A stretch of 53,626 nucleotides of DNA from assembly GCA_016192545.1 (NCBI GenBank), contig JACPTX010000007.1:1-53626 (forward strand), in the 5' to 3' direction. Origin of the DNA: Candidatus Omnitrophota bacterium (GTDB lineage: Bacteria > Omnitrophota > Gorgyraeia > Aquiviventales > Aquiviventaceae). Under the pieces are notes generated by a model that was given only the letters and a program-made list of their open reading frames with translations, was not told the DNA's origin and ran no database searches. Shown here in pieces: positions 1 through 53,626 of this stretch. The translations under genes and the position numbers were made by a program. Within the stretch, counting starts at the first letter, position 1. Each line of letters opens with the position of its first letter.

Positions 1-512
1 ATGAGATACGTGGCCAGATCAATCGGATTCTCATACGGGCCGGTCATCCGGAGGAACGTATGCAGGGCATATCCGCGAAACAGGCCGTGGCCCAGCCATT
101 CCTGGCTGAGCCCTTCCACCAGCACCAGGAACGCCGAGCAGGCCAGCGCCCCCAGGCTGCGCCGAAGCACGGCAGGCCGGCCGCCGAGATCCGTCGCGAT
201 GACGAAGAACCACAGGTATTCCAGCCACTTGCTGAAGAACGCCCGGACGCTGACCTCCGGAAACCGGCTGACGGTGATGGAGAGCGCGCAGATCCCGAGA
301 TAGCCGGCCAGCGCCAGGCCGAGCGGCCGCAGGGCCGGCTTCAGCCAGAGCGTGTCCCGGCGCGTGCGCGGATCCAGCCGCTCCAGGACCCAGCCCAGCA
401 GCAGGAACCCGAACAGGATCTCGACGGCCGCCTTGGAGAACGGCAGGAGAACCAGCAGCAGGTACAGGCTGCCTTCCTGCAGGAGCCGCCGCCACGAGCC
501 GAGCGCCTTCAT
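1..512 (-). CDS. O-antigen ligase / polymerase-like membrane protein, partial
   Basis: The first 170 residues of a multi-spanning membrane protein that runs off the left edge with no stop. The ATG at 512-510 overlaps the TGA of the upstream WecA-fusion gene (ATGA), so the start is well supported. Hydrophobic stretches lie at about residues 15-41, 60-82, 97-107 and 120-133. The segment GPYENPIDLATYL at 158-170 resembles the Gly/Asn-Pro motif of the O-antigen ligase/Wzy family. In such loci the protein would polymerise the glycan or transfer it from its lipid carrier on the outer face of the inner membrane. Which of the two it does cannot be decided from the visible half. Confidence 0.7.
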   Translation of the reverse strand, partial: MKALGSWRRLLQEGSLYLLLVLLPFSKAAVEILFGFLLLGWVLERLDPRTRRDTLWLKPALRPLGLALAGYLGICALSITVSRFPEVSVRAFFSKWLEYLWFFVIATDLGGRPAVLRRSLGALACSAFLVLVEGLSQEWLGHGLFRGYALHTFLRMTGPYENPIDLATYL

Positions 513-2332
513 ACGGTTTCGGTCACGCCCGCCGTCACGACTTTCCAGGCCGTCCCGCGCGGCTCACAGCACCGCTGCACATGGTGGAGCAGCTGCGCCG
601 GAGGGTCGGCAATCGCCACGAGCACCTCCTGCACCTGCTCGCGATCCAGCACGGCCGCCAGCCGGCCGCGCCCGCCCAGCACGGGGACGCCGTGGATCCG
701 GGTGCCGTGTTTGCGGACGTCGTCGTCGAGGAATCCGACGGGACGTTGCGCCGCCGCGACCCCATACGTCAGGGAGCGCAGCACGCGCACCCCGGTCTCG
801 CCCGCCCCGATGATGAGGACCGGCGTGCCGCGGCTGGAGGCGCTGCTGATCCACTCATCCAGCAGCCGCTCCACGATCCGCGAGCCGCCGACGGCCAGGC
901 AGGTCAGCATCCAGTCGATGACCAAGACCGCCCGCGAGTACCCCTGGAAGCGCCAGAGATACAGCAGGGCCAGCGACGAGAGAACGGAGCCCAGCGTAAT
1001 CGCCTTCACCATCACGATGACGTCGGACAGCCCCACGTAGCGCCAGACGCGCCGGTACAACCCGTACGCCGCGAAGCACATCAGCTTGATCGTCAGCACG
1101 ATCGGCAGGGACTTCACGATGAGCTGCTGGATGTCGAAGGTCAGCGTCCCCTCGTAGCGCAGCAGGTGCGCGGCCGCATAGACGCTGCTGACCAGGGAGA
1201 AGTCCACCAGGATTTCAATGAGGCGCCGCTTGTGCATCAGCATGGTCTCAATCAGCGTCACCGGCTCCCCCAGCTCGACCGGCTTGCTGGGCACCGCCTG
1301 CGGCTCCAAGCGGTAGACGTTCACCTGCGCCAGATACCGGCCGACCAGCACCAGCATCGCCAGCACCACCACCCAGATGAGCAGCGCCTGAAGCGGCTGC
1401 AGGGTCACCGCGATCACGCTCAGCAGCCCCAAGAGCGTGCTGACGGTATAGAGGGCGAAGACCGCCTGGCGGGTGCTGAGACCCAGGACCGCCAGGCGGT
1501 GCGAGACATGGTCCCGCCCGCCGGTGAACGGATGCTGCCCGTGCAGGAGCCGCTGGATGGTCACGAAGCAGGTGTCGAAGATCGGCACCGCCAGCACCAG
1601 CGCCGGCACCGCCAGCACGCTCAACAACTGGGTGGAGTGATGCCAGCTCCCCAGCAGGGCCAGTCCCGCCAGGTTCAGCCCCAGCACGTGGCTGCCGGAG
1701 TCCCCCATGAAGATCTTGGCCGGCGGGAAGTTGAAGCGCAGGAAGCCCGCGCAGGCGCCGACGAGGATGACCGCCAGGAGCGCGACGGTCCACTGCTGGG
1801 CGAGCGCCGCGTGGAAGGCGCAGAAGCCCGCGGCGATCGCCCCGACGCCCGCCGCCAGCCCGTCCATGTTGTCGAGCAGGTTGAACGCGTTCATGATCAG
1901 CACGAACCAGAGGATCGACAGCGGGATCGCCACCCAGGGCCACTGGGGCAGATCAATGCGGACGCCGCTGCTGACGACCAGGCAGCCGACGAGGAGCTGG
2001 GCCATCAGCTTGGCATACGGCGTCAGGCGCCGCAGGTCGTCCGCCAGCCCCAGCAGAAAGACCAGCGCCGTGCCCGCCAGCAGGCCGATGACCGGCCGGT
2101 CCAGCGGGACCCACGCCAGGGTCGCCGCGGCGATCCCGACGAACATCGCCGCCCCGCCCAATCGCGCCACCACGCGCCTGCCCCAGCGGTCCTCCATCGG
2201 CCTGGCCACCCAGCCCAACCGGACGGCCATGGACCGCACCACCGGCGTCAGGACGAAGCTCAGGCCGAAGGCCGTCAGGCCGGCCGGCCCGAAGCCGCTG
2301 AGCACCCCCCACGTGTCGCGCAGGATCTCCAT
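509..2332 (-). CDS. WecA/MraY-family phosphosugar transferase fused to a PglF/CapD N-terminal-like membrane and Rossmann region
   Basis: 607 residues. Residues 1-340 form a polyprenyl-phosphate N-acetylhexosamine-1-phosphate transferase: a DD pair in GLADDLRRL (98-99), NAFNLLDNMDGLA (148-160), FMGDSGS (208-214) and HPFTGGRDHVSHRL (267-280). This enzyme would start glycan assembly on undecaprenyl phosphate. Residues 366-490 add about four more membrane segments, and 500-575 form a nucleotide-binding fold (LIIGAGETGVRVL, PVGFLDDD). Both parts look like the N-terminal half of PglF/FlaA1/CapD dehydratases, without their catalytic SDR half. WecA proteins are usually about 350 residues. The stop overlaps the next gene's ATG. 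The first domain is certain. The role of the second is unknown, possibly nucleotide-sugar sensing or docking. Confidence 0.9.
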   Translation of the reverse strand: MEILRDTWGVLSGFGPAGLTAFGLSFVLTPVVRSMAVRLGWVARPMEDRWGRRVVARLGGAAMFVGIAAATLAWVPLDRPVIGLLAGTALVFLLGLADDLRRLTPYAKLMAQLLVGCLVVSSGVRIDLPQWPWVAIPLSILWFVLIMNAFNLLDNMDGLAAGVGAIAAGFCAFHAALAQQWTVALLAVILVGACAGFLRFNFPPAKIFMGDSGSHVLGLNLAGLALLGSWHHSTQLLSVLAVPALVLAVPIFDTCFVTIQRLLHGQHPFTGGRDHVSHRLAVLGLSTRQAVFALYTVSTLLGLLSVIAVTLQPLQALLIWVVVLAMLVLVGRYLAQVNVYRLEPQAVPSKPVELGEPVTLIETMLMHKRRLIEILVDFSLVSSVYAAAHLLRYEGTLTFDIQQLIVKSLPIVLTIKLMCFAAYGLYRRVWRYVGLSDVIVMVKAITLGSVLSSLALLYLWRFQGYSRAVLVIDWMLTCLAVGGSRIVERLLDEWISSASSRGTPVLIIGAGETGVRVLRSLTYGVAAAQRPVGFLDDDVRKHGTRIHGVPVLGGRGRLAAVLDREQVQEVLVAIADPPAQLLHHVQRCCEPRGTAWKVVTAGVTETV

Positions 2333-2342
2333 GGTTACGTGG

Positions 2343-3362
2343 TCACCGTCGGACCGGCATCGCCCGCGCGCCCGGCCCCGACACCTCTGTCGGGGTGCGG
2401 GCCGGGGGGCGCATGCTGTCCACCACGCTCTGAATGATCTCGTCCAGCGTCATCGTCGGTTGAAACCCGATCGCGTCCCGGATCTTGCGGATATCCGGGA
2501 CCCGCCGGGGCATGTCTTCGAAGCCCTCCTCATACGCCTGCTCATAGGGGACGTATTCGACGCGGGAGGCGCTGCGCGTGATCCGGATGACCCGTTTGGC
2601 CAGCTCCTCGATCGTCACCTCTTCCTGGCTGCCGAGGTTGAACACGCGGCCCACGGCGCCGGCATGCCCGGCGAGTGTGATCAGGGCGCTCACCACGTCC
2701 CGCACATGGAGGAAGCAGCGGGACTGCCGGCCGTCCCCGTGCACCTGCAGCGGCTGGCCGGCGAGGGCGCGGGCGACGAAGCGCGGGACGACCATCCCAT
2801 AGGCCCCGCTCTGCCTGGGGCCCACGGTGTTGAACAGCCGGACGATGACGGTCGGCACGCCCTTCTCCTTCCAGTAGACGTAGGCCAGGATCTCGTCCAC
2901 CGCCTTGGAGGTCGAGTAGCTCCAGCGGCTCTTGAGGGGCGAGCCCAGCACCCGGTCGTCTTCCTCTTTAAAGGGGCCGTGGGCGTTTTTGCCGTAGATT
3001 TCCGACGTGGAGGCGATGAGCACCTTCCTGCGGTAGCGGTGGGCCATCTCCAAGACGACCTCGCTGCCCCGGATGTTGGTGAGCATGGACTCCAAGGGTT
3101 TTTTGATGATCAGCTCCACGCCGACCGCCGCGGCCAGATGGAACACCACGTCGCAGCGCTCCACCAGCTTGTCCACCAGCGCCTCGTTCAGGATGCTCCC
3201 CACGACCATCTGGAACTGCGGATGGCCGTCCAGGGCCGCCACGTTCTCGTGCCGCCCCGTGGACAGGTCATCCAGCACGGTCACGCGGTGCCCCTGCGCG
3301 ATCAAGGCCTCCGCCAGATGCGACCCAATAAATCCCGCCCCCCCGGTAATCAATGCGTGCAT
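2343..3362 (-). CDS. NAD-dependent nucleotide-sugar epimerase/dehydratase (extended SDR)
   Basis: 339 residues. It has the N-terminal NAD motif GGAGFIGS (7-14), DDLSTG (31-36), an STS triad region (118-120) and catalytic Tyr149-x-x-x-Lys153 in SYSTSK. LFNTVGPRQ near 180 is typical of the UDP-glucose epimerase, UDP-glucuronate decarboxylase and dTDP/GDP-sugar dehydratase group. It makes a precursor nucleotide sugar in the cytoplasm, but the substrate cannot be read from the sequence. The C-terminal tail beyond about residue 316 is Pro/Arg-rich and is encoded by a strong DNA palindrome (separate entry). It overlaps the upstream glycosyltransferase by 13 bp. Confidence 0.88.
   Translation of the reverse strand: MHALITGGAGFIGSHLAEALIAQGHRVTVLDDLSTGRHENVAALDGHPQFQMVVGSILNEALVDKLVERCDVVFHLAAAVGVELIIKKPLESMLTNIRGSEVVLEMAHRYRRKVLIASTSEIYGKNAHGPFKEEDDRVLGSPLKSRWSYSTSKAVDEILAYVYWKEKGVPTVIVRLFNTVGPRQSGAYGMVVPRFVARALAGQPLQVHGDGRQSRCFLHVRDVVSALITLAGHAGAVGRVFNLGSQEEVTIEELAKRVIRITRSASRVEYVPYEQAYEEGFEDMPRRVPDIRKIRDAIGFQPTMTLDEIIQSVVDSMRPPARTPTEVSGPGARAMPVRR
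2366..2412. repeat. Palindromic element encoding the C-terminal tail of the SDR gene
   Basis: A perfect 8-bp stem CCCCGACA/TGTCGGGG (2376-2383 and 2388-2395) with a 4-base loop. Around it lies an imperfect outer stem of about 11 bp (2366-2376 against 2401-2412, one bulge). It lies in frame over residues 317-333 of the SDR protein, beyond the usual domain end. No T-run follows, so it does not look like an intrinsic terminator. The inner stem alone could arise by chance at this GC content. The nesting makes that less likely. Confidence 0.45.
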
Positions 3363-4606
3363 GGCACCTCGACTCCCGCGTTGGTGGTCTGGCCCAGATA
3401 CACTCGTTCCATGTCCTCAATCAATCGGGCCGCCGCGAATCGCCCGCGCACCCGGCGGCGCCCCGCCTCGCCGTCCGCGCGCCGCAGGTCCGGATCCGCC
3501 GCGTAGCGCGCCAGCGACGCCGCGAGGCCCTCCGCGTCCCCGGGCCTGACCACGCATCCTCCCTCCCCGCGCACCACGTCCCCGGAGGGCCATGGCTGGA
3601 GCGCGGCGCGATCCAGTCCCAGGACATCGGGCACCCCGCCCACGGCGGTGGCGATCACCGGCTTGCCGGCGGCCATCGCCTCGATCAGGGCGACGGGCGT
3701 GCCCTCGTTGCGCGACGTCAGGCAGACGACGTCCGCATCGGCGTAGAGCCCCGCCATCTCGGAAACCCACCCCACGCACGAGACCTGCTCCGCCAGTCCC
3801 CGCTGGCGCACCATCTGCTCGATGGCGGGGCGCAGCTCGCCGTCACCCACGACCAACCCCTGGAACCGCCCGCGGTAGCCGGCGCCGAACCGGGCCAGGG
3901 CCTCCACGAACAGCTCCGGGCATTTGACGGGCACCAGCCGTCCGATCCACGCCACCGTCAGCGTCCCGGTATCGCCGGCAGGACGCCACGCCTGGCGGCA
4001 GCCGTTGAGCGCCAACAGCGGCTCCAGCGGCAGCCCCAGCGGGATCACCGCAATCCGTTCCGCGGGCGCGATGCCGCGTGCCACGAGATCCTCTTTCACC
4101 GAGGGGCTGACGGCGATCAGCAGATCCGTGCGCCGGGCCAGCCACCGCTCGGCGGCGGCGAACAGCCACGCGACCCACGGCGAGAAGTACCCGTCGAGCA
4201 CATGCCCGTGAAACGTGTGCAGGACCAGCGGCCGGTACCGCCCCCGGCTCAGCCGCCTCACGGCCCAGGCCGCCGCGCGCCCGAGGGCGCCGGCTTTGGC
4301 CATGTGGGTGTGGACCACGTCCGGCCTCCAGGCCTGGATGATCCGCAGCAGCCGCCACCAGGCCATCACGTCCTTGACCGGGTGCAGGGCGCGCTGCAGC
4401 GACGGCAGCCGGATGACACGGGCCTCATCGGGCAGCACGCGGGAGGCCATGTCGCCTTCCTGCGGGCCGATCCGGCCGATGACCAGCCGGGTGTCGAAAC
4501 GCTGCGGATCGAGGCCGGTCGTCAGCACCCCCACGTGAATGGCGGGGCCGCCGATGTTCAGCCGCGTGACGATGCGCAGCACGCGGATCCGGTCGGTGGA
4601 CGGCAC
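3350..4606 (-). CDS. Glycosyltransferase family 4 (GT-B)
   Basis: 418 residues starting at GTG (4606-4604), with a GGGAGG ribosome binding site upstream. The N-terminal segment RIVTRLNIGGPAIHV is the Gly-rich acceptor loop of GT4 enzymes. The C-terminal donor site reads NEGTPVALIEAMAAGKPVIA followed by TAVGGVPD, the E-x7-E nucleotide-sugar motif. It would add a sugar to the growing lipid-linked glycan on the cytoplasmic face. The gene follows the TylF-like gene by 2 bp and overlaps the SDR gene. Donor and acceptor are unknown. Confidence 0.9.
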   Translation of the reverse strand: MPSTDRIRVLRIVTRLNIGGPAIHVGVLTTGLDPQRFDTRLVIGRIGPQEGDMASRVLPDEARVIRLPSLQRALHPVKDVMAWWRLLRIIQAWRPDVVHTHMAKAGALGRAAAWAVRRLSRGRYRPLVLHTFHGHVLDGYFSPWVAWLFAAAERWLARRTDLLIAVSPSVKEDLVARGIAPAERIAVIPLGLPLEPLLALNGCRQAWRPAGDTGTLTVAWIGRLVPVKCPELFVEALARFGAGYRGRFQGLVVGDGELRPAIEQMVRQRGLAEQVSCVGWVSEMAGLYADADVVCLTSRNEGTPVALIEAMAAGKPVIATAVGGVPDVLGLDRAALQPWPSGDVVRGEGGCVVRPGDAEGLAASLARYAADPDLRRADGEAGRRRVRGRFAAARLIEDMERVYLGQTTNAGVEVPCTH

Positions 4607-4608
4607 GC

Positions 4609-5307
4609 TTAGGCCTCCCGTTTGATCAGGTAATACTTGCCGGTCTGCCGATCCTGGCGGATCTGCGACAGCCGGGAGCCGAAATACTCGGCGATCGCTT
4701 TCTGGGCGCCGGGGAAATGGAGATGCTCCACCGTCCCCATGTATTCATCGAACAGCACCACCCCGCCCACCGCGACGTGGGGATACAGCCGCGTCAGCGC
4801 CGTCCGGTACGAGTCGTACAGGTCCACATCCAGGTGCAGCAGCGCGATCGGGCCGCCCGCGTATTTCGGCAGGCTGTCTTCGAAAAAGCCTTTGACCAGC
4901 GTCACGTGGGAGCGGACGAACGCCAGGTCCAGGCCGCTGTCCAGCAGGATCTGCTCCACCAGCCGCACGCCGGTCCGGCCCCACTGGCCCTTTTTCGGAT
5001 GGCGGACGCTGGCGTCCTCCGACGACGGCTCCGGGAACCCCTCAAAGGAATCGAACGCCCACAGATGCCGCTTGTGGGCCTCCTCTTTGACCAAGAACGC
5101 CAACAGGGCCAAGCTGTTGCCGCGGCCCACGCCGCACTCCACGACGTCACCCTCCACGTCGCTCACCAGGTCAAACAGGCGCTTGAAGTACAGCAGCCGC
5201 GACGCGTGCGTGTAAGTCAGCCGCGGGCCCGGCGCCGGCGCGCGGCGGATCTCGAAGCCCAGCGCTTTGGCCGTCCGCGTGATGGCTGATGTCAAGCGGG
5301 GACTCAT
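4609..5307 (-). CDS. TylF/MycF-family sugar O-methyltransferase
   Basis: 232 residues. The SAM-binding region reads VEGDVVECGVGRGNSLALLA (about 51-70). DSFEGFPEP and LLHLDVDLYDSYRTAL carry the acidic metal and SAM residues of the macrocin O-methyltransferase (TylF) family, followed by GGVVLFDEY. Members methylate hydroxyls of deoxysugars. Its start overlaps the stop of the downstream membrane transferase gene (TGATG). Here it most likely methylates a glycan residue, which is an inference from family and location. Confidence 0.88.
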   Translation of the reverse strand: MSPRLTSAITRTAKALGFEIRRAPAPGPRLTYTHASRLLYFKRLFDLVSDVEGDVVECGVGRGNSLALLAFLVKEEAHKRHLWAFDSFEGFPEPSSEDASVRHPKKGQWGRTGVRLVEQILLDSGLDLAFVRSHVTLVKGFFEDSLPKYAGGPIALLHLDVDLYDSYRTALTRLYPHVAVGGVVLFDEYMGTVEHLHFPGAQKAIAEYFGSRLSQIRQDRQTGKYYLIKREA

Positions 5308-6548
5308 CAGGCGGTTCTGGCGGCCACGCGGCAGGCGCCTGCCGCGGACCAGACCAGCAGCAGCGGTTCAATGAGCCAGCGATGCCGCCCCTCGACGTAG
5401 AACGCCGCCTGGATCACGGAGACGCTGGCGGCCAGGAGCAGCACCAGCACCGTGGCGTCCCGCCGGGACGAGTCGCCCGATCGCCACGCCTGCACGATCC
5501 CGATCACGGCCAGCCCGAGCAGGAGCGCGTAGTAGACGCGGTAGCCGACCGCCCACGACGCCGGATAGTGCAGGCCGGTGTGCGGCGAAAACCACCAAAA
5601 GTAGCCGAATTTTTTGACGAAGCGCTGCCATGCGGCCGCCGGGTCCTGCCGGATCGCGTCCCAGGCGGCGGCGGTCAACAGCGCATTGACCTCGACCTCA
5701 TTCCTCGTCTGGTTCTCCATCTGCGATAGGAGCGGCTTCGGCATCCCCTCCAGGACCGGTGTAGTGGATCCCAGGGCGTGCGACGTTCCGGACGCGCCCG
5801 GGTGATTGCCATACCAGAGGTTCAGGCCGGTGTCAGTCCGCAGCGGAATCAGCCGCCCGTACATCCGCCAGCCGCGGATCACCATCGGGGCCAGCATCAG
5901 CGCGGCTCCGACGGCGACCCCTGCGACGACGCGGACCGCGGCCGCCCGCGCGGCCGGCGACTTCCAGACGAGCCACAGGCCCCAGAGCGCGAGGAACGGC
6001 GCGAGCGTCGCGCGCGAGAGCATCGCCAGGCCGGTGACCAGCCCCGTCCCCACCGCCCGCGCCAGGCGGGTCTGGGGACGCAGCCGGACCAGCAGCAGCA
6101 CGCACAGCGCCGTCAGCAGCACATCCAGCGTCTGCGAGTGCAGCTTGCCGACGTAGACCAGGCCGCCGGGGTGCAGGGCCGCCAGCATCCCTGCGAGCAC
6201 GGCGGCAGACGCGCCGAACAGCGGCCGGGCTAAGGCATAGAGGACCAACGCCGTGCACCCGAACCAGACCGCATGGACTGCGACCATCATCCACGCCTGC
6301 CCGCCCCCAGCCCACAGGACGCCAGCCAGCGCCAAGGGGTAGACGGCTGAGCCGTAGAAATAGTACTTCGTGCCCATATACTCATAGACCAGGCCGCGGC
6401 CCTGCAGGAGCTGCTCGGCGACGTACGAATACTCCCACCGCTCCGGCGTCAGGAAATGGCCGGTCGCGGTGGCGACGGCGATCGCCGCGGCGAACGCGGC
6501 GAGAAACAGGAGCAGCCGGATGGCGCGCTCGCTCGGCCGCCGGGTCAT
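5307..6548 (-). CDS. GT39/ArnT-like membrane glycosyltransferase
   Basis: 413 residues from the ATG at 6548, which overlaps the upstream TGA. An in-frame extension further upstream is only antisense-like Arg/Ala-rich sequence and was discarded. The protein has about nine or ten membrane segments. After the first segment comes RWEYSYVAEQLLQGRGLVYEY, the periplasmic acidic loop typical of dolichyl-phosphate-mannose-protein mannosyltransferase-like (PMT_2) enzymes. LRTDTGLNLWYGNHPGASG is another loop typical of this group. Such enzymes use a polyprenyl-phosphate sugar as donor on the periplasmic side. The GT2 gene at 8370-9128 could supply that donor. Confidence 0.8.
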   Translation of the reverse strand: MTRRPSERAIRLLLFLAAFAAAIAVATATGHFLTPERWEYSYVAEQLLQGRGLVYEYMGTKYYFYGSAVYPLALAGVLWAGGGQAWMMVAVHAVWFGCTALVLYALARPLFGASAAVLAGMLAALHPGGLVYVGKLHSQTLDVLLTALCVLLLVRLRPQTRLARAVGTGLVTGLAMLSRATLAPFLALWGLWLVWKSPAARAAAVRVVAGVAVGAALMLAPMVIRGWRMYGRLIPLRTDTGLNLWYGNHPGASGTSHALGSTTPVLEGMPKPLLSQMENQTRNEVEVNALLTAAAWDAIRQDPAAAWQRFVKKFGYFWWFSPHTGLHYPASWAVGYRVYYALLLGLAVIGIVQAWRSGDSSRRDATVLVLLLAASVSVIQAAFYVEGRHRWLIEPLLLVWSAAGACRVAARTA

Positions 6549-7213
6549 CCACAGCACGCCGTGTAGGCGACGCGCTCCGCGCCGGCCGGCGCCGGCACCG
6601 GCTTGCGCGCGAGCACGCCGACGAAACATCCCCACCCGTAGGCCAGCATCGAGACCGGCCTCAGCCCCTGCTGCGCCATCAGCACGAGGAGCTCCGCGCG
6701 GCTGAAGACCGGCCCGAGCCACACGCCGACACGGGTGCGCTTGATCCACGGCTGGAAGCCCAGCGGGCCTCGACGGGCCGGCACCCCGACAAAGAGATAG
6801 CCGCCGTCTTTCGTCACCCGCTGCATCTCTTCCAGCGCCGACGCCGGCGCGGCCAGGTGCTCGAGGGTGCTGCTGCTCCAGACCAAATCGAAGACGCCCG
6901 AACGGAACGGCAGCCGGTACAGGTCCGTCTGGACCGCCGGCAAGGCCGGGTCCCGGCGCCGCGCCTCGCGCAACGCCTCCGCGTCGAGATCGGCGGCGAT
7001 GCTGAGCGCCACGCCGGATTCGCGCGCGAAGAGGGACGAGGCGAACGCCGGCCCGGAACCGCCCTCCAGCACCCGGCTTCCAGGCGCGAGGCATGCGCGC
7101 GCGGCCAGGTAGCCGACCAGCCGGCGATTGAGCCGCCGGCGCAGCGCATCATAGCCCCGGTACAGCCAGGAGCCGGGACCGCCCGGCACACTCCAGGACT
7201 TCGCCTGCATCAT
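6545..7213 (-). CDS. Class I SAM-dependent methyltransferase
   Basis: 222 residues. It starts at 7213, where tandem ATG codons sit on the upstream stop (TGATG). Motif I reads SRVLEGGSGPAFASSLFA (about 44-61), an unusual form of the usual DxGxGxG. Later come the post-I acidic AADLDAEAL and the motif-IV-like FDLVWSSSTLEHL. The C-terminal half resembles other sugar or lipid methyltransferases of glycan loci. It is adjacent to a second methyltransferase, so the two may act in sequence. The substrate is unknown. Confidence 0.82.
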   Translation of the reverse strand: MMQAKSWSVPGGPGSWLYRGYDALRRRLNRRLVGYLAARACLAPGSRVLEGGSGPAFASSLFARESGVALSIAADLDAEALREARRRDPALPAVQTDLYRLPFRSGVFDLVWSSSTLEHLAAPASALEEMQRVTKDGGYLFVGVPARRGPLGFQPWIKRTRVGVWLGPVFSRAELLVLMAQQGLRPVSMLAYGWGCFVGVLARKPVPAPAGAERVAYTACCG

Positions 7214-7968
7214 CAGACAGCCGCCTTTTGCACGACAGCGAGCAGGGACGACCCGAACGGCAAATCCATCCCTGCCAACAGGCGGCGCTCCCAGTCGCTG
7301 GCCCGGAACAACAGCGCATCCACGGGGCGCGGCAGCAACCGCAGCTCGGAATGCGGCCGGCCGTTCCCCCGCCATCCCAGTGCCCGGCGCCAGAGCCGGT
7401 ACGCCGCGACCGGCGCCAAGACGCTCATGAACAGATGCGTCATGCGCACCACGCGCCCGGGCAGGCCTTCCAACAGCGCCCGCAGCTCCTTGCGGGTGTA
7501 GCGGCGCGAGGCCTGCACCGCCCGATGATGCTCCGGGCTCATCAGCCACCGGTACGCCGGCACCACCACGATCAGGCAGCCGCCAGGCCGCAGCACGCGC
7601 AGAAGCTCCCGGCAGGCCTGCCGGTCGTCCACCCCGTCGCACTCCAAGACGTCCACGCCGAGCACCGCGTCGAACGAGCCGTCGCGGAACGGCACCGCAT
7701 TCACCGAGGCCACGCACATCCGCGGCAGGCGCCGCTGCGGCCACCACGGCGCCGCGACCGCCGAGACGTCGAATCCGTAGGCCTCTTCGCTCACCTCGCG
7801 GCTGAGCACCTCAAGGGTCTTGCCGGTCCCGCAGCCCGCGTCGAGGATCCGCGACGACGGCCCCAGCCCGGCGCGCCGGCAGCAATCCACCAGGATCGCG
7901 CGCAGCTCCCGGAACCACCAGTAGGAGGATTCCGATTCCGCGAGCGTCCGGTACTCGTGCGCTTCCAT
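7213..7968 (-). CDS. Class I SAM-dependent methyltransferase
   Basis: 251 residues. The N-terminal MEAHEYRTLAESESSYWWFR is typical of a family found in glycan loci. SAM motif I is SRILDAGCGTGKTLEVL. VPFRDGSFDAVLGVDVLE and LRVLRPGGCLIVVVPAY follow in the canonical order. The start overlaps the cupin gene's stop (TGATG), and the stop overlaps the next methyltransferase start. It probably methylates a sugar or carrier lipid. The target cannot be read. Confidence 0.87.
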   Translation of the reverse strand: MEAHEYRTLAESESSYWWFRELRAILVDCCRRAGLGPSSRILDAGCGTGKTLEVLSREVSEEAYGFDVSAVAAPWWPQRRLPRMCVASVNAVPFRDGSFDAVLGVDVLECDGVDDRQACRELLRVLRPGGCLIVVVPAYRWLMSPEHHRAVQASRRYTRKELRALLEGLPGRVVRMTHLFMSVLAPVAAYRLWRRALGWRGNGRPHSELRLLPRPVDALLFRASDWERRLLAGMDLPFGSSLLAVVQKAAV

Positions 7969-8366
7969 CAGCCGATGACCTGATGCGGAAACGTGTCCGG
8001 ATGCGCCTGGTCATACCGGCGGGATTTCAGCATGATGAACGCCGACGGCTCCTCGTAGCGGACGGCATGCGCCTCATGCGGCTTGAACAAGATGCCCTCC
8101 CGGGCCTTCAGCGACACCTGGCGGCGGACGCCGCTGCGGACATCCTCGCAGACCACGGTGGCGCGGCCGCGCGTCAGGAAGAAGCAGACCTCGGTCGCCT
8201 TGTGATAGTGGTTGCCCATCACCGCGCCCGGCGTCATCTCGCCCCAGACCAGCGATGCCCAGCGGCCCCCATTGAGCAGCTCCACGAAGGTGCCGCGCGC
8301 ATCGGTCCGCTCAAAGCTGGGCCGCAGCACCCCCTCGCCGCTGGCCGCCTGCACGGGAGCGGACAT
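7968..8366 (-). CDS. Cupin, CapF C-terminal / WxcM-like sugar-modifying protein
   Basis: 132 residues, a single cupin barrel. PSFERTDARGTFVELL (16-31) and PGAVMGNHYHKATEVCFFL carry the paired His residues and following Glu of cupin motif 1. FKPHEAHAVRY is motif 2. The layout matches the cupin half of CapF and WxcM/FdtA-like proteins, which act on nucleotide-4-keto-sugars. In CapF a metal bound by these residues helps epimerise the keto sugar. It probably acts with an SDR enzyme of this locus, as an isomerase or epimerase. Confidence 0.75.
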   Translation of the reverse strand: MSAPVQAASGEGVLRPSFERTDARGTFVELLNGGRWASLVWGEMTPGAVMGNHYHKATEVCFFLTRGRATVVCEDVRSGVRRQVSLKAREGILFKPHEAHAVRYEEPSAFIMLKSRRYDQAHPDTFPHQVIG

Positions 8367-8369
8367 CGT

Positions 8370-9128
8370 TCAATCAATGCTCCGCACGCGCGCGCGGAGA
8401 ATGCGCAGGACGTACGAGCAGCCCAGCCGCGTGAACTGCCATAACGAGACCAGGGATTTGGAGGTGCCCTGGGCCCGGTCGCGGAACGCGTACGGCACCT
8501 CGCACACCCGCAGCCCCTTGCGGCGGCAGGTGGAGAGAAACTCGATGAAGTAGGCCCCGTAGCCGGTCGGGATGATGGAGACCTTGTCGAAGACGGAGCG
8601 CCGCACGACGACGAAGCCGCTGTCGTAGTCGCGGATGCCGCGGCCGAGGACCAGGCCGGCGAACCGGTTGATCGCCAGGCTGGCGATCCGGCGGATCGCC
8701 GAACGCTCGTCCGACCCGCCCGGCGCGTAGCGCGAGCCGATCACGACGTCGTGGTCGCGCAGCCGCTCGATCATCGCCGGCAGCAGGCTGGGCGGCATGC
8801 ACATGTCCGCGTCCATCCACCCGACGACGTCGCCGCGGGACTCGATGATCCCCCGCATGAACGCCGAGGCCAGCCCGCGGGTGGCGACCCGGCGGATCAG
8901 CTTGACCTGCGGGTCCCGCAGGTCCTCGACGAGGCGCCAGGTTTCGTCGGGCGAGTCGTCGTCCACGACGATGACCTCCAGCGGCTCAGGCACGTGGGAG
9001 CGGATGCTCCGGATCGTCTCCACGATGTTGTCGCGCTCGTTGTACGTCGCCAGGATGACGGAGACCAAGCCCCGCGTCGTGGCGCGACTCGGCGTTCCGA
9101 TGTCGGCCGTGAGAGATTTCGTGTTCAT
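8370..9128 (-). CDS. Glycosyltransferase family 2, polyprenyl-phosphate sugar synthase-like
   Basis: 252 residues from the ATG at 9128, which overlaps the upstream TGA. VSVILATYNERDNI (22-35), VVDDDSPDETW and the metal-binding WMDADMCMPP are the GT2 signature. IRDYDSGFVVVRRSVF and AFRDRAQGTSKSL are typical of dolichol/polyprenol-phosphate mannose synthases (DPM1 type). It lacks the long C-terminal membrane region of some relatives. It may charge polyprenyl phosphate with a sugar for the GT39-like enzyme nearby, which is an inference from family pairing. Confidence 0.88.
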   Translation of the reverse strand: MNTKSLTADIGTPSRATTRGLVSVILATYNERDNIVETIRSIRSHVPEPLEVIVVDDDSPDETWRLVEDLRDPQVKLIRRVATRGLASAFMRGIIESRGDVVGWMDADMCMPPSLLPAMIERLRDHDVVIGSRYAPGGSDERSAIRRIASLAINRFAGLVLGRGIRDYDSGFVVVRRSVFDKVSIIPTGYGAYFIEFLSTCRRKGLRVCEVPYAFRDRAQGTSKSLVSLWQFTRLGCSYVLRILRARVRSID

Positions 9129-10282
9129 CGAATGCCTGGGGCGAGGGCCCCGGCCTTCCGGCACTGGCGGAGGGCCGCCACGACCCGCTGCACCTGTTCC
9201 TGCGTCAAGCCCAGGCCCGACGGCAGGTACAGCCCGTCCCGTCCAAGGCGCTCGGCCACCGGATACGCCCCACTCGTGTCCGGGAACCTCGGATCGCGGC
9301 TGTCCATGAACACCGGCTGCCGGTGCAGCGGATGGAAGAAGGCGCGCGTGTCCACGCCGTGGCGGCGGAGCGCCTGCATCAGCGCGTCCCGCGAGCAGCC
9401 GAAACCGGGCTGGAGGACGATCCCATACATCCAGTAGACCGACTTCGCCCATGGCGCCTCCGGCGGCAGGGTGAGATCCGGCTCGTCCTTCAGCCGCGCC
9501 GTGTACCACTGGGCGAGCCGGCGCTTGCGGGCGATTTTCTCGTCGAGCTGCTCGCACTGGGCCAGGCCGATGGCCGCCTGGAGGTTGGTCAATCGATAAT
9601 TGAACCCCAGGAAGCGGTGCACGAACCGCGGCTCCTCAAAGGCCTGGTTGCGCAAGAGCCGCACCCGCTCGGCCAGCGCCGCGTCGTCGGTGACGACCAT
9701 CCCGCCCTCGCCCGTCGTGAGAATCTTGTTGCCGTAGAAGCTGAAGCAGGCCGCATCGCCCAACGCCCCGACGCGGCGGCCCTTGTAGTCCGCGCCATGG
9801 GCCTCGGCGCCGTCCTCGATGACCTTCAGGCCGTGGCGGCGCGCGATCGCCAGGATCGGGTCCATGTCGCACGGATGGCCGTACATGTGGACGACCATGA
9901 TGGCTTTGGTCCGCGGGGTGATTTTTTCCTCAATCCTGGCCGGATCGATACCCCAGGTCGCCGGGTCGGCGTCCACCAGCACCGCCCTTGCGCCGGTCAG
10001 CGCCACCATGTTGGCGGCCACGATCAGGGTGAAATCCGGCACGATGACCTCATCACCCGCTCCGACCCCCAGCGCCGCCAGCGCCAGGTGGATCGCGGTG
10101 GTGCCGCTGGAGCAGGCCACCCCCTCGCGGACCCCGCAAGAGCGGCTGAAGGCCTTTTCGAAGGCCGGGATGTACGTGCCCGACGAGGAGATCCAGTTCG
10201 TCCGCAGGCACTCCAGGACGTAGGCCTCCTCGCGGCCGTCCAACACCGGTTCGCAGACGGGAATCATGGGCGTGGCTGCCAT
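9125..10282 (-). CDS. DegT/DnrJ/EryC1 sugar aminotransferase (perosamine synthase-like)
   Basis: 385 residues from the ATG at 10282. An earlier non-ATG start at 10318 and an ATG at 10267 are possible. The PLP-dependent features are SSGTTAIHLAL (58-68), VIEDGAEAHG with the ring-stacking Asp157, and SFYGNKILTTGEGG with Schiff-base Lys186. SFYGNKIL is common in GDP-perosamine synthases (PerA/RfbE). It would transaminate a nucleotide 4-keto-6-deoxy sugar using glutamate. It sits after one of the larger gaps in the window (51 bp), which holds a possible promoter. Confidence 0.9.
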   Translation of the reverse strand: MAATPMIPVCEPVLDGREEAYVLECLRTNWISSSGTYIPAFEKAFSRSCGVREGVACSSGTTAIHLALAALGVGAGDEVIVPDFTLIVAANMVALTGARAVLVDADPATWGIDPARIEEKITPRTKAIMVVHMYGHPCDMDPILAIARRHGLKVIEDGAEAHGADYKGRRVGALGDAACFSFYGNKILTTGEGGMVVTDDAALAERVRLLRNQAFEEPRFVHRFLGFNYRLTNLQAAIGLAQCEQLDEKIARKRRLAQWYTARLKDEPDLTLPPEAPWAKSVYWMYGIVLQPGFGCSRDALMQALRRHGVDTRAFFHPLHRQPVFMDSRDPRFPDTSGAYPVAERLGRDGLYLPSGLGLTQEQVQRVVAALRQCRKAGALAPGIR

Positions 10283-10288
10283 CTGAAA

Positions 10289-10317
10289 ATTATAGAGGGT
10301 TCTCCGACCCTTGTACA
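10289..10317 (-). promoter_or_regulatory. Candidate internal sigma-70 promoter before the DegT aminotransferase
   Basis: On the minus strand TGTACA (10317-10312) is separated by 17 bases from a consensus TATAAT (10294-10289). The predicted start of transcription, about seven bases downstream, falls on or next to the ATG at 10282, so the message would be leaderless or nearly so. The stretch is AT-rich against a GC-rich background and lies in one of the few gaps between genes. A short AGGGT/ACCCT hairpin lies in the spacer. The -35 box matches consensus at only four of six positions. Confidence 0.45.
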
Positions 10318-10333
10318 CACCGACGGTGACCCG

Positions 10334-11362
10334 CTACGGTTTCCGGAGTCCGGCCGGGCCGTCGGCCTGGAAAAACCCCTGGCCCACCCGGACCGCCAGC
10401 TCAGGCACCACCGGCTCCATCGGCGCGTTGGTGTTGTGGATGCAGTTGTGGCACAGCGTCCCCTCCAGCGCGTTCTCCAGGTGGCGCCGGCGCATCTCCT
10501 GGAAGATCTTCGCCTCCCAGGCGTCTTTCAGCGTCGTGCGGTTCAGGTCCACCAAACTCAAATAATTCTGGTAGTCGCTGCAGCACATCCGCAGGTAGCC
10601 CTCCGCCGAGATGTGGCACTGCATGAACGGCAGCGGGCAGGGCGCGGTAATCCCCGCTTCAGCCAGGCCGAGCATCTGGCCGTTCTGGTTGTTCGCCTCG
10701 TAGAAGATCACCTCATCCACGACCGATCCCAGGAGCCGCGGCAATTGCTCCCGGCTCCCCGCGTTGCTGCCGATGGCATGCTCGACCAGCACGCAGGAGA
10801 CGGCCAGGTACAGGTCCGTCCCGAGCCGGTCGCGGTAGGCGCGGCAGAACTTCACGCGCTCGATGACCTTGTCGAAGTCGTCGCGTCCGTGGATCCGCCG
10901 GTACGTCTCCCGGTCGCCGGCGTTGATCGAGAACTTCAGGCTGTCCAGGCCGTGGTCCATGCAGGCCCTGAGGCGCGCCTCGGTCGCCAGCGACGCGTTG
11001 GTGCTGATAAAGACATACCCATAGCCCAGCATCTTGGCCAGCTTGATGCCGCGCTCCAGGTCCGGCGAGGTGAACGGCTCGGCCCCGGCGTAGAAGCCCA
11101 CCTCGCGCCCACCCAGCTCGTAGGCCTCCTGCAGCAGCCGCTCCAGCAGCGCAAAGTCCAGCAGCTTGCCGGCGCGGGTCATCTTCGCGTAGGCGCAGAA
11201 GACGCAGCGGTGGTTGCAGACGTTGCTCAGCTCCACCAGGACGGTCTTCGGGAAGGCCGGCGTCACCGAGGCGGGCTTGTAGTCATAGAACGCCTCGATG
11301 CGGCGCCGGATCTTCTCTCGTTCCCGCTTGGAGACCGTCGGCACGCCCTCGAGTTGGTTCAC
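10334..11362 (-). CDS. Radical SAM protein with SPASM-like C-terminus
   Basis: 342 residues from the GTG at 11362, which overlaps the upstream TGA (GTGA) and follows a GGGGGTGA binding site. The iron-sulfur motif CNHRCVFC places Cys49, Cys53 and Cys56 in the CxxxCxxC spacing. GFYAGAEPF and FISTNASL complete the radical SAM barrel. The C-terminal part carries several cysteines (CPLPFMQC, MCCSD, CHNC), as in SPASM auxiliary-cluster proteins. Relatives in glycan loci are poorly characterised, and a carbon-skeleton or dehydrogenation step on a sugar is possible. The function is not assignable from sequence. Confidence 0.85.
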   Translation of the reverse strand: MNQLEGVPTVSKREREKIRRRIEAFYDYKPASVTPAFPKTVLVELSNVCNHRCVFCAYAKMTRAGKLLDFALLERLLQEAYELGGREVGFYAGAEPFTSPDLERGIKLAKMLGYGYVFISTNASLATEARLRACMDHGLDSLKFSINAGDRETYRRIHGRDDFDKVIERVKFCRAYRDRLGTDLYLAVSCVLVEHAIGSNAGSREQLPRLLGSVVDEVIFYEANNQNGQMLGLAEAGITAPCPLPFMQCHISAEGYLRMCCSDYQNYLSLVDLNRTTLKDAWEAKIFQEMRRRHLENALEGTLCHNCIHNTNAPMEPVVPELAVRVGQGFFQADGPAGLRKP

Positions 11363-12399
11363 GGCTTCACCCCCACGAGCCACCACTCCCCCACGCCGCA
11401 GCACCCCCGCCCAACGACTTGGCAGGTCGGCAGGTACTGGTCCAGCGCAGTCTGGTCGCCAGCCGCCAGCAGCGCCTCAATGCGCTGCGATTCTTCCATC
11501 CACCGGGCGTGTCGCCACGACCTGTCGGCTTCAGGCGAGTCGCTGCGATAGACCTCGGCATCCTGCTCCCGCTGCACGGTCCATGCCGAGGCCTGGCGGA
11601 TCAGATGGGCTCGATAGGGCGACAGCAGCCAAGTGATGGGTTGATGATTCGCCTGATCTGCGAGGGGAGGCTCCAGCGGCGGCCAGCTCCGGTAGAGCGA
11701 CAGCTCCGCCTCCACCATCCAGTCAAACAGATCCGCCAACGCGATCGGCTGATGGCGGGGCGTGAGAAAATTATCGGCGACGATCTGCAGCTCTGTCCGA
11801 CTTCCAAACCGCCTCGCCCGATCCAGGTATTCCGGAAACCACTTCCGCATCAGCGCCACGGCTCGTTCGGCCTCGCCCCCTGAGAACCGTGAAATCAGCC
11901 GTCTCAGCAGCACACGCTGCTCGGCCCCCGGCAACGGCGCGACGCAGATGACCACAAGCCCCCCCGACTTCACGCTGGCCGCGAGCTTGCGAAAGGCACC
12001 ACGCTGGTCCTCCACATGATCCAGCACTCCGTCTGCGACCGCGATGTCGTACGATTGCCTCGGCTGCCACTGGCTGATTGACGTACATTCAACCGTCGCG
12101 TGAAGCCGTCTCCGCGCAAACAGTGTCTGGAGCCGTTCAAGCGCAAGACGGTTGAAGTCGACCCCAGTGACCTGCGCTCCCCACGCAGCATAGACCAGCG
12201 TATGCTCGCCGGTCCCGCACCCAAGATCCAACACCTGGGCGCCACGGAACAGTTGCAGGGGGAGATGCAGGCGATCCCGGAAGATGCGAAGGCGCCGCTC
12301 CACCAGGGCCTCCCACGCCTCCGGAGTCTCCACAGGCATCCGGGAGGGGTTGACGGTCCGATAGTGTTGCAAGACCTGCGCTTCAATCGGGCGACTCAT
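11359..12399 (-). CDS. Class I SAM-dependent methyltransferase with long C-terminal region
   Basis: 346 residues from the ATG at 12399, which forms ATGA with the upstream stop and has AAGGAGGT a few bases upstream. A TTG start 27 bases earlier is less likely. Motif I is QVLDLGCGTGEHTLV, followed by GVDFNRLAL, DGVLDHVED and SGGLVVICV. The roughly 150 residues after the methyltransferase core are Trp/Arg-rich and not recognised. Gene order suggests a glycan modifier acting with the capsule-like proteins upstream. Confidence 0.82.
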   Translation of the reverse strand: MSRPIEAQVLQHYRTVNPSRMPVETPEAWEALVERRLRIFRDRLHLPLQLFRGAQVLDLGCGTGEHTLVYAAWGAQVTGVDFNRLALERLQTLFARRRLHATVECTSISQWQPRQSYDIAVADGVLDHVEDQRGAFRKLAASVKSGGLVVICVAPLPGAEQRVLLRRLISRFSGGEAERAVALMRKWFPEYLDRARRFGSRTELQIVADNFLTPRHQPIALADLFDWMVEAELSLYRSWPPLEPPLADQANHQPITWLLSPYRAHLIRQASAWTVQREQDAEVYRSDSPEADRSWRHARWMEESQRIEALLAAGDQTALDQYLPTCQVVGRGCCGVGEWWLVGVKP

Positions 12400-13925
12400 G
12401 GACCTCCTTTCGAGGCGGCGGGACAACCGGCCGTCTCCACGGCCGGTTGACCTTGCGGCCCACCAGTGACCTGTTCGAGCCGGTCAAGCATGAGCCTGGC
12501 GATCCTGTCCAGATTGTCCGCACTGAGGACTCGATCGGCCAATGCAGGAACGCTCCTCGGCTCAGTCCACAATGCCTGTGGAGCTTTCGTGAGCACGGCG
12601 GCGGTGAAGGCCAGCAGCGCGTCCGGCGGCACGCGGCGGTCGCGCAGCCGGCGCAGCTGGCGCGGGAGATCCTCGACGGAGTCCAGGCGCAGGACGCCTT
12701 CCGTGAATTCCTCATAGAAGGCGCGGCCCGCCAGCAGCGCCGGCTTGCCGAACGCCAGCGCCTCCCAGCCGGCTGTGCTGCCCAGCGTGATGACCGCCTC
12801 CGCGTGTGGCACAATCGCATAGCCGTCCAGCCGCTGATCCAGCAGCCGCACGCGCGGCAGGTTCAACAATTCGCGGTAGAAGCGCCACGGCCGCACCCCG
12901 CTGGCCATCATCGGATGCTCCTTCACGTACAGCCAGCGGTCAATCGGCAGCGCCAGGCTGATGGCCCGGATCAGCTCCAGCTGATCCGTCCAGCCCCGTC
13001 CCTGGGTGATGACCGACATCTCCGGCTCAAATTGCAGGGGGTAGAAGAAAAACGGCTGACCGTGCGGAAGGGTCCTCAGCGACCGGGCGCGGAGCACCGC
13101 ATCATAGAGCGGGGTCCGTCGCGCTCGCAGAGCCCGCTGCACGACCAGGTGAAACGGGTCCTCGTAATGGCGGTAGTCGGTCCAATAGGTGTTGCGGAAC
13201 AGCCGCCAGGCGCGGCTGGGGCGCGGCAGCCATTTCATCGTGGTGATCCGCTTGACCATGTCAAACTCAATCGGCTTGACCGCCTTGGCCCGGTACTGGG
13301 TCAGCAACGCCTCCGCCTCATGCCGCTCCTCGGCCGTGAGGCCGTTGCGCAGTTTCTCCAGGTAGCGCTCGCGCACGTCCAGGTGCTCATGGGCGTCCAC
13401 AGGCAGGAAGCATCGGTCGCCGAACCGCGACGGGCTGAAGATCAGGCACGGCACCCCGTTGCCGCGCGCCACGGCAATCCCCACCCACGACGGCAAGAGC
13501 GCCGCCGGGCCGGTAACGCACAGCACCGGCTTCAGGCGGCGGCAGAGCTGCTCATAGTAGGCGATGTGGCCCAACAGGAAGCGCCACTTCTCGTCTTCGG
13601 AGCGGCCCTCGAGGATGCGCTCCGCCTGCAGGTAGACGCGCAGGTGCGGGCTGCCATACTGCTGTTCCCAGGTCTGGACGGCGGCCGGCGACCACGTCTG
13701 CGCGCGGTCGTCCGGATCGCTTGCCTCATAGTGGGCGATCAACGTCACCCGCTCGCGCGGCAGCAGTGACGCGGCCAGATCCCGGTCCCTGCGGTCGTCG
13801 AAGACCATGGTGAAGTGGTACGGGCGGGCCGCCTCGGCATAGCGCGCCAACAGGTACCGCACGGCGTGCATCAACACGTAGCTGGTGGTATTGACCCTGG
13901 CATACAGCAGGACGTTGCGGCTCAT
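12396..13925 (-). CDS. Capsule polysaccharide biosynthesis-like protein (paralogue A)
   Basis: 509 residues from the ATG at 13925, which overlaps the stop of its upstream paralogue. The C-terminal half reads LYVKEHPMM, PHAEAVITLGSTAGWEALAF and GKPALLAGRAFYEEF. The GST-x-G-x-EAL-x(2)-GKP pattern resembles the Capsule_synth (KpsC/KpsS) GT-B family. It aligns along most of its length with the next gene upstream (12396-15439 forms a tandem pair). A retaining sugar-transfer role is likely. The tail at residues 493-501 is encoded by a perfect DNA hairpin. Confidence 0.68.
   Translation of the reverse strand: MSRNVLLYARVNTTSYVLMHAVRYLLARYAEAARPYHFTMVFDDRRDRDLAASLLPRERVTLIAHYEASDPDDRAQTWSPAAVQTWEQQYGSPHLRVYLQAERILEGRSEDEKWRFLLGHIAYYEQLCRRLKPVLCVTGPAALLPSWVGIAVARGNGVPCLIFSPSRFGDRCFLPVDAHEHLDVRERYLEKLRNGLTAEERHEAEALLTQYRAKAVKPIEFDMVKRITTMKWLPRPSRAWRLFRNTYWTDYRHYEDPFHLVVQRALRARRTPLYDAVLRARSLRTLPHGQPFFFYPLQFEPEMSVITQGRGWTDQLELIRAISLALPIDRWLYVKEHPMMASGVRPWRFYRELLNLPRVRLLDQRLDGYAIVPHAEAVITLGSTAGWEALAFGKPALLAGRAFYEEFTEGVLRLDSVEDLPRQLRRLRDRRVPPDALLAFTAAVLTKAPQALWTEPRSVPALADRVLSADNLDRIARLMLDRLEQVTGGPQGQPAVETAGCPAASKGGP
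12424..12449. repeat. Perfect 11-bp inverted repeat in the 3' end of a coding region
   Basis: Arm CAACCGGCCGT (12424-12434), a 4-base loop, and its exact complement (12439-12449). It encodes residues 493-501 of the capsule-like protein and ends about 25 bases before the start of the next gene. There is no U-tract. At this base composition a perfect 11-bp stem with a 4-base loop is unlikely by chance in a window of this size. It may be a palindromic repeat element or an mRNA structure affecting the coupled start. Confidence 0.6.
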
Positions 13926-15439
13926 CGCGCTCCGTTCCGCCCAAGCCGGAAGGCTAACTCGTTGATCACGCAATCGGCCAGCGCCCGGATGTTCTCCGCC
14001 TGCTCCACCTCCGGTCCAGACTGCTCCAGCTCGGCCAGCTGGGTGCGGGCGAGGACCGCCGCGAGGAACCGTTCCAGCAGGTCGTCATCAACGCGCGGCG
14101 AGGCGCTCATCTGCTGGAGGGCCGCGGCGACCCCATCCCGCCCCGACGGACGCCGGATGCCCTCGCGGAAGACTTCATAGAACGCGTGACCGAACATCAG
14201 CACCGGCTTGCCGCAGCACAGCGCTTCAAAGCCGGTCGTCCCCGCCAGCGTCATCACGCCCCGGCAGCGCGCGATGATGTCGTAGCTGTCCGTGTGGGTC
14301 GGCAGCAGGCGCACGCCGGGCATGCCGGCCAGCCGCCGGTAGTACCCCATCGGACGGGTGCCGATCGCCATGTTCGGGTTTTCCTTGACGTACAGCGCGT
14401 GGCCGGCCGGCAGCGACGCCGCCGCCAGCTCGATGACGCGCAGCTGGTCCCGGTACTCGGTGCTGAAGACGTCGATCGCCGACTCCGGCTCGTAGTGGAG
14501 CGGGTAGTAGAAGAACGGTTCATCGCGCAGCGCCGCCGTCGCGCATCGCCGGAGATCCCGCCGCTGCCAGGGCGTGCGCCAGCGGGTCACCAGCGATTGC
14601 TTCACCCACGCCCCGACGCCGCGCTCGAAGTACCGGTCTTCTTCAATCACCCGCTCGTTCACCAGCTGCAGGAAGCGTCTGGGTGACGGCAGGGTGCGCA
14701 GCCGCGGCCCGATCCCGTAATAGCGCGGACGGATCCGGCGGGCCCGGTAGGTGTCCCGCAGCGCCCGCGCGCCCGCCTGTTCCTCCGGCGTCAGCGCCCG
14801 GCTCTTCAGCGCCGCGTAGGCCTCCTCCAGCCCGGGGATCTGCTCCAGCTCGTTGTCCACGATGAAGAACCGCCCGCGGAACCGGCCCGGCCCCAGCAGG
14901 AGTAGGAGCGCGCCGTGCTGTTTCATCACCTGCTGGGCCATCAAAAACAGCATCGAATCCGGCGCCGCGGTGATCAGCACGTCGGGCCGCTCGCGCCGGG
15001 CCAGCTCGTCAAAGTATTCGAGGTACGTCTGGACGTACGCCAGCTTGCGCTCCTCGCTCAGGCGATCGATCATCCGGTGGACCAGGATATAGCGCCGGAG
15101 GTTGGGGACGCCGTAGCGCTCCTCCCAGCCGGCCAGCTTCTTCAGATCCAGCCGGGCCGGGTGCCGGAACGGGTCCAGCCGCTCATGCTGATAGATCAGC
15201 TCGATGCGGGGATCGCGCGGCTGCCGCAGCGCCCAGCGATACGAGGGGCGATCGCCGATCACAAACGCCACCCGCTCCGCATGGGCGTCAAGACGCCGGA
15301 CCAGCTCCTGCACCATCGGCAGGAACAGCCGCGTGCCGATGCCCGCGATGTAGACCAGATAGCGGCGCGGCCGCCTGACCGCCTCGGCGCGGGCCGCCGT
15401 TCCGGCGCGCGGCTCCAGGACGCCGGCGTCACCCGACAT
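13922..15439 (-). CDS. Capsule polysaccharide biosynthesis-like protein (paralogue B)
   Basis: 505 residues from the ATG at 15439 (GGAGAG eight bases upstream). Longer in-frame starts would run deep into the upstream glycosyltransferase gene. It shares with paralogue A the order YVKENPNM, RCRGVMTLAGTTGFEALCCG and KPVLMFGHAFYEVF, plus FFYYPLHYEPES, equivalent to FFFYPLQFEPEM in A. The pattern fits GT-B capsule-synthesis proteins related to KpsC/KpsS. Tandem duplication followed by divergence suggests two linkages of similar chemistry. No membrane segment is evident. Confidence 0.68.
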   Translation of the reverse strand: MSGDAGVLEPRAGTAARAEAVRRPRRYLVYIAGIGTRLFLPMVQELVRRLDAHAERVAFVIGDRPSYRWALRQPRDPRIELIYQHERLDPFRHPARLDLKKLAGWEERYGVPNLRRYILVHRMIDRLSEERKLAYVQTYLEYFDELARRERPDVLITAAPDSMLFLMAQQVMKQHGALLLLLGPGRFRGRFFIVDNELEQIPGLEEAYAALKSRALTPEEQAGARALRDTYRARRIRPRYYGIGPRLRTLPSPRRFLQLVNERVIEEDRYFERGVGAWVKQSLVTRWRTPWQRRDLRRCATAALRDEPFFYYPLHYEPESAIDVFSTEYRDQLRVIELAAASLPAGHALYVKENPNMAIGTRPMGYYRRLAGMPGVRLLPTHTDSYDIIARCRGVMTLAGTTGFEALCCGKPVLMFGHAFYEVFREGIRRPSGRDGVAAALQQMSASPRVDDDLLERFLAAVLARTQLAELEQSGPEVEQAENIRALADCVINELAFRLGRNGAR

Positions 15440-16646
15440 GGGCGCTCTCCATCGGTGCAACCTCATGGTGCGCATGCCGCCCGTCAGCCGTCCACCGGCC
15501 GGCGACGCCGCGCACAGCCGCCAGGTGCTCATACCAGCGCTCGTAAGCCCGCGCCATCGCCTCCGCCGTGAAGCGCGTGCGCACGAGCTCTGCGGCCTGC
15601 GCGACGAGCCGCTGCCGCAACGGTTCCTCGCTCAGCACCCGTGCGACCGCCTGCGCCATCGCGCGAGCGTCGCCCGGCGGCACCAGCAGACCGGTTTCTC
15701 CGTCGGTGACGATCTCCGGGACCCCCCCGGCCGCCGTCGCCACGACCGGCACGCCGGCGGCCATCGCCTCCAGGATCACCAGGCCGAACGGCTCCCAGTG
15801 CGACGGCAGCACCACGGCATCGGCTTCGCGGAGAATCGCCGGCACGTCATCGCGGAATCCCAGAAATTCGACCGCCTGCGACAACCCCGCCGCCTGCACG
15901 GCCCGCTCGATCCGGCCCCGCGTCGGGCCGTCGCCCACCATCAGACATCGCACCGGATTGGGTGAAGTCAGGCGGCGCAGGGCCTCGACCAGGACCTCAT
16001 GGCCTTTGAACGGTGCGAAGTTCGACACGCAGACGACCGTCGGGCGGGCGGCGCGCCGGCTCGCGCCGTTCAACGCCGCCGAGAACGGCTGCAACGCAAT
16101 GCCGTTGTGGATCACCGTGGTCTTCGATGGAGCGACGCGAATGCCCAGCCCTGAGCTCACCGCTTGCTTGACGGCCTCGCTGCAGGTCGCCACCCCGTCG
16201 CAGGCCTGGTACAGCGCCCGGTAGAACCATCCCAGGCACCATCGCTGCGCGCGCTCAAGCGGCGAACCCCATGGCAAGAGATAATTCGGCCCATGGATCG
16301 TTGAGACCCACACCGGCCCGCGCGCGATCCGGCACGCCAGCATCCCGTACAGGTCCGCCAGAATCAGATGGGTGTGGATGATGTCAGGACGGTGCTCCCG
16401 GATCAGACGGGCAAGCTGCCGGACGGCACGCCATCGAACCGGCACCGGAAACGCCAGCGGCCAATACGCCATCCCCCGTTCCCCGGCGATGCGCTCCATG
16501 GCCGCGGAAGGAGGGCACACGACGGCCGGCGCAAACCGCTCCACGTCGAGGGATCGGCACAACAGCTGCACGACGCGCTCGGCCCCGCCGAGCTCCGAGG
16601 AGGAGATCACGAGCATGAGACGAAGGCGCCGGACCGCGTCGCTCAT
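15429..16646 (-). CDS. Glycosyltransferase family 4 (GT-B)
   Basis: 405 residues. The N-terminal VISSSELGGAERVVQ is the GT4 acceptor loop, and DIIHTHLILADLYG follows. The donor motif is WEPFGLVILEAMAAGVPVVA with AAGGVPEIVTDGETGLLVPPGD. The start forms ATGA with the upstream stop, and the end overlaps the capsule-like gene by 11 bp. It is a cytoplasmic sugar transferase of the assembly line. The specific donor is unknown. Confidence 0.92.
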   Translation of the reverse strand: MSDAVRRLRLMLVISSSELGGAERVVQLLCRSLDVERFAPAVVCPPSAAMERIAGERGMAYWPLAFPVPVRWRAVRQLARLIREHRPDIIHTHLILADLYGMLACRIARGPVWVSTIHGPNYLLPWGSPLERAQRWCLGWFYRALYQACDGVATCSEAVKQAVSSGLGIRVAPSKTTVIHNGIALQPFSAALNGASRRAARPTVVCVSNFAPFKGHEVLVEALRRLTSPNPVRCLMVGDGPTRGRIERAVQAAGLSQAVEFLGFRDDVPAILREADAVVLPSHWEPFGLVILEAMAAGVPVVATAAGGVPEIVTDGETGLLVPPGDARAMAQAVARVLSEEPLRQRLVAQAAELVRTRFTAEAMARAYERWYEHLAAVRGVAGRWTADGRHAHHEVAPMESAHVG

Positions 16647-17440
16647 TTGCGCACCGCGCCGAACCCCAGGACTCGGCCCTCGGCTTCGAGCGACACGTAC
16701 GGCCGGCGCTGCGCCCGGCAGAACTGGTGGAACGCCGGGCTCCAGAAGATGTCGTCGCTGGCCAGCACCCCGCCCTCCGCCAGATGCGGCCAGACGGCCG
16801 CGTACTCGTAGGACTGGTGCGCATGCGTATGGAGGCTGTCGTGCAAGAAGAAGTCAATCCGAGGCGCGCGCACGAGCGCCGTCGGGAGCACCGCGCGGCT
16901 TTCGCCGAGCATCAGGGTATGGCGTCCCCGCAGACGGTTCGGGATCAGCCATCCCGGCTGATGCCCCGGCGGCAGCGCCGTGTCCGGCATCCCGTGCGTG
17001 GAGCCCTGGATCGTCGTCACCGCCGGGAGGTCGATGGAGATCAGCTCGCCGGCGCCGTTCTCGTCCAGCGCTTTGAGCATGACCGCGCTGGAATACCCGT
17101 CAAAGACGCCGGTTTCCAGGATCAGGCGGGGCGCGGCGCATCGGATGGCGACATAGAGAAACTCATACCACGGCGCGGCGGCCGCAGGGTGTCCCCGCAC
17201 CGCCATCATGCACTGATTGATCTCCTCAAAGAAACGGGAGTGCCCGGCGTACGCGGCGCGGAACTCCGCGGCCGCCTGCGGCGCCGTCTCCGGCCACAGT
17301 GCCGGCACCGCGCGCTCCACAGCGAGCGGCGGCGGCGCAGCCAGCCGGACCGGGATCATGGACGGCCTGCGGACCGCCCGCCAGAACTTGGCCGGCGTGA
17401 GACTCCCCACTTCTCGGACGACGGTCGGCGCGGATATCAT
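16643..17440 (-). CDS. Class I SAM-dependent methyltransferase (Methyltransf_24-like)
   Basis: 265 residues from the ATG at 17440, which forms ATGA with the GNAT gene's stop. A longer in-frame start at 17581 would lie inside that gene. RLILETGVFDGYSSAVMLKA is a SAM-binding motif I of the glycan-locus type. ELISIDLPAV is the acidic loop, and FFLHDSLHTHAHQSYEY and LASDDIFWSP match the His/Asp-rich second half of TylF-like and Methyltransf_24 proteins. It is likely to methylate a sugar. Confidence 0.8.
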   Translation of the reverse strand: MISAPTVVREVGSLTPAKFWRAVRRPSMIPVRLAAPPPLAVERAVPALWPETAPQAAAEFRAAYAGHSRFFEEINQCMMAVRGHPAAAAPWYEFLYVAIRCAAPRLILETGVFDGYSSAVMLKALDENGAGELISIDLPAVTTIQGSTHGMPDTALPPGHQPGWLIPNRLRGRHTLMLGESRAVLPTALVRAPRIDFFLHDSLHTHAHQSYEYAAVWPHLAEGGVLASDDIFWSPAFHQFCRAQRRPYVSLEAEGRVLGFGAVRK

Positions 17441-18495
17441 CGCGGTTCGTACAGGTCGAAATCCGAATCGGCGGCGCTCAGGAACCATTCCGACAGCGGC
17501 GGCGCCTGCGGGACCGCCCGGCGGTCGGCCACCTTGATCAACACCCGGTTCCTCGACGACACCGGCCACAGCCCCCGCCACGCCATCCAGCGCGGATCGA
17601 GTCCCCGATCTTGCGCATCACAGCGCAGCAACCGGCAGCCGAGCCGGGCCGCCGCATGCGCCGCCTGCCGCATCAGCGCGCCGGCGGCGGCATGATCCCC
17701 GGCCGCCAATTCGACCACCCGGCACGTCGGGATGCGGACCGACTTCACCTGGATGCTCCCGCTGCGCAGCACCAGGCAGCCGGCCATGCGTCCGTCCCGG
17801 CGCGCCACCCAGGTCTGATAGCGCCAATGCGGGTGGCCGGCAAACCGCCACCGCCACCAGGCGCCATCGCGCCGCGCGCAGGCGGCATACGAGCCCTCAC
17901 GCGCACCCCACCACGCCTCAAGCTCCTCCCCGGCGCCGGCAGCCGGCTCCACCCGGATGCCCCGCCCCGACCTGAACGACGCGGCGCGCACAACCGGCAC
18001 CACGCCGACGGCGCGCGGCAGCGCGCCGAGATCGTCGAACCCGTCAAACCGAAAAATCGGATAGGACGACTCGTTGGTGCCTCCGGCCAGGATCACGGCC
18101 ATCTCCGATTGGACGGCGCGGACCGCCTCGCGCAGCAGCCATACCCCCGCCCCGCTCTTCCGACAGGCCGGGGCGACCACGAAGTCCTGGCACCACCCGC
18201 CTCGCAGCCGCCGGCCGCCGATCTTCACGTCGACCGGCACGATCGCGAGCTGTCCGATGATCGCCTCCCCCCGTCGCATCACCCACACCGGCATTCGAGA
18301 CGCCGGCGCGCCGGGCGCGTCGAGATACTGCCACCTCACACGTCTTCGGACCTCGTCGCGGTCGGTGAAAAATCCGGCATGGAACTGATCGGCATAGGCC
18401 TGCTGCTGGAATGCGGCGAGCGCATCCAGCTCATCAACCGCCAGGCGCTGGACCGCCCAGGAGCCGGTCGCCGGGGCCGTCAAGGTTTCAGACAT
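17437..18495 (-). CDS. GNAT-family acyltransferase
   Basis: 352 residues. The first half has a GNAT core: IIGQLAIVPVDVKIGGR, then CQDFVVAPACRKSGAGVWLL, which contains the acyl-CoA pyrophosphate loop (R-x-x-G-x-G-like). The second half (WWRWRFAGHPHWRYQTWVARRDG) resembles a second GNAT-like fold, as in duplicated acetyltransferases. It overlaps the deacetylase gene by 8 bp. With the neighbouring acyl carrier protein and FkbH genes it probably acylates an amino sugar. The acyl donor, CoA or the carrier protein, is open. Confidence 0.78.
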   Translation of the reverse strand: MSETLTAPATGSWAVQRLAVDELDALAAFQQQAYADQFHAGFFTDRDEVRRRVRWQYLDAPGAPASRMPVWVMRRGEAIIGQLAIVPVDVKIGGRRLRGGWCQDFVVAPACRKSGAGVWLLREAVRAVQSEMAVILAGGTNESSYPIFRFDGFDDLGALPRAVGVVPVVRAASFRSGRGIRVEPAAGAGEELEAWWGAREGSYAACARRDGAWWRWRFAGHPHWRYQTWVARRDGRMAGCLVLRSGSIQVKSVRIPTCRVVELAAGDHAAAGALMRQAAHAAARLGCRLLRCDAQDRGLDPRWMAWRGLWPVSSRNRVLIKVADRRAVPQAPPLSEWFLSAADSDFDLYEPR

Positions 18496-19306
18496 GCGCG
18501 CTCACCAGCCTCTGGTAGCCGGCATACCAATCAAACGCGCCGGCCATCGCCATCCGGAATTCCGGCAGCCCATCCGCCCAGGAGATCCGCGTCCGCCGAA
18601 GGCGGAACCGATCCGCGCCAGGCCGGTTCACGCCGGCAATCGTGGTGAAGGCCCCGGCATAGCCCTCCTCGGCCACCGCCGCGACCGTCGAGGCGTCGAA
18701 CGCCGCATAGCTGCCGTAGGGATACGCGAACAGCGTCACCGGACGCCCCAGCCGTTCCTCGAGGAGCCGCTTGGACTCGCGCAGCTCCCTGCGCACGGTC
18801 TCGGACGGCACGCCGCGCAGCTTGGCGTGCGTGACGGCATGCGAGCCGACCGTCACCAAGTTGGAGCCGGCCAGCTGCGCCAGCTCATCCCACGTCAGCC
18901 GGTCCGGCCCGCGGCCCACCAGGTCCGTGGCGATGAACACCGTACTGGGAAACCCAAGTGACTCGAGCACCGGGTGGGCGTTCGTCAGATAATTCCGAAA
19001 CCCGTCGTCAAACGTCAGCATCGCCGACGGCCCAGAAGGCCACGGCAGGCGTCCCGCGATGATGTCGATCGCCTCTTCCCCGCCGATCACGCGGAATCCC
19101 TCGTTTCTCAGCCAGTGCATCTGCGCGGCAAAGAGCGCCCAAGGCGTCGTCATCTGGTCCCAGTCGCCCGGCGTCTCCTCGTCGGTAATCGCATGATACG
19201 TCAGCACGCGGATCGCCGGCTCGCCGTTGAGGCGCCCACCCAGCGCGAACGCCGCGCGCCCCACCCAGCGCCGCAGCCGGATCTTGGCCGGTTTGCGCTC
19301 AGGCAT
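18488..19306 (-). CDS. Polysaccharide deacetylase (NodB domain, CE4)
   Basis: 272 residues. VLTYHAI (34-40) is followed by LTFDDGF with catalytic and metal residues Asp100 and Asp101. GSHAVTH gives metal-binding His156 and His160, and FAYPYGSY is motif 3. The enzyme removes N-acetyl groups from amino sugars with a divalent metal. A basic, weakly hydrophobic N-terminus (5-28) gives no clear signal peptide, so action in the cytoplasm or at the membrane is possible. Sitting between a GNAT and an acyl carrier protein gene, it could expose an amine that is then re-acylated. Confidence 0.92.
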   Translation of the reverse strand: MPERKPAKIRLRRWVGRAAFALGGRLNGEPAIRVLTYHAITDEETPGDWDQMTTPWALFAAQMHWLRNEGFRVIGGEEAIDIIAGRLPWPSGPSAMLTFDDGFRNYLTNAHPVLESLGFPSTVFIATDLVGRGPDRLTWDELAQLAGSNLVTVGSHAVTHAKLRGVPSETVRRELRESKRLLEERLGRPVTLFAYPYGSYAAFDASTVAAVAEEGYAGAFTTIAGVNRPGADRFRLRRTRISWADGLPEFRMAMAGAFDWYAGYQRLVSAHV

Positions 19307-19562
19307 CGACCTGGACGCCCCGCTTCGCCAACGCCGCTTTGAGATCGCCGAGACTGCGAATCCCCATGATCTCCGCGAGGGTCAGCGTCACCTGATAGCG
19401 CTGCTCCACCGCGCTGACCAGCAGGATACTGCGCAGCGAATCCCATCCGCGCACCGTCTCCGGCGAGGAGGCATCCGTCAGACTGGAGGGGTTCGCATGG
19501 AGCACCTCGCCGATCAGCCGGTACAACCCGTCTCCGGCCTGGCGCAGCGGAGCCATGCTCAT
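19299..19562 (-). CDS. Acyl carrier protein
   Basis: 87 residues. The phosphopantetheine site is GWDSLRSI with Ser42. Four-helix spacing and length fit a discrete carrier protein. The start forms ATGA with the FkbH gene's stop, so the two are translationally coupled. FkbH enzymes load a glyceryl (from 1,3-bisphosphoglycerate) or related unit onto such carriers. Here the loaded acyl group is probably passed to a sugar, not to a polyketide, because no ketosynthase is present. Confidence 0.92.
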   Translation of the reverse strand: MSMAPLRQAGDGLYRLIGEVLHANPSSLTDASSPETVRGWDSLRSILLVSAVEQRYQVTLTLAEIMGIRSLGDLKAALAKRGVQVDA

Positions 19563-21268
19563 TCCGCCGTCACCGTCACATGCGCCGGGACGGCCGGAAC
19601 ATGCGCTAACTCAAGCTGCCAGCGCTGCACTGAATCGTCGGTGCGCATGAGACTCACGCCACAGGCCTCGAGAAACCTCCTGGCCGGGGTGTTCTTCTCA
19701 GAGGGCCGATAGGCCACGCGCAGCTCCGACACCCCCCCGGCCTTCGCCCAGCCCGCCAGCACGCTCAACACGCTCTGCTCGACCCCTTTGCCCAACACCC
19801 GGCAGCTCAGCAGCCACAGGGGCACGTCCCACCAGCGGTCGTGCCGCTCAATGCTGAGCGCGCCGCTGATGCCCTGGTCGCCGAATCGGTCCGAGACTTC
19901 AATGGCATAGAGCCGCCGCCGAGGATCCCCCAGCCATTCAGCCAGCTGCGATTCGGTATAGCGCTCAAGCGTCAGGTTGAACTGGTTGGTCCGCTGGGTG
20001 AGCTGGGCCAGGCGCGGGATGGAAAACCGATCAGCCTCTCGAAGCCGGATCTGCACCTGCAATTGGCTGAGATACTCGTCGAGCGTGCGGACCTGCGTCC
20101 GGAATTCCCGCCGAGACCGCTCCTGCGCATACATGGCCCCCCGCCGGCGGTCTTCAGGCGTCAGGGACACCGCGTCCAACCCGACGAGCCGCTGCAACGT
20201 CCGCGCATACCCCGCAGGGTCCGGCGGCAGCTCCGGCACCAGCACCTCCGGGAGCTGCTGGGACACGAGCCACCGCTGCGCCGGCTCATCGTCGAGATAG
20301 ACCAGACTGTCCAGCCCAAGGTTGAGCTCTTCGGCGATGGCGCGCAGGTTCTCGGTCTTGGGCTCCCAGTTGATCTTCATCGACGCGAAATGCGGCTCGC
20401 GCAGCACCATCGCCGGATGCTCCCGGATGACTTTCAGGGCGTCGTCGGGATTGTTGGCGCTGTTGACGGCCAGCAGCACGCCGCGCTCGAATAACGCCAG
20501 CAGCTCCTGCTGGAACGCGACGAACGTGTTGCCGGGCGGTGTCGCACCGAGCTGGATGCCGTCGAAGCCGTCCTCGCCGACGATGCCGCCCCACAGCGTG
20601 TTGTCCAGATCGAGCACGAGGCATTTCCGGCTGCGTCCCCGCAGCGCCAGCAGATAGCGGGCATAGTCGTCGCCCAGCCGGCTCCAGGCGTCCGGCGCCA
20701 GTTCCATATCCGCGAGGTAGTACAGCCGGTCATCGAAGGCGGCGTCTTTCCCCGATCGGCTCAGCACGCTGTCGAGATCCAGCAGGAACACGCGCGCGTC
20801 GTTGCGGAACTCCTCCTGCAGGCGCTGGTTGATCCACCGCACGGTTTCCAGCCAGCCGAACTTCTGCTTGGACTCCAGAAGGCCCAATGGCGAGCTGGTG
20901 GGAACCGCCAGTCCATGCACCAACACCAAACCGGAGGTCCAAGTGGCAGCCACCTGCGCCATCTTGCTCAATCGATTGGCGGCGTCTTCGGCCGCACTCC
21001 TGCGTTCCTCAACTGTGACTCCGTACGGGTTCGTCCACAGTCCGCTCAACAGCTCGCGCGCGCTCACCACAAGGATCGTCAGCTCTGGACGGAACGTGTA
21101 TAACTCGCTGGCAGGATTGATGACCTCTTGCTGCCATTGGCCGTACGGCGCGACGTACCACGCCGTCTGGATGCCATGCGCGGCGCAGCGCGGCGACACC
21201 AGCTCCGGCACATGCCGCAGCGTGCCGGATCCGACCAAGGCGACGCGCACCGGCGCCGGGTCAGGCAT
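19559..21268 (-). CDS. FkbH-family HAD acyl-ACP loading enzyme
   Basis: 569 residues from the ATG at 21268. Residues 1-200 form the N-terminal FkbH domain. KCLVLDLDNTLWGGIVGEDG holds the HAD nucleophile and acid (Asp220, Asp222) with Thr224. LAVNSANNPDDA and LVYLDDEPAQRW are later HAD motifs. The last 150 or so residues look like a GNAT domain (RFGDQGISGALSI, SCRVLGKGVEQSVL). FkbH proteins transfer the glyceryl group of 1,3-bisphosphoglycerate to an acyl carrier protein. Length (usually 550-650) and the coupled carrier gene agree with this. Confidence 0.9.
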   Translation of the reverse strand: MPDPAPVRVALVGSGTLRHVPELVSPRCAAHGIQTAWYVAPYGQWQQEVINPASELYTFRPELTILVVSARELLSGLWTNPYGVTVEERRSAAEDAANRLSKMAQVAATWTSGLVLVHGLAVPTSSPLGLLESKQKFGWLETVRWINQRLQEEFRNDARVFLLDLDSVLSRSGKDAAFDDRLYYLADMELAPDAWSRLGDDYARYLLALRGRSRKCLVLDLDNTLWGGIVGEDGFDGIQLGATPPGNTFVAFQQELLALFERGVLLAVNSANNPDDALKVIREHPAMVLREPHFASMKINWEPKTENLRAIAEELNLGLDSLVYLDDEPAQRWLVSQQLPEVLVPELPPDPAGYARTLQRLVGLDAVSLTPEDRRRGAMYAQERSRREFRTQVRTLDEYLSQLQVQIRLREADRFSIPRLAQLTQRTNQFNLTLERYTESQLAEWLGDPRRRLYAIEVSDRFGDQGISGALSIERHDRWWDVPLWLLSCRVLGKGVEQSVLSVLAGWAKAGGVSELRVAYRPSEKNTPARRFLEACGVSLMRTDDSVQRWQLELAHVPAVPAHVTVTAE

Positions 21269-22196
21269 CGCCGCTCCGTTGCGCAAGCAGATACAGGTCA
21301 TGGCCGGTGTCGCCGAGCAGCGTCAGCGCGCCGTTCACCGGCACCGCCAGCGCCTTCATGGTGTAATGTTTGGCGAGATACAGCGTGCGCGCAAGCCGCA
21401 TGCGGCCCGTCGCGGCGCGGCCGTGGCCGGAGGCCCGGCCGAGCGCCCTCGACGCCACCCCGAACTGCAGCGTCTGGTGCAGCCAGCTTTCGGCCTGCGC
21501 CATGCCGACCGCCACGCGCTCCACGCGGAACCCCGCTCCGACGACCGCGCGCTCAAGCGCGCGCCGGCTCCAGCGCGTCAGATGGTGCGGAGGAGCATCC
21601 CAGTGATAGCGGAACGCCGGACGGCGGTCCCGGTACGGCACGCTCAGCGCCAGCCAGCCACCGGGAACCACGAGGCGGTGCACCGTCTGTAAGAACGCCC
21701 GCGGCGAGGGGCTGTGCTCCAGCACTTCAAACGCCGTCACCACGTCGAATGCGCCGGGGCGCAAGGTCTCCAGCGGCGCGGCGTACAGCCGCGACAGCCC
21801 GTGACGCCGCGTCGCTTCTCCGATCGCGTGCTGGTCGAAATCCACGCCGCTCACCTCGTAGCCGCGACGGCGCGCCGCGGCCAGAAACGCGCCGGTGCCG
21901 CAGCCGACGTCCAGCAGCCGCCCGCCGCGGGCCGGCAGGTCGCGCAGGAACTGCCGGTGGTTCCACAGCAGCCCCGCCGGCTGGAACCGGTCGCGCATGA
22001 CGTACATCGGCTGGCCCTCGTACCACGGCCCGTCCACGGACGGCATCGGATCGCTGTACACCACGTCGCATCCCGCGCAGTGGACCAGCGCGGTGTCTCC
22101 GTGCCGCTCGATGACGCGCGGCGCGGCCGGCGGCGCCGCGCAGACCGGGCACGCGGTCCCGGCGCCAACGGCCCGGCTCGGTGCGGTGGTCGTCAT
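21261..22196 (-). CDS. Class I SAM methyltransferase with N-terminal zinc ribbon
   Basis: 311 residues from the ATG at 22196 (ATGA with the flippase stop). A zinc-ribbon-like CPVC (16-19) and CAGC (40-43) precede WYEGQPMYV. SAM motif I is GRLLDVGCGTGAFLAAA, followed by GVDFDQHAIG, FDVVTAFEVLEHSPSP and GGWLALSVPY. This CxxC plus methyltransferase layout is common in glycan and sugar-modifying loci. The C-terminal 80 residues contain a weakly hydrophobic helix, so membrane association is possible. Confidence 0.88.
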   Translation of the reverse strand: MTTTAPSRAVGAGTACPVCAAPPAAPRVIERHGDTALVHCAGCDVVYSDPMPSVDGPWYEGQPMYVMRDRFQPAGLLWNHRQFLRDLPARGGRLLDVGCGTGAFLAAARRRGYEVSGVDFDQHAIGEATRRHGLSRLYAAPLETLRPGAFDVVTAFEVLEHSPSPRAFLQTVHRLVVPGGWLALSVPYRDRRPAFRYHWDAPPHHLTRWSRRALERAVVGAGFRVERVAVGMAQAESWLHQTLQFGVASRALGRASGHGRAATGRMRLARTLYLAKHYTMKALAVPVNGALTLLGDTGHDLYLLAQRSGDA

Positions 22197-23734
22197 TGCG
22201 GAACTCCTGCCACCGCGGTCAAACGGCTTCGGATGCGGCCAAGTACCTGCGCCAAGAGTTGGCGCTCGGACGGAGACAGGACCTGAAGGGCCCATGCCGC
22301 CAGGCCATAGATTACGCACACCACGAGGGTCGCAATCGACAGCGTCATGACGGGATGGCGATCCGGCAGCCATGGCAGTAGACCCACCGCGCTGAGCACC
22401 GTGCAACCTCCCGCGACTGCCAGGCGCCACGAGCCGACTGTCACGCGCACGGCCGCTGACCGGCCGGCCGCCCAGAGCAGCATCACCTGCGCCAGCAGCG
22501 CGCAGGTCATCGCGGAGGCCGGGCCGTAGTACGGATGGAGCGGCACCAGCACGGCGTTCAGCAGCAGACTGACCGCCGCCGAACCCACATAACACCGGCA
22601 GATCGTGCCCGTGCGGCGCTCCAAAAAGAGCACCCGCTCCATCGCGCTCCGGATGATCATCAAGACCGGAAGCGGCAGCAGCGCCAGCATGAGGCCGCGC
22701 GGTCCGACGTACGCCTCGCTGGCCAGGAAGGCGATCAGATCCCGGCCCCACAGCCCCAACACCACCAGGATCGGCAGGACGATCAGCAGGCTGTACCGAA
22801 CTGAGGCGTTCATCAATCGCCGGCAGCGCGTCAGGTCGCCGGCGTTGTGGGCCGTCAAGGCATACGGATCGAGCACGCTGCTCACCATGGTCGCGGTGAG
22901 CGCCACGACCATCGCGACCAGCCCGTACTGGTAGGCGTAGACGCCCACTTCATGCGTGGAATGAAATAGGCCGATGAAATACCGGTCGGACCAGCCGATC
23001 ACGAAGTTCGACACATTGGTCAGCATCAGCGGCAGCCCGAACCGAACCGCCGTCGCGTAGAGGGCTGGGCGCAGCGGCGCGCGCCACAACCCCTGCGGGC
23101 CGGCGAAGACGATCCCCAGCACCACGGCGGCGAACGCGCCGGACAACCAGCACGCCAGCACCCGCGGCAGCGTCACGCGTGCCGGCGACACCGCAAACAA
23201 CCCGAACACCGCCAGTGCCCAGGCGGCGTTCTGCAAAAAACTGACCAGGTTGCTGCGCTCGATCTCCGTGCGCACCACCAAGTACCGGCCCAGTTCAGTC
23301 GCCCCAATATCGCAGAGGATGATGCCGATGGTCAGATAGAGCATCACCTCGCTTCCCCGCAGTTGCAGGAAACGTCCGGCCGCATCCCTGAATCCCGGAA
23401 TTGCGAGGAGCGCTCCCGCGACCGCGACAATCAGGCACGTCTGTAACCCGACAATGCTCTTGAGGAGTGTCTGGGCCTCCTCCCGGGGCCGTCCAGGCAC
23501 CTCTCGCTCATAGTATTGATGGGCGCCTAACCGGAGCAGGTTCATCGAGAACATGACTGTGGTCGCCAGGAGGGCATAGATCCCGTACTGCTCCGGCGCC
23601 AGGGCCCGTCCCAGCGCAAGCACCAGGAGCATGCGGGCAGCCAGCTGCACGAGGAAGAAGAAGCCGTTGTTGACCGCCTGGCTGACCAGCCGCGTCCCGA
23701 ACGCCAGGGCAGGATGGGGGCTACCACCGCTCAT
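22193..23734 (-). CDS. Wzx-type oligosaccharide flippase (MOP superfamily)
   Basis: 513 residues with about 12-14 hydrophobic segments. The N-terminal AVNNGFFFLVQLAARMLLVLALGRALAPEQYGIYALLAT has the R-x-L-x-P-E-x-Y-G pattern of polysaccharide transporters of the RfbX/Wzx family. It would move undecaprenyl-linked glycan units across the inner membrane. It is the only flippase in the window, which ties the surrounding transferases to a Wzx-dependent, not ABC-dependent, route. Confidence 0.9.
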   Translation of the reverse strand: MSGGSPHPALAFGTRLVSQAVNNGFFFLVQLAARMLLVLALGRALAPEQYGIYALLATTVMFSMNLLRLGAHQYYEREVPGRPREEAQTLLKSIVGLQTCLIVAVAGALLAIPGFRDAAGRFLQLRGSEVMLYLTIGIILCDIGATELGRYLVVRTEIERSNLVSFLQNAAWALAVFGLFAVSPARVTLPRVLACWLSGAFAAVVLGIVFAGPQGLWRAPLRPALYATAVRFGLPLMLTNVSNFVIGWSDRYFIGLFHSTHEVGVYAYQYGLVAMVVALTATMVSSVLDPYALTAHNAGDLTRCRRLMNASVRYSLLIVLPILVVLGLWGRDLIAFLASEAYVGPRGLMLALLPLPVLMIIRSAMERVLFLERRTGTICRCYVGSAAVSLLLNAVLVPLHPYYGPASAMTCALLAQVMLLWAAGRSAAVRVTVGSWRLAVAGGCTVLSAVGLLPWLPDRHPVMTLSIATLVVCVIYGLAAWALQVLSPSERQLLAQVLGRIRSRLTAVAGVPQ

Positions 23735-24881
23735 CCGTCTCGCTCAAGTGTTCCGCCAGCGTGCCGCCGGTCCGGGTCCGCTTCTGGAACGCCAGGACGA
23801 CGTACCGGGTCATCAAGTCCACCAGGCCGATATCCGGGCGGAACCGCCGGATTTCCTCGGCGATCCGCGACAGGCGGCTCTCCTCGAATTGGTTCAGCAG
23901 CCGGGGGCTGAGGCCCGCGCGGTCATCGGTATCATGCGGCGGCAGCAGCGGCCGGACGCCGAGCAGGGCCAGGTCATGGCGGTCCGCCCGCTCCACGTAC
24001 TCGTTGATCGTGGGATGGGCTTTGCCCTGGTGGTAGGCGCGGTACCGCTCCAGCCAATCCTGCGCCTGGTCCGGATGGCGGGCCGCGACGTACCGCGCGA
24101 AATCGTCCTCGGTCATCCGCTGGCAGGCATAGGGAAAATCCCCGGCGATGAACGTCGAGTTCACCGGGTACCACCAGGAATCCGCCAGCGCCGCGAACAC
24201 GCCGCCTTCCTCTAAGGCGGCGCTCACCTTGGCGAACAGCCGGTCCGGGTCGAAATACGAGAGACACAGAAAGGCTGTAATAAGATCGAAGGACTCCTGC
24301 AGCGTGAAGAGATCTCGGACGAGATACCGATCAATCACCGGGGCGCGCCGCAGGACCGGCCGCCAGAACACCGAGCCGCGGGGCGGCAGGTACCCGAAGC
24401 TGTTGAACAGCGGCGACAGCCGCTTGCCGCGCCAGGCGGCCTCGCCGATCAGCACGCGGCGCAGCCGGGGCGAGAAGGCCGCCGCCGCGGCAGCCGCCCG
24501 GAACCGCGCCCAGTAGTTCAAAAATTGCGCCGTCGGGAGCTTGCGCGAGAGATCCTTCAGTTCCACCACCGTGACATGCCGGGCGACCCCCTGCCCGCGC
24601 AGCAGGCGCGCGATCGTGCCCTCCGCTCCGCCGATCTCCAGGGCCCGTGCCCAGCGCATCGGCAGCCCGAGGCTGGCGAGGAAGTCCATGACCACCGCGT
24701 ATTCGTAGACGTCCTTGACGAACCGGTCAATCCCCATGACCCAGCCATCGGGGTCCTCGTAGCCCGCGAGCACGTCGCGGGCGGTGACCCGGGGCGCCCG
24801 CTCGCCATAGCCCTCGACGCGCCTCAGCTCGACTCCGCTGGAGGTCGTGAAGGAGGGGCTAGAGGAGATTGAACCGCTCAT
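23721..24881 (-). CDS. SAM-dependent methyltransferase-like protein
   Basis: 386 residues. RALEIGGAEGTIARLLRG (about 78-95) fits a SAM-binding motif I, with ALEIGG in place of the usual LDxGxG, and HVTVVELKDL is the acidic loop. SFDLITAFLCLSYFDPD and ALEEGGVFAALADSWW follow as motifs IV to VI. The C-terminal 130 residues are helical and not recognised. The order resembles putative sugar O-methyltransferases of glycan clusters. It overlaps the amidotransferase gene by 23 bp and the flippase gene by 14 bp. Confidence 0.72.
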   Translation of the reverse strand: MSGSISSSPSFTTSSGVELRRVEGYGERAPRVTARDVLAGYEDPDGWVMGIDRFVKDVYEYAVVMDFLASLGLPMRWARALEIGGAEGTIARLLRGQGVARHVTVVELKDLSRKLPTAQFLNYWARFRAAAAAAAFSPRLRRVLIGEAAWRGKRLSPLFNSFGYLPPRGSVFWRPVLRRAPVIDRYLVRDLFTLQESFDLITAFLCLSYFDPDRLFAKVSAALEEGGVFAALADSWWYPVNSTFIAGDFPYACQRMTEDDFARYVAARHPDQAQDWLERYRAYHQGKAHPTINEYVERADRHDLALLGVRPLLPPHDTDDRAGLSPRLLNQFEESRLSRIAEEIRRFRPDIGLVDLMTRYVVLAFQKRTRTGGTLAEHLSETDERW

Positions 24882-26178
24882 GGTCTCGATTCGGCTCCGC
24901 CGCCTTGGTGACGGTCACGATCGGCTCCACCTCATCCGGGGCCTCCGCCGCCGTCCCATCGCTCCAATAGAGGCGTCGGTTCGTGGGGCTCAGGGTGCGG
25001 TCCGCGACCTGCGGCACCCGCGCCTGCTCGACCTCGGGGCCGTTGGCGTGGTTCCAAACGGTGTCCTTGACCCGCCACCGCCCGCCGGGCCCCCGGTCCC
25101 AGATGGACAGGTCGCGCATCGGCTCCACGCACCCCTCGAACTCCTCCTCGGTCATCCCGAGGAATTTCAGGTACACGTCCAGGGTCCGCGGGCGCGCCGC
25201 GTCGTAGCGCCGGACCATCTCGATGCCCTCCTCGCGCGTCATGCGGCCGTAGCGGATCTCGGTGCTGGCGTCGTCCGTCGCCCGGCCGTAGCCGAACTTC
25301 AGGTACTTCATGTAGTCGTGGACCTCGTTGGCGTGGTCATCCGTCTTGGAGTACAGGCTGAAGGTCCGGTCGCGCCGCCGCGTCAGCGGCTGGAACTTGT
25401 AGCGGCTGATCACCAGCTCGGCTTGGGCCTTGGCATCCCAATAGATGTAGTTCGTCAGGAAGATGCCCCGCACCCCGACCTGCTCGATCTCCTCATCGGT
25501 CGGATAGATGTAGGGATACAGGTCCTGCCACGTGATCCCACTGGCAGGGTCCTTGACGATGTCCTCCGGCTCGATGCCCCGCATGTCATGCTCCTGCCGG
25601 ACCCACTTGGTGAACTCCACCATGTCGTCCAGCGTGAAGACCCCGGTCAGCTCCCCGTAGTGCTCCGGCCAGATGATCAGCGGGATCTGGTACTTGACCG
25701 ATACCTGGAACGGCACGGTCATGATGCCGGCGTGGTAGTGCCAGGTCAGGTCGCCGACTTTCTTGACCATGTACCGGGCGATCTTGCGCACCGACTCGGG
25801 ATTGGCGGTGAACCGGAGCAGGTCCACATTGAACTGCTCGACCAGGTTGTTGAGGTTGCGCAACCCCAGCGAGGTATTGAAGGTATGGTTGAACGTCACG
25901 CAGAGGGGGTTGAGGCCGTAGACGCGCTTGATGAGATGGACCTGGAAATGGCTGTCCTTGCCCCCGCTGACCGGCACCAGGCAGTCGTAGATGTGGCCGG
26001 CCGCGCGCGAGCGCTCCTTGTACTCGGCCAGGAGGCGGGCCAGCGTCGCCTCCCGCTCCTTCCAGTTGATCCGGTGGCGCGCCTCGTGATGGCGGCAACC
26101 GCTGCAGATGCCTTGGTCGTCGAAGAGGATGGTCGGCCTGGCGTTTTCCGGATACAAGCACCGCAGGCAATATCGCAT
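24859..26178 (-). CDS. N-acetyl sugar amidotransferase (WbpG/PseA family), copy 1
   Basis: 439 residues. An N-terminal zinc ribbon carries Cys4, Cys7, Cys25 and Cys28. The PP-loop ATP site is VPVSGGKDSHF (69-79). LTWHYHAGIMTVP and PLIIWPEHYGE are family motifs. The family converts an N-acetyl to an acetamidino group, using ATP and ammonia delivered by HisH/HisF-like partners, as in Pseudomonas B-band O antigen; PseA acts on pseudaminic acid in Campylobacter. A second copy lies at 34350-35540. The likely partners of this copy are the unfused HisF (29193) and HisH (32229) genes. Confidence 0.93.
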   Translation of the reverse strand: MRYCLRCLYPENARPTILFDDQGICSGCRHHEARHRINWKEREATLARLLAEYKERSRAAGHIYDCLVPVSGGKDSHFQVHLIKRVYGLNPLCVTFNHTFNTSLGLRNLNNLVEQFNVDLLRFTANPESVRKIARYMVKKVGDLTWHYHAGIMTVPFQVSVKYQIPLIIWPEHYGELTGVFTLDDMVEFTKWVRQEHDMRGIEPEDIVKDPASGITWQDLYPYIYPTDEEIEQVGVRGIFLTNYIYWDAKAQAELVISRYKFQPLTRRRDRTFSLYSKTDDHANEVHDYMKYLKFGYGRATDDASTEIRYGRMTREEGIEMVRRYDAARPRTLDVYLKFLGMTEEEFEGCVEPMRDLSIWDRGPGGRWRVKDTVWNHANGPEVEQARVPQVADRTLSPTNRRLYWSDGTAAEAPDEVEPIVTVTKAAEPNRDHERFNLL

Positions 26179-26190
26179 GAATCGCTCCGC

Positions 26191-27276
26191 CTAATTCGTG
26201 TGCCGCAGGTAGCCCCGGCGGCCGATCTCATCCGCGAAATTCCGCGCCAATTGAACCGCCGCCTCGTCGGTCAGATGCACGTAATCCGCCAGCAGCTCAT
26301 GCGGGATCAGGCGCGCGTTGTCCACCAGCGGTACGCCCGACCGACCGGCCACGGCCCGGATGAGGTCCTGCATCGGCGCCTCCTGCGGCCGCTGATAGTC
26401 CTCCAGCAGCTCCGGGCGGATCGCCTGGGTGGACAGCATGATCGGCACGTCCTCGTACCGGGCCACCTGCACCATCAGCGACAGATTGCGCTCAAACGCC
26501 CGGAGCCCGAACGGCACCCAGCGCTCCTCGAACATCGCCTCGGTGAGCCCCTCGCGCTCGAGCTTCAACCAGTCGGCGACCCGATGCGTCAGCACCGAAT
26601 AGAGCGCCGAATGGCACAGCCAGCGGTGCCACGCCGGCGCCAGCAGATGCCTCCGCAACTCGCCGACATCCCGCGCCGGCGTCAGGATCCCGACCAGCCC
26701 CAGGTCATTGACCATCTCATAGACGATCAAGACGTCCGGCTCATAGTTGATCAGGCGCGTGACAAGATTGGCCAGGTTCTCGTAGGTGGTCCACCCCGGC
26801 AGGCCGGCATTGATCACCTCGATCCGCCGATCCGGATGCCGCGCCGCCAACTCGCGCTCCAGCTGCGCCGGCCAGGACGCCTCTTCGCTCGAGAGGTAGT
26901 ACCCCCCCCACGTCGAGGACTCCCCCAGGCAGATCACCCGGAAGACCTCTGCCGGCTTGACCGGCTCAAAGGGCCTGCCGCGCAGGCCCGCCGCGTTGTA
27001 GCGGTAGACCTTCGGATGCCGGAGATCCACGCGCGCGACGCTGTCCGGCTTCCAGGTCCAGTTGACATAGGGGTGAGGAATCTGCAGCGCTTCCTGCGCA
27101 TTGTGCGTGTGCACGTTCACGCCGTGGATCGCATCGTAGGCGCGGACCGCCAGCTCGCCGGAGGTCATCAGGCTGATGACGGACAGACCCGCGCTCAAGA
27201 CCAGTCCGCGGCGGCCGTTCCGCTTCCGGCGCCAGGCGGCGGCCGGCACGCGCGGGTTAGTCCGCTGACGGGTCAT
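26191..27276 (-). CDS. SGNH/GDSL hydrolase-like membrane-anchored protein, copy 1
   Basis: 361 residues. A basic N-terminus and one hydrophobic segment (23-47) suggest an inner-membrane anchor with the rest periplasmic. Block I is ICLGESSTWG (Ser120), the Asn block is VYEMVND (Asn190, Asp191), and the Asp/His pair is DYVH (331-334), so the catalytic set looks complete. Such proteins often remove or transfer O-acyl groups on glycans. A 158-bp stretch of its gene is almost identical to the neighbouring paralogue at 28169-29203. Confidence 0.78.
   Translation of the reverse strand: MTRQRTNPRVPAAAWRRKRNGRRGLVLSAGLSVISLMTSGELAVRAYDAIHGVNVHTHNAQEALQIPHPYVNWTWKPDSVARVDLRHPKVYRYNAAGLRGRPFEPVKPAEVFRVICLGESSTWGGYYLSSEEASWPAQLERELAARHPDRRIEVINAGLPGWTTYENLANLVTRLINYEPDVLIVYEMVNDLGLVGILTPARDVGELRRHLLAPAWHRWLCHSALYSVLTHRVADWLKLEREGLTEAMFEERWVPFGLRAFERNLSLMVQVARYEDVPIMLSTQAIRPELLEDYQRPQEAPMQDLIRAVAGRSGVPLVDNARLIPHELLADYVHLTDEAAVQLARNFADEIGRRGYLRHTN
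26906..27063. repeat. 158-bp direct repeat, copy 1
   Basis: Matches 28875-29032 at 156 of 158 positions (differences at 26948 and 27045), inside two paralogous SGNH genes whose flanking sequence is clearly more diverged. It covers the SGNH block I region and the segment before it. The contrast suggests recent gene conversion, or strong constraint on DNA as well as protein. Confidence 0.85.
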
Positions 27277-28159
27277 CCGGAACCGCCCGGTTGCGCCGCT
27301 CGTAACTCACGCCCTCCCCTACGCGGGCCAGATGCCGATCCCACGGCTCCTTCGACGGCAGGAACTTGAAGGCCGCGGCATCACGGATCGCCCCCTTCGG
27401 CGGCGTCGCCCGGTGCACGACGTTGGAATTCCACAACACCACGGAACCGGCCCGGCCTTCCATCGCGACCCAGCCGCGGTTCAACCGATCGGCAAACCGC
27501 TCACTCTGGTAGCGGTCGAAGAACCCGCTGCGCAGCAACCGGCGGGTTCCCGGCCAGGGGTGAATCCGCAGCGCCCCGCTGGTCTGGTCGCAGTCGGTCA
27601 GGTACACCATCGCCTTGAGGACCGCCGGCGGATAGTTGTCGGTATGCCACAACCCGGATGCTTCCATCGAGCGTTCTGTCGGGACCAGCCGGTAGATCTC
27701 CGCACTATAAATCTTGAAGTGCGAGCGGAACGCGGCCTCCAACGTGGCGACGATCTCCGGCCGCAGGAACTGAAAGATTTCCGGGACGTCGCGGACGCAG
27801 TGCGAAATCTGGATCATCCACGGCTCGAGCTCGTCTACCGACGTCTGCCCTGCGGCGGCGAGCCGCTCAACCTTCTGGGCGATCGTCTGCACCAACCCTG
27901 GGTCTTGCGGCGGGAAAATATAGTAGCCATCGGTCCTCAGCTTCCGGACGGCTTCCTGTACGACGGGGCCGGCGGCCGCGCCATCGCCGCCGGGATGCAC
28001 ACGGCGGCACTCCCGCCAGTACTGCAGATAGCGGAGGTTCTGCCGCATCGGCCTGATGTTGCCGAACACCAGCCGGTTGGGCCGGAACGTGTCGAGCGCG
28101 GGATAGCGCGCAGCCAACCGCCGATAGCCCGTCTTCACCCGCTGCAGCACCGCGTCCAT
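27257..28159 (-). CDS. PhyH-like Fe(II)/2-oxoglutarate dioxygenase
   Basis: 300 residues from an ATG preceded by AGGAGG at good spacing. The iron site is WHTDNYPP (His172, Asp174) with the distal VVHRATPP (His249), and a basic residue (Arg259) follows in IRDAAAF. SGALRIHPWPGTR matches the strand between the two halves of the facial triad in phytanoyl-CoA dioxygenase-like proteins. It would hydroxylate or oxidise a sugar or lipid using O2 and 2-oxoglutarate. It sits between two SGNH paralogues. The substrate is unknown. Confidence 0.8.
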   Translation of the reverse strand: MDAVLQRVKTGYRRLAARYPALDTFRPNRLVFGNIRPMRQNLRYLQYWRECRRVHPGGDGAAAGPVVQEAVRKLRTDGYYIFPPQDPGLVQTIAQKVERLAAAGQTSVDELEPWMIQISHCVRDVPEIFQFLRPEIVATLEAAFRSHFKIYSAEIYRLVPTERSMEASGLWHTDNYPPAVLKAMVYLTDCDQTSGALRIHPWPGTRRLLRSGFFDRYQSERFADRLNRGWVAMEGRAGSVVLWNSNVVHRATPPKGAIRDAAAFKFLPSKEPWDRHLARVGEGVSYERRNRAVPDDPSAD

Positions 28160-28168
28160 GGCTCCCTC

Positions 28169-29203
28169 CTACAAATACCGTTGCGCACGGATGGTGTCGA
28201 AAAACTTCGTGGCGATGATCGCCGCCCCGGCGTCGTAGACGTGCACTTCCGACGTGAACAGCTCCGGCGGGATTTCCCCGGCGATCTCGACGACCGGCAC
28301 CCGATACGTTCGGCCGACCGCGCGGATGATCTCCTGCATCGGCTCCACCAGCTCCCGGTGGTAGGGGTGGATCCGGTCAACCCGCAAGGCCTGGGTTGAG
28401 AGCACGATCGGGACGCGCTCGGCTTGTGCGACCCTGACCATCAACGAGAGGTTGCGCTCGAAGGATCGCGCGCCGAACGGCACCCACTGCGGCTCAAACA
28501 GGCGGGCCCAGGGATCCTTGGATCCGCGCAGCCCCAGCCGGCCGGTCAGCCAATAGCTGATGAAGGAGTAGGTCGCCGAATGACAGAGCCACCGATGCAC
28601 GGGATGGCCGATCAGGTGCCGGCGCAGCGCCCCGACATCCTGTTCGGGCGAGAGCACACCGATCAACCCAAGATCATTGACCATCTCGTACACCAGGAGC
28701 AGATCCGGTTCGTATCCCAGCAGGCGCGTATTGAGATGGAACAGGTTCTCATACGTCATCCAGCTCGGCAGTCCCGCATTGATGACCTCAATACGCCGGC
28801 CCGGATAGGCCTCCTGGAGCATCCGCTCCAATTGCGCCGGCCACGTCATCTCCTCCCCGGACAGCGCATAATCGCCCCACGTCGAGGACTCCCCCAGGCA
28901 GATCACCCGGAAGACCCCTGCCGGCTTGACCGGCTCAAAGGGCCTGCCGCGCAGGCCCGCCGCGTTGTAGCGGTAGACCTTCGGATGCCGGAGATCCACG
29001 CGCGCGACGCTGTTCGGCTTCCAGGTCCAGTTCAGGTACGGATGCGGAATCCGCAGCGTCGTCTGCCAGTTATGGGTATGGATGGTGACCCCGCGCATCC
29101 AATCATAGAGGCGGATGGCGGCTTCGGCGGTCGCCAGGGCGCTGACGCACGCCAGCGCCACCAGGCCGATCCGCACGCCCTGCTTCGTTCGCTTAGCGGA
29201 CAT
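28169..29203 (-). CDS. SGNH/GDSL hydrolase-like membrane-anchored protein, copy 2
   Basis: 344 residues, a paralogue of the gene at 26191-27276 along its whole length. There is an N-terminal anchor (about 11-32). Block I ICLGESSTWG keeps Ser106, and VYEMVND keeps Asn176. The C-terminal pair reads SEVH (318-321), with Ser where the paralogue has the catalytic Asp. Activity may therefore be reduced, or the Asp may come from elsewhere. The gene overlaps the HisF-like gene by 11 bp. Its role in O-acyl processing of the glycan is inferred. Confidence 0.75.
   Translation of the reverse strand: MSAKRTKQGVRIGLVALACVSALATAEAAIRLYDWMRGVTIHTHNWQTTLRIPHPYLNWTWKPNSVARVDLRHPKVYRYNAAGLRGRPFEPVKPAGVFRVICLGESSTWGDYALSGEEMTWPAQLERMLQEAYPGRRIEVINAGLPSWMTYENLFHLNTRLLGYEPDLLLVYEMVNDLGLIGVLSPEQDVGALRRHLIGHPVHRWLCHSATYSFISYWLTGRLGLRGSKDPWARLFEPQWVPFGARSFERNLSLMVRVAQAERVPIVLSTQALRVDRIHPYHRELVEPMQEIIRAVGRTYRVPVVEIAGEIPPELFTSEVHVYDAGAAIIATKFFDTIRAQRYL
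28875..29032. repeat. 158-bp direct repeat, copy 2
   Basis: Partner of 26906-27063, offset 1969 bp, differing at 28917 and 29014 only. It ends abruptly on both sides, where the paralogues drop to ordinary divergence. Confidence 0.85.
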
Positions 29204-29945
29204 CGATCCCCGCTGTCCTGAGGAACTCTTTGGCTTTCTTCGTGCTGTGCTCGGTGTAGTGGAACACGTTGGCCGCCGCCACGGCCTCGACGCCGGTCGC
29301 GAGGCCGTCCGCCAGATGCTGCCACGCGAACGCCCCGCCGAAGGCGATCACCGGGATGTCCACGGCCCCGGCCACCGCCTTCATCAGCGCCAGATCATAA
29401 CCCTGCTGCAACCCTTCATGGTCAATGGACGTCAGGAAGATCTCCCCGGCGCCTCGGCGCTGGGCTTCTTGCGCCCAAGCGACCGGATGGAGGCCCGTCG
29501 CCTCGCTGCCCCGGTTGATAGACACCTTCCACGCATTCGTCGCCCGTCTGACATCGATTGAGACGACGACGCATTGACTTCCGAAGACCGTCGCGCACTC
29601 CGTGATGAACGCCGGGCGGCGCACCGCCTCGGTGTTCACCGTAATCTTGTCCGCGCCCAGCCGCAGCAGCGCCCGCGCTTCGTCCACCGAGGTCACCCAC
29701 CCGCCCGCCGTCAGCGGCACGAAGCACTGCTTCGAGAGGCCTTCGATCGCCTCGTAGAATTTCTCCCGTTGATCCAGCGTGCGGCTGACATCCAGCAGCA
29801 CGATCTCGTCCACCGCCCATTTGTTGAAGAAGTCCACTGCCGTCGCCGGCTTCCAGTGGATGATGTTCGTGTGCGTGAAGCTCACGCTGCGCACGACCAC
29901 CCCGTCGCGCAGGATCAGGACCGGAATCAGGCGCTTCTTCAGCAT
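29193..29945 (-). CDS. hisF: HisF-like ammonia-channel/cyclase subunit for sugar amidination
   Basis: 250 residues from the ATG at 29945; a longer in-frame start would lie in the upstream gene. A TIM-barrel HisF homologue: KRLIPVLILRDGVVV at the start, PLTAGGWVTS, ADKITVNTEAV and CVVVSIDVRRA. True HisF has catalytic Asp11 in PCLDV. Here that position is Ile11, while the later Asp (VSID) is kept. This fits the WbuZ-type group that passes ammonia to a WbpG-type amidotransferase and does not make imidazole glycerol phosphate. Its HisH partner is probably the gene at 32229-32879, separated by two SGNH genes. Confidence 0.9.
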   Translation of the reverse strand: MLKKRLIPVLILRDGVVVRSVSFTHTNIIHWKPATAVDFFNKWAVDEIVLLDVSRTLDQREKFYEAIEGLSKQCFVPLTAGGWVTSVDEARALLRLGADKITVNTEAVRRPAFITECATVFGSQCVVVSIDVRRATNAWKVSINRGSEATGLHPVAWAQEAQRRGAGEIFLTSIDHEGLQQGYDLALMKAVAGAVDIPVIAFGGAFAWQHLADGLATGVEAVAAANVFHYTEHSTKKAKEFLRTAGIDVR

Positions 29946-29947
29946 CC

Positions 29948-31075
29948 TCAGGAGCCCCGGCGCATCAGCTCGAAGACGCGCTCGGCGACGAACCGGAACC
30001 CGTCGGGGGTGAGGTGCAGCGGCCCACTGAACGGTTTCAGGCCCGAGGCCATCGCCTCGTTCAGACGGCCGCAGAGGTTCACCACACGGAGATCCGACGG
30101 TGCCTGCCGCACGATCTCCGCATAGAGGAGGGGGGCGTACGTGAACTGCCACGGCCGCAGCGCCCCCGGGTTAGGAAACGGGTAATCAGCCCCTCCCTCC
30201 ACGCAGCCGGGGATCGCCTGCAGGACGAAGAGACTGGTGAATCCGAATTCGTCCCCAAGCGCCTCAACCATTCGCGCGTATTGCACGTAGGCCCGCGCCG
30301 CCTCCTCGGCGTGCGCCGCCTGCTGTTCCAGTGAGGCGCGTTGAATGGGAGGAGGGACCGGCCGCTTGCACAGCCCCACGCGCATGCAGGCGCGCGCCAT
30401 GAGGTTCACGAGCGCAGAGTTCTCAAGATTCACGGTCCGCTGGCCGCGTGCTACCAGGTCGGCTACCCAGAAGTACTCGTAATCCCCGGCAACGTAGGGT
30501 GCGACCAGGGTCTCATCGGTCGTCCAGACGGACAGTCCCCGTCCCGACTCGTTCACGCCGTCGTAGAAGACGACCGCTTTCGGCACCCGCCCCTCGCGGA
30601 GCTGATCAATCAGCAGCGGCAGCTCATCGTGGATTCCGTAGTCCGTAATGCCCATGTTGTAGACGCGCCACGGCAGCCCGGCCTCGCGGGCCAGCGCTTC
30701 AAGCTGCACGGGAATCGTGTCCGCGTCATCGACACTCCAGCCGAACATCTGCGCCCCCCCGAACGCGAGGACGTTGTACCGCGCCGGATCCCAGTCGTCG
30801 AACTGCCGCCGACCGGCCGGCCGGCCGGCCCGAAACCCGCCTTCATCGATGTTCAGCCGCGCGTCATGGAACTCCTGCTTGACCACGCGCATCCGGTACG
30901 GGGCCAGTTTCTGCGGTCTGCCGGCCGTCGGATGAGGAACCCCCGGGCGATCCAGATGCACGTCCTTCACCAGCCACGCCAGACCCTCTGCGCCGATCAG
31001 GAGCAACACCACCGCTCCGATGACGGCCAGGCTCTCGCGCCCGCGCGTCCTGAGATCCCGCCGACGCAGCTTCAT
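29948..31075 (-). CDS. SGNH-like protein lacking catalytic Ser and Asp
   Basis: 375 residues from the ATG at 31075 (ATGA with the upstream stop). One N-terminal membrane segment lies at about 14-36. The SGNH framework is present: NVLAFGGAQMFGWSVDD at block I, FYDGVNES at the Asn block (Asn175), and GPLHLTPDG at the C-terminus. Ala108 replaces the nucleophilic Ser, and Gly351 stands where the Asp of DxxH should be. His354 remains. The protein is probably not a hydrolase and may bind or scaffold glycan. A CCGG tetranucleotide repeat (30813-30830) lies within the gene. Confidence 0.72.
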   Translation of the reverse strand: MKLRRRDLRTRGRESLAVIGAVVLLLIGAEGLAWLVKDVHLDRPGVPHPTAGRPQKLAPYRMRVVKQEFHDARLNIDEGGFRAGRPAGRRQFDDWDPARYNVLAFGGAQMFGWSVDDADTIPVQLEALAREAGLPWRVYNMGITDYGIHDELPLLIDQLREGRVPKAVVFYDGVNESGRGLSVWTTDETLVAPYVAGDYEYFWVADLVARGQRTVNLENSALVNLMARACMRVGLCKRPVPPPIQRASLEQQAAHAEEAARAYVQYARMVEALGDEFGFTSLFVLQAIPGCVEGGADYPFPNPGALRPWQFTYAPLLYAEIVRQAPSDLRVVNLCGRLNEAMASGLKPFSGPLHLTPDGFRFVAERVFELMRRGS

Positions 31076-32226
31076 TGGCCGGCCACCATCCCCTGCTGCC
31101 TGAGCCACTCGAACATCCGCCGCGCAACCAGGCGGTTGGCATCCGGATCCACATGGACCCAGTCGAGATACACCGTCCGCGGCACCTGCCGGAACACGTC
31201 GCCGAGATAAGAGAAATGCGAGTGCCTCGTCTCTTTCATGAGCCGATAGGTGCGCTGCGTGAGCTGCGTCAGGTCCGGATGCACCGAGGAGATCTCCACA
31301 ATCCGCCGTTCCTCCGCGGTCAGGAGTTTCTCCTCCGCAAGAATCATGGGCTGCCAGAAGAACGCGTACCGGAAGCCGTACCGCTCGGCCAGCGCATCCA
31401 CGATCTCGATGTTGCGCAGATAGCGCGCCCGGATCGACTCGGGCACCTCCTCCAACGATTCTTCCTGGAGGCGGTGGCGCTCCAGGTAGGGCTTGCGAAG
31501 CCGCAGCCGCGTCGCCACCTTGTCATAGAGCTTCGCCGCGGTCGTCGATTGCCACAGCAGCCGCGCGGGACTGCGCTCAAACTTCCGCTTGACGTCATAG
31601 AGGTTGGCGTGAGCATCCGGCAAGCCGTTTTGATACCGGGTCGAGATCTCGTTCCACCCGTCGTAAAACAGGACCAGGTCTGGGACCTCGCCTTCCTTGA
31701 GCATCAGAACCAGCTGCAGCACTTCCTGGGTACTTACCCACGCGCTCTCGCCGTAGTTGCGCACGCAGGCCGGACGCCCGGCGTCACTCAACGCATTCGC
31801 CAGATGCGAGGGGATGGTGCCCCAATCCGGGGAACCCGTCCCCCACAGCGCCGAGCCGCCGAGCACGAAGACCTGCAACGAGTCATCGCCGCAGGTGATG
31901 CCGGTGGTACGCCGCAGCCCTCCCGGTTCGATGGAGATCTGCGTCCCCGCATAGGGCGCCCGCCGCCAGATGACGTACGGATGATAGTCATAACGATTGA
32001 CCGCCGCCTCCTCCCGCTGCAGGGCTGAAACCCAGGCTTTGCCCTGGTAGTAGGAGGGAGCGGCTTCGACGCTCCGGCTGATCCTCCCGGACAGCCGCAA
32101 TGCGATCCGGGCGGCGCATTCCCCTGCTCCGACGAGGATGACGCCGGCACCGAGACTCAGCACCCCATAATACATGGTGGCCTTCGCTATGCGAGCCATG
32201 ACAGGAATCTGGCGCGGTCGCGGCAT
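31072..32226 (-). CDS. SGNH hydrolase-like membrane-anchored protein
   Basis: 384 residues from the ATG at 32226, three bases after the HisH stop. A later ATG at 32199 is also possible. The membrane segment at about 18-38 is followed by a periplasmic domain. The catalytic set looks complete: FVLGGSALWG (Ser125), FYDGWNE (Asn192) and LDWVH (Asp355, His358). It shares the FYDG-x-NE block with the degenerate neighbour downstream, so the two are a related pair. A role in O-acyl removal or transfer on the exported glycan is inferred. Confidence 0.77.
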   Translation of the reverse strand: MPRPRQIPVMARIAKATMYYGVLSLGAGVILVGAGECAARIALRLSGRISRSVEAAPSYYQGKAWVSALQREEAAVNRYDYHPYVIWRRAPYAGTQISIEPGGLRRTTGITCGDDSLQVFVLGGSALWGTGSPDWGTIPSHLANALSDAGRPACVRNYGESAWVSTQEVLQLVLMLKEGEVPDLVLFYDGWNEISTRYQNGLPDAHANLYDVKRKFERSPARLLWQSTTAAKLYDKVATRLRLRKPYLERHRLQEESLEEVPESIRARYLRNIEIVDALAERYGFRYAFFWQPMILAEEKLLTAEERRIVEISSVHPDLTQLTQRTYRLMKETRHSHFSYLGDVFRQVPRTVYLDWVHVDPDANRLVARRMFEWLRQQGMVAGQ

Positions 32227-32228
32227 GT

Positions 32229-32879
32229 CTATTCCACTGATGATGTCCGCATGCACAAGCGCGCGCTTTGGACGAAGTTCTTCAACAGGTGTAACCCGAC
32301 TTGCTGGCTCTTCTCCGGATGGAACTGCACGCCGAAAATCTGCTCCTTCTGGACCGCGGCGGTCACGTCGGCGCCGTGCCAGCAGGTGGCGGTCACCGCC
32401 CCGGCCTCTTCCGGCGCGACCTCGACGTGGTAACTGTGGACGAAATAGAAGACCGGCTCCCCCGGCAGGTCGGCGAACAAGGCGCTGTCCCGTATGAGCC
32501 GCAGATCATTCCAGCCCATGTGCGGGACCTTGAAGCGCCTGTCGTCCGGCTCCAGCCGCTTCACGGCGCCGCGGATCCACCCGAGGCCCGCATGCTCGCC
32601 GTGCTCGAAGCTGACGTCCGCCAGAAACTGCATCCCCAGGCAGATGCCCAGGTACGGCTTGCCCTTGCGCCGGACCTCCTCCTCCAGCGCCTCGACGAAG
32701 CCGCGCGCCCGGAGGTTGCGCATGCCGTCGCCGAACGCGCCGACGCCGGGCACCACGATCGCCGCCGCCTCCCGGAGCTCTTCCGGGCGCGTGACGAGCC
32801 GGGCCGGGCTGCCGATCGCCTCGAAGGCGTTGGCCACCGACTTCAGATTGCCCATGCCGTAGTCCACGATGGCAATCAT
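32229..32879 (-). CDS. hisH: HisH-like glutamine amidotransferase for sugar amidination
   Basis: 216 residues from an ATG preceded by GAGGAGAG. A class I glutaminase: [11 protein letters not shown] (4-14), VVPGVGAFGDGM, GICLGMQF with nucleophile Cys80, and [11 protein letters not shown] with the catalytic His and Glu. In histidine synthesis HisH feeds ammonia to HisF. Here the context of WbpG-type amidotransferases and HisF proteins without Asp11 points to sugar amidination. It lies 7 bp after the HisH-HisF fusion gene, so two glutaminases are made from one transcript. Confidence 0.92.
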   Translation of the reverse strand: MIAIVDYGMGNLKSVANAFEAIGSPARLVTRPEELREAAAIVVPGVGAFGDGMRNLRARGFVEALEEEVRRKGKPYLGICLGMQFLADVSFEHGEHAGLGWIRGAVKRLEPDDRRFKVPHMGWNDLRLIRDSALFADLPGEPVFYFVHSYHVEVAPEEAGAVTATCWHGADVTAAVQKEQIFGVQFHPEKSQQVGLHLLKNFVQSARLCMRTSSVE

Positions 32880-32886
32880 GCTCTCC

Positions 32887-34353
32887 TCAGGCGCGGATGG
32901 GAATCGAACGGCGACGCAGGAACGCCTTGGCCTTGATCGGGCTGAGATCCCGGAAATGGAACAAGCTGGCCGCGGCCACCGCCGACGCCCGCCCCTCGAG
33001 CACCCCCTCGGCGAGATGCTCCAAACTGCCCACCCCGCCCGACGCAATCACCGGGATGGTGACCGCCTCCGCCACCCGGCGGATGAGGGTGAGGTCATAG
33101 CCTTCCATAGTGCCGTCCCGGTCAATAGAGGTGAGCAAAATCTCACCGGCCCCGGCCTCCTCGGCCTGCCTGGCCCACCGCGCCGGGTCCAGGCCGGTCG
33201 CCTTGGTGCCGCTGTGCGTGAAAACCTCATAGCCATCCGGGCCGGTCCGCTTCGCGTCAAGGGACACGACGACGCACTGGCGGCCGAAGATGCCGGCGGC
33301 CTCGGTGATGAACGCCGGGCGCTCGAGGGCCGCGGAGTTGATCGCGACCTTGTCGGCGCCGGCCTGCAGGAGCCGCCGGATGTCGTCCACCGTCCGGATC
33401 CCGCCGCCCGCGGTCAGCGGCATGAAGATCTGCCCGGCGACCTCCGAGACCGCGCGGCGGAGCTGCTCGATGCCCCGGCCCTCGACGGTCGCGCGGATGT
33501 CGAGGTAGACCAGCTCGTCCGCCAGCTGCGCGTCATAGACCATCGGCGCCTTGACCGGATGGCCGACGTCGCGCCGCACGCCGTCCCGCATGAGCTGGAA
33601 CCGCACCGTCTTGACCAGGCGGCCGTCGTGGAGCAGCAGCGTCGGGATCAGCCGGACCTTCGGCATCCCCCCACCTGCATGTGGCTCGAAGAGCCAACCA
33701 TTCGCCTTCGGCGAATATGCAGGGGGTGGGACGGCCGGGTCCCACTGCAGGAAATTGCGCAGCAGCGCCAGCCCGGTCTCCTGGCTTTTCTCCGGATGGA
33801 ACTGCACGCCCGCGAGATTGCCGCGCTGGATCGCCGACGTGAACGGCTGCCCGTACACCGACGTCGCGCAGACGGCCCCCGCATCGTCGCAGGCCACGTG
33901 GTAGCCGTGCACGAAATAGAAATTCGGCGAGGCGCCGAGGCCGCGGAACAGCGGCGCGTCCTGCCGCGGCAGGACGTCGCTCCAGCCGATGTGGATCGTC
34001 TTCCAGTCTTCGCCGCGGTCCTCGAACGGCCTGACCGTGCCGGGGATCCAGCCCAGGCCCTGGTGGCGGCCGTGCTCGAAGCTCTCCCCGGCCAAGAGCT
34101 GCATGCCCAGACAGATGCCGAGGAACGGTTTGCCGGCGCCGAGCACTTCGCCGCGCAGCGGCTCGATCAATCCCCGCCGCCGCAGGTTGCTCATCCCTTC
34201 CCCGAACGCGCCGACGCCTGGCAGGACGACGCGGTCAGCCTTCGCGAACTCCTCGGCGCGGCCGGACACCGTCGTCTCGGCGCCCAGGGCCTCGAAGGCC
34301 TTGGCCACCGAGCTCAAATTGCCCATGCCGTAGTCCACGATGGCGATCTTCAC
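32887..34353 (-). CDS. HisH-HisF fusion for sugar amidination
   Basis: 488 residues from the GTG at 34353, which overlaps the upstream TGA (GTGA). Residues 1-205 are a HisH glutaminase with Cys81 in GICLGMQ and His186/Glu188 in QFHPEKS. Residues 230-488 are a HisF barrel starting at its own Met ([15 protein letters not shown]), with Leu240 at the Asp11 position and VVVSLDAKR retained. The linker, residues 208-229, is encoded entirely by a 64-bp palindromic element. Fusion should fix the 1:1 ammonia tunnel. The next upstream gene is the WbpG-type amidotransferase that would receive the ammonia. Confidence 0.93.
33667..33730. repeat. 64-bp three-way-junction palindromic element in the HisH-HisF linker
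   Basis: An outer stem (33667-33680 against 33717-33730; 12 of 14 pairs, with CCTGCAT/ATGCAGG perfect) encloses two perfect hairpins: TGGCTC-GAA-GAGCCA (33682-33696) and ATTCGCC-TTC-GGCGAAT (33700-33716). Almost every base is in a stem. It is in frame and supplies exactly the linker between the two domains, ending one base before the ATG of the HisF part. It looks like a small folded repeat element that replaced the hisH stop and intergenic region. Confidence 0.75.
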
Positions 34354-35540
34354 TGCGGGCGGCTCCAGGTCGGCTGGTCCCACAGCGGCTCGCCCTTCGG
34401 CATCGTGCTGAAGTCCGGCTTGTTCGGGTAGACCGCATGCTCCGCGGCGATCCGGTTGAACTCCTCCTCGGTGATGCCGACCAGCTCCAGGAACACGTCC
34501 AGGCTGGCGGGCCGCTTGCCGTCGTGCTGCTGCATGAGCTTCAGGCCTTCCTCGCGGGTCAGGCGGCTGTCGCGGATGTCAATGCATGCCAGGTGGTTGG
34601 TGCGCCCCATCCCCCGCTTGATGAACCGCAGGTAGTCGCGCACGCCCTGCAGGAAGCACTCGATCTTCTCGTAGCCGTATTCGCCGGGCACGCCCTCGAC
34701 GGCCTCTTCCTGCCAGCCCAGCTCCTGCTTGATGATCCCGGTCTGCGTCTTGACGTCCCACGGGATGTAGCTGCCCAGGCAGATGGAGCGATAGCCCAGG
34801 GCGCGCAGCGCGTCTTTCGGGGGGTAGCGGAACGGCTCCAGGTCCTGCATCGTCACGCCGCCGCCGAGCATGCCCTGCATGTCCTCGGCGGTGATGCCGA
34901 GGTTGATGTAGCGGTTGAACCGCTTCTCGTCCACCAGCTCCGGCTCGTCGAGGCGGAAGTAGGCATTGTACTCGGTGTTCGGCTGGCCCCAGATCACCAG
35001 CGGCACCTGGAACCTGAGCGCCATCTGCATGGGGAATGAGAAGATGCCGGTGTGGCAGTGCCAGCAGAAGTCGCCTTTGCGCTTCAGGCTCTCCAGCATC
35101 AGCTGCTTGACGACCTTCCAGTTGGCGCGGAATTTCAAGAAGTCCACGCCGAGGGAGCGGATCGCCCGCTCGGTGTTGGCCAGCACCGTCGGGCGGAAGA
35201 AGCCGTGGTCGAAGCACACGACCAGGGGCCGGAGCCCGTAGGTCTTGACCAGCGCGTAGAGCGTGAAGGTGCTATCCTTGCCGCCGCTGAACGGCACCAG
35301 GCAGTCGTAGGCGGACTTGCCGCGATACGCATCCAGCAGCGCGCGCAGCTCGCGGTCCTTCGCGGCCCAGTCCACCGCCTGCTGCTTGTGCTCGATGTTG
35401 CGGCAGACGTTGCACACGCCCTGCTCGTCGAAGACGATCGTGTCGTGCGTCTCCAGCAGGAGGCACTTGGCGCAGCGCCGCAGCGCCTCAGACGACGGCT
35501 TAGGCTGAGGCGGCGCGGCTGGCTTGTCGGCTAACGGCAT
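34350..35540 (-). CDS. N-acetyl sugar amidotransferase (WbpG/PseA family), copy 2
   Basis: 396 residues. A 20-residue Pro-rich N-terminal tail precedes the zinc ribbon (Cys23, Cys26, Cys43, Cys46) and the PP-loop VPFSGGKDS (82-90). DFCWHCHTGIFSFP and PLVIWGQPNTE follow the family order seen in copy 1. It would convert an N-acetyl group on a nonulosonic or uronic amino sugar into acetamidino. It directly precedes its ammonia source, the HisH-HisF fusion, with a GTGA overlap, and it overlaps the NeuB gene by 41 bp. Confidence 0.93.
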   Translation of the reverse strand: MPLADKPAAPPQPKPSSEALRRCAKCLLLETHDTIVFDEQGVCNVCRNIEHKQQAVDWAAKDRELRALLDAYRGKSAYDCLVPFSGGKDSTFTLYALVKTYGLRPLVVCFDHGFFRPTVLANTERAIRSLGVDFLKFRANWKVVKQLMLESLKRKGDFCWHCHTGIFSFPMQMALRFQVPLVIWGQPNTEYNAYFRLDEPELVDEKRFNRYINLGITAEDMQGMLGGGVTMQDLEPFRYPPKDALRALGYRSICLGSYIPWDVKTQTGIIKQELGWQEEAVEGVPGEYGYEKIECFLQGVRDYLRFIKRGMGRTNHLACIDIRDSRLTREEGLKLMQQHDGKRPASLDVFLELVGITEEEFNRIAAEHAVYPNKPDFSTMPKGEPLWDQPTWSRPQ

Positions 35541-36612
35541 GGTCGGTGCTCCTCGGCCGGCTGGTGACCAGGTCCCACGAGAGCGGCGTCCCCTTGGCGA
35601 TGTCCCGCGCGGCGCGCCGGCCCAGCACCAGCGGCAGATATTTCGGCGGCAGGCCGTCGGCCGGCCGGATCGAGCGGACGTTCGTCGTCGTCAACGCCGC
35701 GCCGGCTTTCACGTCGGCCACGACGAACAGCGACCGGCGGAAGCCGCGGTTGCGTCCCTCGCCGTCCGACAGCCGCCAGTCGGGCGTGCCGATCGCCTGC
35801 TCGACGGTCCGGATCCCCTTGACCATCACGCGGAACTCGTCCGGCTCGAACGAGAACCCCGCGTCCGGCCCGCCGTCGGCGCGCGAGAGGATCAGGTGCT
35901 TCTCGATGATGCAGGCACCCAACGCGACGGCCGCCTGCGGCACCTCGCGGCTGAGCGTGTGGTCCGACAACCCGACCGGCACGCCCAGCGCCCGGGCCAG
36001 CCGCGGGATCGCGGCCAGATGCATGTCCGAGGGCCTGGCCGGATAGTCGCTGGTGCACTTCAGCACCGCCAGCTGCGTCGCCCCGGCGCGCCGCGCGGCC
36101 TCGACGGCTTCCAGGATCTCCACGAGCGTCGCCAGGCCGGTGGACAGGATCATCGGCTTGCCGGTTTTGGCGATGCGCTCGATCAGCGGCAGGTCCACGA
36201 TCTCGAAGGACGCGACCTTGAAGGCCGGCATCTCCAGCCGCTCAAGGAACTCCACGGCGGTCTCGTCGAACGGCGAGGAGAACAGGTCAATCCCGGCCTC
36301 GGCGGCGACCGCCTTGAGCTTGGGCTGCCACTCCCACGGCGTGAAGGCCTCTTGATACAGCTCGTAGAGCGTGCGGCCGGCCCAGGTGTTGCCCGGCTTG
36401 ATCTGGAACGGCGCGGTGCGCGCATCCAGCGTGAGGGTATCCGGCGTGTAGGTCTGCAGCTTCACCGCGTCCGCCCCGGCGGCCTTGGCCGCCTTGATGA
36501 GCGCCGCCGCCCGATCGAAGCTGCCCCGGTGGTTGCAGGACAGCTCGGCGATCACGTAGGCCGGATGGCCCGGCCCGATTCGACGGCCGTTGATCTCGAT
36601 CACGGGATTCAT
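35500..36612 (-). CDS. neuB: NeuB/PseI-family nonulosonic acid synthase
   Basis: 370 residues from the ATG at 36612 (ATGA with the upstream aminotransferase). AYVIAELSCNHRGSF (18-32) holds the active-site Glu and Asn-His. GLSDHTLS and IIEKHL keep the two metal-binding His residues (218 and 239). SFEPDEF and a C-terminal SAF antifreeze-like domain (about 300-355) complete the architecture. The enzyme condenses phosphoenolpyruvate with a hexosamine derivative to give a nine-carbon sugar. PseG-, PseH- and CMP-synthetase-like neighbours suggest a pseudaminic or legionaminic acid product. Which of the two is not readable. Confidence 0.93.
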   Translation of the reverse strand: MNPVIEINGRRIGPGHPAYVIAELSCNHRGSFDRAAALIKAAKAAGADAVKLQTYTPDTLTLDARTAPFQIKPGNTWAGRTLYELYQEAFTPWEWQPKLKAVAAEAGIDLFSSPFDETAVEFLERLEMPAFKVASFEIVDLPLIERIAKTGKPMILSTGLATLVEILEAVEAARRAGATQLAVLKCTSDYPARPSDMHLAAIPRLARALGVPVGLSDHTLSREVPQAAVALGACIIEKHLILSRADGGPDAGFSFEPDEFRVMVKGIRTVEQAIGTPDWRLSDGEGRNRGFRRSLFVVADVKAGAALTTTNVRSIRPADGLPPKYLPLVLGRRAARDIAKGTPLSWDLVTSRPRSTDHAVSRQASRAASA

Positions 36613-37949
36613 GGTTTTCGAAACACGGGTTGCACCACCGGCCCCTCCAAGAGGGCGCCAAGCCGGCGCTCCCTGAGCGCGGCGGCCAGCAGCTCCAGCG
36701 CCGTGCGGTAGACGCGCAGGGCCGCGTCCACGTCCTCGTCGGTGTGCGCCAGGCACATGTTGTGCGTCGCGGTGAAGAGCAGGCCCCGCTTGAGGCATTC
36801 CTGCTGGACGTACGTCTTCATCGCCAGCCCGTCCGGACCGTTGAACATGACGCCGGTTCTCGGCGACAGCCCGAGGCACCGGGTCGCCTGCCCCAGGCCG
36901 TACGCCTCGGCGAGCGCGTTATAGCTCTCGCGGAGCCGCCGGCCCCGCTCCCAGAGCGTCTCGATCGCGCCGGGTTCCCTGAGCGCCTCGATGGTCGCCT
37001 TGGCTGCGGCCAGCGACGCCGTCTCCCCGCCGAAGGTCGAGGAGAAAAAGACCTCTTCAAACAGCTGCATCACGTCCCGCCGCCCGGCGAGCGCGGCCGA
37101 CGGCATGCCGTTGGCCAGCCCCTTGCCGACACAGGCCAGGTCCGGGATCACGCCGAAGCGCTGCTGCGCGCCGCCGAGCCCGACGCGAGGCCACGTGACG
37201 ATCTCATCGAAGATCATGAGCGCCCCATGCCGCCTCGTCACCTCGCGCACGCCTTCCAAAAATCCCTGCGCCGGCTCCACCAATCCGACCGGCTCCATGA
37301 TCACGGCCGCCACCCGGCCCGGGTGCGACGCGAAGAGCGCCTCAAGCGATGCCAGGTCGTTGTACGCGAAGGCCTTCGTCAGCCCGGCCACGGCATCCGG
37401 CACCCCGCGGCGGCGCGTGGTCGTGCCCACGAACCAATCCTGCCACCCGTGATACCCGCAGCACAGCATCAGATCCCGGCCGGTGAACGCGCGCGACACC
37501 CGCACCGCCGCCGAGGTGACGTCGCTGCCGTTCTTGCCGAAGCGCACCATCTCCGCGCACGGGATCAGCTCCGCCAGCAGCCGCGCGACCTCCAGCTCCA
37601 GCGGATGGCTCAGGGTGAACGAGATGCCCTCGCGCGCCTGGCGCGCAATCGCCTCCGCCACCCGCGCATCGCCGTAGCCGAGGGTGACCGCGCCCAGCGC
37701 CATCGAGAAGTCCAGGTACTCGTTGCCGTCCACGTCCCAGACGCGGCAGCCGGACCCGCGCTGGAGATAGACCGGGGCCACGCCCTGCACGAACTGCGTC
37801 GGCCCTTTGCTGAAGGTCTGCGAGCAGCCCGGGATCAGAGCCTCGCCCTCCCGCTTCAAGGCCTGCGACCGCTCCAGCCGGCGCGCCTGCGGCGGCACCG
37901 GCGGCGCGCTCAGCAGCGCGCGGATGTGGTCCTCACTCACGACCGGCAT
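36609..37949 (-). CDS. Class III PLP aminotransferase (glutamate-1-semialdehyde aminomutase-like)
   Basis: 446 residues from the ATG at 37949 (TGATG). GCSQTFSKGP, WDVDGNEYLDF and GKNGSDVTSAA are typical of the HemL-like branch. FDEIVTWPR carries the PLP Asp248, and CVGKGLANGMP the Schiff-base Lys276. There are no tetrapyrrole neighbours, and the gene is embedded between NeuB and GNAT genes, so a sugar role is likely. Canonical pseudaminic synthesis uses a DegT-fold enzyme (PseC). A class III enzyme here may aminate the sugar at another carbon. Confidence 0.88.
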   Translation of the reverse strand: MPVVSEDHIRALLSAPPVPPQARRLERSQALKREGEALIPGCSQTFSKGPTQFVQGVAPVYLQRGSGCRVWDVDGNEYLDFSMALGAVTLGYGDARVAEAIARQAREGISFTLSHPLELEVARLLAELIPCAEMVRFGKNGSDVTSAAVRVSRAFTGRDLMLCCGYHGWQDWFVGTTTRRRGVPDAVAGLTKAFAYNDLASLEALFASHPGRVAAVIMEPVGLVEPAQGFLEGVREVTRRHGALMIFDEIVTWPRVGLGGAQQRFGVIPDLACVGKGLANGMPSAALAGRRDVMQLFEEVFFSSTFGGETASLAAAKATIEALREPGAIETLWERGRRLRESYNALAEAYGLGQATRCLGLSPRTGVMFNGPDGLAMKTYVQQECLKRGLLFTATHNMCLAHTDEDVDAALRVYRTALELLAAALRERRLGALLEGPVVQPVFRKP

Positions 37950-38629
37950 CACGCCCGCCTCCGCTCCCAGTCCGCGCGCAGGATGCCCATGACGTATTTG
38001 TCGTGGAAGACTCCGTCCCGGAACAGCTGCTCTTTCAAGGTCCCCTCGATCACAAAGCCGAGCCGCTGGTAGAGGCGCACCGCCGCCGCATGATCCGCGT
38101 GGACGCCCAGCGTGATCTTGTGGAGGTTCAGCCGGCGGAAGGCGTAGTCCAGGATCAGCGCGATGGCTTCCCCGCCGTAGCCCAGGCCCCAGACCCGCTT
38201 GTCCCCCACCATGATGCCCATGTCGGCGCGCCGGTGGATCGGATGGATCGGCCCCAGCTTGATGTTGCCGACGTGCGCGCCGCTGCGCCGGTCCGTGATC
38301 GCCAAGAGCACGTTGTCGGGATTGGCCGCGACCTGCTCGTAGTATCGGCGCAGCGACTCCGGCGTCGTCGGAAACGAGCCGGTTTCCAGAAAGCGCGTCA
38401 CCTCATAGTCGTTGAGCCAGTCGCGGTACGGCCCGTCCAGGTCGCGCACGGTCAACGGCCGCAGGATGATCCGCTCGCCGGACAAAAACGGTCCGGGTGA
38501 ACGCCGGGTAGGCTGAGCGGGTGACGCGGAGCGGGCGGCTCGCCTACGGCTCCCCGCACTTCCTTCGCCCACCCAGCTTCGCTGGGTACCCGGGCTCGGT
38601 CGCAGGCCCCGCTCAGCTTTCTTGGCCAT
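37949..38629 (-). CDS. PseH-like GNAT N-acetyltransferase with palindrome-encoded N-terminus
   Basis: 226 residues. From residue 42, LSGERIILRPLTVRDLDGPYRDWL begins a normal RimJ/PseH-type GNAT; GNIKLGPI, the acetyl-CoA loop GLGYGGEAI and LGFVIEGTLKEQLF follow. PseH acetylates the 4-amino group of the UDP-sugar precursor. The start ATG at 38629 overlaps the upstream stop. Residues 4-40 are low-complexity (Arg/Ser/Gly/Pro) and are encoded by a 108-bp palindromic element, so the ancestral start was probably near residue 41. Confidence 0.88.
   Translation of the reverse strand: MAKKAERGLRPSPGTQRSWVGEGSAGSRRRAARSASPAQPTRRSPGPFLSGERIILRPLTVRDLDGPYRDWLNDYEVTRFLETGSFPTTPESLRRYYEQVAANPDNVLLAITDRRSGAHVGNIKLGPIHPIHRRADMGIMVGDKRVWGLGYGGEAIALILDYAFRRLNLHKITLGVHADHAAAVRLYQRLGFVIEGTLKEQLFRDGVFHDKYVMGILRADWERRRA
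38511..38618. repeat. 108-bp palindromic element in the N-terminus of the GNAT gene
   Basis: A perfect 10-bp outer stem GCTGAGCGGG/CCCGCTCAGC (38512-38521 and 38608-38617) encloses a perfect 7-bp hairpin ACCCAGC-TTC-GCTGGGT (38571-38587) and a second, bulged hairpin built on GGAGC/GCTCC and GGCG/CGCC (38528-38553). The layout, an outer stem with two inner hairpins and a 7-TTC-7 arm, parallels the element at 33667-33730. It is in frame, free of stops, and adds about 36 residues after Met-Ala-Lys. Confidence 0.72.
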
Positions 38630-39645
38630 CAGCGTCGCTCTCCGATCCTGGCGACGTCGTAGGGCGCGGCGTGGTCGCGGGCGGTCAGCGCAAGCGCGAG
38701 CAGACGGCAGGCGTCCTCGAGACTCAGCAGCGGCTGCGCGCGGCCTTCCACGCAGGCGATGAAGTGCTTCAACTCTTCGAGATACATCTCATTGCCGTCG
38801 TACGCCTCGCGGCGCTCCAGGTCGGTCCAGCGTCCCGATGAGGCGTCGTAGCCCTGCACCACCACCTGCTCCGGGCGCTTGCCCCGGCTTTCCCAGCGCA
38901 GCACGCCGCCGGTGCCGATGACCTCGCACCCGCGCAATTTGCACGGGCTCAGGTAATCCAGGCGGATCTCGCCGACCGCGCCGGCCTCAAACTGCAGCAT
39001 CACCAGCGCGACATCCTCCGAATCAATCTCCAGCTCGCTGACATGGTCGGCGCACGCCTGGATGGCGGCGACCTCGCCCGCCATCCAGCGCAGATAATCC
39101 AGCTCATGCAGGCCTTCCAGGATGATCCCGCCGCCCTGGTCGCGCCGGGCGCTGTACGACTGCCGGTAATCCTGTCCCGGCCGCCAGTTCGGCAGGTAGT
39201 GGCTGAACCAGGCCCGGAAGATCAGCGGCCGCGTCAGGCGTCCGGCGTCCAGCGCCGACTTGAGCGCGGCCACGCCGGGATGAAAGCGCATATTGCAGGC
39301 GACAAGTCCCGTTCGGCCCTGAGCCCGCAGCGCGGCGAGGAGCGTCTCGGTGCCGTCCAGCGAGGCGGCCACCGGCTTTTCGATGAACAGATGCGCCCCG
39401 GCCTGTGCGGCCGCCAGCGCCGCCGGCAGGTGCTGATGCGTCGGCGTGCAGACCAGCACCGCCTCGGGCCGCCTGGCCAACGCGTCCTCCAGGCGCGCGT
39501 GGGCGCGCACGCGCAGCGCCTGCGTCAAGGCCTCGCGCCGCGAGGCATCGGGCTCGCACAGCTCGACGTCGCCGGCGTCCAGCGCCAGCAGGTTCGCCAG
39601 ATGGCGCCGGCCGATGGAGCCGCCCCCGACGACGAGCCACCTCAT
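38629..39645 (-). CDS. Gfo/Idh/MocA-family NAD(P)-dependent sugar oxidoreductase
   Basis: 338 residues from the ATG at 39645 (ATGA). The Rossmann motif is WLVVGGGSIGRRHLANL (3-19), the family EKP motif is LFIEKPVAAS, and the catalytic region GGGIILEGLHELDYLRWM contains the usual Asp/His pair. It would oxidise or reduce a ring hydroxyl of a nucleotide sugar or free sugar. It lies between the CMP-sugar synthetase and the GNAT gene. In some legionaminic and modified-sialate pathways such an enzyme sets up the ketone that an aminotransferase then uses. Confidence 0.88.
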   Translation of the reverse strand: MRWLVVGGGSIGRRHLANLLALDAGDVELCEPDASRREALTQALRVRAHARLEDALARRPEAVLVCTPTHQHLPAALAAAQAGAHLFIEKPVAASLDGTETLLAALRAQGRTGLVACNMRFHPGVAALKSALDAGRLTRPLIFRAWFSHYLPNWRPGQDYRQSYSARRDQGGGIILEGLHELDYLRWMAGEVAAIQACADHVSELEIDSEDVALVMLQFEAGAVGEIRLDYLSPCKLRGCEVIGTGGVLRWESRGKRPEQVVVQGYDASSGRWTDLERREAYDGNEMYLEELKHFIACVEGRAQPLLSLEDACRLLALALTARDHAAPYDVARIGERR

Positions 39646-40376
39646 CTCCCTGCCTCCGCACCCCCGGCCAGCCAGTGGCCAGGGCCGGGGCGGGCGCACG
39701 CCTGCGCGTCCATCAATGCCTCGGCGATCACCAGATGGGCCGGCTCATCAATGTCCACCGAGCGCTCCCGCGGGATCGGGTAGCCGACCAGCCGCTCGCC
39801 GTAGAGCGCGCGCTCCCGGCGCAGCGCGTCCACCCGCATGAAATAAAAATAGCCGCTGTCCACCCAGACCTTCGGCAGTTGCTGGCTGGCGACGAGATAG
39901 TCCTTGCCGAAGAACGGCCGCAGGTAGCCGTCCACCTCGTGCAGCGCCCAGAACGGCGCCTCCAGGAACGTCGTAACCGCCATGACGAAATCCGCCTTGC
40001 GCTCGTCCAGCATCGCCGCCCCGCCGCGCAGGTCCTCCGGCCGCATCAGCGCAGCGGTCGGCAGGATCAGGCACAGCACGTCGGCGGGCGTGCCGCGCTG
40101 CGCCAGCCACTCCGTGAAATCCAGGCACACGTCCACCAGCCGCGCCGCGTCGCCGGCCAGTGACGCCGCCCGGTCATGCACACTGGCGCCGAATTGCCTG
40201 GCCACGTCAGCGATCTCGGCGTCGTCGGTGGACACCCAGACCTCAGGAAACAGGCCTGACGCCTTGGCCGCCTCGACGGTGTAGCCGAGGACCGGCTTGC
40301 CCTTCAGGGGCGCGATGTTCTTGCGGGGAAACCGCTTCGACGTGCCGCGTGCCGGGATCAGGCAAGCGTAGCGCAT
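39642..40376 (-). CDS. CMP-nonulosonic acid (acylneuraminate) cytidylyltransferase
   Basis: 244 residues from the ATG at 40376 (TGATG). LIPARGTSKRFPRKNI (6-21) is the CTP-binding motif of NeuA/PseF/LegF. VWVSTDDAEIADVA and the C-terminal SVDIDEPAHLVIAE carry metal-binding Asp residues. It activates the nine-carbon sugar as its CMP ester. The last 16 or so residues are Gly/Ala-rich and encoded by an inverted repeat. It sits between two NeuB-family genes and the oxidoreductase gene. Confidence 0.92.
   Translation of the reverse strand: MRYACLIPARGTSKRFPRKNIAPLKGKPVLGYTVEAAKASGLFPEVWVSTDDAEIADVARQFGASVHDRAASLAGDAARLVDVCLDFTEWLAQRGTPADVLCLILPTAALMRPEDLRGGAAMLDERKADFVMAVTTFLEAPFWALHEVDGYLRPFFGKDYLVASQQLPKVWVDSGYFYFMRVDALRRERALYGERLVGYPIPRERSVDIDEPAHLVIAEALMDAQACARPGPGHWLAGGAEAGR
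39662..39690. repeat. Inverted repeat in the C-terminal tail of the CMP-synthetase gene
   Basis: Perfect arms CCCCGGCC (39662-39669) and GGCCGGGG (39683-39690) around a small GCCA/TGGC hairpin (39671-39679). It encodes residues 229-239, beyond the normal domain end. On its own this could be chance at such GC content. It is listed because it repeats the terminal position seen for the other palindromes. Confidence 0.35.
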
Positions 40377-41419
40377 CACACGTCTTCCCACCGGATCGGA
40401 TCGTTCTCCGCCAGATCCCGCCGGACGGGCTTGCCCACGAACGCGTCCAGCAGCTCCGGCGAAATACCGGCCTCAGGCCGCTTGCCGCCCAGTAGCTCCG
40501 GGGTCAGGATGGCGCCCTTGGGGATCGGCGCGCGCGCCGCGAGGTGGCGGAACCACTTCCTGCGCTCGGACAGGTCCGCCCGGCTTGGGATCAGCGCCTC
40601 CTCCCCCAGCGCCGAGTGGACGCTGCGCATCAGGCGCACGTAGCCGGTGAACTCCTCCGGCTCCATGGACAGGATGTGGTGATGGCCGGGCATCTTCCGG
40701 CTCACCGTCAGCCGCTTCTCCAGCACCACCGCGCCCAGCGTGACGGCCATGATGTCAGGCGTGGCGTCGCGGTCTTTGGCGGAGAAGCCGACCAGCGTCT
40801 GGAATGTCTCGCGCAGGTACGGGATGGCGCGCATGTTCATTTCGGCGACGCGCCCGGTGTGGTAGCAGTGGACGAGCACGCTCTGGTCGTTGCCGGCGTC
40901 CTGCATGAGCTGGATCGCCCGCGCGACCTCGACGGCGTTCACCGGCCCGGTGTCGATGAGCATCGGCTTGCCGAGCTGCGCGATGGCGCGCCACAGCGGC
41001 GCGTCGGTGTAATCCCAGGAGCTGAGCTTGTAGGCCTCCAGCCCCAGCGCCTCGGCCCACACGATCCCGCTGGGTGAGTTGACCGTCGCAAAGAGGATGA
41101 CGCCCTGCCGGTCGGCGTAGCGCTTGATCTCGCGCCATTGGTCGAGGGTGAAGCGCAAGCGATTCAACATCTCGTACATGTTCTCTTCGCGCGGGCCGTC
41201 CACCGTCTCGTAGCGGTAGCGGACGCTGCGGTCGCTCATGATCTCATCCGGGAACCAGAGGATCAGCTTGATGGCGTCGGCGCCGGCGGCGCGCACCGCG
41301 TCGATCAGCCGTGTGGTGATCTCCACGTCGTAGTTGCAGGTCACACCGCACTCCGCCATGACGAACAGCGGCCGGCCCTCGCCGATGACCGTGTCGCGGA
41401 CCCGGATCTCGCGCCGCAT
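40376..41419 (-). CDS. Divergent NeuB-family protein lacking metal-binding histidines
   Basis: 347 residues with a NeuB-like barrel and a C-terminal SAF domain (about 288-340). FVMAECGVTCNYDVEI replaces the usual AEIGxNHxG but keeps Glu23. Where NeuB proteins have SDHT and EKH, this one has SAKD (213-216) and EKR (Arg236), so both metal ligands are missing. MPGHHHILSMEPEEF keeps the late substrate motif with an unusual His triplet (246-248). It may use another metal site, do different chemistry, or act as a partner of the canonical NeuB. Confidence 0.85.
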   Translation of the reverse strand: MRREIRVRDTVIGEGRPLFVMAECGVTCNYDVEITTRLIDAVRAAGADAIKLILWFPDEIMSDRSVRYRYETVDGPREENMYEMLNRLRFTLDQWREIKRYADRQGVILFATVNSPSGIVWAEALGLEAYKLSSWDYTDAPLWRAIAQLGKPMLIDTGPVNAVEVARAIQLMQDAGNDQSVLVHCYHTGRVAEMNMRAIPYLRETFQTLVGFSAKDRDATPDIMAVTLGAVVLEKRLTVSRKMPGHHHILSMEPEEFTGYVRLMRSVHSALGEEALIPSRADLSERRKWFRHLAARAPIPKGAILTPELLGGKRPEAGISPELLDAFVGKPVRRDLAENDPIRWEDV

Positions 41420-43110
41420 CAGAGCACGTCCTCAGACTCGACCAGGAAGTTCCCGAGCGCCAGGTACGGCAGGCCGCTCGCCCGGAAGGCGCGCACCGCG
41501 TCGTCCGCCGTGCAGACGATCGGCTCCTCATGCATGTTGAAGCTCGTGTTGATGACGCTGCTCAACCCTGTGCGCCGATGGTAGGCGCTCAGGATCGCGT
41601 GAAACGAGGGATGGTCGTCTTTGAAGACGACCTGCGGCCTGGCGGTGCCATCCACGTGGACCGCCGCCGGCGCGTCGGCGCGCATCGTGGGGGTGCAGTC
41701 GTAGGTCATCGTCATGTGCCGCGAGGGCAGCTGCTCCGGCTTCCAGCCGACGTAGCAGCCGGCCGCGTGCTCGGCCAGCGTCGCCGGCGCAAAGGGCATG
41801 AACTCCGACCGGCTGAGGGCCCTGTTCAACCAGTCATTCACCGACGGGTCGGTCGCCCGGCACAGGATGCTGCGGTTGCCCAGGGCGCGCGGGCCGTACT
41901 CCATGCGCCCGGCGCAGCGCGCCACCACGTGGCCTTCGGCCAGCAACGCGGCGATGCGCTCCTCGAGATCCGGCACGCGCCGGCAGCGCAGCCCGCTGGA
42001 GGCCAGCAGATCCTCGATCTCCCGCTCGCCGGGCTCCTGGCCCAGGTACAGCGTGCGCAGCGGCTCCGGCATCCGGCCGGTTTCCCTGGCGTGGACCAGC
42101 CACGCCGCGCCGACGGACAGGCCGCCGTCGCCCATGTTCGGGAAGACGAAGAGGTTGCGGACGTTGGCCAGCTCGCGGATGCGCTGGTTGAGCTTCACGT
42201 TGGCGAAGATCCCGCCCGCCACCGCCAGCCGCGCCGCGCCTCCATCCTGGTCCGCCACGCACGTGCACACGACTTCCTCGAGACTGCGCTGCGCCGAGGC
42301 GGCCACGTCCTCCCGCGGGAACCGGCGCACGAACTCCCGCAGCGCCGGGTTCTCGAAGCGCGGCACGTACAGCCCATGCTCCATCCGGCCGATGAACCGC
42401 TTGACGCGCCCATCGTAATCGATCATCGCCCGGATCGCCGGATACGACTGCGGGGATTCGCAGTACGCCGCCAGGCCGAGCACCTTGCCCTCATGCCGGT
42501 GCGGCACGAAGCCCAGCGACTTGGTGATGCTGCCGTAGAAATACCCCAGCGAATCGAAGGTGTGGGAGCGCGTCAGGAGCGACATCCGTCCTCCGGCGGC
42601 GCGCCACACCGTCGAGGAGCCGTCCTCCCCCCAGCCGTCCGCCGTCAGCGCCAGGCAGCCCTCCCAGCCGGAGCCGAAGTAGGCGGAGGCGGCGTGCGCC
42701 TCGTGGTGGCCGACGACCTGCACGGGCCGTCCCAGCGCCCGGATCTCCTCGAGATACGTGGGCGTGCGGCTGCCCAGCACCATGCGCTCATGCTCCAGCC
42801 GGGTGCGCAGGTGCGTCAGCTGGGCCTCGCGCTGCTGCGGGGACAGCGGCGCATCGAGGATCCGGCGCTCTTTCTCTTCAAATGGCCCCGGGTCCGGCGC
42901 GGGTGGCGCCGCCCCGTGCGTCGCGACCACGTCAATCTCGTCCAGCGTCAGGCCCGCCAGCTTGAGGACCGCCTGGATCGCGCCCCGCGGGACGCCGTTC
43001 CACAGCTTGACCCGGTTGAGCCGCTCCTCGCTCACCGCGGCGACGAGCTGCCCGTCCCGGAGGACGACCGCCGACGCGTCAGCGAGGAACGCGATCCCTA
43101 AGATATTCAT
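41419..43110 (-). CDS. NodU/CmcH-family O-carbamoyltransferase
   Basis: 563 residues. The N-terminal MNILGIAFLADASAVVLRDG is the family's ASKHA-like start, although the usual His of HDSA is not present. VGHHEAHAASAYF (133-145) contains the metal-binding His-x3-His pair (135/139). The C-terminal carbamoyl-transfer domain shows RMEYGPRALGNRSIL and NTSFNMHEEPIVCT. It transfers carbamoyl from carbamoyl phosphate to a sugar hydroxyl. It overlaps the reductase gene by 32 bp, and its position in the nonulosonate set suggests a carbamoylated sugar. Confidence 0.92.
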   Translation of the reverse strand: MNILGIAFLADASAVVLRDGQLVAAVSEERLNRVKLWNGVPRGAIQAVLKLAGLTLDEIDVVATHGAAPPAPDPGPFEEKERRILDAPLSPQQREAQLTHLRTRLEHERMVLGSRTPTYLEEIRALGRPVQVVGHHEAHAASAYFGSGWEGCLALTADGWGEDGSSTVWRAAGGRMSLLTRSHTFDSLGYFYGSITKSLGFVPHRHEGKVLGLAAYCESPQSYPAIRAMIDYDGRVKRFIGRMEHGLYVPRFENPALREFVRRFPREDVAASAQRSLEEVVCTCVADQDGGAARLAVAGGIFANVKLNQRIRELANVRNLFVFPNMGDGGLSVGAAWLVHARETGRMPEPLRTLYLGQEPGEREIEDLLASSGLRCRRVPDLEERIAALLAEGHVVARCAGRMEYGPRALGNRSILCRATDPSVNDWLNRALSRSEFMPFAPATLAEHAAGCYVGWKPEQLPSRHMTMTYDCTPTMRADAPAAVHVDGTARPQVVFKDDHPSFHAILSAYHRRTGLSSVINTSFNMHEEPIVCTADDAVRAFRASGLPYLALGNFLVESEDVL

Positions 43111-44017
43111 CAGCGTGTTTCCTTCCGGCGAAAAACTTCTGAAGCCCTTCGTCCACCGTCGGGAGCGGACGCCCCAGCACGGCCGCCGCCCGCTCGACGC
43201 GCAACGTCACGTTCTTCGGCCGCGGAATGTGCAGCGGCACCGTGCGGCTGTCCACCGGCATGACCAGCTCTTCCGGAAAGCCGAACAGCCTGGCCAGCCG
43301 GCACGCGAACTCGTACTTCGAGCACCCGTCCGATGCGGCAACGTGCAAGACGCCCTGGATGGGCCGCCACATCAGATCCACGAGCAGCGCCGCCAGGTCA
43401 TCGGTCAACAGCGGCGAAAACAGCAAATCCCTGAACCCGGAGAACGGCCGGCCTTCCTGCAGCGACGACAGCACCCACTCCGCCAGGCTGCTTTGCGGCA
43501 GCACGTTCCAGCCGTAGAAGGCGGTCCGGATCACCAGCGCGTCCGGCCGGGCGCACAGGACCGCCTCCTCCCCTTCCACCTTCGTGCGGCCGTACACATG
43601 CAGCGGCGACGGTGCGTCATCCTCGCGGTAGGCGCCGCGCGCGCCGTCGAACACCGAATCCGATGAGAGAAAGATGAACCGGCCCACCCACTCGTCGCCC
43701 AGCGCCTGCAGGAGGTTTTTGGTGCCTTGGACGTTGACGGCGAAGGCGGCGTCGGGGTCGGCCTCGCACTGGTTGACCGAGGTCAGCGCCGCGGTGTGAA
43801 AGACAACAGCCGGTTTGATCGCGTTGACAGCCTCTTCGACGGCGCGCGCATGACGGATGTCCACCGGCAAGGTCCGGCACGGCGACGCCGCGGCTTGTGG
43901 ACGGCGCGCGATACCCCAGACGTCGTCACGCCCCGCCGTCGCGCGCACCAGCGCGCTGCCGAGCAGGCCGGTCACGCCGGTAATCAACACCCGCGGGCGG
44001 CGATCAGCGGCCGTCAT
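43079..44017 (-). CDS. RmlD-like SDR (dTDP-4-dehydrorhamnose reductase family)
   Basis: 312 residues. The NAD(P) motif is VLITGVTGLLGSALV (10-24). VVFHTAALTSVNQCEADP is the RmlD family segment. FLSSDSVFDG and VYGRTKVEGE give catalytic Ser, Tyr and Lys. It reduces a 4-keto nucleotide sugar, or acts on a related precursor. No RmlA, RmlB or RmlC is visible nearby, so a role in rhamnose synthesis is not demanded. It overlaps the carbamoyltransferase and PseG-like genes. Confidence 0.88.
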   Translation of the reverse strand: MTAADRRPRVLITGVTGLLGSALVRATAGRDDVWGIARRPQAAASPCRTLPVDIRHARAVEEAVNAIKPAVVFHTAALTSVNQCEADPDAAFAVNVQGTKNLLQALGDEWVGRFIFLSSDSVFDGARGAYREDDAPSPLHVYGRTKVEGEEAVLCARPDALVIRTAFYGWNVLPQSSLAEWVLSSLQEGRPFSGFRDLLFSPLLTDDLAALLVDLMWRPIQGVLHVAASDGCSKYEFACRLARLFGFPEELVMPVDSRTVPLHIPRPKNVTLRVERAAAVLGRPLPTVDEGLQKFFAGRKHADEYLRDRVPR

Positions 44018-45065
44018 GTCTCACGGCGAGCGGAGTGCCTTCGGCCATCGAACCCTCGGAGGCGAGCGCGAGGATCTCCGTGGCGACCCGCCCGATCCCC
44101 TGCCCGTCGACGAGACGGCGGCCGGCCACCCCCATCGCGGCGCGCGCCGGCGCGTCGTGCGCCAGCGCCGTCAGCGCCGCCGCCAGCCGGGACGGGAAGC
44201 CGGCGTCATCCGCCGCGCCAAGGTCTTTCATCGCCCCGGCCGCGGATAACCCTCGGAGATTCAGCCGCTGATTGTCGGCCAGCAACATCCCTAATGCCGG
44301 CGTGGCGGTGGCCGCCAGCTCATACGCGGTCTGCCCGGCCGCGCTGATCGCCACGTCCGCCTGCAGCATCAGCGCGCGCATGTCGCCCGGCGTCTGATGG
44401 AAGGTCACGCGATCAGCCCCGTCCGGTGCCATGCCCGTGGGCGGGGCGAACGGCCCGAGGACGACGTCCACCGCCGCGTCCGGCAGGCTGCGCCGCGTGA
44501 CCTCAAGGATCGGCTGCAACCGCCCGCGTGACGTCCCCCCGCCGGTCAGGACCAGCACGCGCCGGACGGTCTCGGCGTACGCCGGCCGCTCGGGCGCCAG
44601 GGCGAATGCCGGCCGCAGGAGGATGTACCGGGGTCCAAGACGATAGCGCGTCACGGGCAATCCCTGATACGTCAGCGCCTCGGCGCCGGCCGACCCGTTC
44701 ACGACGAGATCCACGGGCACGCCCCTGGCTCCGATGTCATCGAGACACGCGACCGGCGCCTCGCGTCTGAGGGCGGCGAGACCCTCGGCCGGCAGCTCCG
44801 GGTCGTCAGCCACACAGACGACCGGCCGCGGCGCGCACCGCAGCAGCGCCGTGGCACGCGCCAACCCCTCCCCGTCCGGATCCACCTCGATGGGAAAGCC
44901 GGAGGGGCTGAGCGCCGCCGCGGCTTCAGCGGACGTCACGACGAACCTGACCGGCACCGGCGCGGCGCCCGACGCGAGGCGAGCCGCCAAGGTCCAGCTG
45001 CGCCGCAGATGCCCGAACCCGACGCGCTCACCGCCCGCGATCCGAAAGACCACCGTCGGCCTCAT
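44004..45065 (-). CDS. PseG-like UDP-sugar hydrolase (GT-B fold)
   Basis: 353 residues from the ATG at 45065 (ATGA). VFRIAGGERVGFGHLRRSWTLA (5-26) is the Gly/His nucleotide-sugar loop of PseG/SpsG proteins. DDIGARGVPVDLVVNGSAG and VLVLTGGGTSRGRL follow, and ISAAGQTAYELAATATPALG is the C-terminal donor site. PseG removes UDP from UDP-2,4-diacetamido-trideoxy-altrose, giving the NeuB substrate. Together with the NeuB, CMP-synthetase and GNAT genes it supports a pseudaminic-type pathway. Confidence 0.88.
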   Translation of the reverse strand: MRPTVVFRIAGGERVGFGHLRRSWTLAARLASGAAPVPVRFVVTSAEAAAALSPSGFPIEVDPDGEGLARATALLRCAPRPVVCVADDPELPAEGLAALRREAPVACLDDIGARGVPVDLVVNGSAGAEALTYQGLPVTRYRLGPRYILLRPAFALAPERPAYAETVRRVLVLTGGGTSRGRLQPILEVTRRSLPDAAVDVVLGPFAPPTGMAPDGADRVTFHQTPGDMRALMLQADVAISAAGQTAYELAATATPALGMLLADNQRLNLRGLSAAGAMKDLGAADDAGFPSRLAAALTALAHDAPARAAMGVAGRRLVDGQGIGRVATEILALASEGSMAEGTPLAVRHDGR

Positions 45066-45805
45066 TCCATCTGCACCACCGGGGGGGCCGCGAGGTCGTG
45101 CGCCGGGCCCCACCCGAACCGCCGCCTCGCCTCGTGCGCCACGCGGGGCCATGGCATCTGCAGCTCGGCGCGCAGCGGCCGGGGGACCATGAGGCCGCGT
45201 TCGGCCAGGTGCCGGGCCGCCGCCGCCCCATGCGGCCCGAGCGCGGCGGTCAGCGCCTCGCGCATGCCCGGATCGCCGACGGCGACCGGTTCCCCGCGGG
45301 CGTCGGTGAGCATCGCGTCATGCGCCGCGTCCACGATCACCCATCTGCCGTCGAGGCGGACGAACGGCACGACCAGCCGGCCGCCGTCCGGGAACATGAA
45401 GACGCGCCAGAAGGCGGGGACGCCGGCATAGGCGCTCAGCGTGGCGAACACGTCGGCCCGCTGGTCCGCCAGCCCGTGCCCGCGGATCATGATGTGCAGG
45501 ATGTGGTCGTCAATGACCGGCCAGCCCTCCGGCGTCTGTCGGACGTGGTCATGGACCCAGGCCAGGACGGCCGCCGCCCGCTCACGGTCGGTCCGCAGCC
45601 CCTGCGTGATGTCACGCGCCGCCAGGCGGTACTGCTGGTCGCGGTGCAGGAAGGCGAGGAGCTTCGCGTAGAGCGGCAGCGTATGCGTGGAGACCTGAAA
45701 ATTGACGCCCTGTTTGGTCGCGGCCGGCAGCTGCAACACGCCGTAGACCGCCGTCGGCAAGACCAGCACGGCAAGACCGATCACCAGCAGGCGCCTCCGG
45801 CTCAT
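45062..45805 (-). CDS. Transglutaminase-like protein lacking catalytic Cys
   Basis: 247 residues with an N-terminal signal anchor (about 5-25). RAAAVLAWVHDHVRQTP is the helix before the active site of transglutaminase-like folds. GHGLADQRADVFATLSAYAGVPAFWRVF aligns with the usual G-x-C-x-(D/E)-x-A-x-L-F region, but Ala113 stands at the Cys position. LDGRWVIVDAAHDAM follows as the late strand with Asp. The expected His-x-W strand (VVPFVRL) also lacks its His. It is likely periplasmic and non-enzymatic. The alignment is by eye, so the family call is moderate. Confidence 0.6.
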   Translation of the reverse strand: MSRRRLLVIGLAVLVLPTAVYGVLQLPAATKQGVNFQVSTHTLPLYAKLLAFLHRDQQYRLAARDITQGLRTDRERAAAVLAWVHDHVRQTPEGWPVIDDHILHIMIRGHGLADQRADVFATLSAYAGVPAFWRVFMFPDGGRLVVPFVRLDGRWVIVDAAHDAMLTDARGEPVAVGDPGMREALTAALGPHGAAAARHLAERGLMVPRPLRAELQMPWPRVAHEARRRFGWGPAHDLAAPPVVQME

Positions 45806-46437
45806 CAGGTCACCGCCGCCTCCGGAAGCGCGGGGGCGATCTCCGCGCCGCGCTGCTCGATGATGATGAGCCGCTCCTCGGCGATGCCCAGCGCCTGCAG
45901 GCGCCGCCGGAGCTCATGGTGGCCGTGGTTGAGCGAGCCGATGATCCCGCAGTCGAACGCGCACCCGGGCAGCTCCTCGACGCGCATCACCCGGACGCCC
46001 AGGAAGCTCTGTCCGGCCGCCTGGTCGTCCACCACGCCGGCCAGGTTCAACCCCATCCCCTTGAGCGTGAGGTAGGCGATCTCCGTGATCTCGCCGACGC
46101 CGAAGAGCACGACGTCCTTGCCGCCGGCCTGCGCGATCCGGCTGAGGCGCTCCTGCAGGACGCGGCGGACGCCGCGGTAGAGGAAGAGCGAGTACTCGAG
46201 GTAGGCATAGGTGAGGCGCGTCTTCTCGGTGATCCCCTTGGGCGTGATGAGGTACTGCAGGCGGTTTTTTTGGATATTGACGACCTTCACGTAGCCCTTG
46301 TTGACGAAGCGGCGGATCATCAGATTCGTCAAGCCGAGGGCCACCCCCAGCTTTTTGGCCAGGTGGCGCTGCGTGAAGGAGGGGTTGACAGACAGCTCCT
46401 CGAGCGCTTGCAGCTCCCGGTACGACGCCTCTTTCAC
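45805..46437 (-). CDS. EPS-associated MarR-like winged-helix regulator with C-terminal Rossmann domain
   Basis: 210 residues from the GTG at 46437, preceded by GGAGGT at 46448-46443. Residues 1-80 are a winged helix (FTQRHLAKKLGVALGLTNLM, then YLITPKGITEKTRL), close to the MarR type tied to exopolysaccharide loci. Residues 107-170 form a nucleotide-binding fold (VVLFGVGEITEIAY, LAGVVDDQAAGQSFLGV), similar to CoA-binding or PglD N-terminal folds. It is the first gene after the only strong promoter and next to a palindromic operator, so autoregulation in response to a nucleotide or nucleotide sugar is likely. Confidence 0.85.
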   Translation of the reverse strand: MKEASYRELQALEELSVNPSFTQRHLAKKLGVALGLTNLMIRRFVNKGYVKVVNIQKNRLQYLITPKGITEKTRLTYAYLEYSLFLYRGVRRVLQERLSRIAQAGGKDVVLFGVGEITEIAYLTLKGMGLNLAGVVDDQAAGQSFLGVRVMRVEELPGCAFDCGIIGSLNHGHHELRRRLQALGIAEERLIIIEQRGAEIAPALPEAAVT

Positions 46438-46442
46438 CCCAC

Positions 46443-46448
46443 ACCTCC
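46443..46448 (-). promoter_or_regulatory. Ribosome binding site for the regulator GTG start
   Basis: GGAGGT on the minus strand, five bases before the GTG at 46437. It decides for this non-ATG start, because no ATG lies nearby in frame. Confidence 0.75.
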
Positions 46449-46453
46449 CCTGT

Positions 46454-46470
46454 TGTTCATTTCATGAACA
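46454..46470. promoter_or_regulatory. Palindromic operator overlapping the -10 box
   Basis: A perfect inverted repeat TGTTCAT-ttc-ATGAACA, 17 bp. It covers four of the six -10 bases and the predicted transcription start near 46460. A dimeric winged-helix protein bound here would block RNA polymerase. The adjacent regulator gene is the natural candidate to bind it. Confidence 0.75.
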
Positions 46471-46495
46471 TAAAGGAGTCCCGCACCCCTGTCAA
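46467..46495 (-). promoter_or_regulatory. Main sigma-70-type promoter of the downstream operon
   Basis: On the minus strand TTGACA (46495-46490, perfect), a 17-base spacer, then TATGTT (46472-46467). The predicted start is about 46460, leaving a 5' leader of roughly 23 bases before the GTG. From here to the left edge 45 genes follow on the same strand with few gaps, so this promoter may drive most of the window. A 10-bp palindrome ATTCCGGAAT (46501-46510) lies just upstream of the -35. Confidence 0.85.
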
Positions 46496-46528
46496 GGAAA
46501 ATTCCGGAATCGGAGGACTCAGGAGCGG

Positions 46529-48382
46529 CTACCGCCAATACCCTTTCCAGCGGTAGAAGCCCAGCCCCAGGTATTCGTGGAGCACCGCGTAGAGATGCTT
46601 CGGCAGCACGCGGCTGCCGTCTCCATAGAAGCGGCTGGACGTCACCGGCACGCAGCGCACCTCGAACTCGGGGGCGTAATGCCGCCAGACCAGCCAGGCG
46701 CGCCGCATATGATACGGGGAGCTGACAAAGAGGATCCGCCGCGCGCCCGCCTGCCGCAGGTACTCCGCGCTGGACACCACGCCCTCATAGGTGTTGGCCG
46801 CGCGGCTCTCCAGGTGGATGGCCTGGGGCGGCACCCCGAGCTCGATCGCGATGGCCCGCATCACGCTCGTCTCATGGAAGGTCCGCACGTAGCCGGACAC
46901 AAACACCAGCCGGGGCGCCAGCCCTTCCTGGTAGAGGCCCACGGCGCGCTGCACCCGCTCCTCGTGCCCCTCCCCCGCCTTGCCGGACTCCCCCATCCCG
47001 GCGGCGAAGACGACGATGGCATCCGCCGGCGCGGGCGCGTGCTCGAGCTTCAGCGGCCCGGCCGTCCACCAGAGCAGCGGGGTGTGAAAGACCAGGCCGT
47101 AGGCCAACCCGGCGGCGGCCACGGCCTTGGCCAGCCGCCGCAGATGCCGGCGCCCAAACGCCAGGAAGCGTTCGGTCCAGTGCAGCTCCTGCTCCATCCG
47201 GCGGCGGACCAGCTCCTCTTCGATCAGCCCGCTCATCCCGGCCAGCTTGGCCGACCAGGAATTCTCCTCCGCCAGCGCGCGGCGCTGCCGCTGGGCCGCG
47301 CCGTCCGCATGGCCGTCTTTCAGCAGGCGCTCCAGGTGCCGGGCGAACTCCTCCGGCTCGCGGCCGATCAGCACGCTGCCCTGCGCCCGTTCGGCGACCG
47401 CCAGGACCTCCGGCAGGGCCGTCGAGAGCACGGGCTTGCCCAGCGCGAAATATTCGTTCAGCTTCGTCGGATAGACGTGCCTGGTGTACTCCGTGAGGTG
47501 ATACGGGATCATGCAGACCGCGAAGGCCTGGATGTAGCGGGGCAGCTCCTGGTGCGGCCTGGGACCCAGCAAATGGACATTGGCGATCCCGCTCAGCTCG
47601 GAGACGTCGGTCTGAATCGGGCCGATGAGCACGAACGACCAGCCGGGATGCCGCTGCGCGAGGGCGCGCACCAGCGCCTGGTCCACCCACTGATGCACGC
47701 CGCCGACGTAGCCGATGCGCGGCGAGGGCAGCGCGGCCAGATCCTCCGGGACGGGCTGCCGGCTCTGGGCGACGGCGTCGAACACCTCCAGGCTGACGCC
47801 GAAGGGAAAATCATGGACCCGCGGATTCCACTGCGCGCAGTACTCGTGCAGCGCCTTCGACGTCACGAACACCAGATCCGCCTGCTCGATGAGCCGGCGC
47901 TCCGTGCGCGCCACCTTGTGCGCGGCCGACGAGCTGGCCGCGAAGCTGTCGATGCAATAGTAGATGGTCAGCGTCGGATCCACGGCCCGCAGGAGATCCA
48001 GCGTCAGCGGCGTGGGGAGAAAGACCCAGGCGAGCGGCCGCTTGAAGCCCACCGCCTGCATCCAGGGCCGCAGCGTGAGGCCGATCAACCACCGGTTGGC
48101 GAGGCGCGCGAGCAGGGCGTACGGGAACGGCCACACCAGCGGCGCGTAGACGTACAGCCCCGGCTCGATCCGGCGGATGCCCTGCACGCCGCGGCGCCAG
48201 TTGCGCCATCGCTGGCGCAGCCGCGGCAGGTCCCGCAGGCGGGGGGCGCGGGCGCCGGTGTTCTCGATGAACAGGACGCGGTTGCCGGCGCGGGCCAGCC
48301 GCAGCATGATCTCCTGGTGGCCCTGCCAGATGAAATCCCAGTCGATCGACGAGATGCAGAGGATGTCTTCGTTCTGGATCAT
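46529..48382 (-). CDS. GT-B glycosyltransferase fused to a DUF218/YdcF domain
   Basis: 617 residues from the ATG at 48382 (ATGA). Residues 1-400 form a GT4-like transferase (ILCISSIDWDFIWQGHQEIM; IGYVGGVHQWVDQALV; YPTKLNEYFALGKPVLSTAL), similar to TuaH-type enzymes. A hydrophobic segment at about 429-450 leads into a DUF218 (YdcF/SanA/ElyC-like) domain, 460-600: ADAIVVFAAGM, RLVFVSGYVRTFHETSVM, ESRAANTYEGVVSSAEYL and ILFVSSPYHMRRAWLVW. DUF218 proteins act in envelope or undecaprenyl-glycan metabolism. The fusion would place a cytoplasmic transferase and a periplasmic domain on one chain. It ends the upstream operon. Confidence 0.85.
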   Translation of the reverse strand: MIQNEDILCISSIDWDFIWQGHQEIMLRLARAGNRVLFIENTGARAPRLRDLPRLRQRWRNWRRGVQGIRRIEPGLYVYAPLVWPFPYALLARLANRWLIGLTLRPWMQAVGFKRPLAWVFLPTPLTLDLLRAVDPTLTIYYCIDSFAASSSAAHKVARTERRLIEQADLVFVTSKALHEYCAQWNPRVHDFPFGVSLEVFDAVAQSRQPVPEDLAALPSPRIGYVGGVHQWVDQALVRALAQRHPGWSFVLIGPIQTDVSELSGIANVHLLGPRPHQELPRYIQAFAVCMIPYHLTEYTRHVYPTKLNEYFALGKPVLSTALPEVLAVAERAQGSVLIGREPEEFARHLERLLKDGHADGAAQRQRRALAEENSWSAKLAGMSGLIEEELVRRRMEQELHWTERFLAFGRRHLRRLAKAVAAAGLAYGLVFHTPLLWWTAGPLKLEHAPAPADAIVVFAAGMGESGKAGEGHEERVQRAVGLYQEGLAPRLVFVSGYVRTFHETSVMRAIAIELGVPPQAIHLESRAANTYEGVVSSAEYLRQAGARRILFVSSPYHMRRAWLVWRHYAPEFEVRCVPVTSSRFYGDGSRVLPKHLYAVLHEYLGLGFYRWKGYWR

Positions 48383-49209
48383 GCCTGCCCCGGCTTGACA
48401 CCCCAGCCCACCCAGCCCCGAAGCGGCGCGGTGGCCACCTGCGTCAGGCCCGCCTGCCGGAACCATTGCTCCACCGTCGCGCGGTCGTAGCGGTGCTCGA
48501 GCGGGGCGGCGAAGCGGTCATAGAGGTCGCCGGTCAGGTCCATCGGCGAACGGCCCTGGCGATACGGGATGCGCTCGCTGAGCCCCTGCGTCGCCTGCCA
48601 GCGCCCCAAGACGCGGGCGGGCACCGTGAGGCCGGCGAAGACGAATGGGCTGGCCAGCCGGCAGAGCCCGAAGAGCGCGCGGGGCGGCATCGCCACCGTC
48701 ACGCGGCGCAGGCCGTTGACCAGGCGCAGCAGCGCCCGTTCCGCCGGCGCGCGGGCGGCGAAATCCTCATAGACGTACACCGCAAGCCACCCGCCCGGCC
48801 GCAGCACGCGCACCAGCTCCCGGAAGCCCTCCGCCGGATGCGGCAGATGGTGCAGCACGCCGTAGCTGTAGACGAAATCGAACCGCCCGTCCTGAAGCGG
48901 CAGCCGCTCCAGATCGCCCCTGATGACCATCACGTTCCTGCGTCCGGCGGTCCGCTGGGCCGTCCGGCGCACCCCCTCTTCCGTCAGGTCCACGCCGACT
49001 ACGCGGCAGGAGTCCGCGGCGGCCATGCGCGCGGTGTCGATGCCGTCGCCGCAGCCGGCGTCCAGCACCAGCCCATGCAGGGGGTCAGACGGCAGCAGGG
49101 CTCTCACCTTTTCATAATGGTAGCTCGCCGGAACCGGACCCCGGCTGTTGGCCCACAGGCAGCCGTAGCGCTCAGCGGTGCGCCGCGTCAAGGGTTCGTC
49201 AGGTGCCAT
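48379..49209 (-). CDS. Class I SAM-dependent methyltransferase
   Basis: 276 residues. GLVLDAGCGDGIDTARMA is motif I, GVDLTEEGVRRT the acidic loop, and FDFVYSYGVLHHLPHP and LRVLRPGGWLAVYVYE the later motifs. The second half has a hydrophobic stretch around 160-185 (PPRALFGLCRLASPFVFAGL), as in methyltransferases acting near membranes. It overlaps the SGNH gene by 11 bp and is coupled to the GT-DUF218 gene. It is a probable glycan or lipid-carrier methyltransferase. Confidence 0.85.
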   Translation of the reverse strand: MAPDEPLTRRTAERYGCLWANSRGPVPASYHYEKVRALLPSDPLHGLVLDAGCGDGIDTARMAAADSCRVVGVDLTEEGVRRTAQRTAGRRNVMVIRGDLERLPLQDGRFDFVYSYGVLHHLPHPAEGFRELVRVLRPGGWLAVYVYEDFAARAPAERALLRLVNGLRRVTVAMPPRALFGLCRLASPFVFAGLTVPARVLGRWQATQGLSERIPYRQGRSPMDLTGDLYDRFAAPLEHRYDRATVEQWFRQAGLTQVATAPLRGWVGWGVKPGQA

Positions 49210-50500
49210 CAGAACCTGCGCGGGGGACCGCCGCGGCTCGACGACGCACGGCGATCTCGTCGGCCACGGCCGGCGCCACCGTCTGCGCCAGCAGGCGGTT
49301 GCCGGCCGGCGTCAGATGCACGATGTCGAAGAACAACGGGCCGGTCCCCTCCGCCCTCGCCTCCTCAAAGCCGGGCACCGGATCGATCCAGCGCAGGCCG
49401 TTGGCTTGCGCGAACTCCCCCAGCGCCTGCTGGAGGATCCGCTGCCGCATCGGATAGACGTTGCTCATCGTCAGCTGCTTGTCGCGGTTGAACCGCCGCT
49501 CCATCTCCTCCAGCGATCCGACTTGGCTGAACCACGCGGTGTCCTCGTGGTTGATCTGCTCCCTCACGCAGACGACGCCGATGCCCCGGCTCTTCGCCAG
49601 CTCCACGAGCCGCTGGAGGTACGCCACGTAGGTCTCGCGATACGGGTACGGATCAATGAACGGCACCGGGTCTTTGTTGCGCCAGATGGCGAATTTCTCG
49701 ACGGCGATGGTGTAGGCCATGGACGCGTAATACAGCCGGTTGTGCAGCCAGTCGCCCAGCCGGCTCAGCGTGTGCCGCCACTCCTCGTGGTCCATGATGA
49801 CGTGCGGGTTGGCGTCGTTGGCTCCCGTGTAGAGGATGACGAGGTCCGGGTCATAGGCGACGACCTCCTGAGAAAAGAGGTTCCAGGTGAGCTTGGCATA
49901 ATGGCCGGCAATGGCCAGGTTCAGGACCTCCGCCCGCGTCCCTGTGCCGGCGAGCCGCTGCCCAAGCTCCCGCTGCAGCCACACGGCAAAGGTCTGGTCG
50001 TCCGGCGACTCGAGGCTCATCGCCGAGGAGCCGCCCATGACCGCCACGCGGATGGTCCCAGGCGCTTTGGCCTCGGAGAATGGCTTGCCTCGGAATCCGC
50101 GCTCGTTAATCTGCAGCGAGTAGGGTTGTCCCTCATCCGCAAAATGCTTCTTCAGATAGCTGCCCGGCTTGAGCTTGTAGTACCAGTCGGGCGTGTTGCG
50201 CGCGTGCACGTGCGTCACTTCGATGTTAAAGCGCTTCATCGGTTCGCCGCCCGCCGCCGGCGCCGCCGCAGCGGCAGGCGGTTGGGCGGGCGGCGCAGGG
50301 TTCTCCGCGCCGGAAGGCTGAGGCGCCGGCGCGGAGAACATGCCGTCGACCCGGAACGGCGGGGTGGTCAAGTAGGCGACGTCCCGGTGTATCCGCCAGT
50401 ACTTGACGCGCGCGTACAGCTCAAGAGCCAGGACGGGCACCGCGAGAGTCGCCGCGCTGAGCAGCAATCCCTGCCAGATCTTGAGGCGGCGGCCCGTCAT
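49199..50500 (-). CDS. SGNH/GDSL hydrolase-like membrane-anchored protein with Pro/Ala linker
   Basis: 433 residues from the ATG at 50500 (ATGA); a GTG two codons upstream is less likely. A membrane anchor (about 9-30) is followed by a Pro/Ala-rich linker (57-87), then the SGNH domain. AVMGGSSAMSLESPDD holds Ser158, LYTGANDANPH holds Asn228, and FFDIVHLTPAGN holds Asp392 and His395, so the catalytic set is complete. It is longer than the SGNH proteins in the second operon and not clearly their direct paralogue. It probably edits acyl groups on periplasmic glycan. Confidence 0.8.
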   Translation of the reverse strand: MTGRRLKIWQGLLLSAATLAVPVLALELYARVKYWRIHRDVAYLTTPPFRVDGMFSAPAPQPSGAENPAPPAQPPAAAAAPAAGGEPMKRFNIEVTHVHARNTPDWYYKLKPGSYLKKHFADEGQPYSLQINERGFRGKPFSEAKAPGTIRVAVMGGSSAMSLESPDDQTFAVWLQRELGQRLAGTGTRAEVLNLAIAGHYAKLTWNLFSQEVVAYDPDLVILYTGANDANPHVIMDHEEWRHTLSRLGDWLHNRLYYASMAYTIAVEKFAIWRNKDPVPFIDPYPYRETYVAYLQRLVELAKSRGIGVVCVREQINHEDTAWFSQVGSLEEMERRFNRDKQLTMSNVYPMRQRILQQALGEFAQANGLRWIDPVPGFEEARAEGTGPLFFDIVHLTPAGNRLLAQTVAPAVADEIAVRRRAAAVPRAGSDGT

Positions 50501-52446
50501 GCGCACTCCCCCGCCGGCATCTCCGCACCCGACGTCTGCCGGGCGTCACGCAGCCAGCGGAACCACAGCTCCAGCATCATGAGGGCCCACAGCTGCTGGC
50601 TCCAGTCCTTGCGGCCTGCGGCATGCTCCTCGACCAGCCGCTCGACCATCCGCGGCTCGAACAGGCCCCGGCTGCGCGCCTGCGGCGAGCCGACCAGGTC
50701 CCGCATCCAGTCCTGCAGCGGCCCGCGCAGCCACGCCGCCAGCGGCACCGCGAACCCCTGCTTGCGGTGGCGCAGGACCTCCGGCGGAAGCTCCCTGCCC
50801 CAGGCGCGCCGAGGCAGATACTTCAAGGCTCGGCCCCGCACTTTGAAGCGCGCGGGGAGCCGCATGGCGAACTCGACCAGCGGGTGATCCAGCCAGGGCG
50901 AACGGACCTCCAGCCCATGCGCCATCGCCGCGATGTCCACCTTCACCAGCAGATCGTTCGGCAGGTACCATTGGAAGTCCACCCAGGTCAAGGCGTCCAC
51001 GCCGTCCAGCGACTGCACCGGCCCCCACAGCGGATCGAGATAGTCCAGGGTGTTGGCGCCATTGAGCGACGCGAGCCGGTCCTCGGTGCAGAGCCGCCGC
51101 TTGGCGGCCTCATCGAACCCCTCCATCCACGCCACCATCCGCTCGCGGCGCGACAGCGGCAGCCCCCGCAGGAACCGCCGGAGACTCAGCGTGCCCAGGC
51201 GGACGTCCAGCCACTCCGGCCAATGGCGCCACATCGGATCGAAGAGCCCGGCGCGCACCGGACGCGGCAGCCGGTGGTAGCGGTCGGCCCAGCGCATCGC
51301 CAGATGCCGGTTGTAGCCGCCGAAGAGCTCATCACCGCCGTCGCCGCTGAGCACGACCTTCACGAACTGCCGCGCGCACTCGGCGACATAGTAGGTCGGC
51401 ACCGCCGAGGAGTCGGCGAACGGCTCGCCGTAGTGCCGGATCAGCCGCGGCATCACCGCGGCGGCGTCCGGCGTCACCAGGAACTCGGTGTGGCGCGTCC
51501 GGTAGCGCGCCGCGACCCGGCGCGCGAAGGGCAGCTCGTTGAACGAGGATTCGGCGAACCCGATGCTGAAGGTCTGCACCGGCTCCGGACTGACCGACGC
51601 CATCGTCGCGACCACGATGCTGGAGTCCAGGCCGCCGCTCAGAAAAGCCCCGACCGGCACGTCGCTGATCAGGCGCAGCCGGACCGACTCCTCCAGGCGC
51701 TCGCGCAGCTCCCGGGCGGCCTCGCGCTCCGTCGCCTGGCGCTTCACCGCCGGGTCAGGCTGCCAGTAGCGCTCCAGCCGCAGCGCGCCGCCTTCGACGA
51801 TCGCCAGATGGCCCGGCGGCAGCTTCCGGATCCCCGTGAACGCGGTCCAGGGGGCCGGAATGCACAACAGCGTCAGATAGTGATGCAGCGCCGAGGGGTC
51901 GAGCTCCGCCGGCACCTCGGGGTCCTGCAGCAGCGCCTGCAGCTCGGAGGCGAAGGCGATCCGGTCGCCCCGCTGCGCGTAGACCAGCGGCTTCTTGCCG
52001 GCGCGGTCCCTGGCCAGCACCAGCCGCCGGCGCGGCCCGTCCCAGAGCGCCAGCGCGAACATCCCGCGCAGACGCGCGACACACGCCGATCCGAAGGCCG
52101 CATACGCCTGCAGGATGACCTCGGTATCGCTGTGCGTGCGGAATGGATATCCGGCGGCGGCCAGCTCCCCGCGCAACTCGCGGTAATTATAGATCTCGCC
52201 GTTGAAGACGATCTGGAGCGCGCCGTCGGGGCTGGCCATCGGCTGCCGGCCTCCGGCCAGGTCAATGATGCTCAGGCGCGCATGCGCCAGGGCGACTGAG
52301 GCCTCCCGGCTTCCCGGCGCCGCCTGCGACACCCAGGCGCCTTCTTCATCGGGCCCGCGGTGGCGCAGGGCTTGGCAGAAGCGCGCCGGCAGGCCCGGAT
52401 CAATGGGCCGCCCGCCCCACTCCACCACGCCGGCAATCCCGCACAT
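50497..52446 (-). CDS. asnB: Asparagine synthase-type glutamine amidotransferase (AsnB family)
   Basis: 649 residues. MCGIAGVVEWGG gives the processed nucleophile Cys2. RHRGPDEEG, NGEIYNYREL and THSDTEVIL belong to the Ntn glutaminase half. VGAFLSGGLDSSIVVA is the ATP PP-loop, followed by SGDGGDELFGGYNRH and VRSPWLDHPLVEFA. In glycan loci such proteins often amidate sugar carboxylates (uronic acids), not aspartate. The length fits the polysaccharide-associated group. The start at MCG is certain, because the N-terminal Cys is the catalytic residue. Confidence 0.93.
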   Translation of the reverse strand: MCGIAGVVEWGGRPIDPGLPARFCQALRHRGPDEEGAWVSQAAPGSREASVALAHARLSIIDLAGGRQPMASPDGALQIVFNGEIYNYRELRGELAAAGYPFRTHSDTEVILQAYAAFGSACVARLRGMFALALWDGPRRRLVLARDRAGKKPLVYAQRGDRIAFASELQALLQDPEVPAELDPSALHHYLTLLCIPAPWTAFTGIRKLPPGHLAIVEGGALRLERYWQPDPAVKRQATEREAARELRERLEESVRLRLISDVPVGAFLSGGLDSSIVVATMASVSPEPVQTFSIGFAESSFNELPFARRVAARYRTRHTEFLVTPDAAAVMPRLIRHYGEPFADSSAVPTYYVAECARQFVKVVLSGDGGDELFGGYNRHLAMRWADRYHRLPRPVRAGLFDPMWRHWPEWLDVRLGTLSLRRFLRGLPLSRRERMVAWMEGFDEAAKRRLCTEDRLASLNGANTLDYLDPLWGPVQSLDGVDALTWVDFQWYLPNDLLVKVDIAAMAHGLEVRSPWLDHPLVEFAMRLPARFKVRGRALKYLPRRAWGRELPPEVLRHRKQGFAVPLAAWLRGPLQDWMRDLVGSPQARSRGLFEPRMVERLVEEHAAGRKDWSQQLWALMMLELWFRWLRDARQTSGAEMPAGECA

Positions 52447-52448
52447 CG

Positions 52449-52736
52449 CTACCCGCGCCCTCCCGAACGCCACCACCGGAGCACCCGGCTGTCCGCCCTC
52501 ACGGAGTCCCAGGGGCGGGTCTGAAACAGCGCCCAGACCGCCCAGGCGCCGAGCATGAGCGCGGCCCACCACTGCTGCCACCGCTCCGCGCGCCACTCCT
52601 GACCGGCCGCCCAGATCACCAGCATGACCAGGATGATCGCCCCGGTATGCGCCGCCGGGCGCGCTTGCCAGGCTGCGCCATACCAGGTCAGCCCGCGCCG
52701 GAGGGCGCTCTGCCGCCAGGAGGCCCGCCACGTCAT
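52449..52736 (-). CDS. Small two-helix membrane protein, unknown
   Basis: 95 residues from the ATG at 52736 (ATGA with the upstream gene); the longer in-frame start reads antisense-like sequence. Two hydrophobic segments, GAIILVMLVIWAAG (33-46) and WWAALMLGAWAVWALF (58-73), flank a short charged loop. The rest is Trp/Arg-rich and basic. It is not recognised. Translational coupling to the IPT/TIG-like protein upstream suggests they work together at the membrane. Confidence 0.72.
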   Translation of the reverse strand: MTWRASWRQSALRRGLTWYGAAWQARPAAHTGAIILVMLVIWAAGQEWRAERWQQWWAALMLGAWAVWALFQTRPWDSVRADSRVLRWWRSGGRG

Positions 52737-53608
52737 TCGAATGTCCCCGGTGCGGTGTGGAGCGGCCGGCCGCCGTCCAGCAGCCGGACCACCGCCCGAT
52801 ACCGCAGCGTCGTGAAGGGCGCCACGGTCTCGGCGCGGACCGGCGCTCCTTGATAGAAATACTGCTCTCCCCATCTGCGGACGCGCAGCGCCAGCGTCAC
52901 CTCCCTGCAATACCACCGGCCCGGCACCTTGGTTTCCAGGGAGGCGGAGGGCCCGAGGGCGATCAACAAGTGGTGCGGCGGGGGCGCCGGAGACGAGCCG
53001 GCGCGTTCCGCGACCGCGTCCTCGAGGGGCGCGACGCTGAGCAGCGTGGCGAGCGGGCGGCCTTCGGCGTCGTACTCGCTGTCTCCCGGTTTCAGCATCC
53101 GCATCGCTGACGTGCTCCGCGCCCGGATCCATCCCCGGACGGCCACCCACACCGTCTCCTGTTTGGCAAACGCCAGCGGCGACGGTACCTGGCTCAGGGA
53201 ACTCAGCGCGCCGGCGGATTTGGCGGGCCTCGGCGATGGCATGACCTCGAAGGCGTGCGGCACCCGTCCGCCCCGGCCCCACCCATTGAGCACGCGCACC
53301 TCATGCTGGCCGGGTTCCAGGCCATACACCGAAGGCTGAAAACGCACCGTCAGCGTCGTCGGGCTGACCGTGACGGGTGGCGGCAGGAGGCGCCCGCCCA
53401 CAATCACGATCCGCGCGGCGCCCAGGGCATCCCCGCGCACCACGAGCTGCACGTCCGCCGTTTCCACGGCCGACGCCGGCTCAACGCTGACCGGACGCGG
53501 CAGAGGCGGACTCAGCAGTTGACACCACGCCGCCACCGCCCCCATGGCGCCTGCCAAGCCGACGAGGCACAGGACATCCACCGGATTGCGCCACCACGCG
53601 CCCCTCAT
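52733..53608 (-). CDS. Membrane-anchored protein with IPT/TIG-like domain, unknown role
   Basis: 291 residues from the ATG at 53608. An N-terminal anchor (10-33) is followed by an immunoglobulin-like segment (about 38-122: VSVEPASAV, DVQLVVRGDAL, QHEVRVLN) that resembles an IPT/TIG fold. The C-terminal half (152-290) contains IRARSTSAMRMLKPGDSEYD and WYCREVTLALRVRRW, a beta-rich region with a loose DUF4330-like pattern. No catalytic motif is visible. It is probably a periplasmic structural or binding component of glycan export. Confidence 0.6.
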   Translation of the reverse strand: MRGAWWRNPVDVLCLVGLAGAMGAVAAWCQLLSPPLPRPVSVEPASAVETADVQLVVRGDALGAARIVIVGGRLLPPPVTVSPTTLTVRFQPSVYGLEPGQHEVRVLNGWGRGGRVPHAFEVMPSPRPAKSAGALSSLSQVPSPLAFAKQETVWVAVRGWIRARSTSAMRMLKPGDSEYDAEGRPLATLLSVAPLEDAVAERAGSSPAPPPHHLLIALGPSASLETKVPGRWYCREVTLALRVRRWGEQYFYQGAPVRAETVAPFTTLRYRAVVRLLDGGRPLHTAPGTFE

Positions 53609-53626
53609 GCGGCGTCCAACGCCTGC
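53605..53626 (-). CDS. C-terminal end of an upstream gene, partial
   Basis: On the minus strand the last bases read in frame to QALDAA and then TGA at 53607-53605, which overlaps the next ATG (ATGA) in the manner usual for this locus. Only six codons are visible, so nothing can be said of function. The case rests on the overlap pattern alone. Confidence 0.4.

Follow-up and report, generated by a model that had tools for sequence, protein, structure and literature searches.

A conserved palindrome as the probable operator of a two-domain MarR_EPS-like regulator in a surface-glycan gene array of Candidatus Omnitrophota

The MarR_EPS proteins (TIGR04176) are single-domain winged-helix regulators of ~105 residues located in polysaccharide clusters, and a member from Acidithiobacillus was reported to be salt-induced (PMC10599003). 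In the open-access literature searched (TIGR04176, EPS-associated MarR, and half-sites with MarR), we found neither a described target of MarR_EPS nor a description of the operator considered here. Rex proteins (~210 aa) are redox-sensing repressors that leave DNA on binding NADH; they have a winged helix followed by a C-terminal Rossmann domain, and their operator is TTGTGAA-W4-TTCACAA (PMC2883068). The classical MarR autorepressors (MarR, MepR, HcaR, and FabT) have a palindromic operator over their own promoter. Their operator sequences differ from GTTCA-N5-TGAAC, the core described below.

The protein analyzed in this study resembles each of these systems in part. Like MarR_EPS members, it has a winged helix bearing their recognition motif, lies in a polysaccharide cluster, and has the same operator core before its gene, but it is twice as long and has an added Rossmann-like domain. 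It shares with Rex the domain order and the length, but its N-terminal domain is of the MarR type, the Pfam CoA_binding model was matched at only 14.4 bits (cutoff 22.3), and its site, TGTTCA-N5-TGAACA, differs from that of Rex. The fold of its N-terminal domain is that of the classical autorepressors; unlike in those proteins, the presumed sensor is a separate C-terminal domain, and the targets would be large glycan operons. MarR_EPS is an already named family; the window's protein belongs to a two-domain branch.

The stretch of DNA analyzed (the window) is a 53,626-nt contig from a MAG of Candidatus Omnitrophota, and the whole contig is a single minus-strand array of approximately 50 genes. 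Its relevant features are as follows.

46490–46495 (minus): −35 hexamer TTGACA
46467–46472 (minus): −10 hexamer TATGTT, after a 17-nt spacer; its last four bases are common to the palindrome
46454–46470 (minus): putative operator palindrome, TGTTCATGAAATGAACA, with the conserved core GTTCA-N5-TGAAC
46460 (minus): predicted transcription start, ~7 nt past the −10 box and inside the palindrome
46444–46448 (minus): Shine-Dalgarno-like GGAGG preceding the GTG start, identified by eye
45805–46437 (minus): two-domain winged-helix regulator gene, 210 aa, GTG start
46129–46437 (minus): MarR_EPS-like winged helix and long helix, residues 1–103 (TIGR04176, 68.8 bits; cutoff 88)
45850–46125 (minus): C-terminal Rossmann-like domain, residues 105–196; the nearest solved fold is the Rex core
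31–45805 (minus): 44 tightly packed downstream genes, the presumed regulated operon

The promoter (46495–46467, minus strand), TTGACA-GGGGTGCGGGACTCCTT-TATGTT including its spacer, scored 10 of 12 consensus matches, and the 17-bp palindrome was perfect, with the arms TGTTCAT/ATGAACA separated by GAA. Both elements, claimed in the initial annotation, were confirmed, each once in the window, as was the placement of the palindrome over part of the −10 box and the expected start site. The DNA-binding gene that had been noted beside the palindrome is the regulator gene, whose GTG lies 16 nt downstream. The description of this promoter as the clearest in the window amounts to a tie: a second promoter-like site, TGTACA-N17-TATAAT (10317–10289, minus strand), also scored 10/12; the operator is absent there. 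This second site lies before a DegT aminotransferase gene, 7 nt from an ATG, and is possibly an internal, leaderless promoter. No further copy of the palindrome, exact or near, was found in the window, and no other full palindrome with up to two mismatches was found in the 1.35 Mb assembly.

The regulator did not reach the TIGR04176 cutoff in a six-frame search either (70.3 bits), and it carries the winged-helix motif QR...(S/A)LG.(T/A)N of MarR_EPS; the recognition-helix residues QR...LG..N were invariant across the long and short forms. A MarR-like winged-helix fold was supported by a structural match to 4rgu (E 3e-5). Most Foldseek matches of the full model were to the wing, so the C-terminal domain was folded alone, and the nearest folds of the resulting model were Rex (3wg9, TM 0.65) and WbaP (8t53, 0.66), about equally close. 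The sequence search of the regulator likewise indicated Rex, but a GxGE motif in the Rossmann loop sets the domain apart from it. This modeled domain, with its predicted ligand pocket, is presumed to be a ligand sensor. No family model for the long form was found in the libraries searched. The long forms clustered together with 98% SH-aLRT support; one of the 40 rows in this group is a short form, probably L067, which has N within its sequence. In two relatives (L010 and L016; L064 and L062), the regulator appeared to be fused to a sugar-nucleotidyltransferase domain (470–478 aa); if the fusion is as it looks, it would couple the regulator straight to nucleotide-sugar synthesis.

The run of 45 same-strand genes described earlier was reproduced when the regulator and all the downstream genes were counted. 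The scripted gene list gave 44, and a methyltransferase ORF (6545–7747) with Pfam support, which the list had omitted, completed the count; as this ORF fills it, the apparent 118-bp gap at 7095–7212 vanishes. The downstream genes encode two NeuB proteins, a CMP transferase, a PseG-like protein, RmlD, a carbamoyltransferase, HisF/HisH, aminotransferases, glycosyltransferases, a flippase, capsule-synthesis-type proteins, and an initiating sugar transferase. The gene order regulator–PseG–RmlD–carbamoyltransferase–NeuB–CMP transferase was kept in one relative (L052). A transglutaminase-like protein (45062–45805, minus strand) adjoins the 3′ side of the regulator and occupies the same place in another (L050).

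The only real gap longer than 15 bp in the array was the 91-bp gap (46438–46528) that holds the promoter. Five further same-strand genes of the glycan type (encoding GT-DUF218, a methyltransferase, an SGNH hydrolase, an asparagine-synthase-like protein, and one unmatched product) lie upstream and end at 46529, 33 bp before the −35 box. No convincing terminator was found between these genes and the promoter, the terminator-like matches being no better than those in shuffled sequences. Because of these five genes, the promoter is internal to the array, and the proposed head of the glycan operon is local at most. Through upstream read-through and the second internal promoter, some genes of the cluster could escape the control of the operator.

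The only other core site in this genome was found on another contig (G000:C40:29547–29561; L189, L191), after the promoter-like TTGACG-N17-TATACT. The operon that follows contains a UDP-sulfoquinovose-synthase-like gene, an epimerase, two radical SAM proteins, and a NeuB–CMP-synthetase fusion; its first gene, the UDP-sulfoquinovose-synthase-like one, had no close homologue or orthologue in 44 relatives. Thus, both core sites lead operons of the nonulosonate glycan type, and with this sole other site heading a glycan operon, the regulon probably consists of two operons, the window cluster and the C40 operon. The notion of a single repressible switch was not established, given the operator at the head of another glycan operon and the promoter-like site at 10317–10289 that has none.

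The association between the palindrome and the regulator was examined in homologues gathered from 59 Omnitrophota genomes. The exact sequence TGTTCA-N5-TGAACA was present in 17 of 22 genomes bearing a homologue and in 1 of 37 genomes without one. There were 27 exact sites in total, of which 25 were at homologue loci; the other two were inside unrelated coding genes and were taken as chance. A control with the reversed pattern gave two matches in the 59 genomes, and the chance expectation per genome from base composition was 0.007 for the exact 12-bp site and 0.27 for the 10-bp core.

A wider scan with one genome per species yielded 80 loci, in records named Omnitrophota, Acidobacteria, Rokubacteria, Chloroflexi, Planctomycetes, Pseudomonadota genera, and "delta proteobacterium"; the redundancy filter on the 80 upstream regions was weak and removed one row. 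In an unbiased count of all dyads, GTTCA-N5-TGAAC was found upstream of 68 of the 80 homologues, and the top dyad in random segments reached a count of 4. The core site was present in five phyla (Omnitrophota, Acidobacteria, Rokubacteria, Planctomycetes, and Pseudomonadota); near the one Chloroflexi locus and the one "delta" locus, none was seen. Approximately 12–15% of the homologues had no recognizable site nearby (for example, L013, L014, L019, and L076). In a separate sample of the class of Ramlibacter, the exact core lay within 530 bp upstream of 28 of the 30 TIGR04176 members above the cutoff, and the other two had the core with one mismatch; no core was found 3′ of the gene start at any of these loci. 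Among two-domain members of the same class, 8 of the 10 loci read had the core, in two cases more than 500 bp upstream. The search for the palindrome before orthologous regulators, as had been proposed, thus succeeded, and its absence there, named in advance as the refuting outcome, was not what was observed. From its presence before 68 of 80 homologues and 28 of 30 TIGR04176 members, the palindrome very probably serves as operator throughout the MarR_EPS lineage. Long and short regulators were found in the same genome in four cases (L182 in G205, G197, G154, and G065); in G205, the two are 10 kb apart and have the same operator core. It is possible that such coexisting regulators cross-regulate glycan clusters.

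The position of the site relative to the promoter was also conserved. The best sigma-70-like promoters just 5′ of the site, scored for 66 regions, averaged 9.6/12 (6.6 for shuffled sequences), and the −10 box typically ended 1–3 nt ahead of the site; in the window and two relatives, the two overlapped by 3–4 nt. With the site directly after or overlapping the −10 box, the geometry is as expected for an autorepressor. Of the 50 short-form genes, 26 had their start codon inside the operator spacer, and the right half-site therefore encodes residues 3–4 (M-x-E-H/Q). These 26 loci (among L079–L128, nearly all Omnitrophota) are single-domain forms with the arrangement TGTTCA-ATG-NN-TGAACA, and the place of their −10 box suggests leaderless mRNAs. 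Where the regulator was the second or third gene, the site was kept at the operon head, before an SDR gene (L061), a GNAT gene (L080), or rmlA-rmlB (L126). Additional sites headed other sugar operons, namely a HAD-epimerase operon (L063) and that of a Methylococcus nucleotide-sugar dehydrogenase (L140). In these sequences, the operator tracks the operon and not merely the regulator gene.

The operator core accompanies this regulator family across phyla, in a consistent promoter geometry. Our main reading, to which we assign a probability of roughly 0.85, is that the palindrome is the operator through which the adjacent regulator represses its own gene and the co-transcribed glycan genes until released by a ligand, with the C40 operon also under its control. 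A dimer of the winged-helix protein would bind GTTCA-N5-TGAAC over the −10/+1 region and exclude RNA polymerase, which would silence the regulator gene together with the surface-glycan genes, rich in nonulosonate functions, that are presumed to be co-transcribed with it. The operator would be freed by a signal sensed through the Rex-like C-terminal domain, probably a small ligand of the nucleotide type, and the regulon in this genome would most likely include the second glycan operon. We infer repression from the promoter and operator geometry; binding, the ligand, and a single transcript for the whole operon are likewise predictions from the sequence.

The extent of control is where this reading could be narrowed. 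The operator might set the level of the regulator alone, with most glycan genes expressed by read-through or from internal promoters, which would fit the five genes that stop 33 bp before the −35 box without an evident terminator and the operator-free 10/12 promoter at 10317–10289. We consider this improbable, since the array is packed with no other real gap above 15 bp, and the operator in relatives heads glycan operons in which the regulator is not first or is missing. A different sign of regulation is less probable still. Some MarR-type proteins, such as SlyA, are described as activating by antagonizing H-NS (PMC5797941), and the regulator could similarly act as an activator or a countersilencer. 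A site that overlaps the promoter is an unlikely one for activation, however: in most homologues it directly follows or overlaps the −10 box, and in the 26 short forms it includes the start codon, both of which suit steric repression.

The palindrome might also serve another factor, of the Rex or LexA type with GTTC/GAAC arms, and lie near the gene by coincidence. The predicted Rex-like fold of the C-terminal domain would be in keeping with this, and GTTC half-sites are known from some LexA boxes. However, the sites occur with this regulator family in phylum after phylum and hardly anywhere else, which brings this explanation close to refutation. The Rex site moreover differs in both sequence and spacing (PMC2883068).

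The repressor reading has consequences beyond this locus. With the putative operator in hand, MarR_EPS-controlled glycan operons become predictable in Methylococcus, Accumulibacter, Burkholderiales, Acidobacteria, and uncultured Omnitrophota, and the predicted targets can be tested in culturable strains. A broader proposal, which we offer tentatively and hold to be doubtful as a whole, is that GTTCA-N5-TGAAC is read by all MarR_EPS-type regulators in several phyla, whether they have one domain or two, that clusters are cross-wired through it, and that the Rex-like domain provides feedback from nucleotides or nucleotide sugars. If true, a shared operator word would cross-wire glycan clusters and paralogous regulators within one genome, and this feedback would act on entire surface-glycan operons in the two-domain branch. 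The two-domain branch suggests a route by which very large surface-polysaccharide operons may sense the metabolic state.
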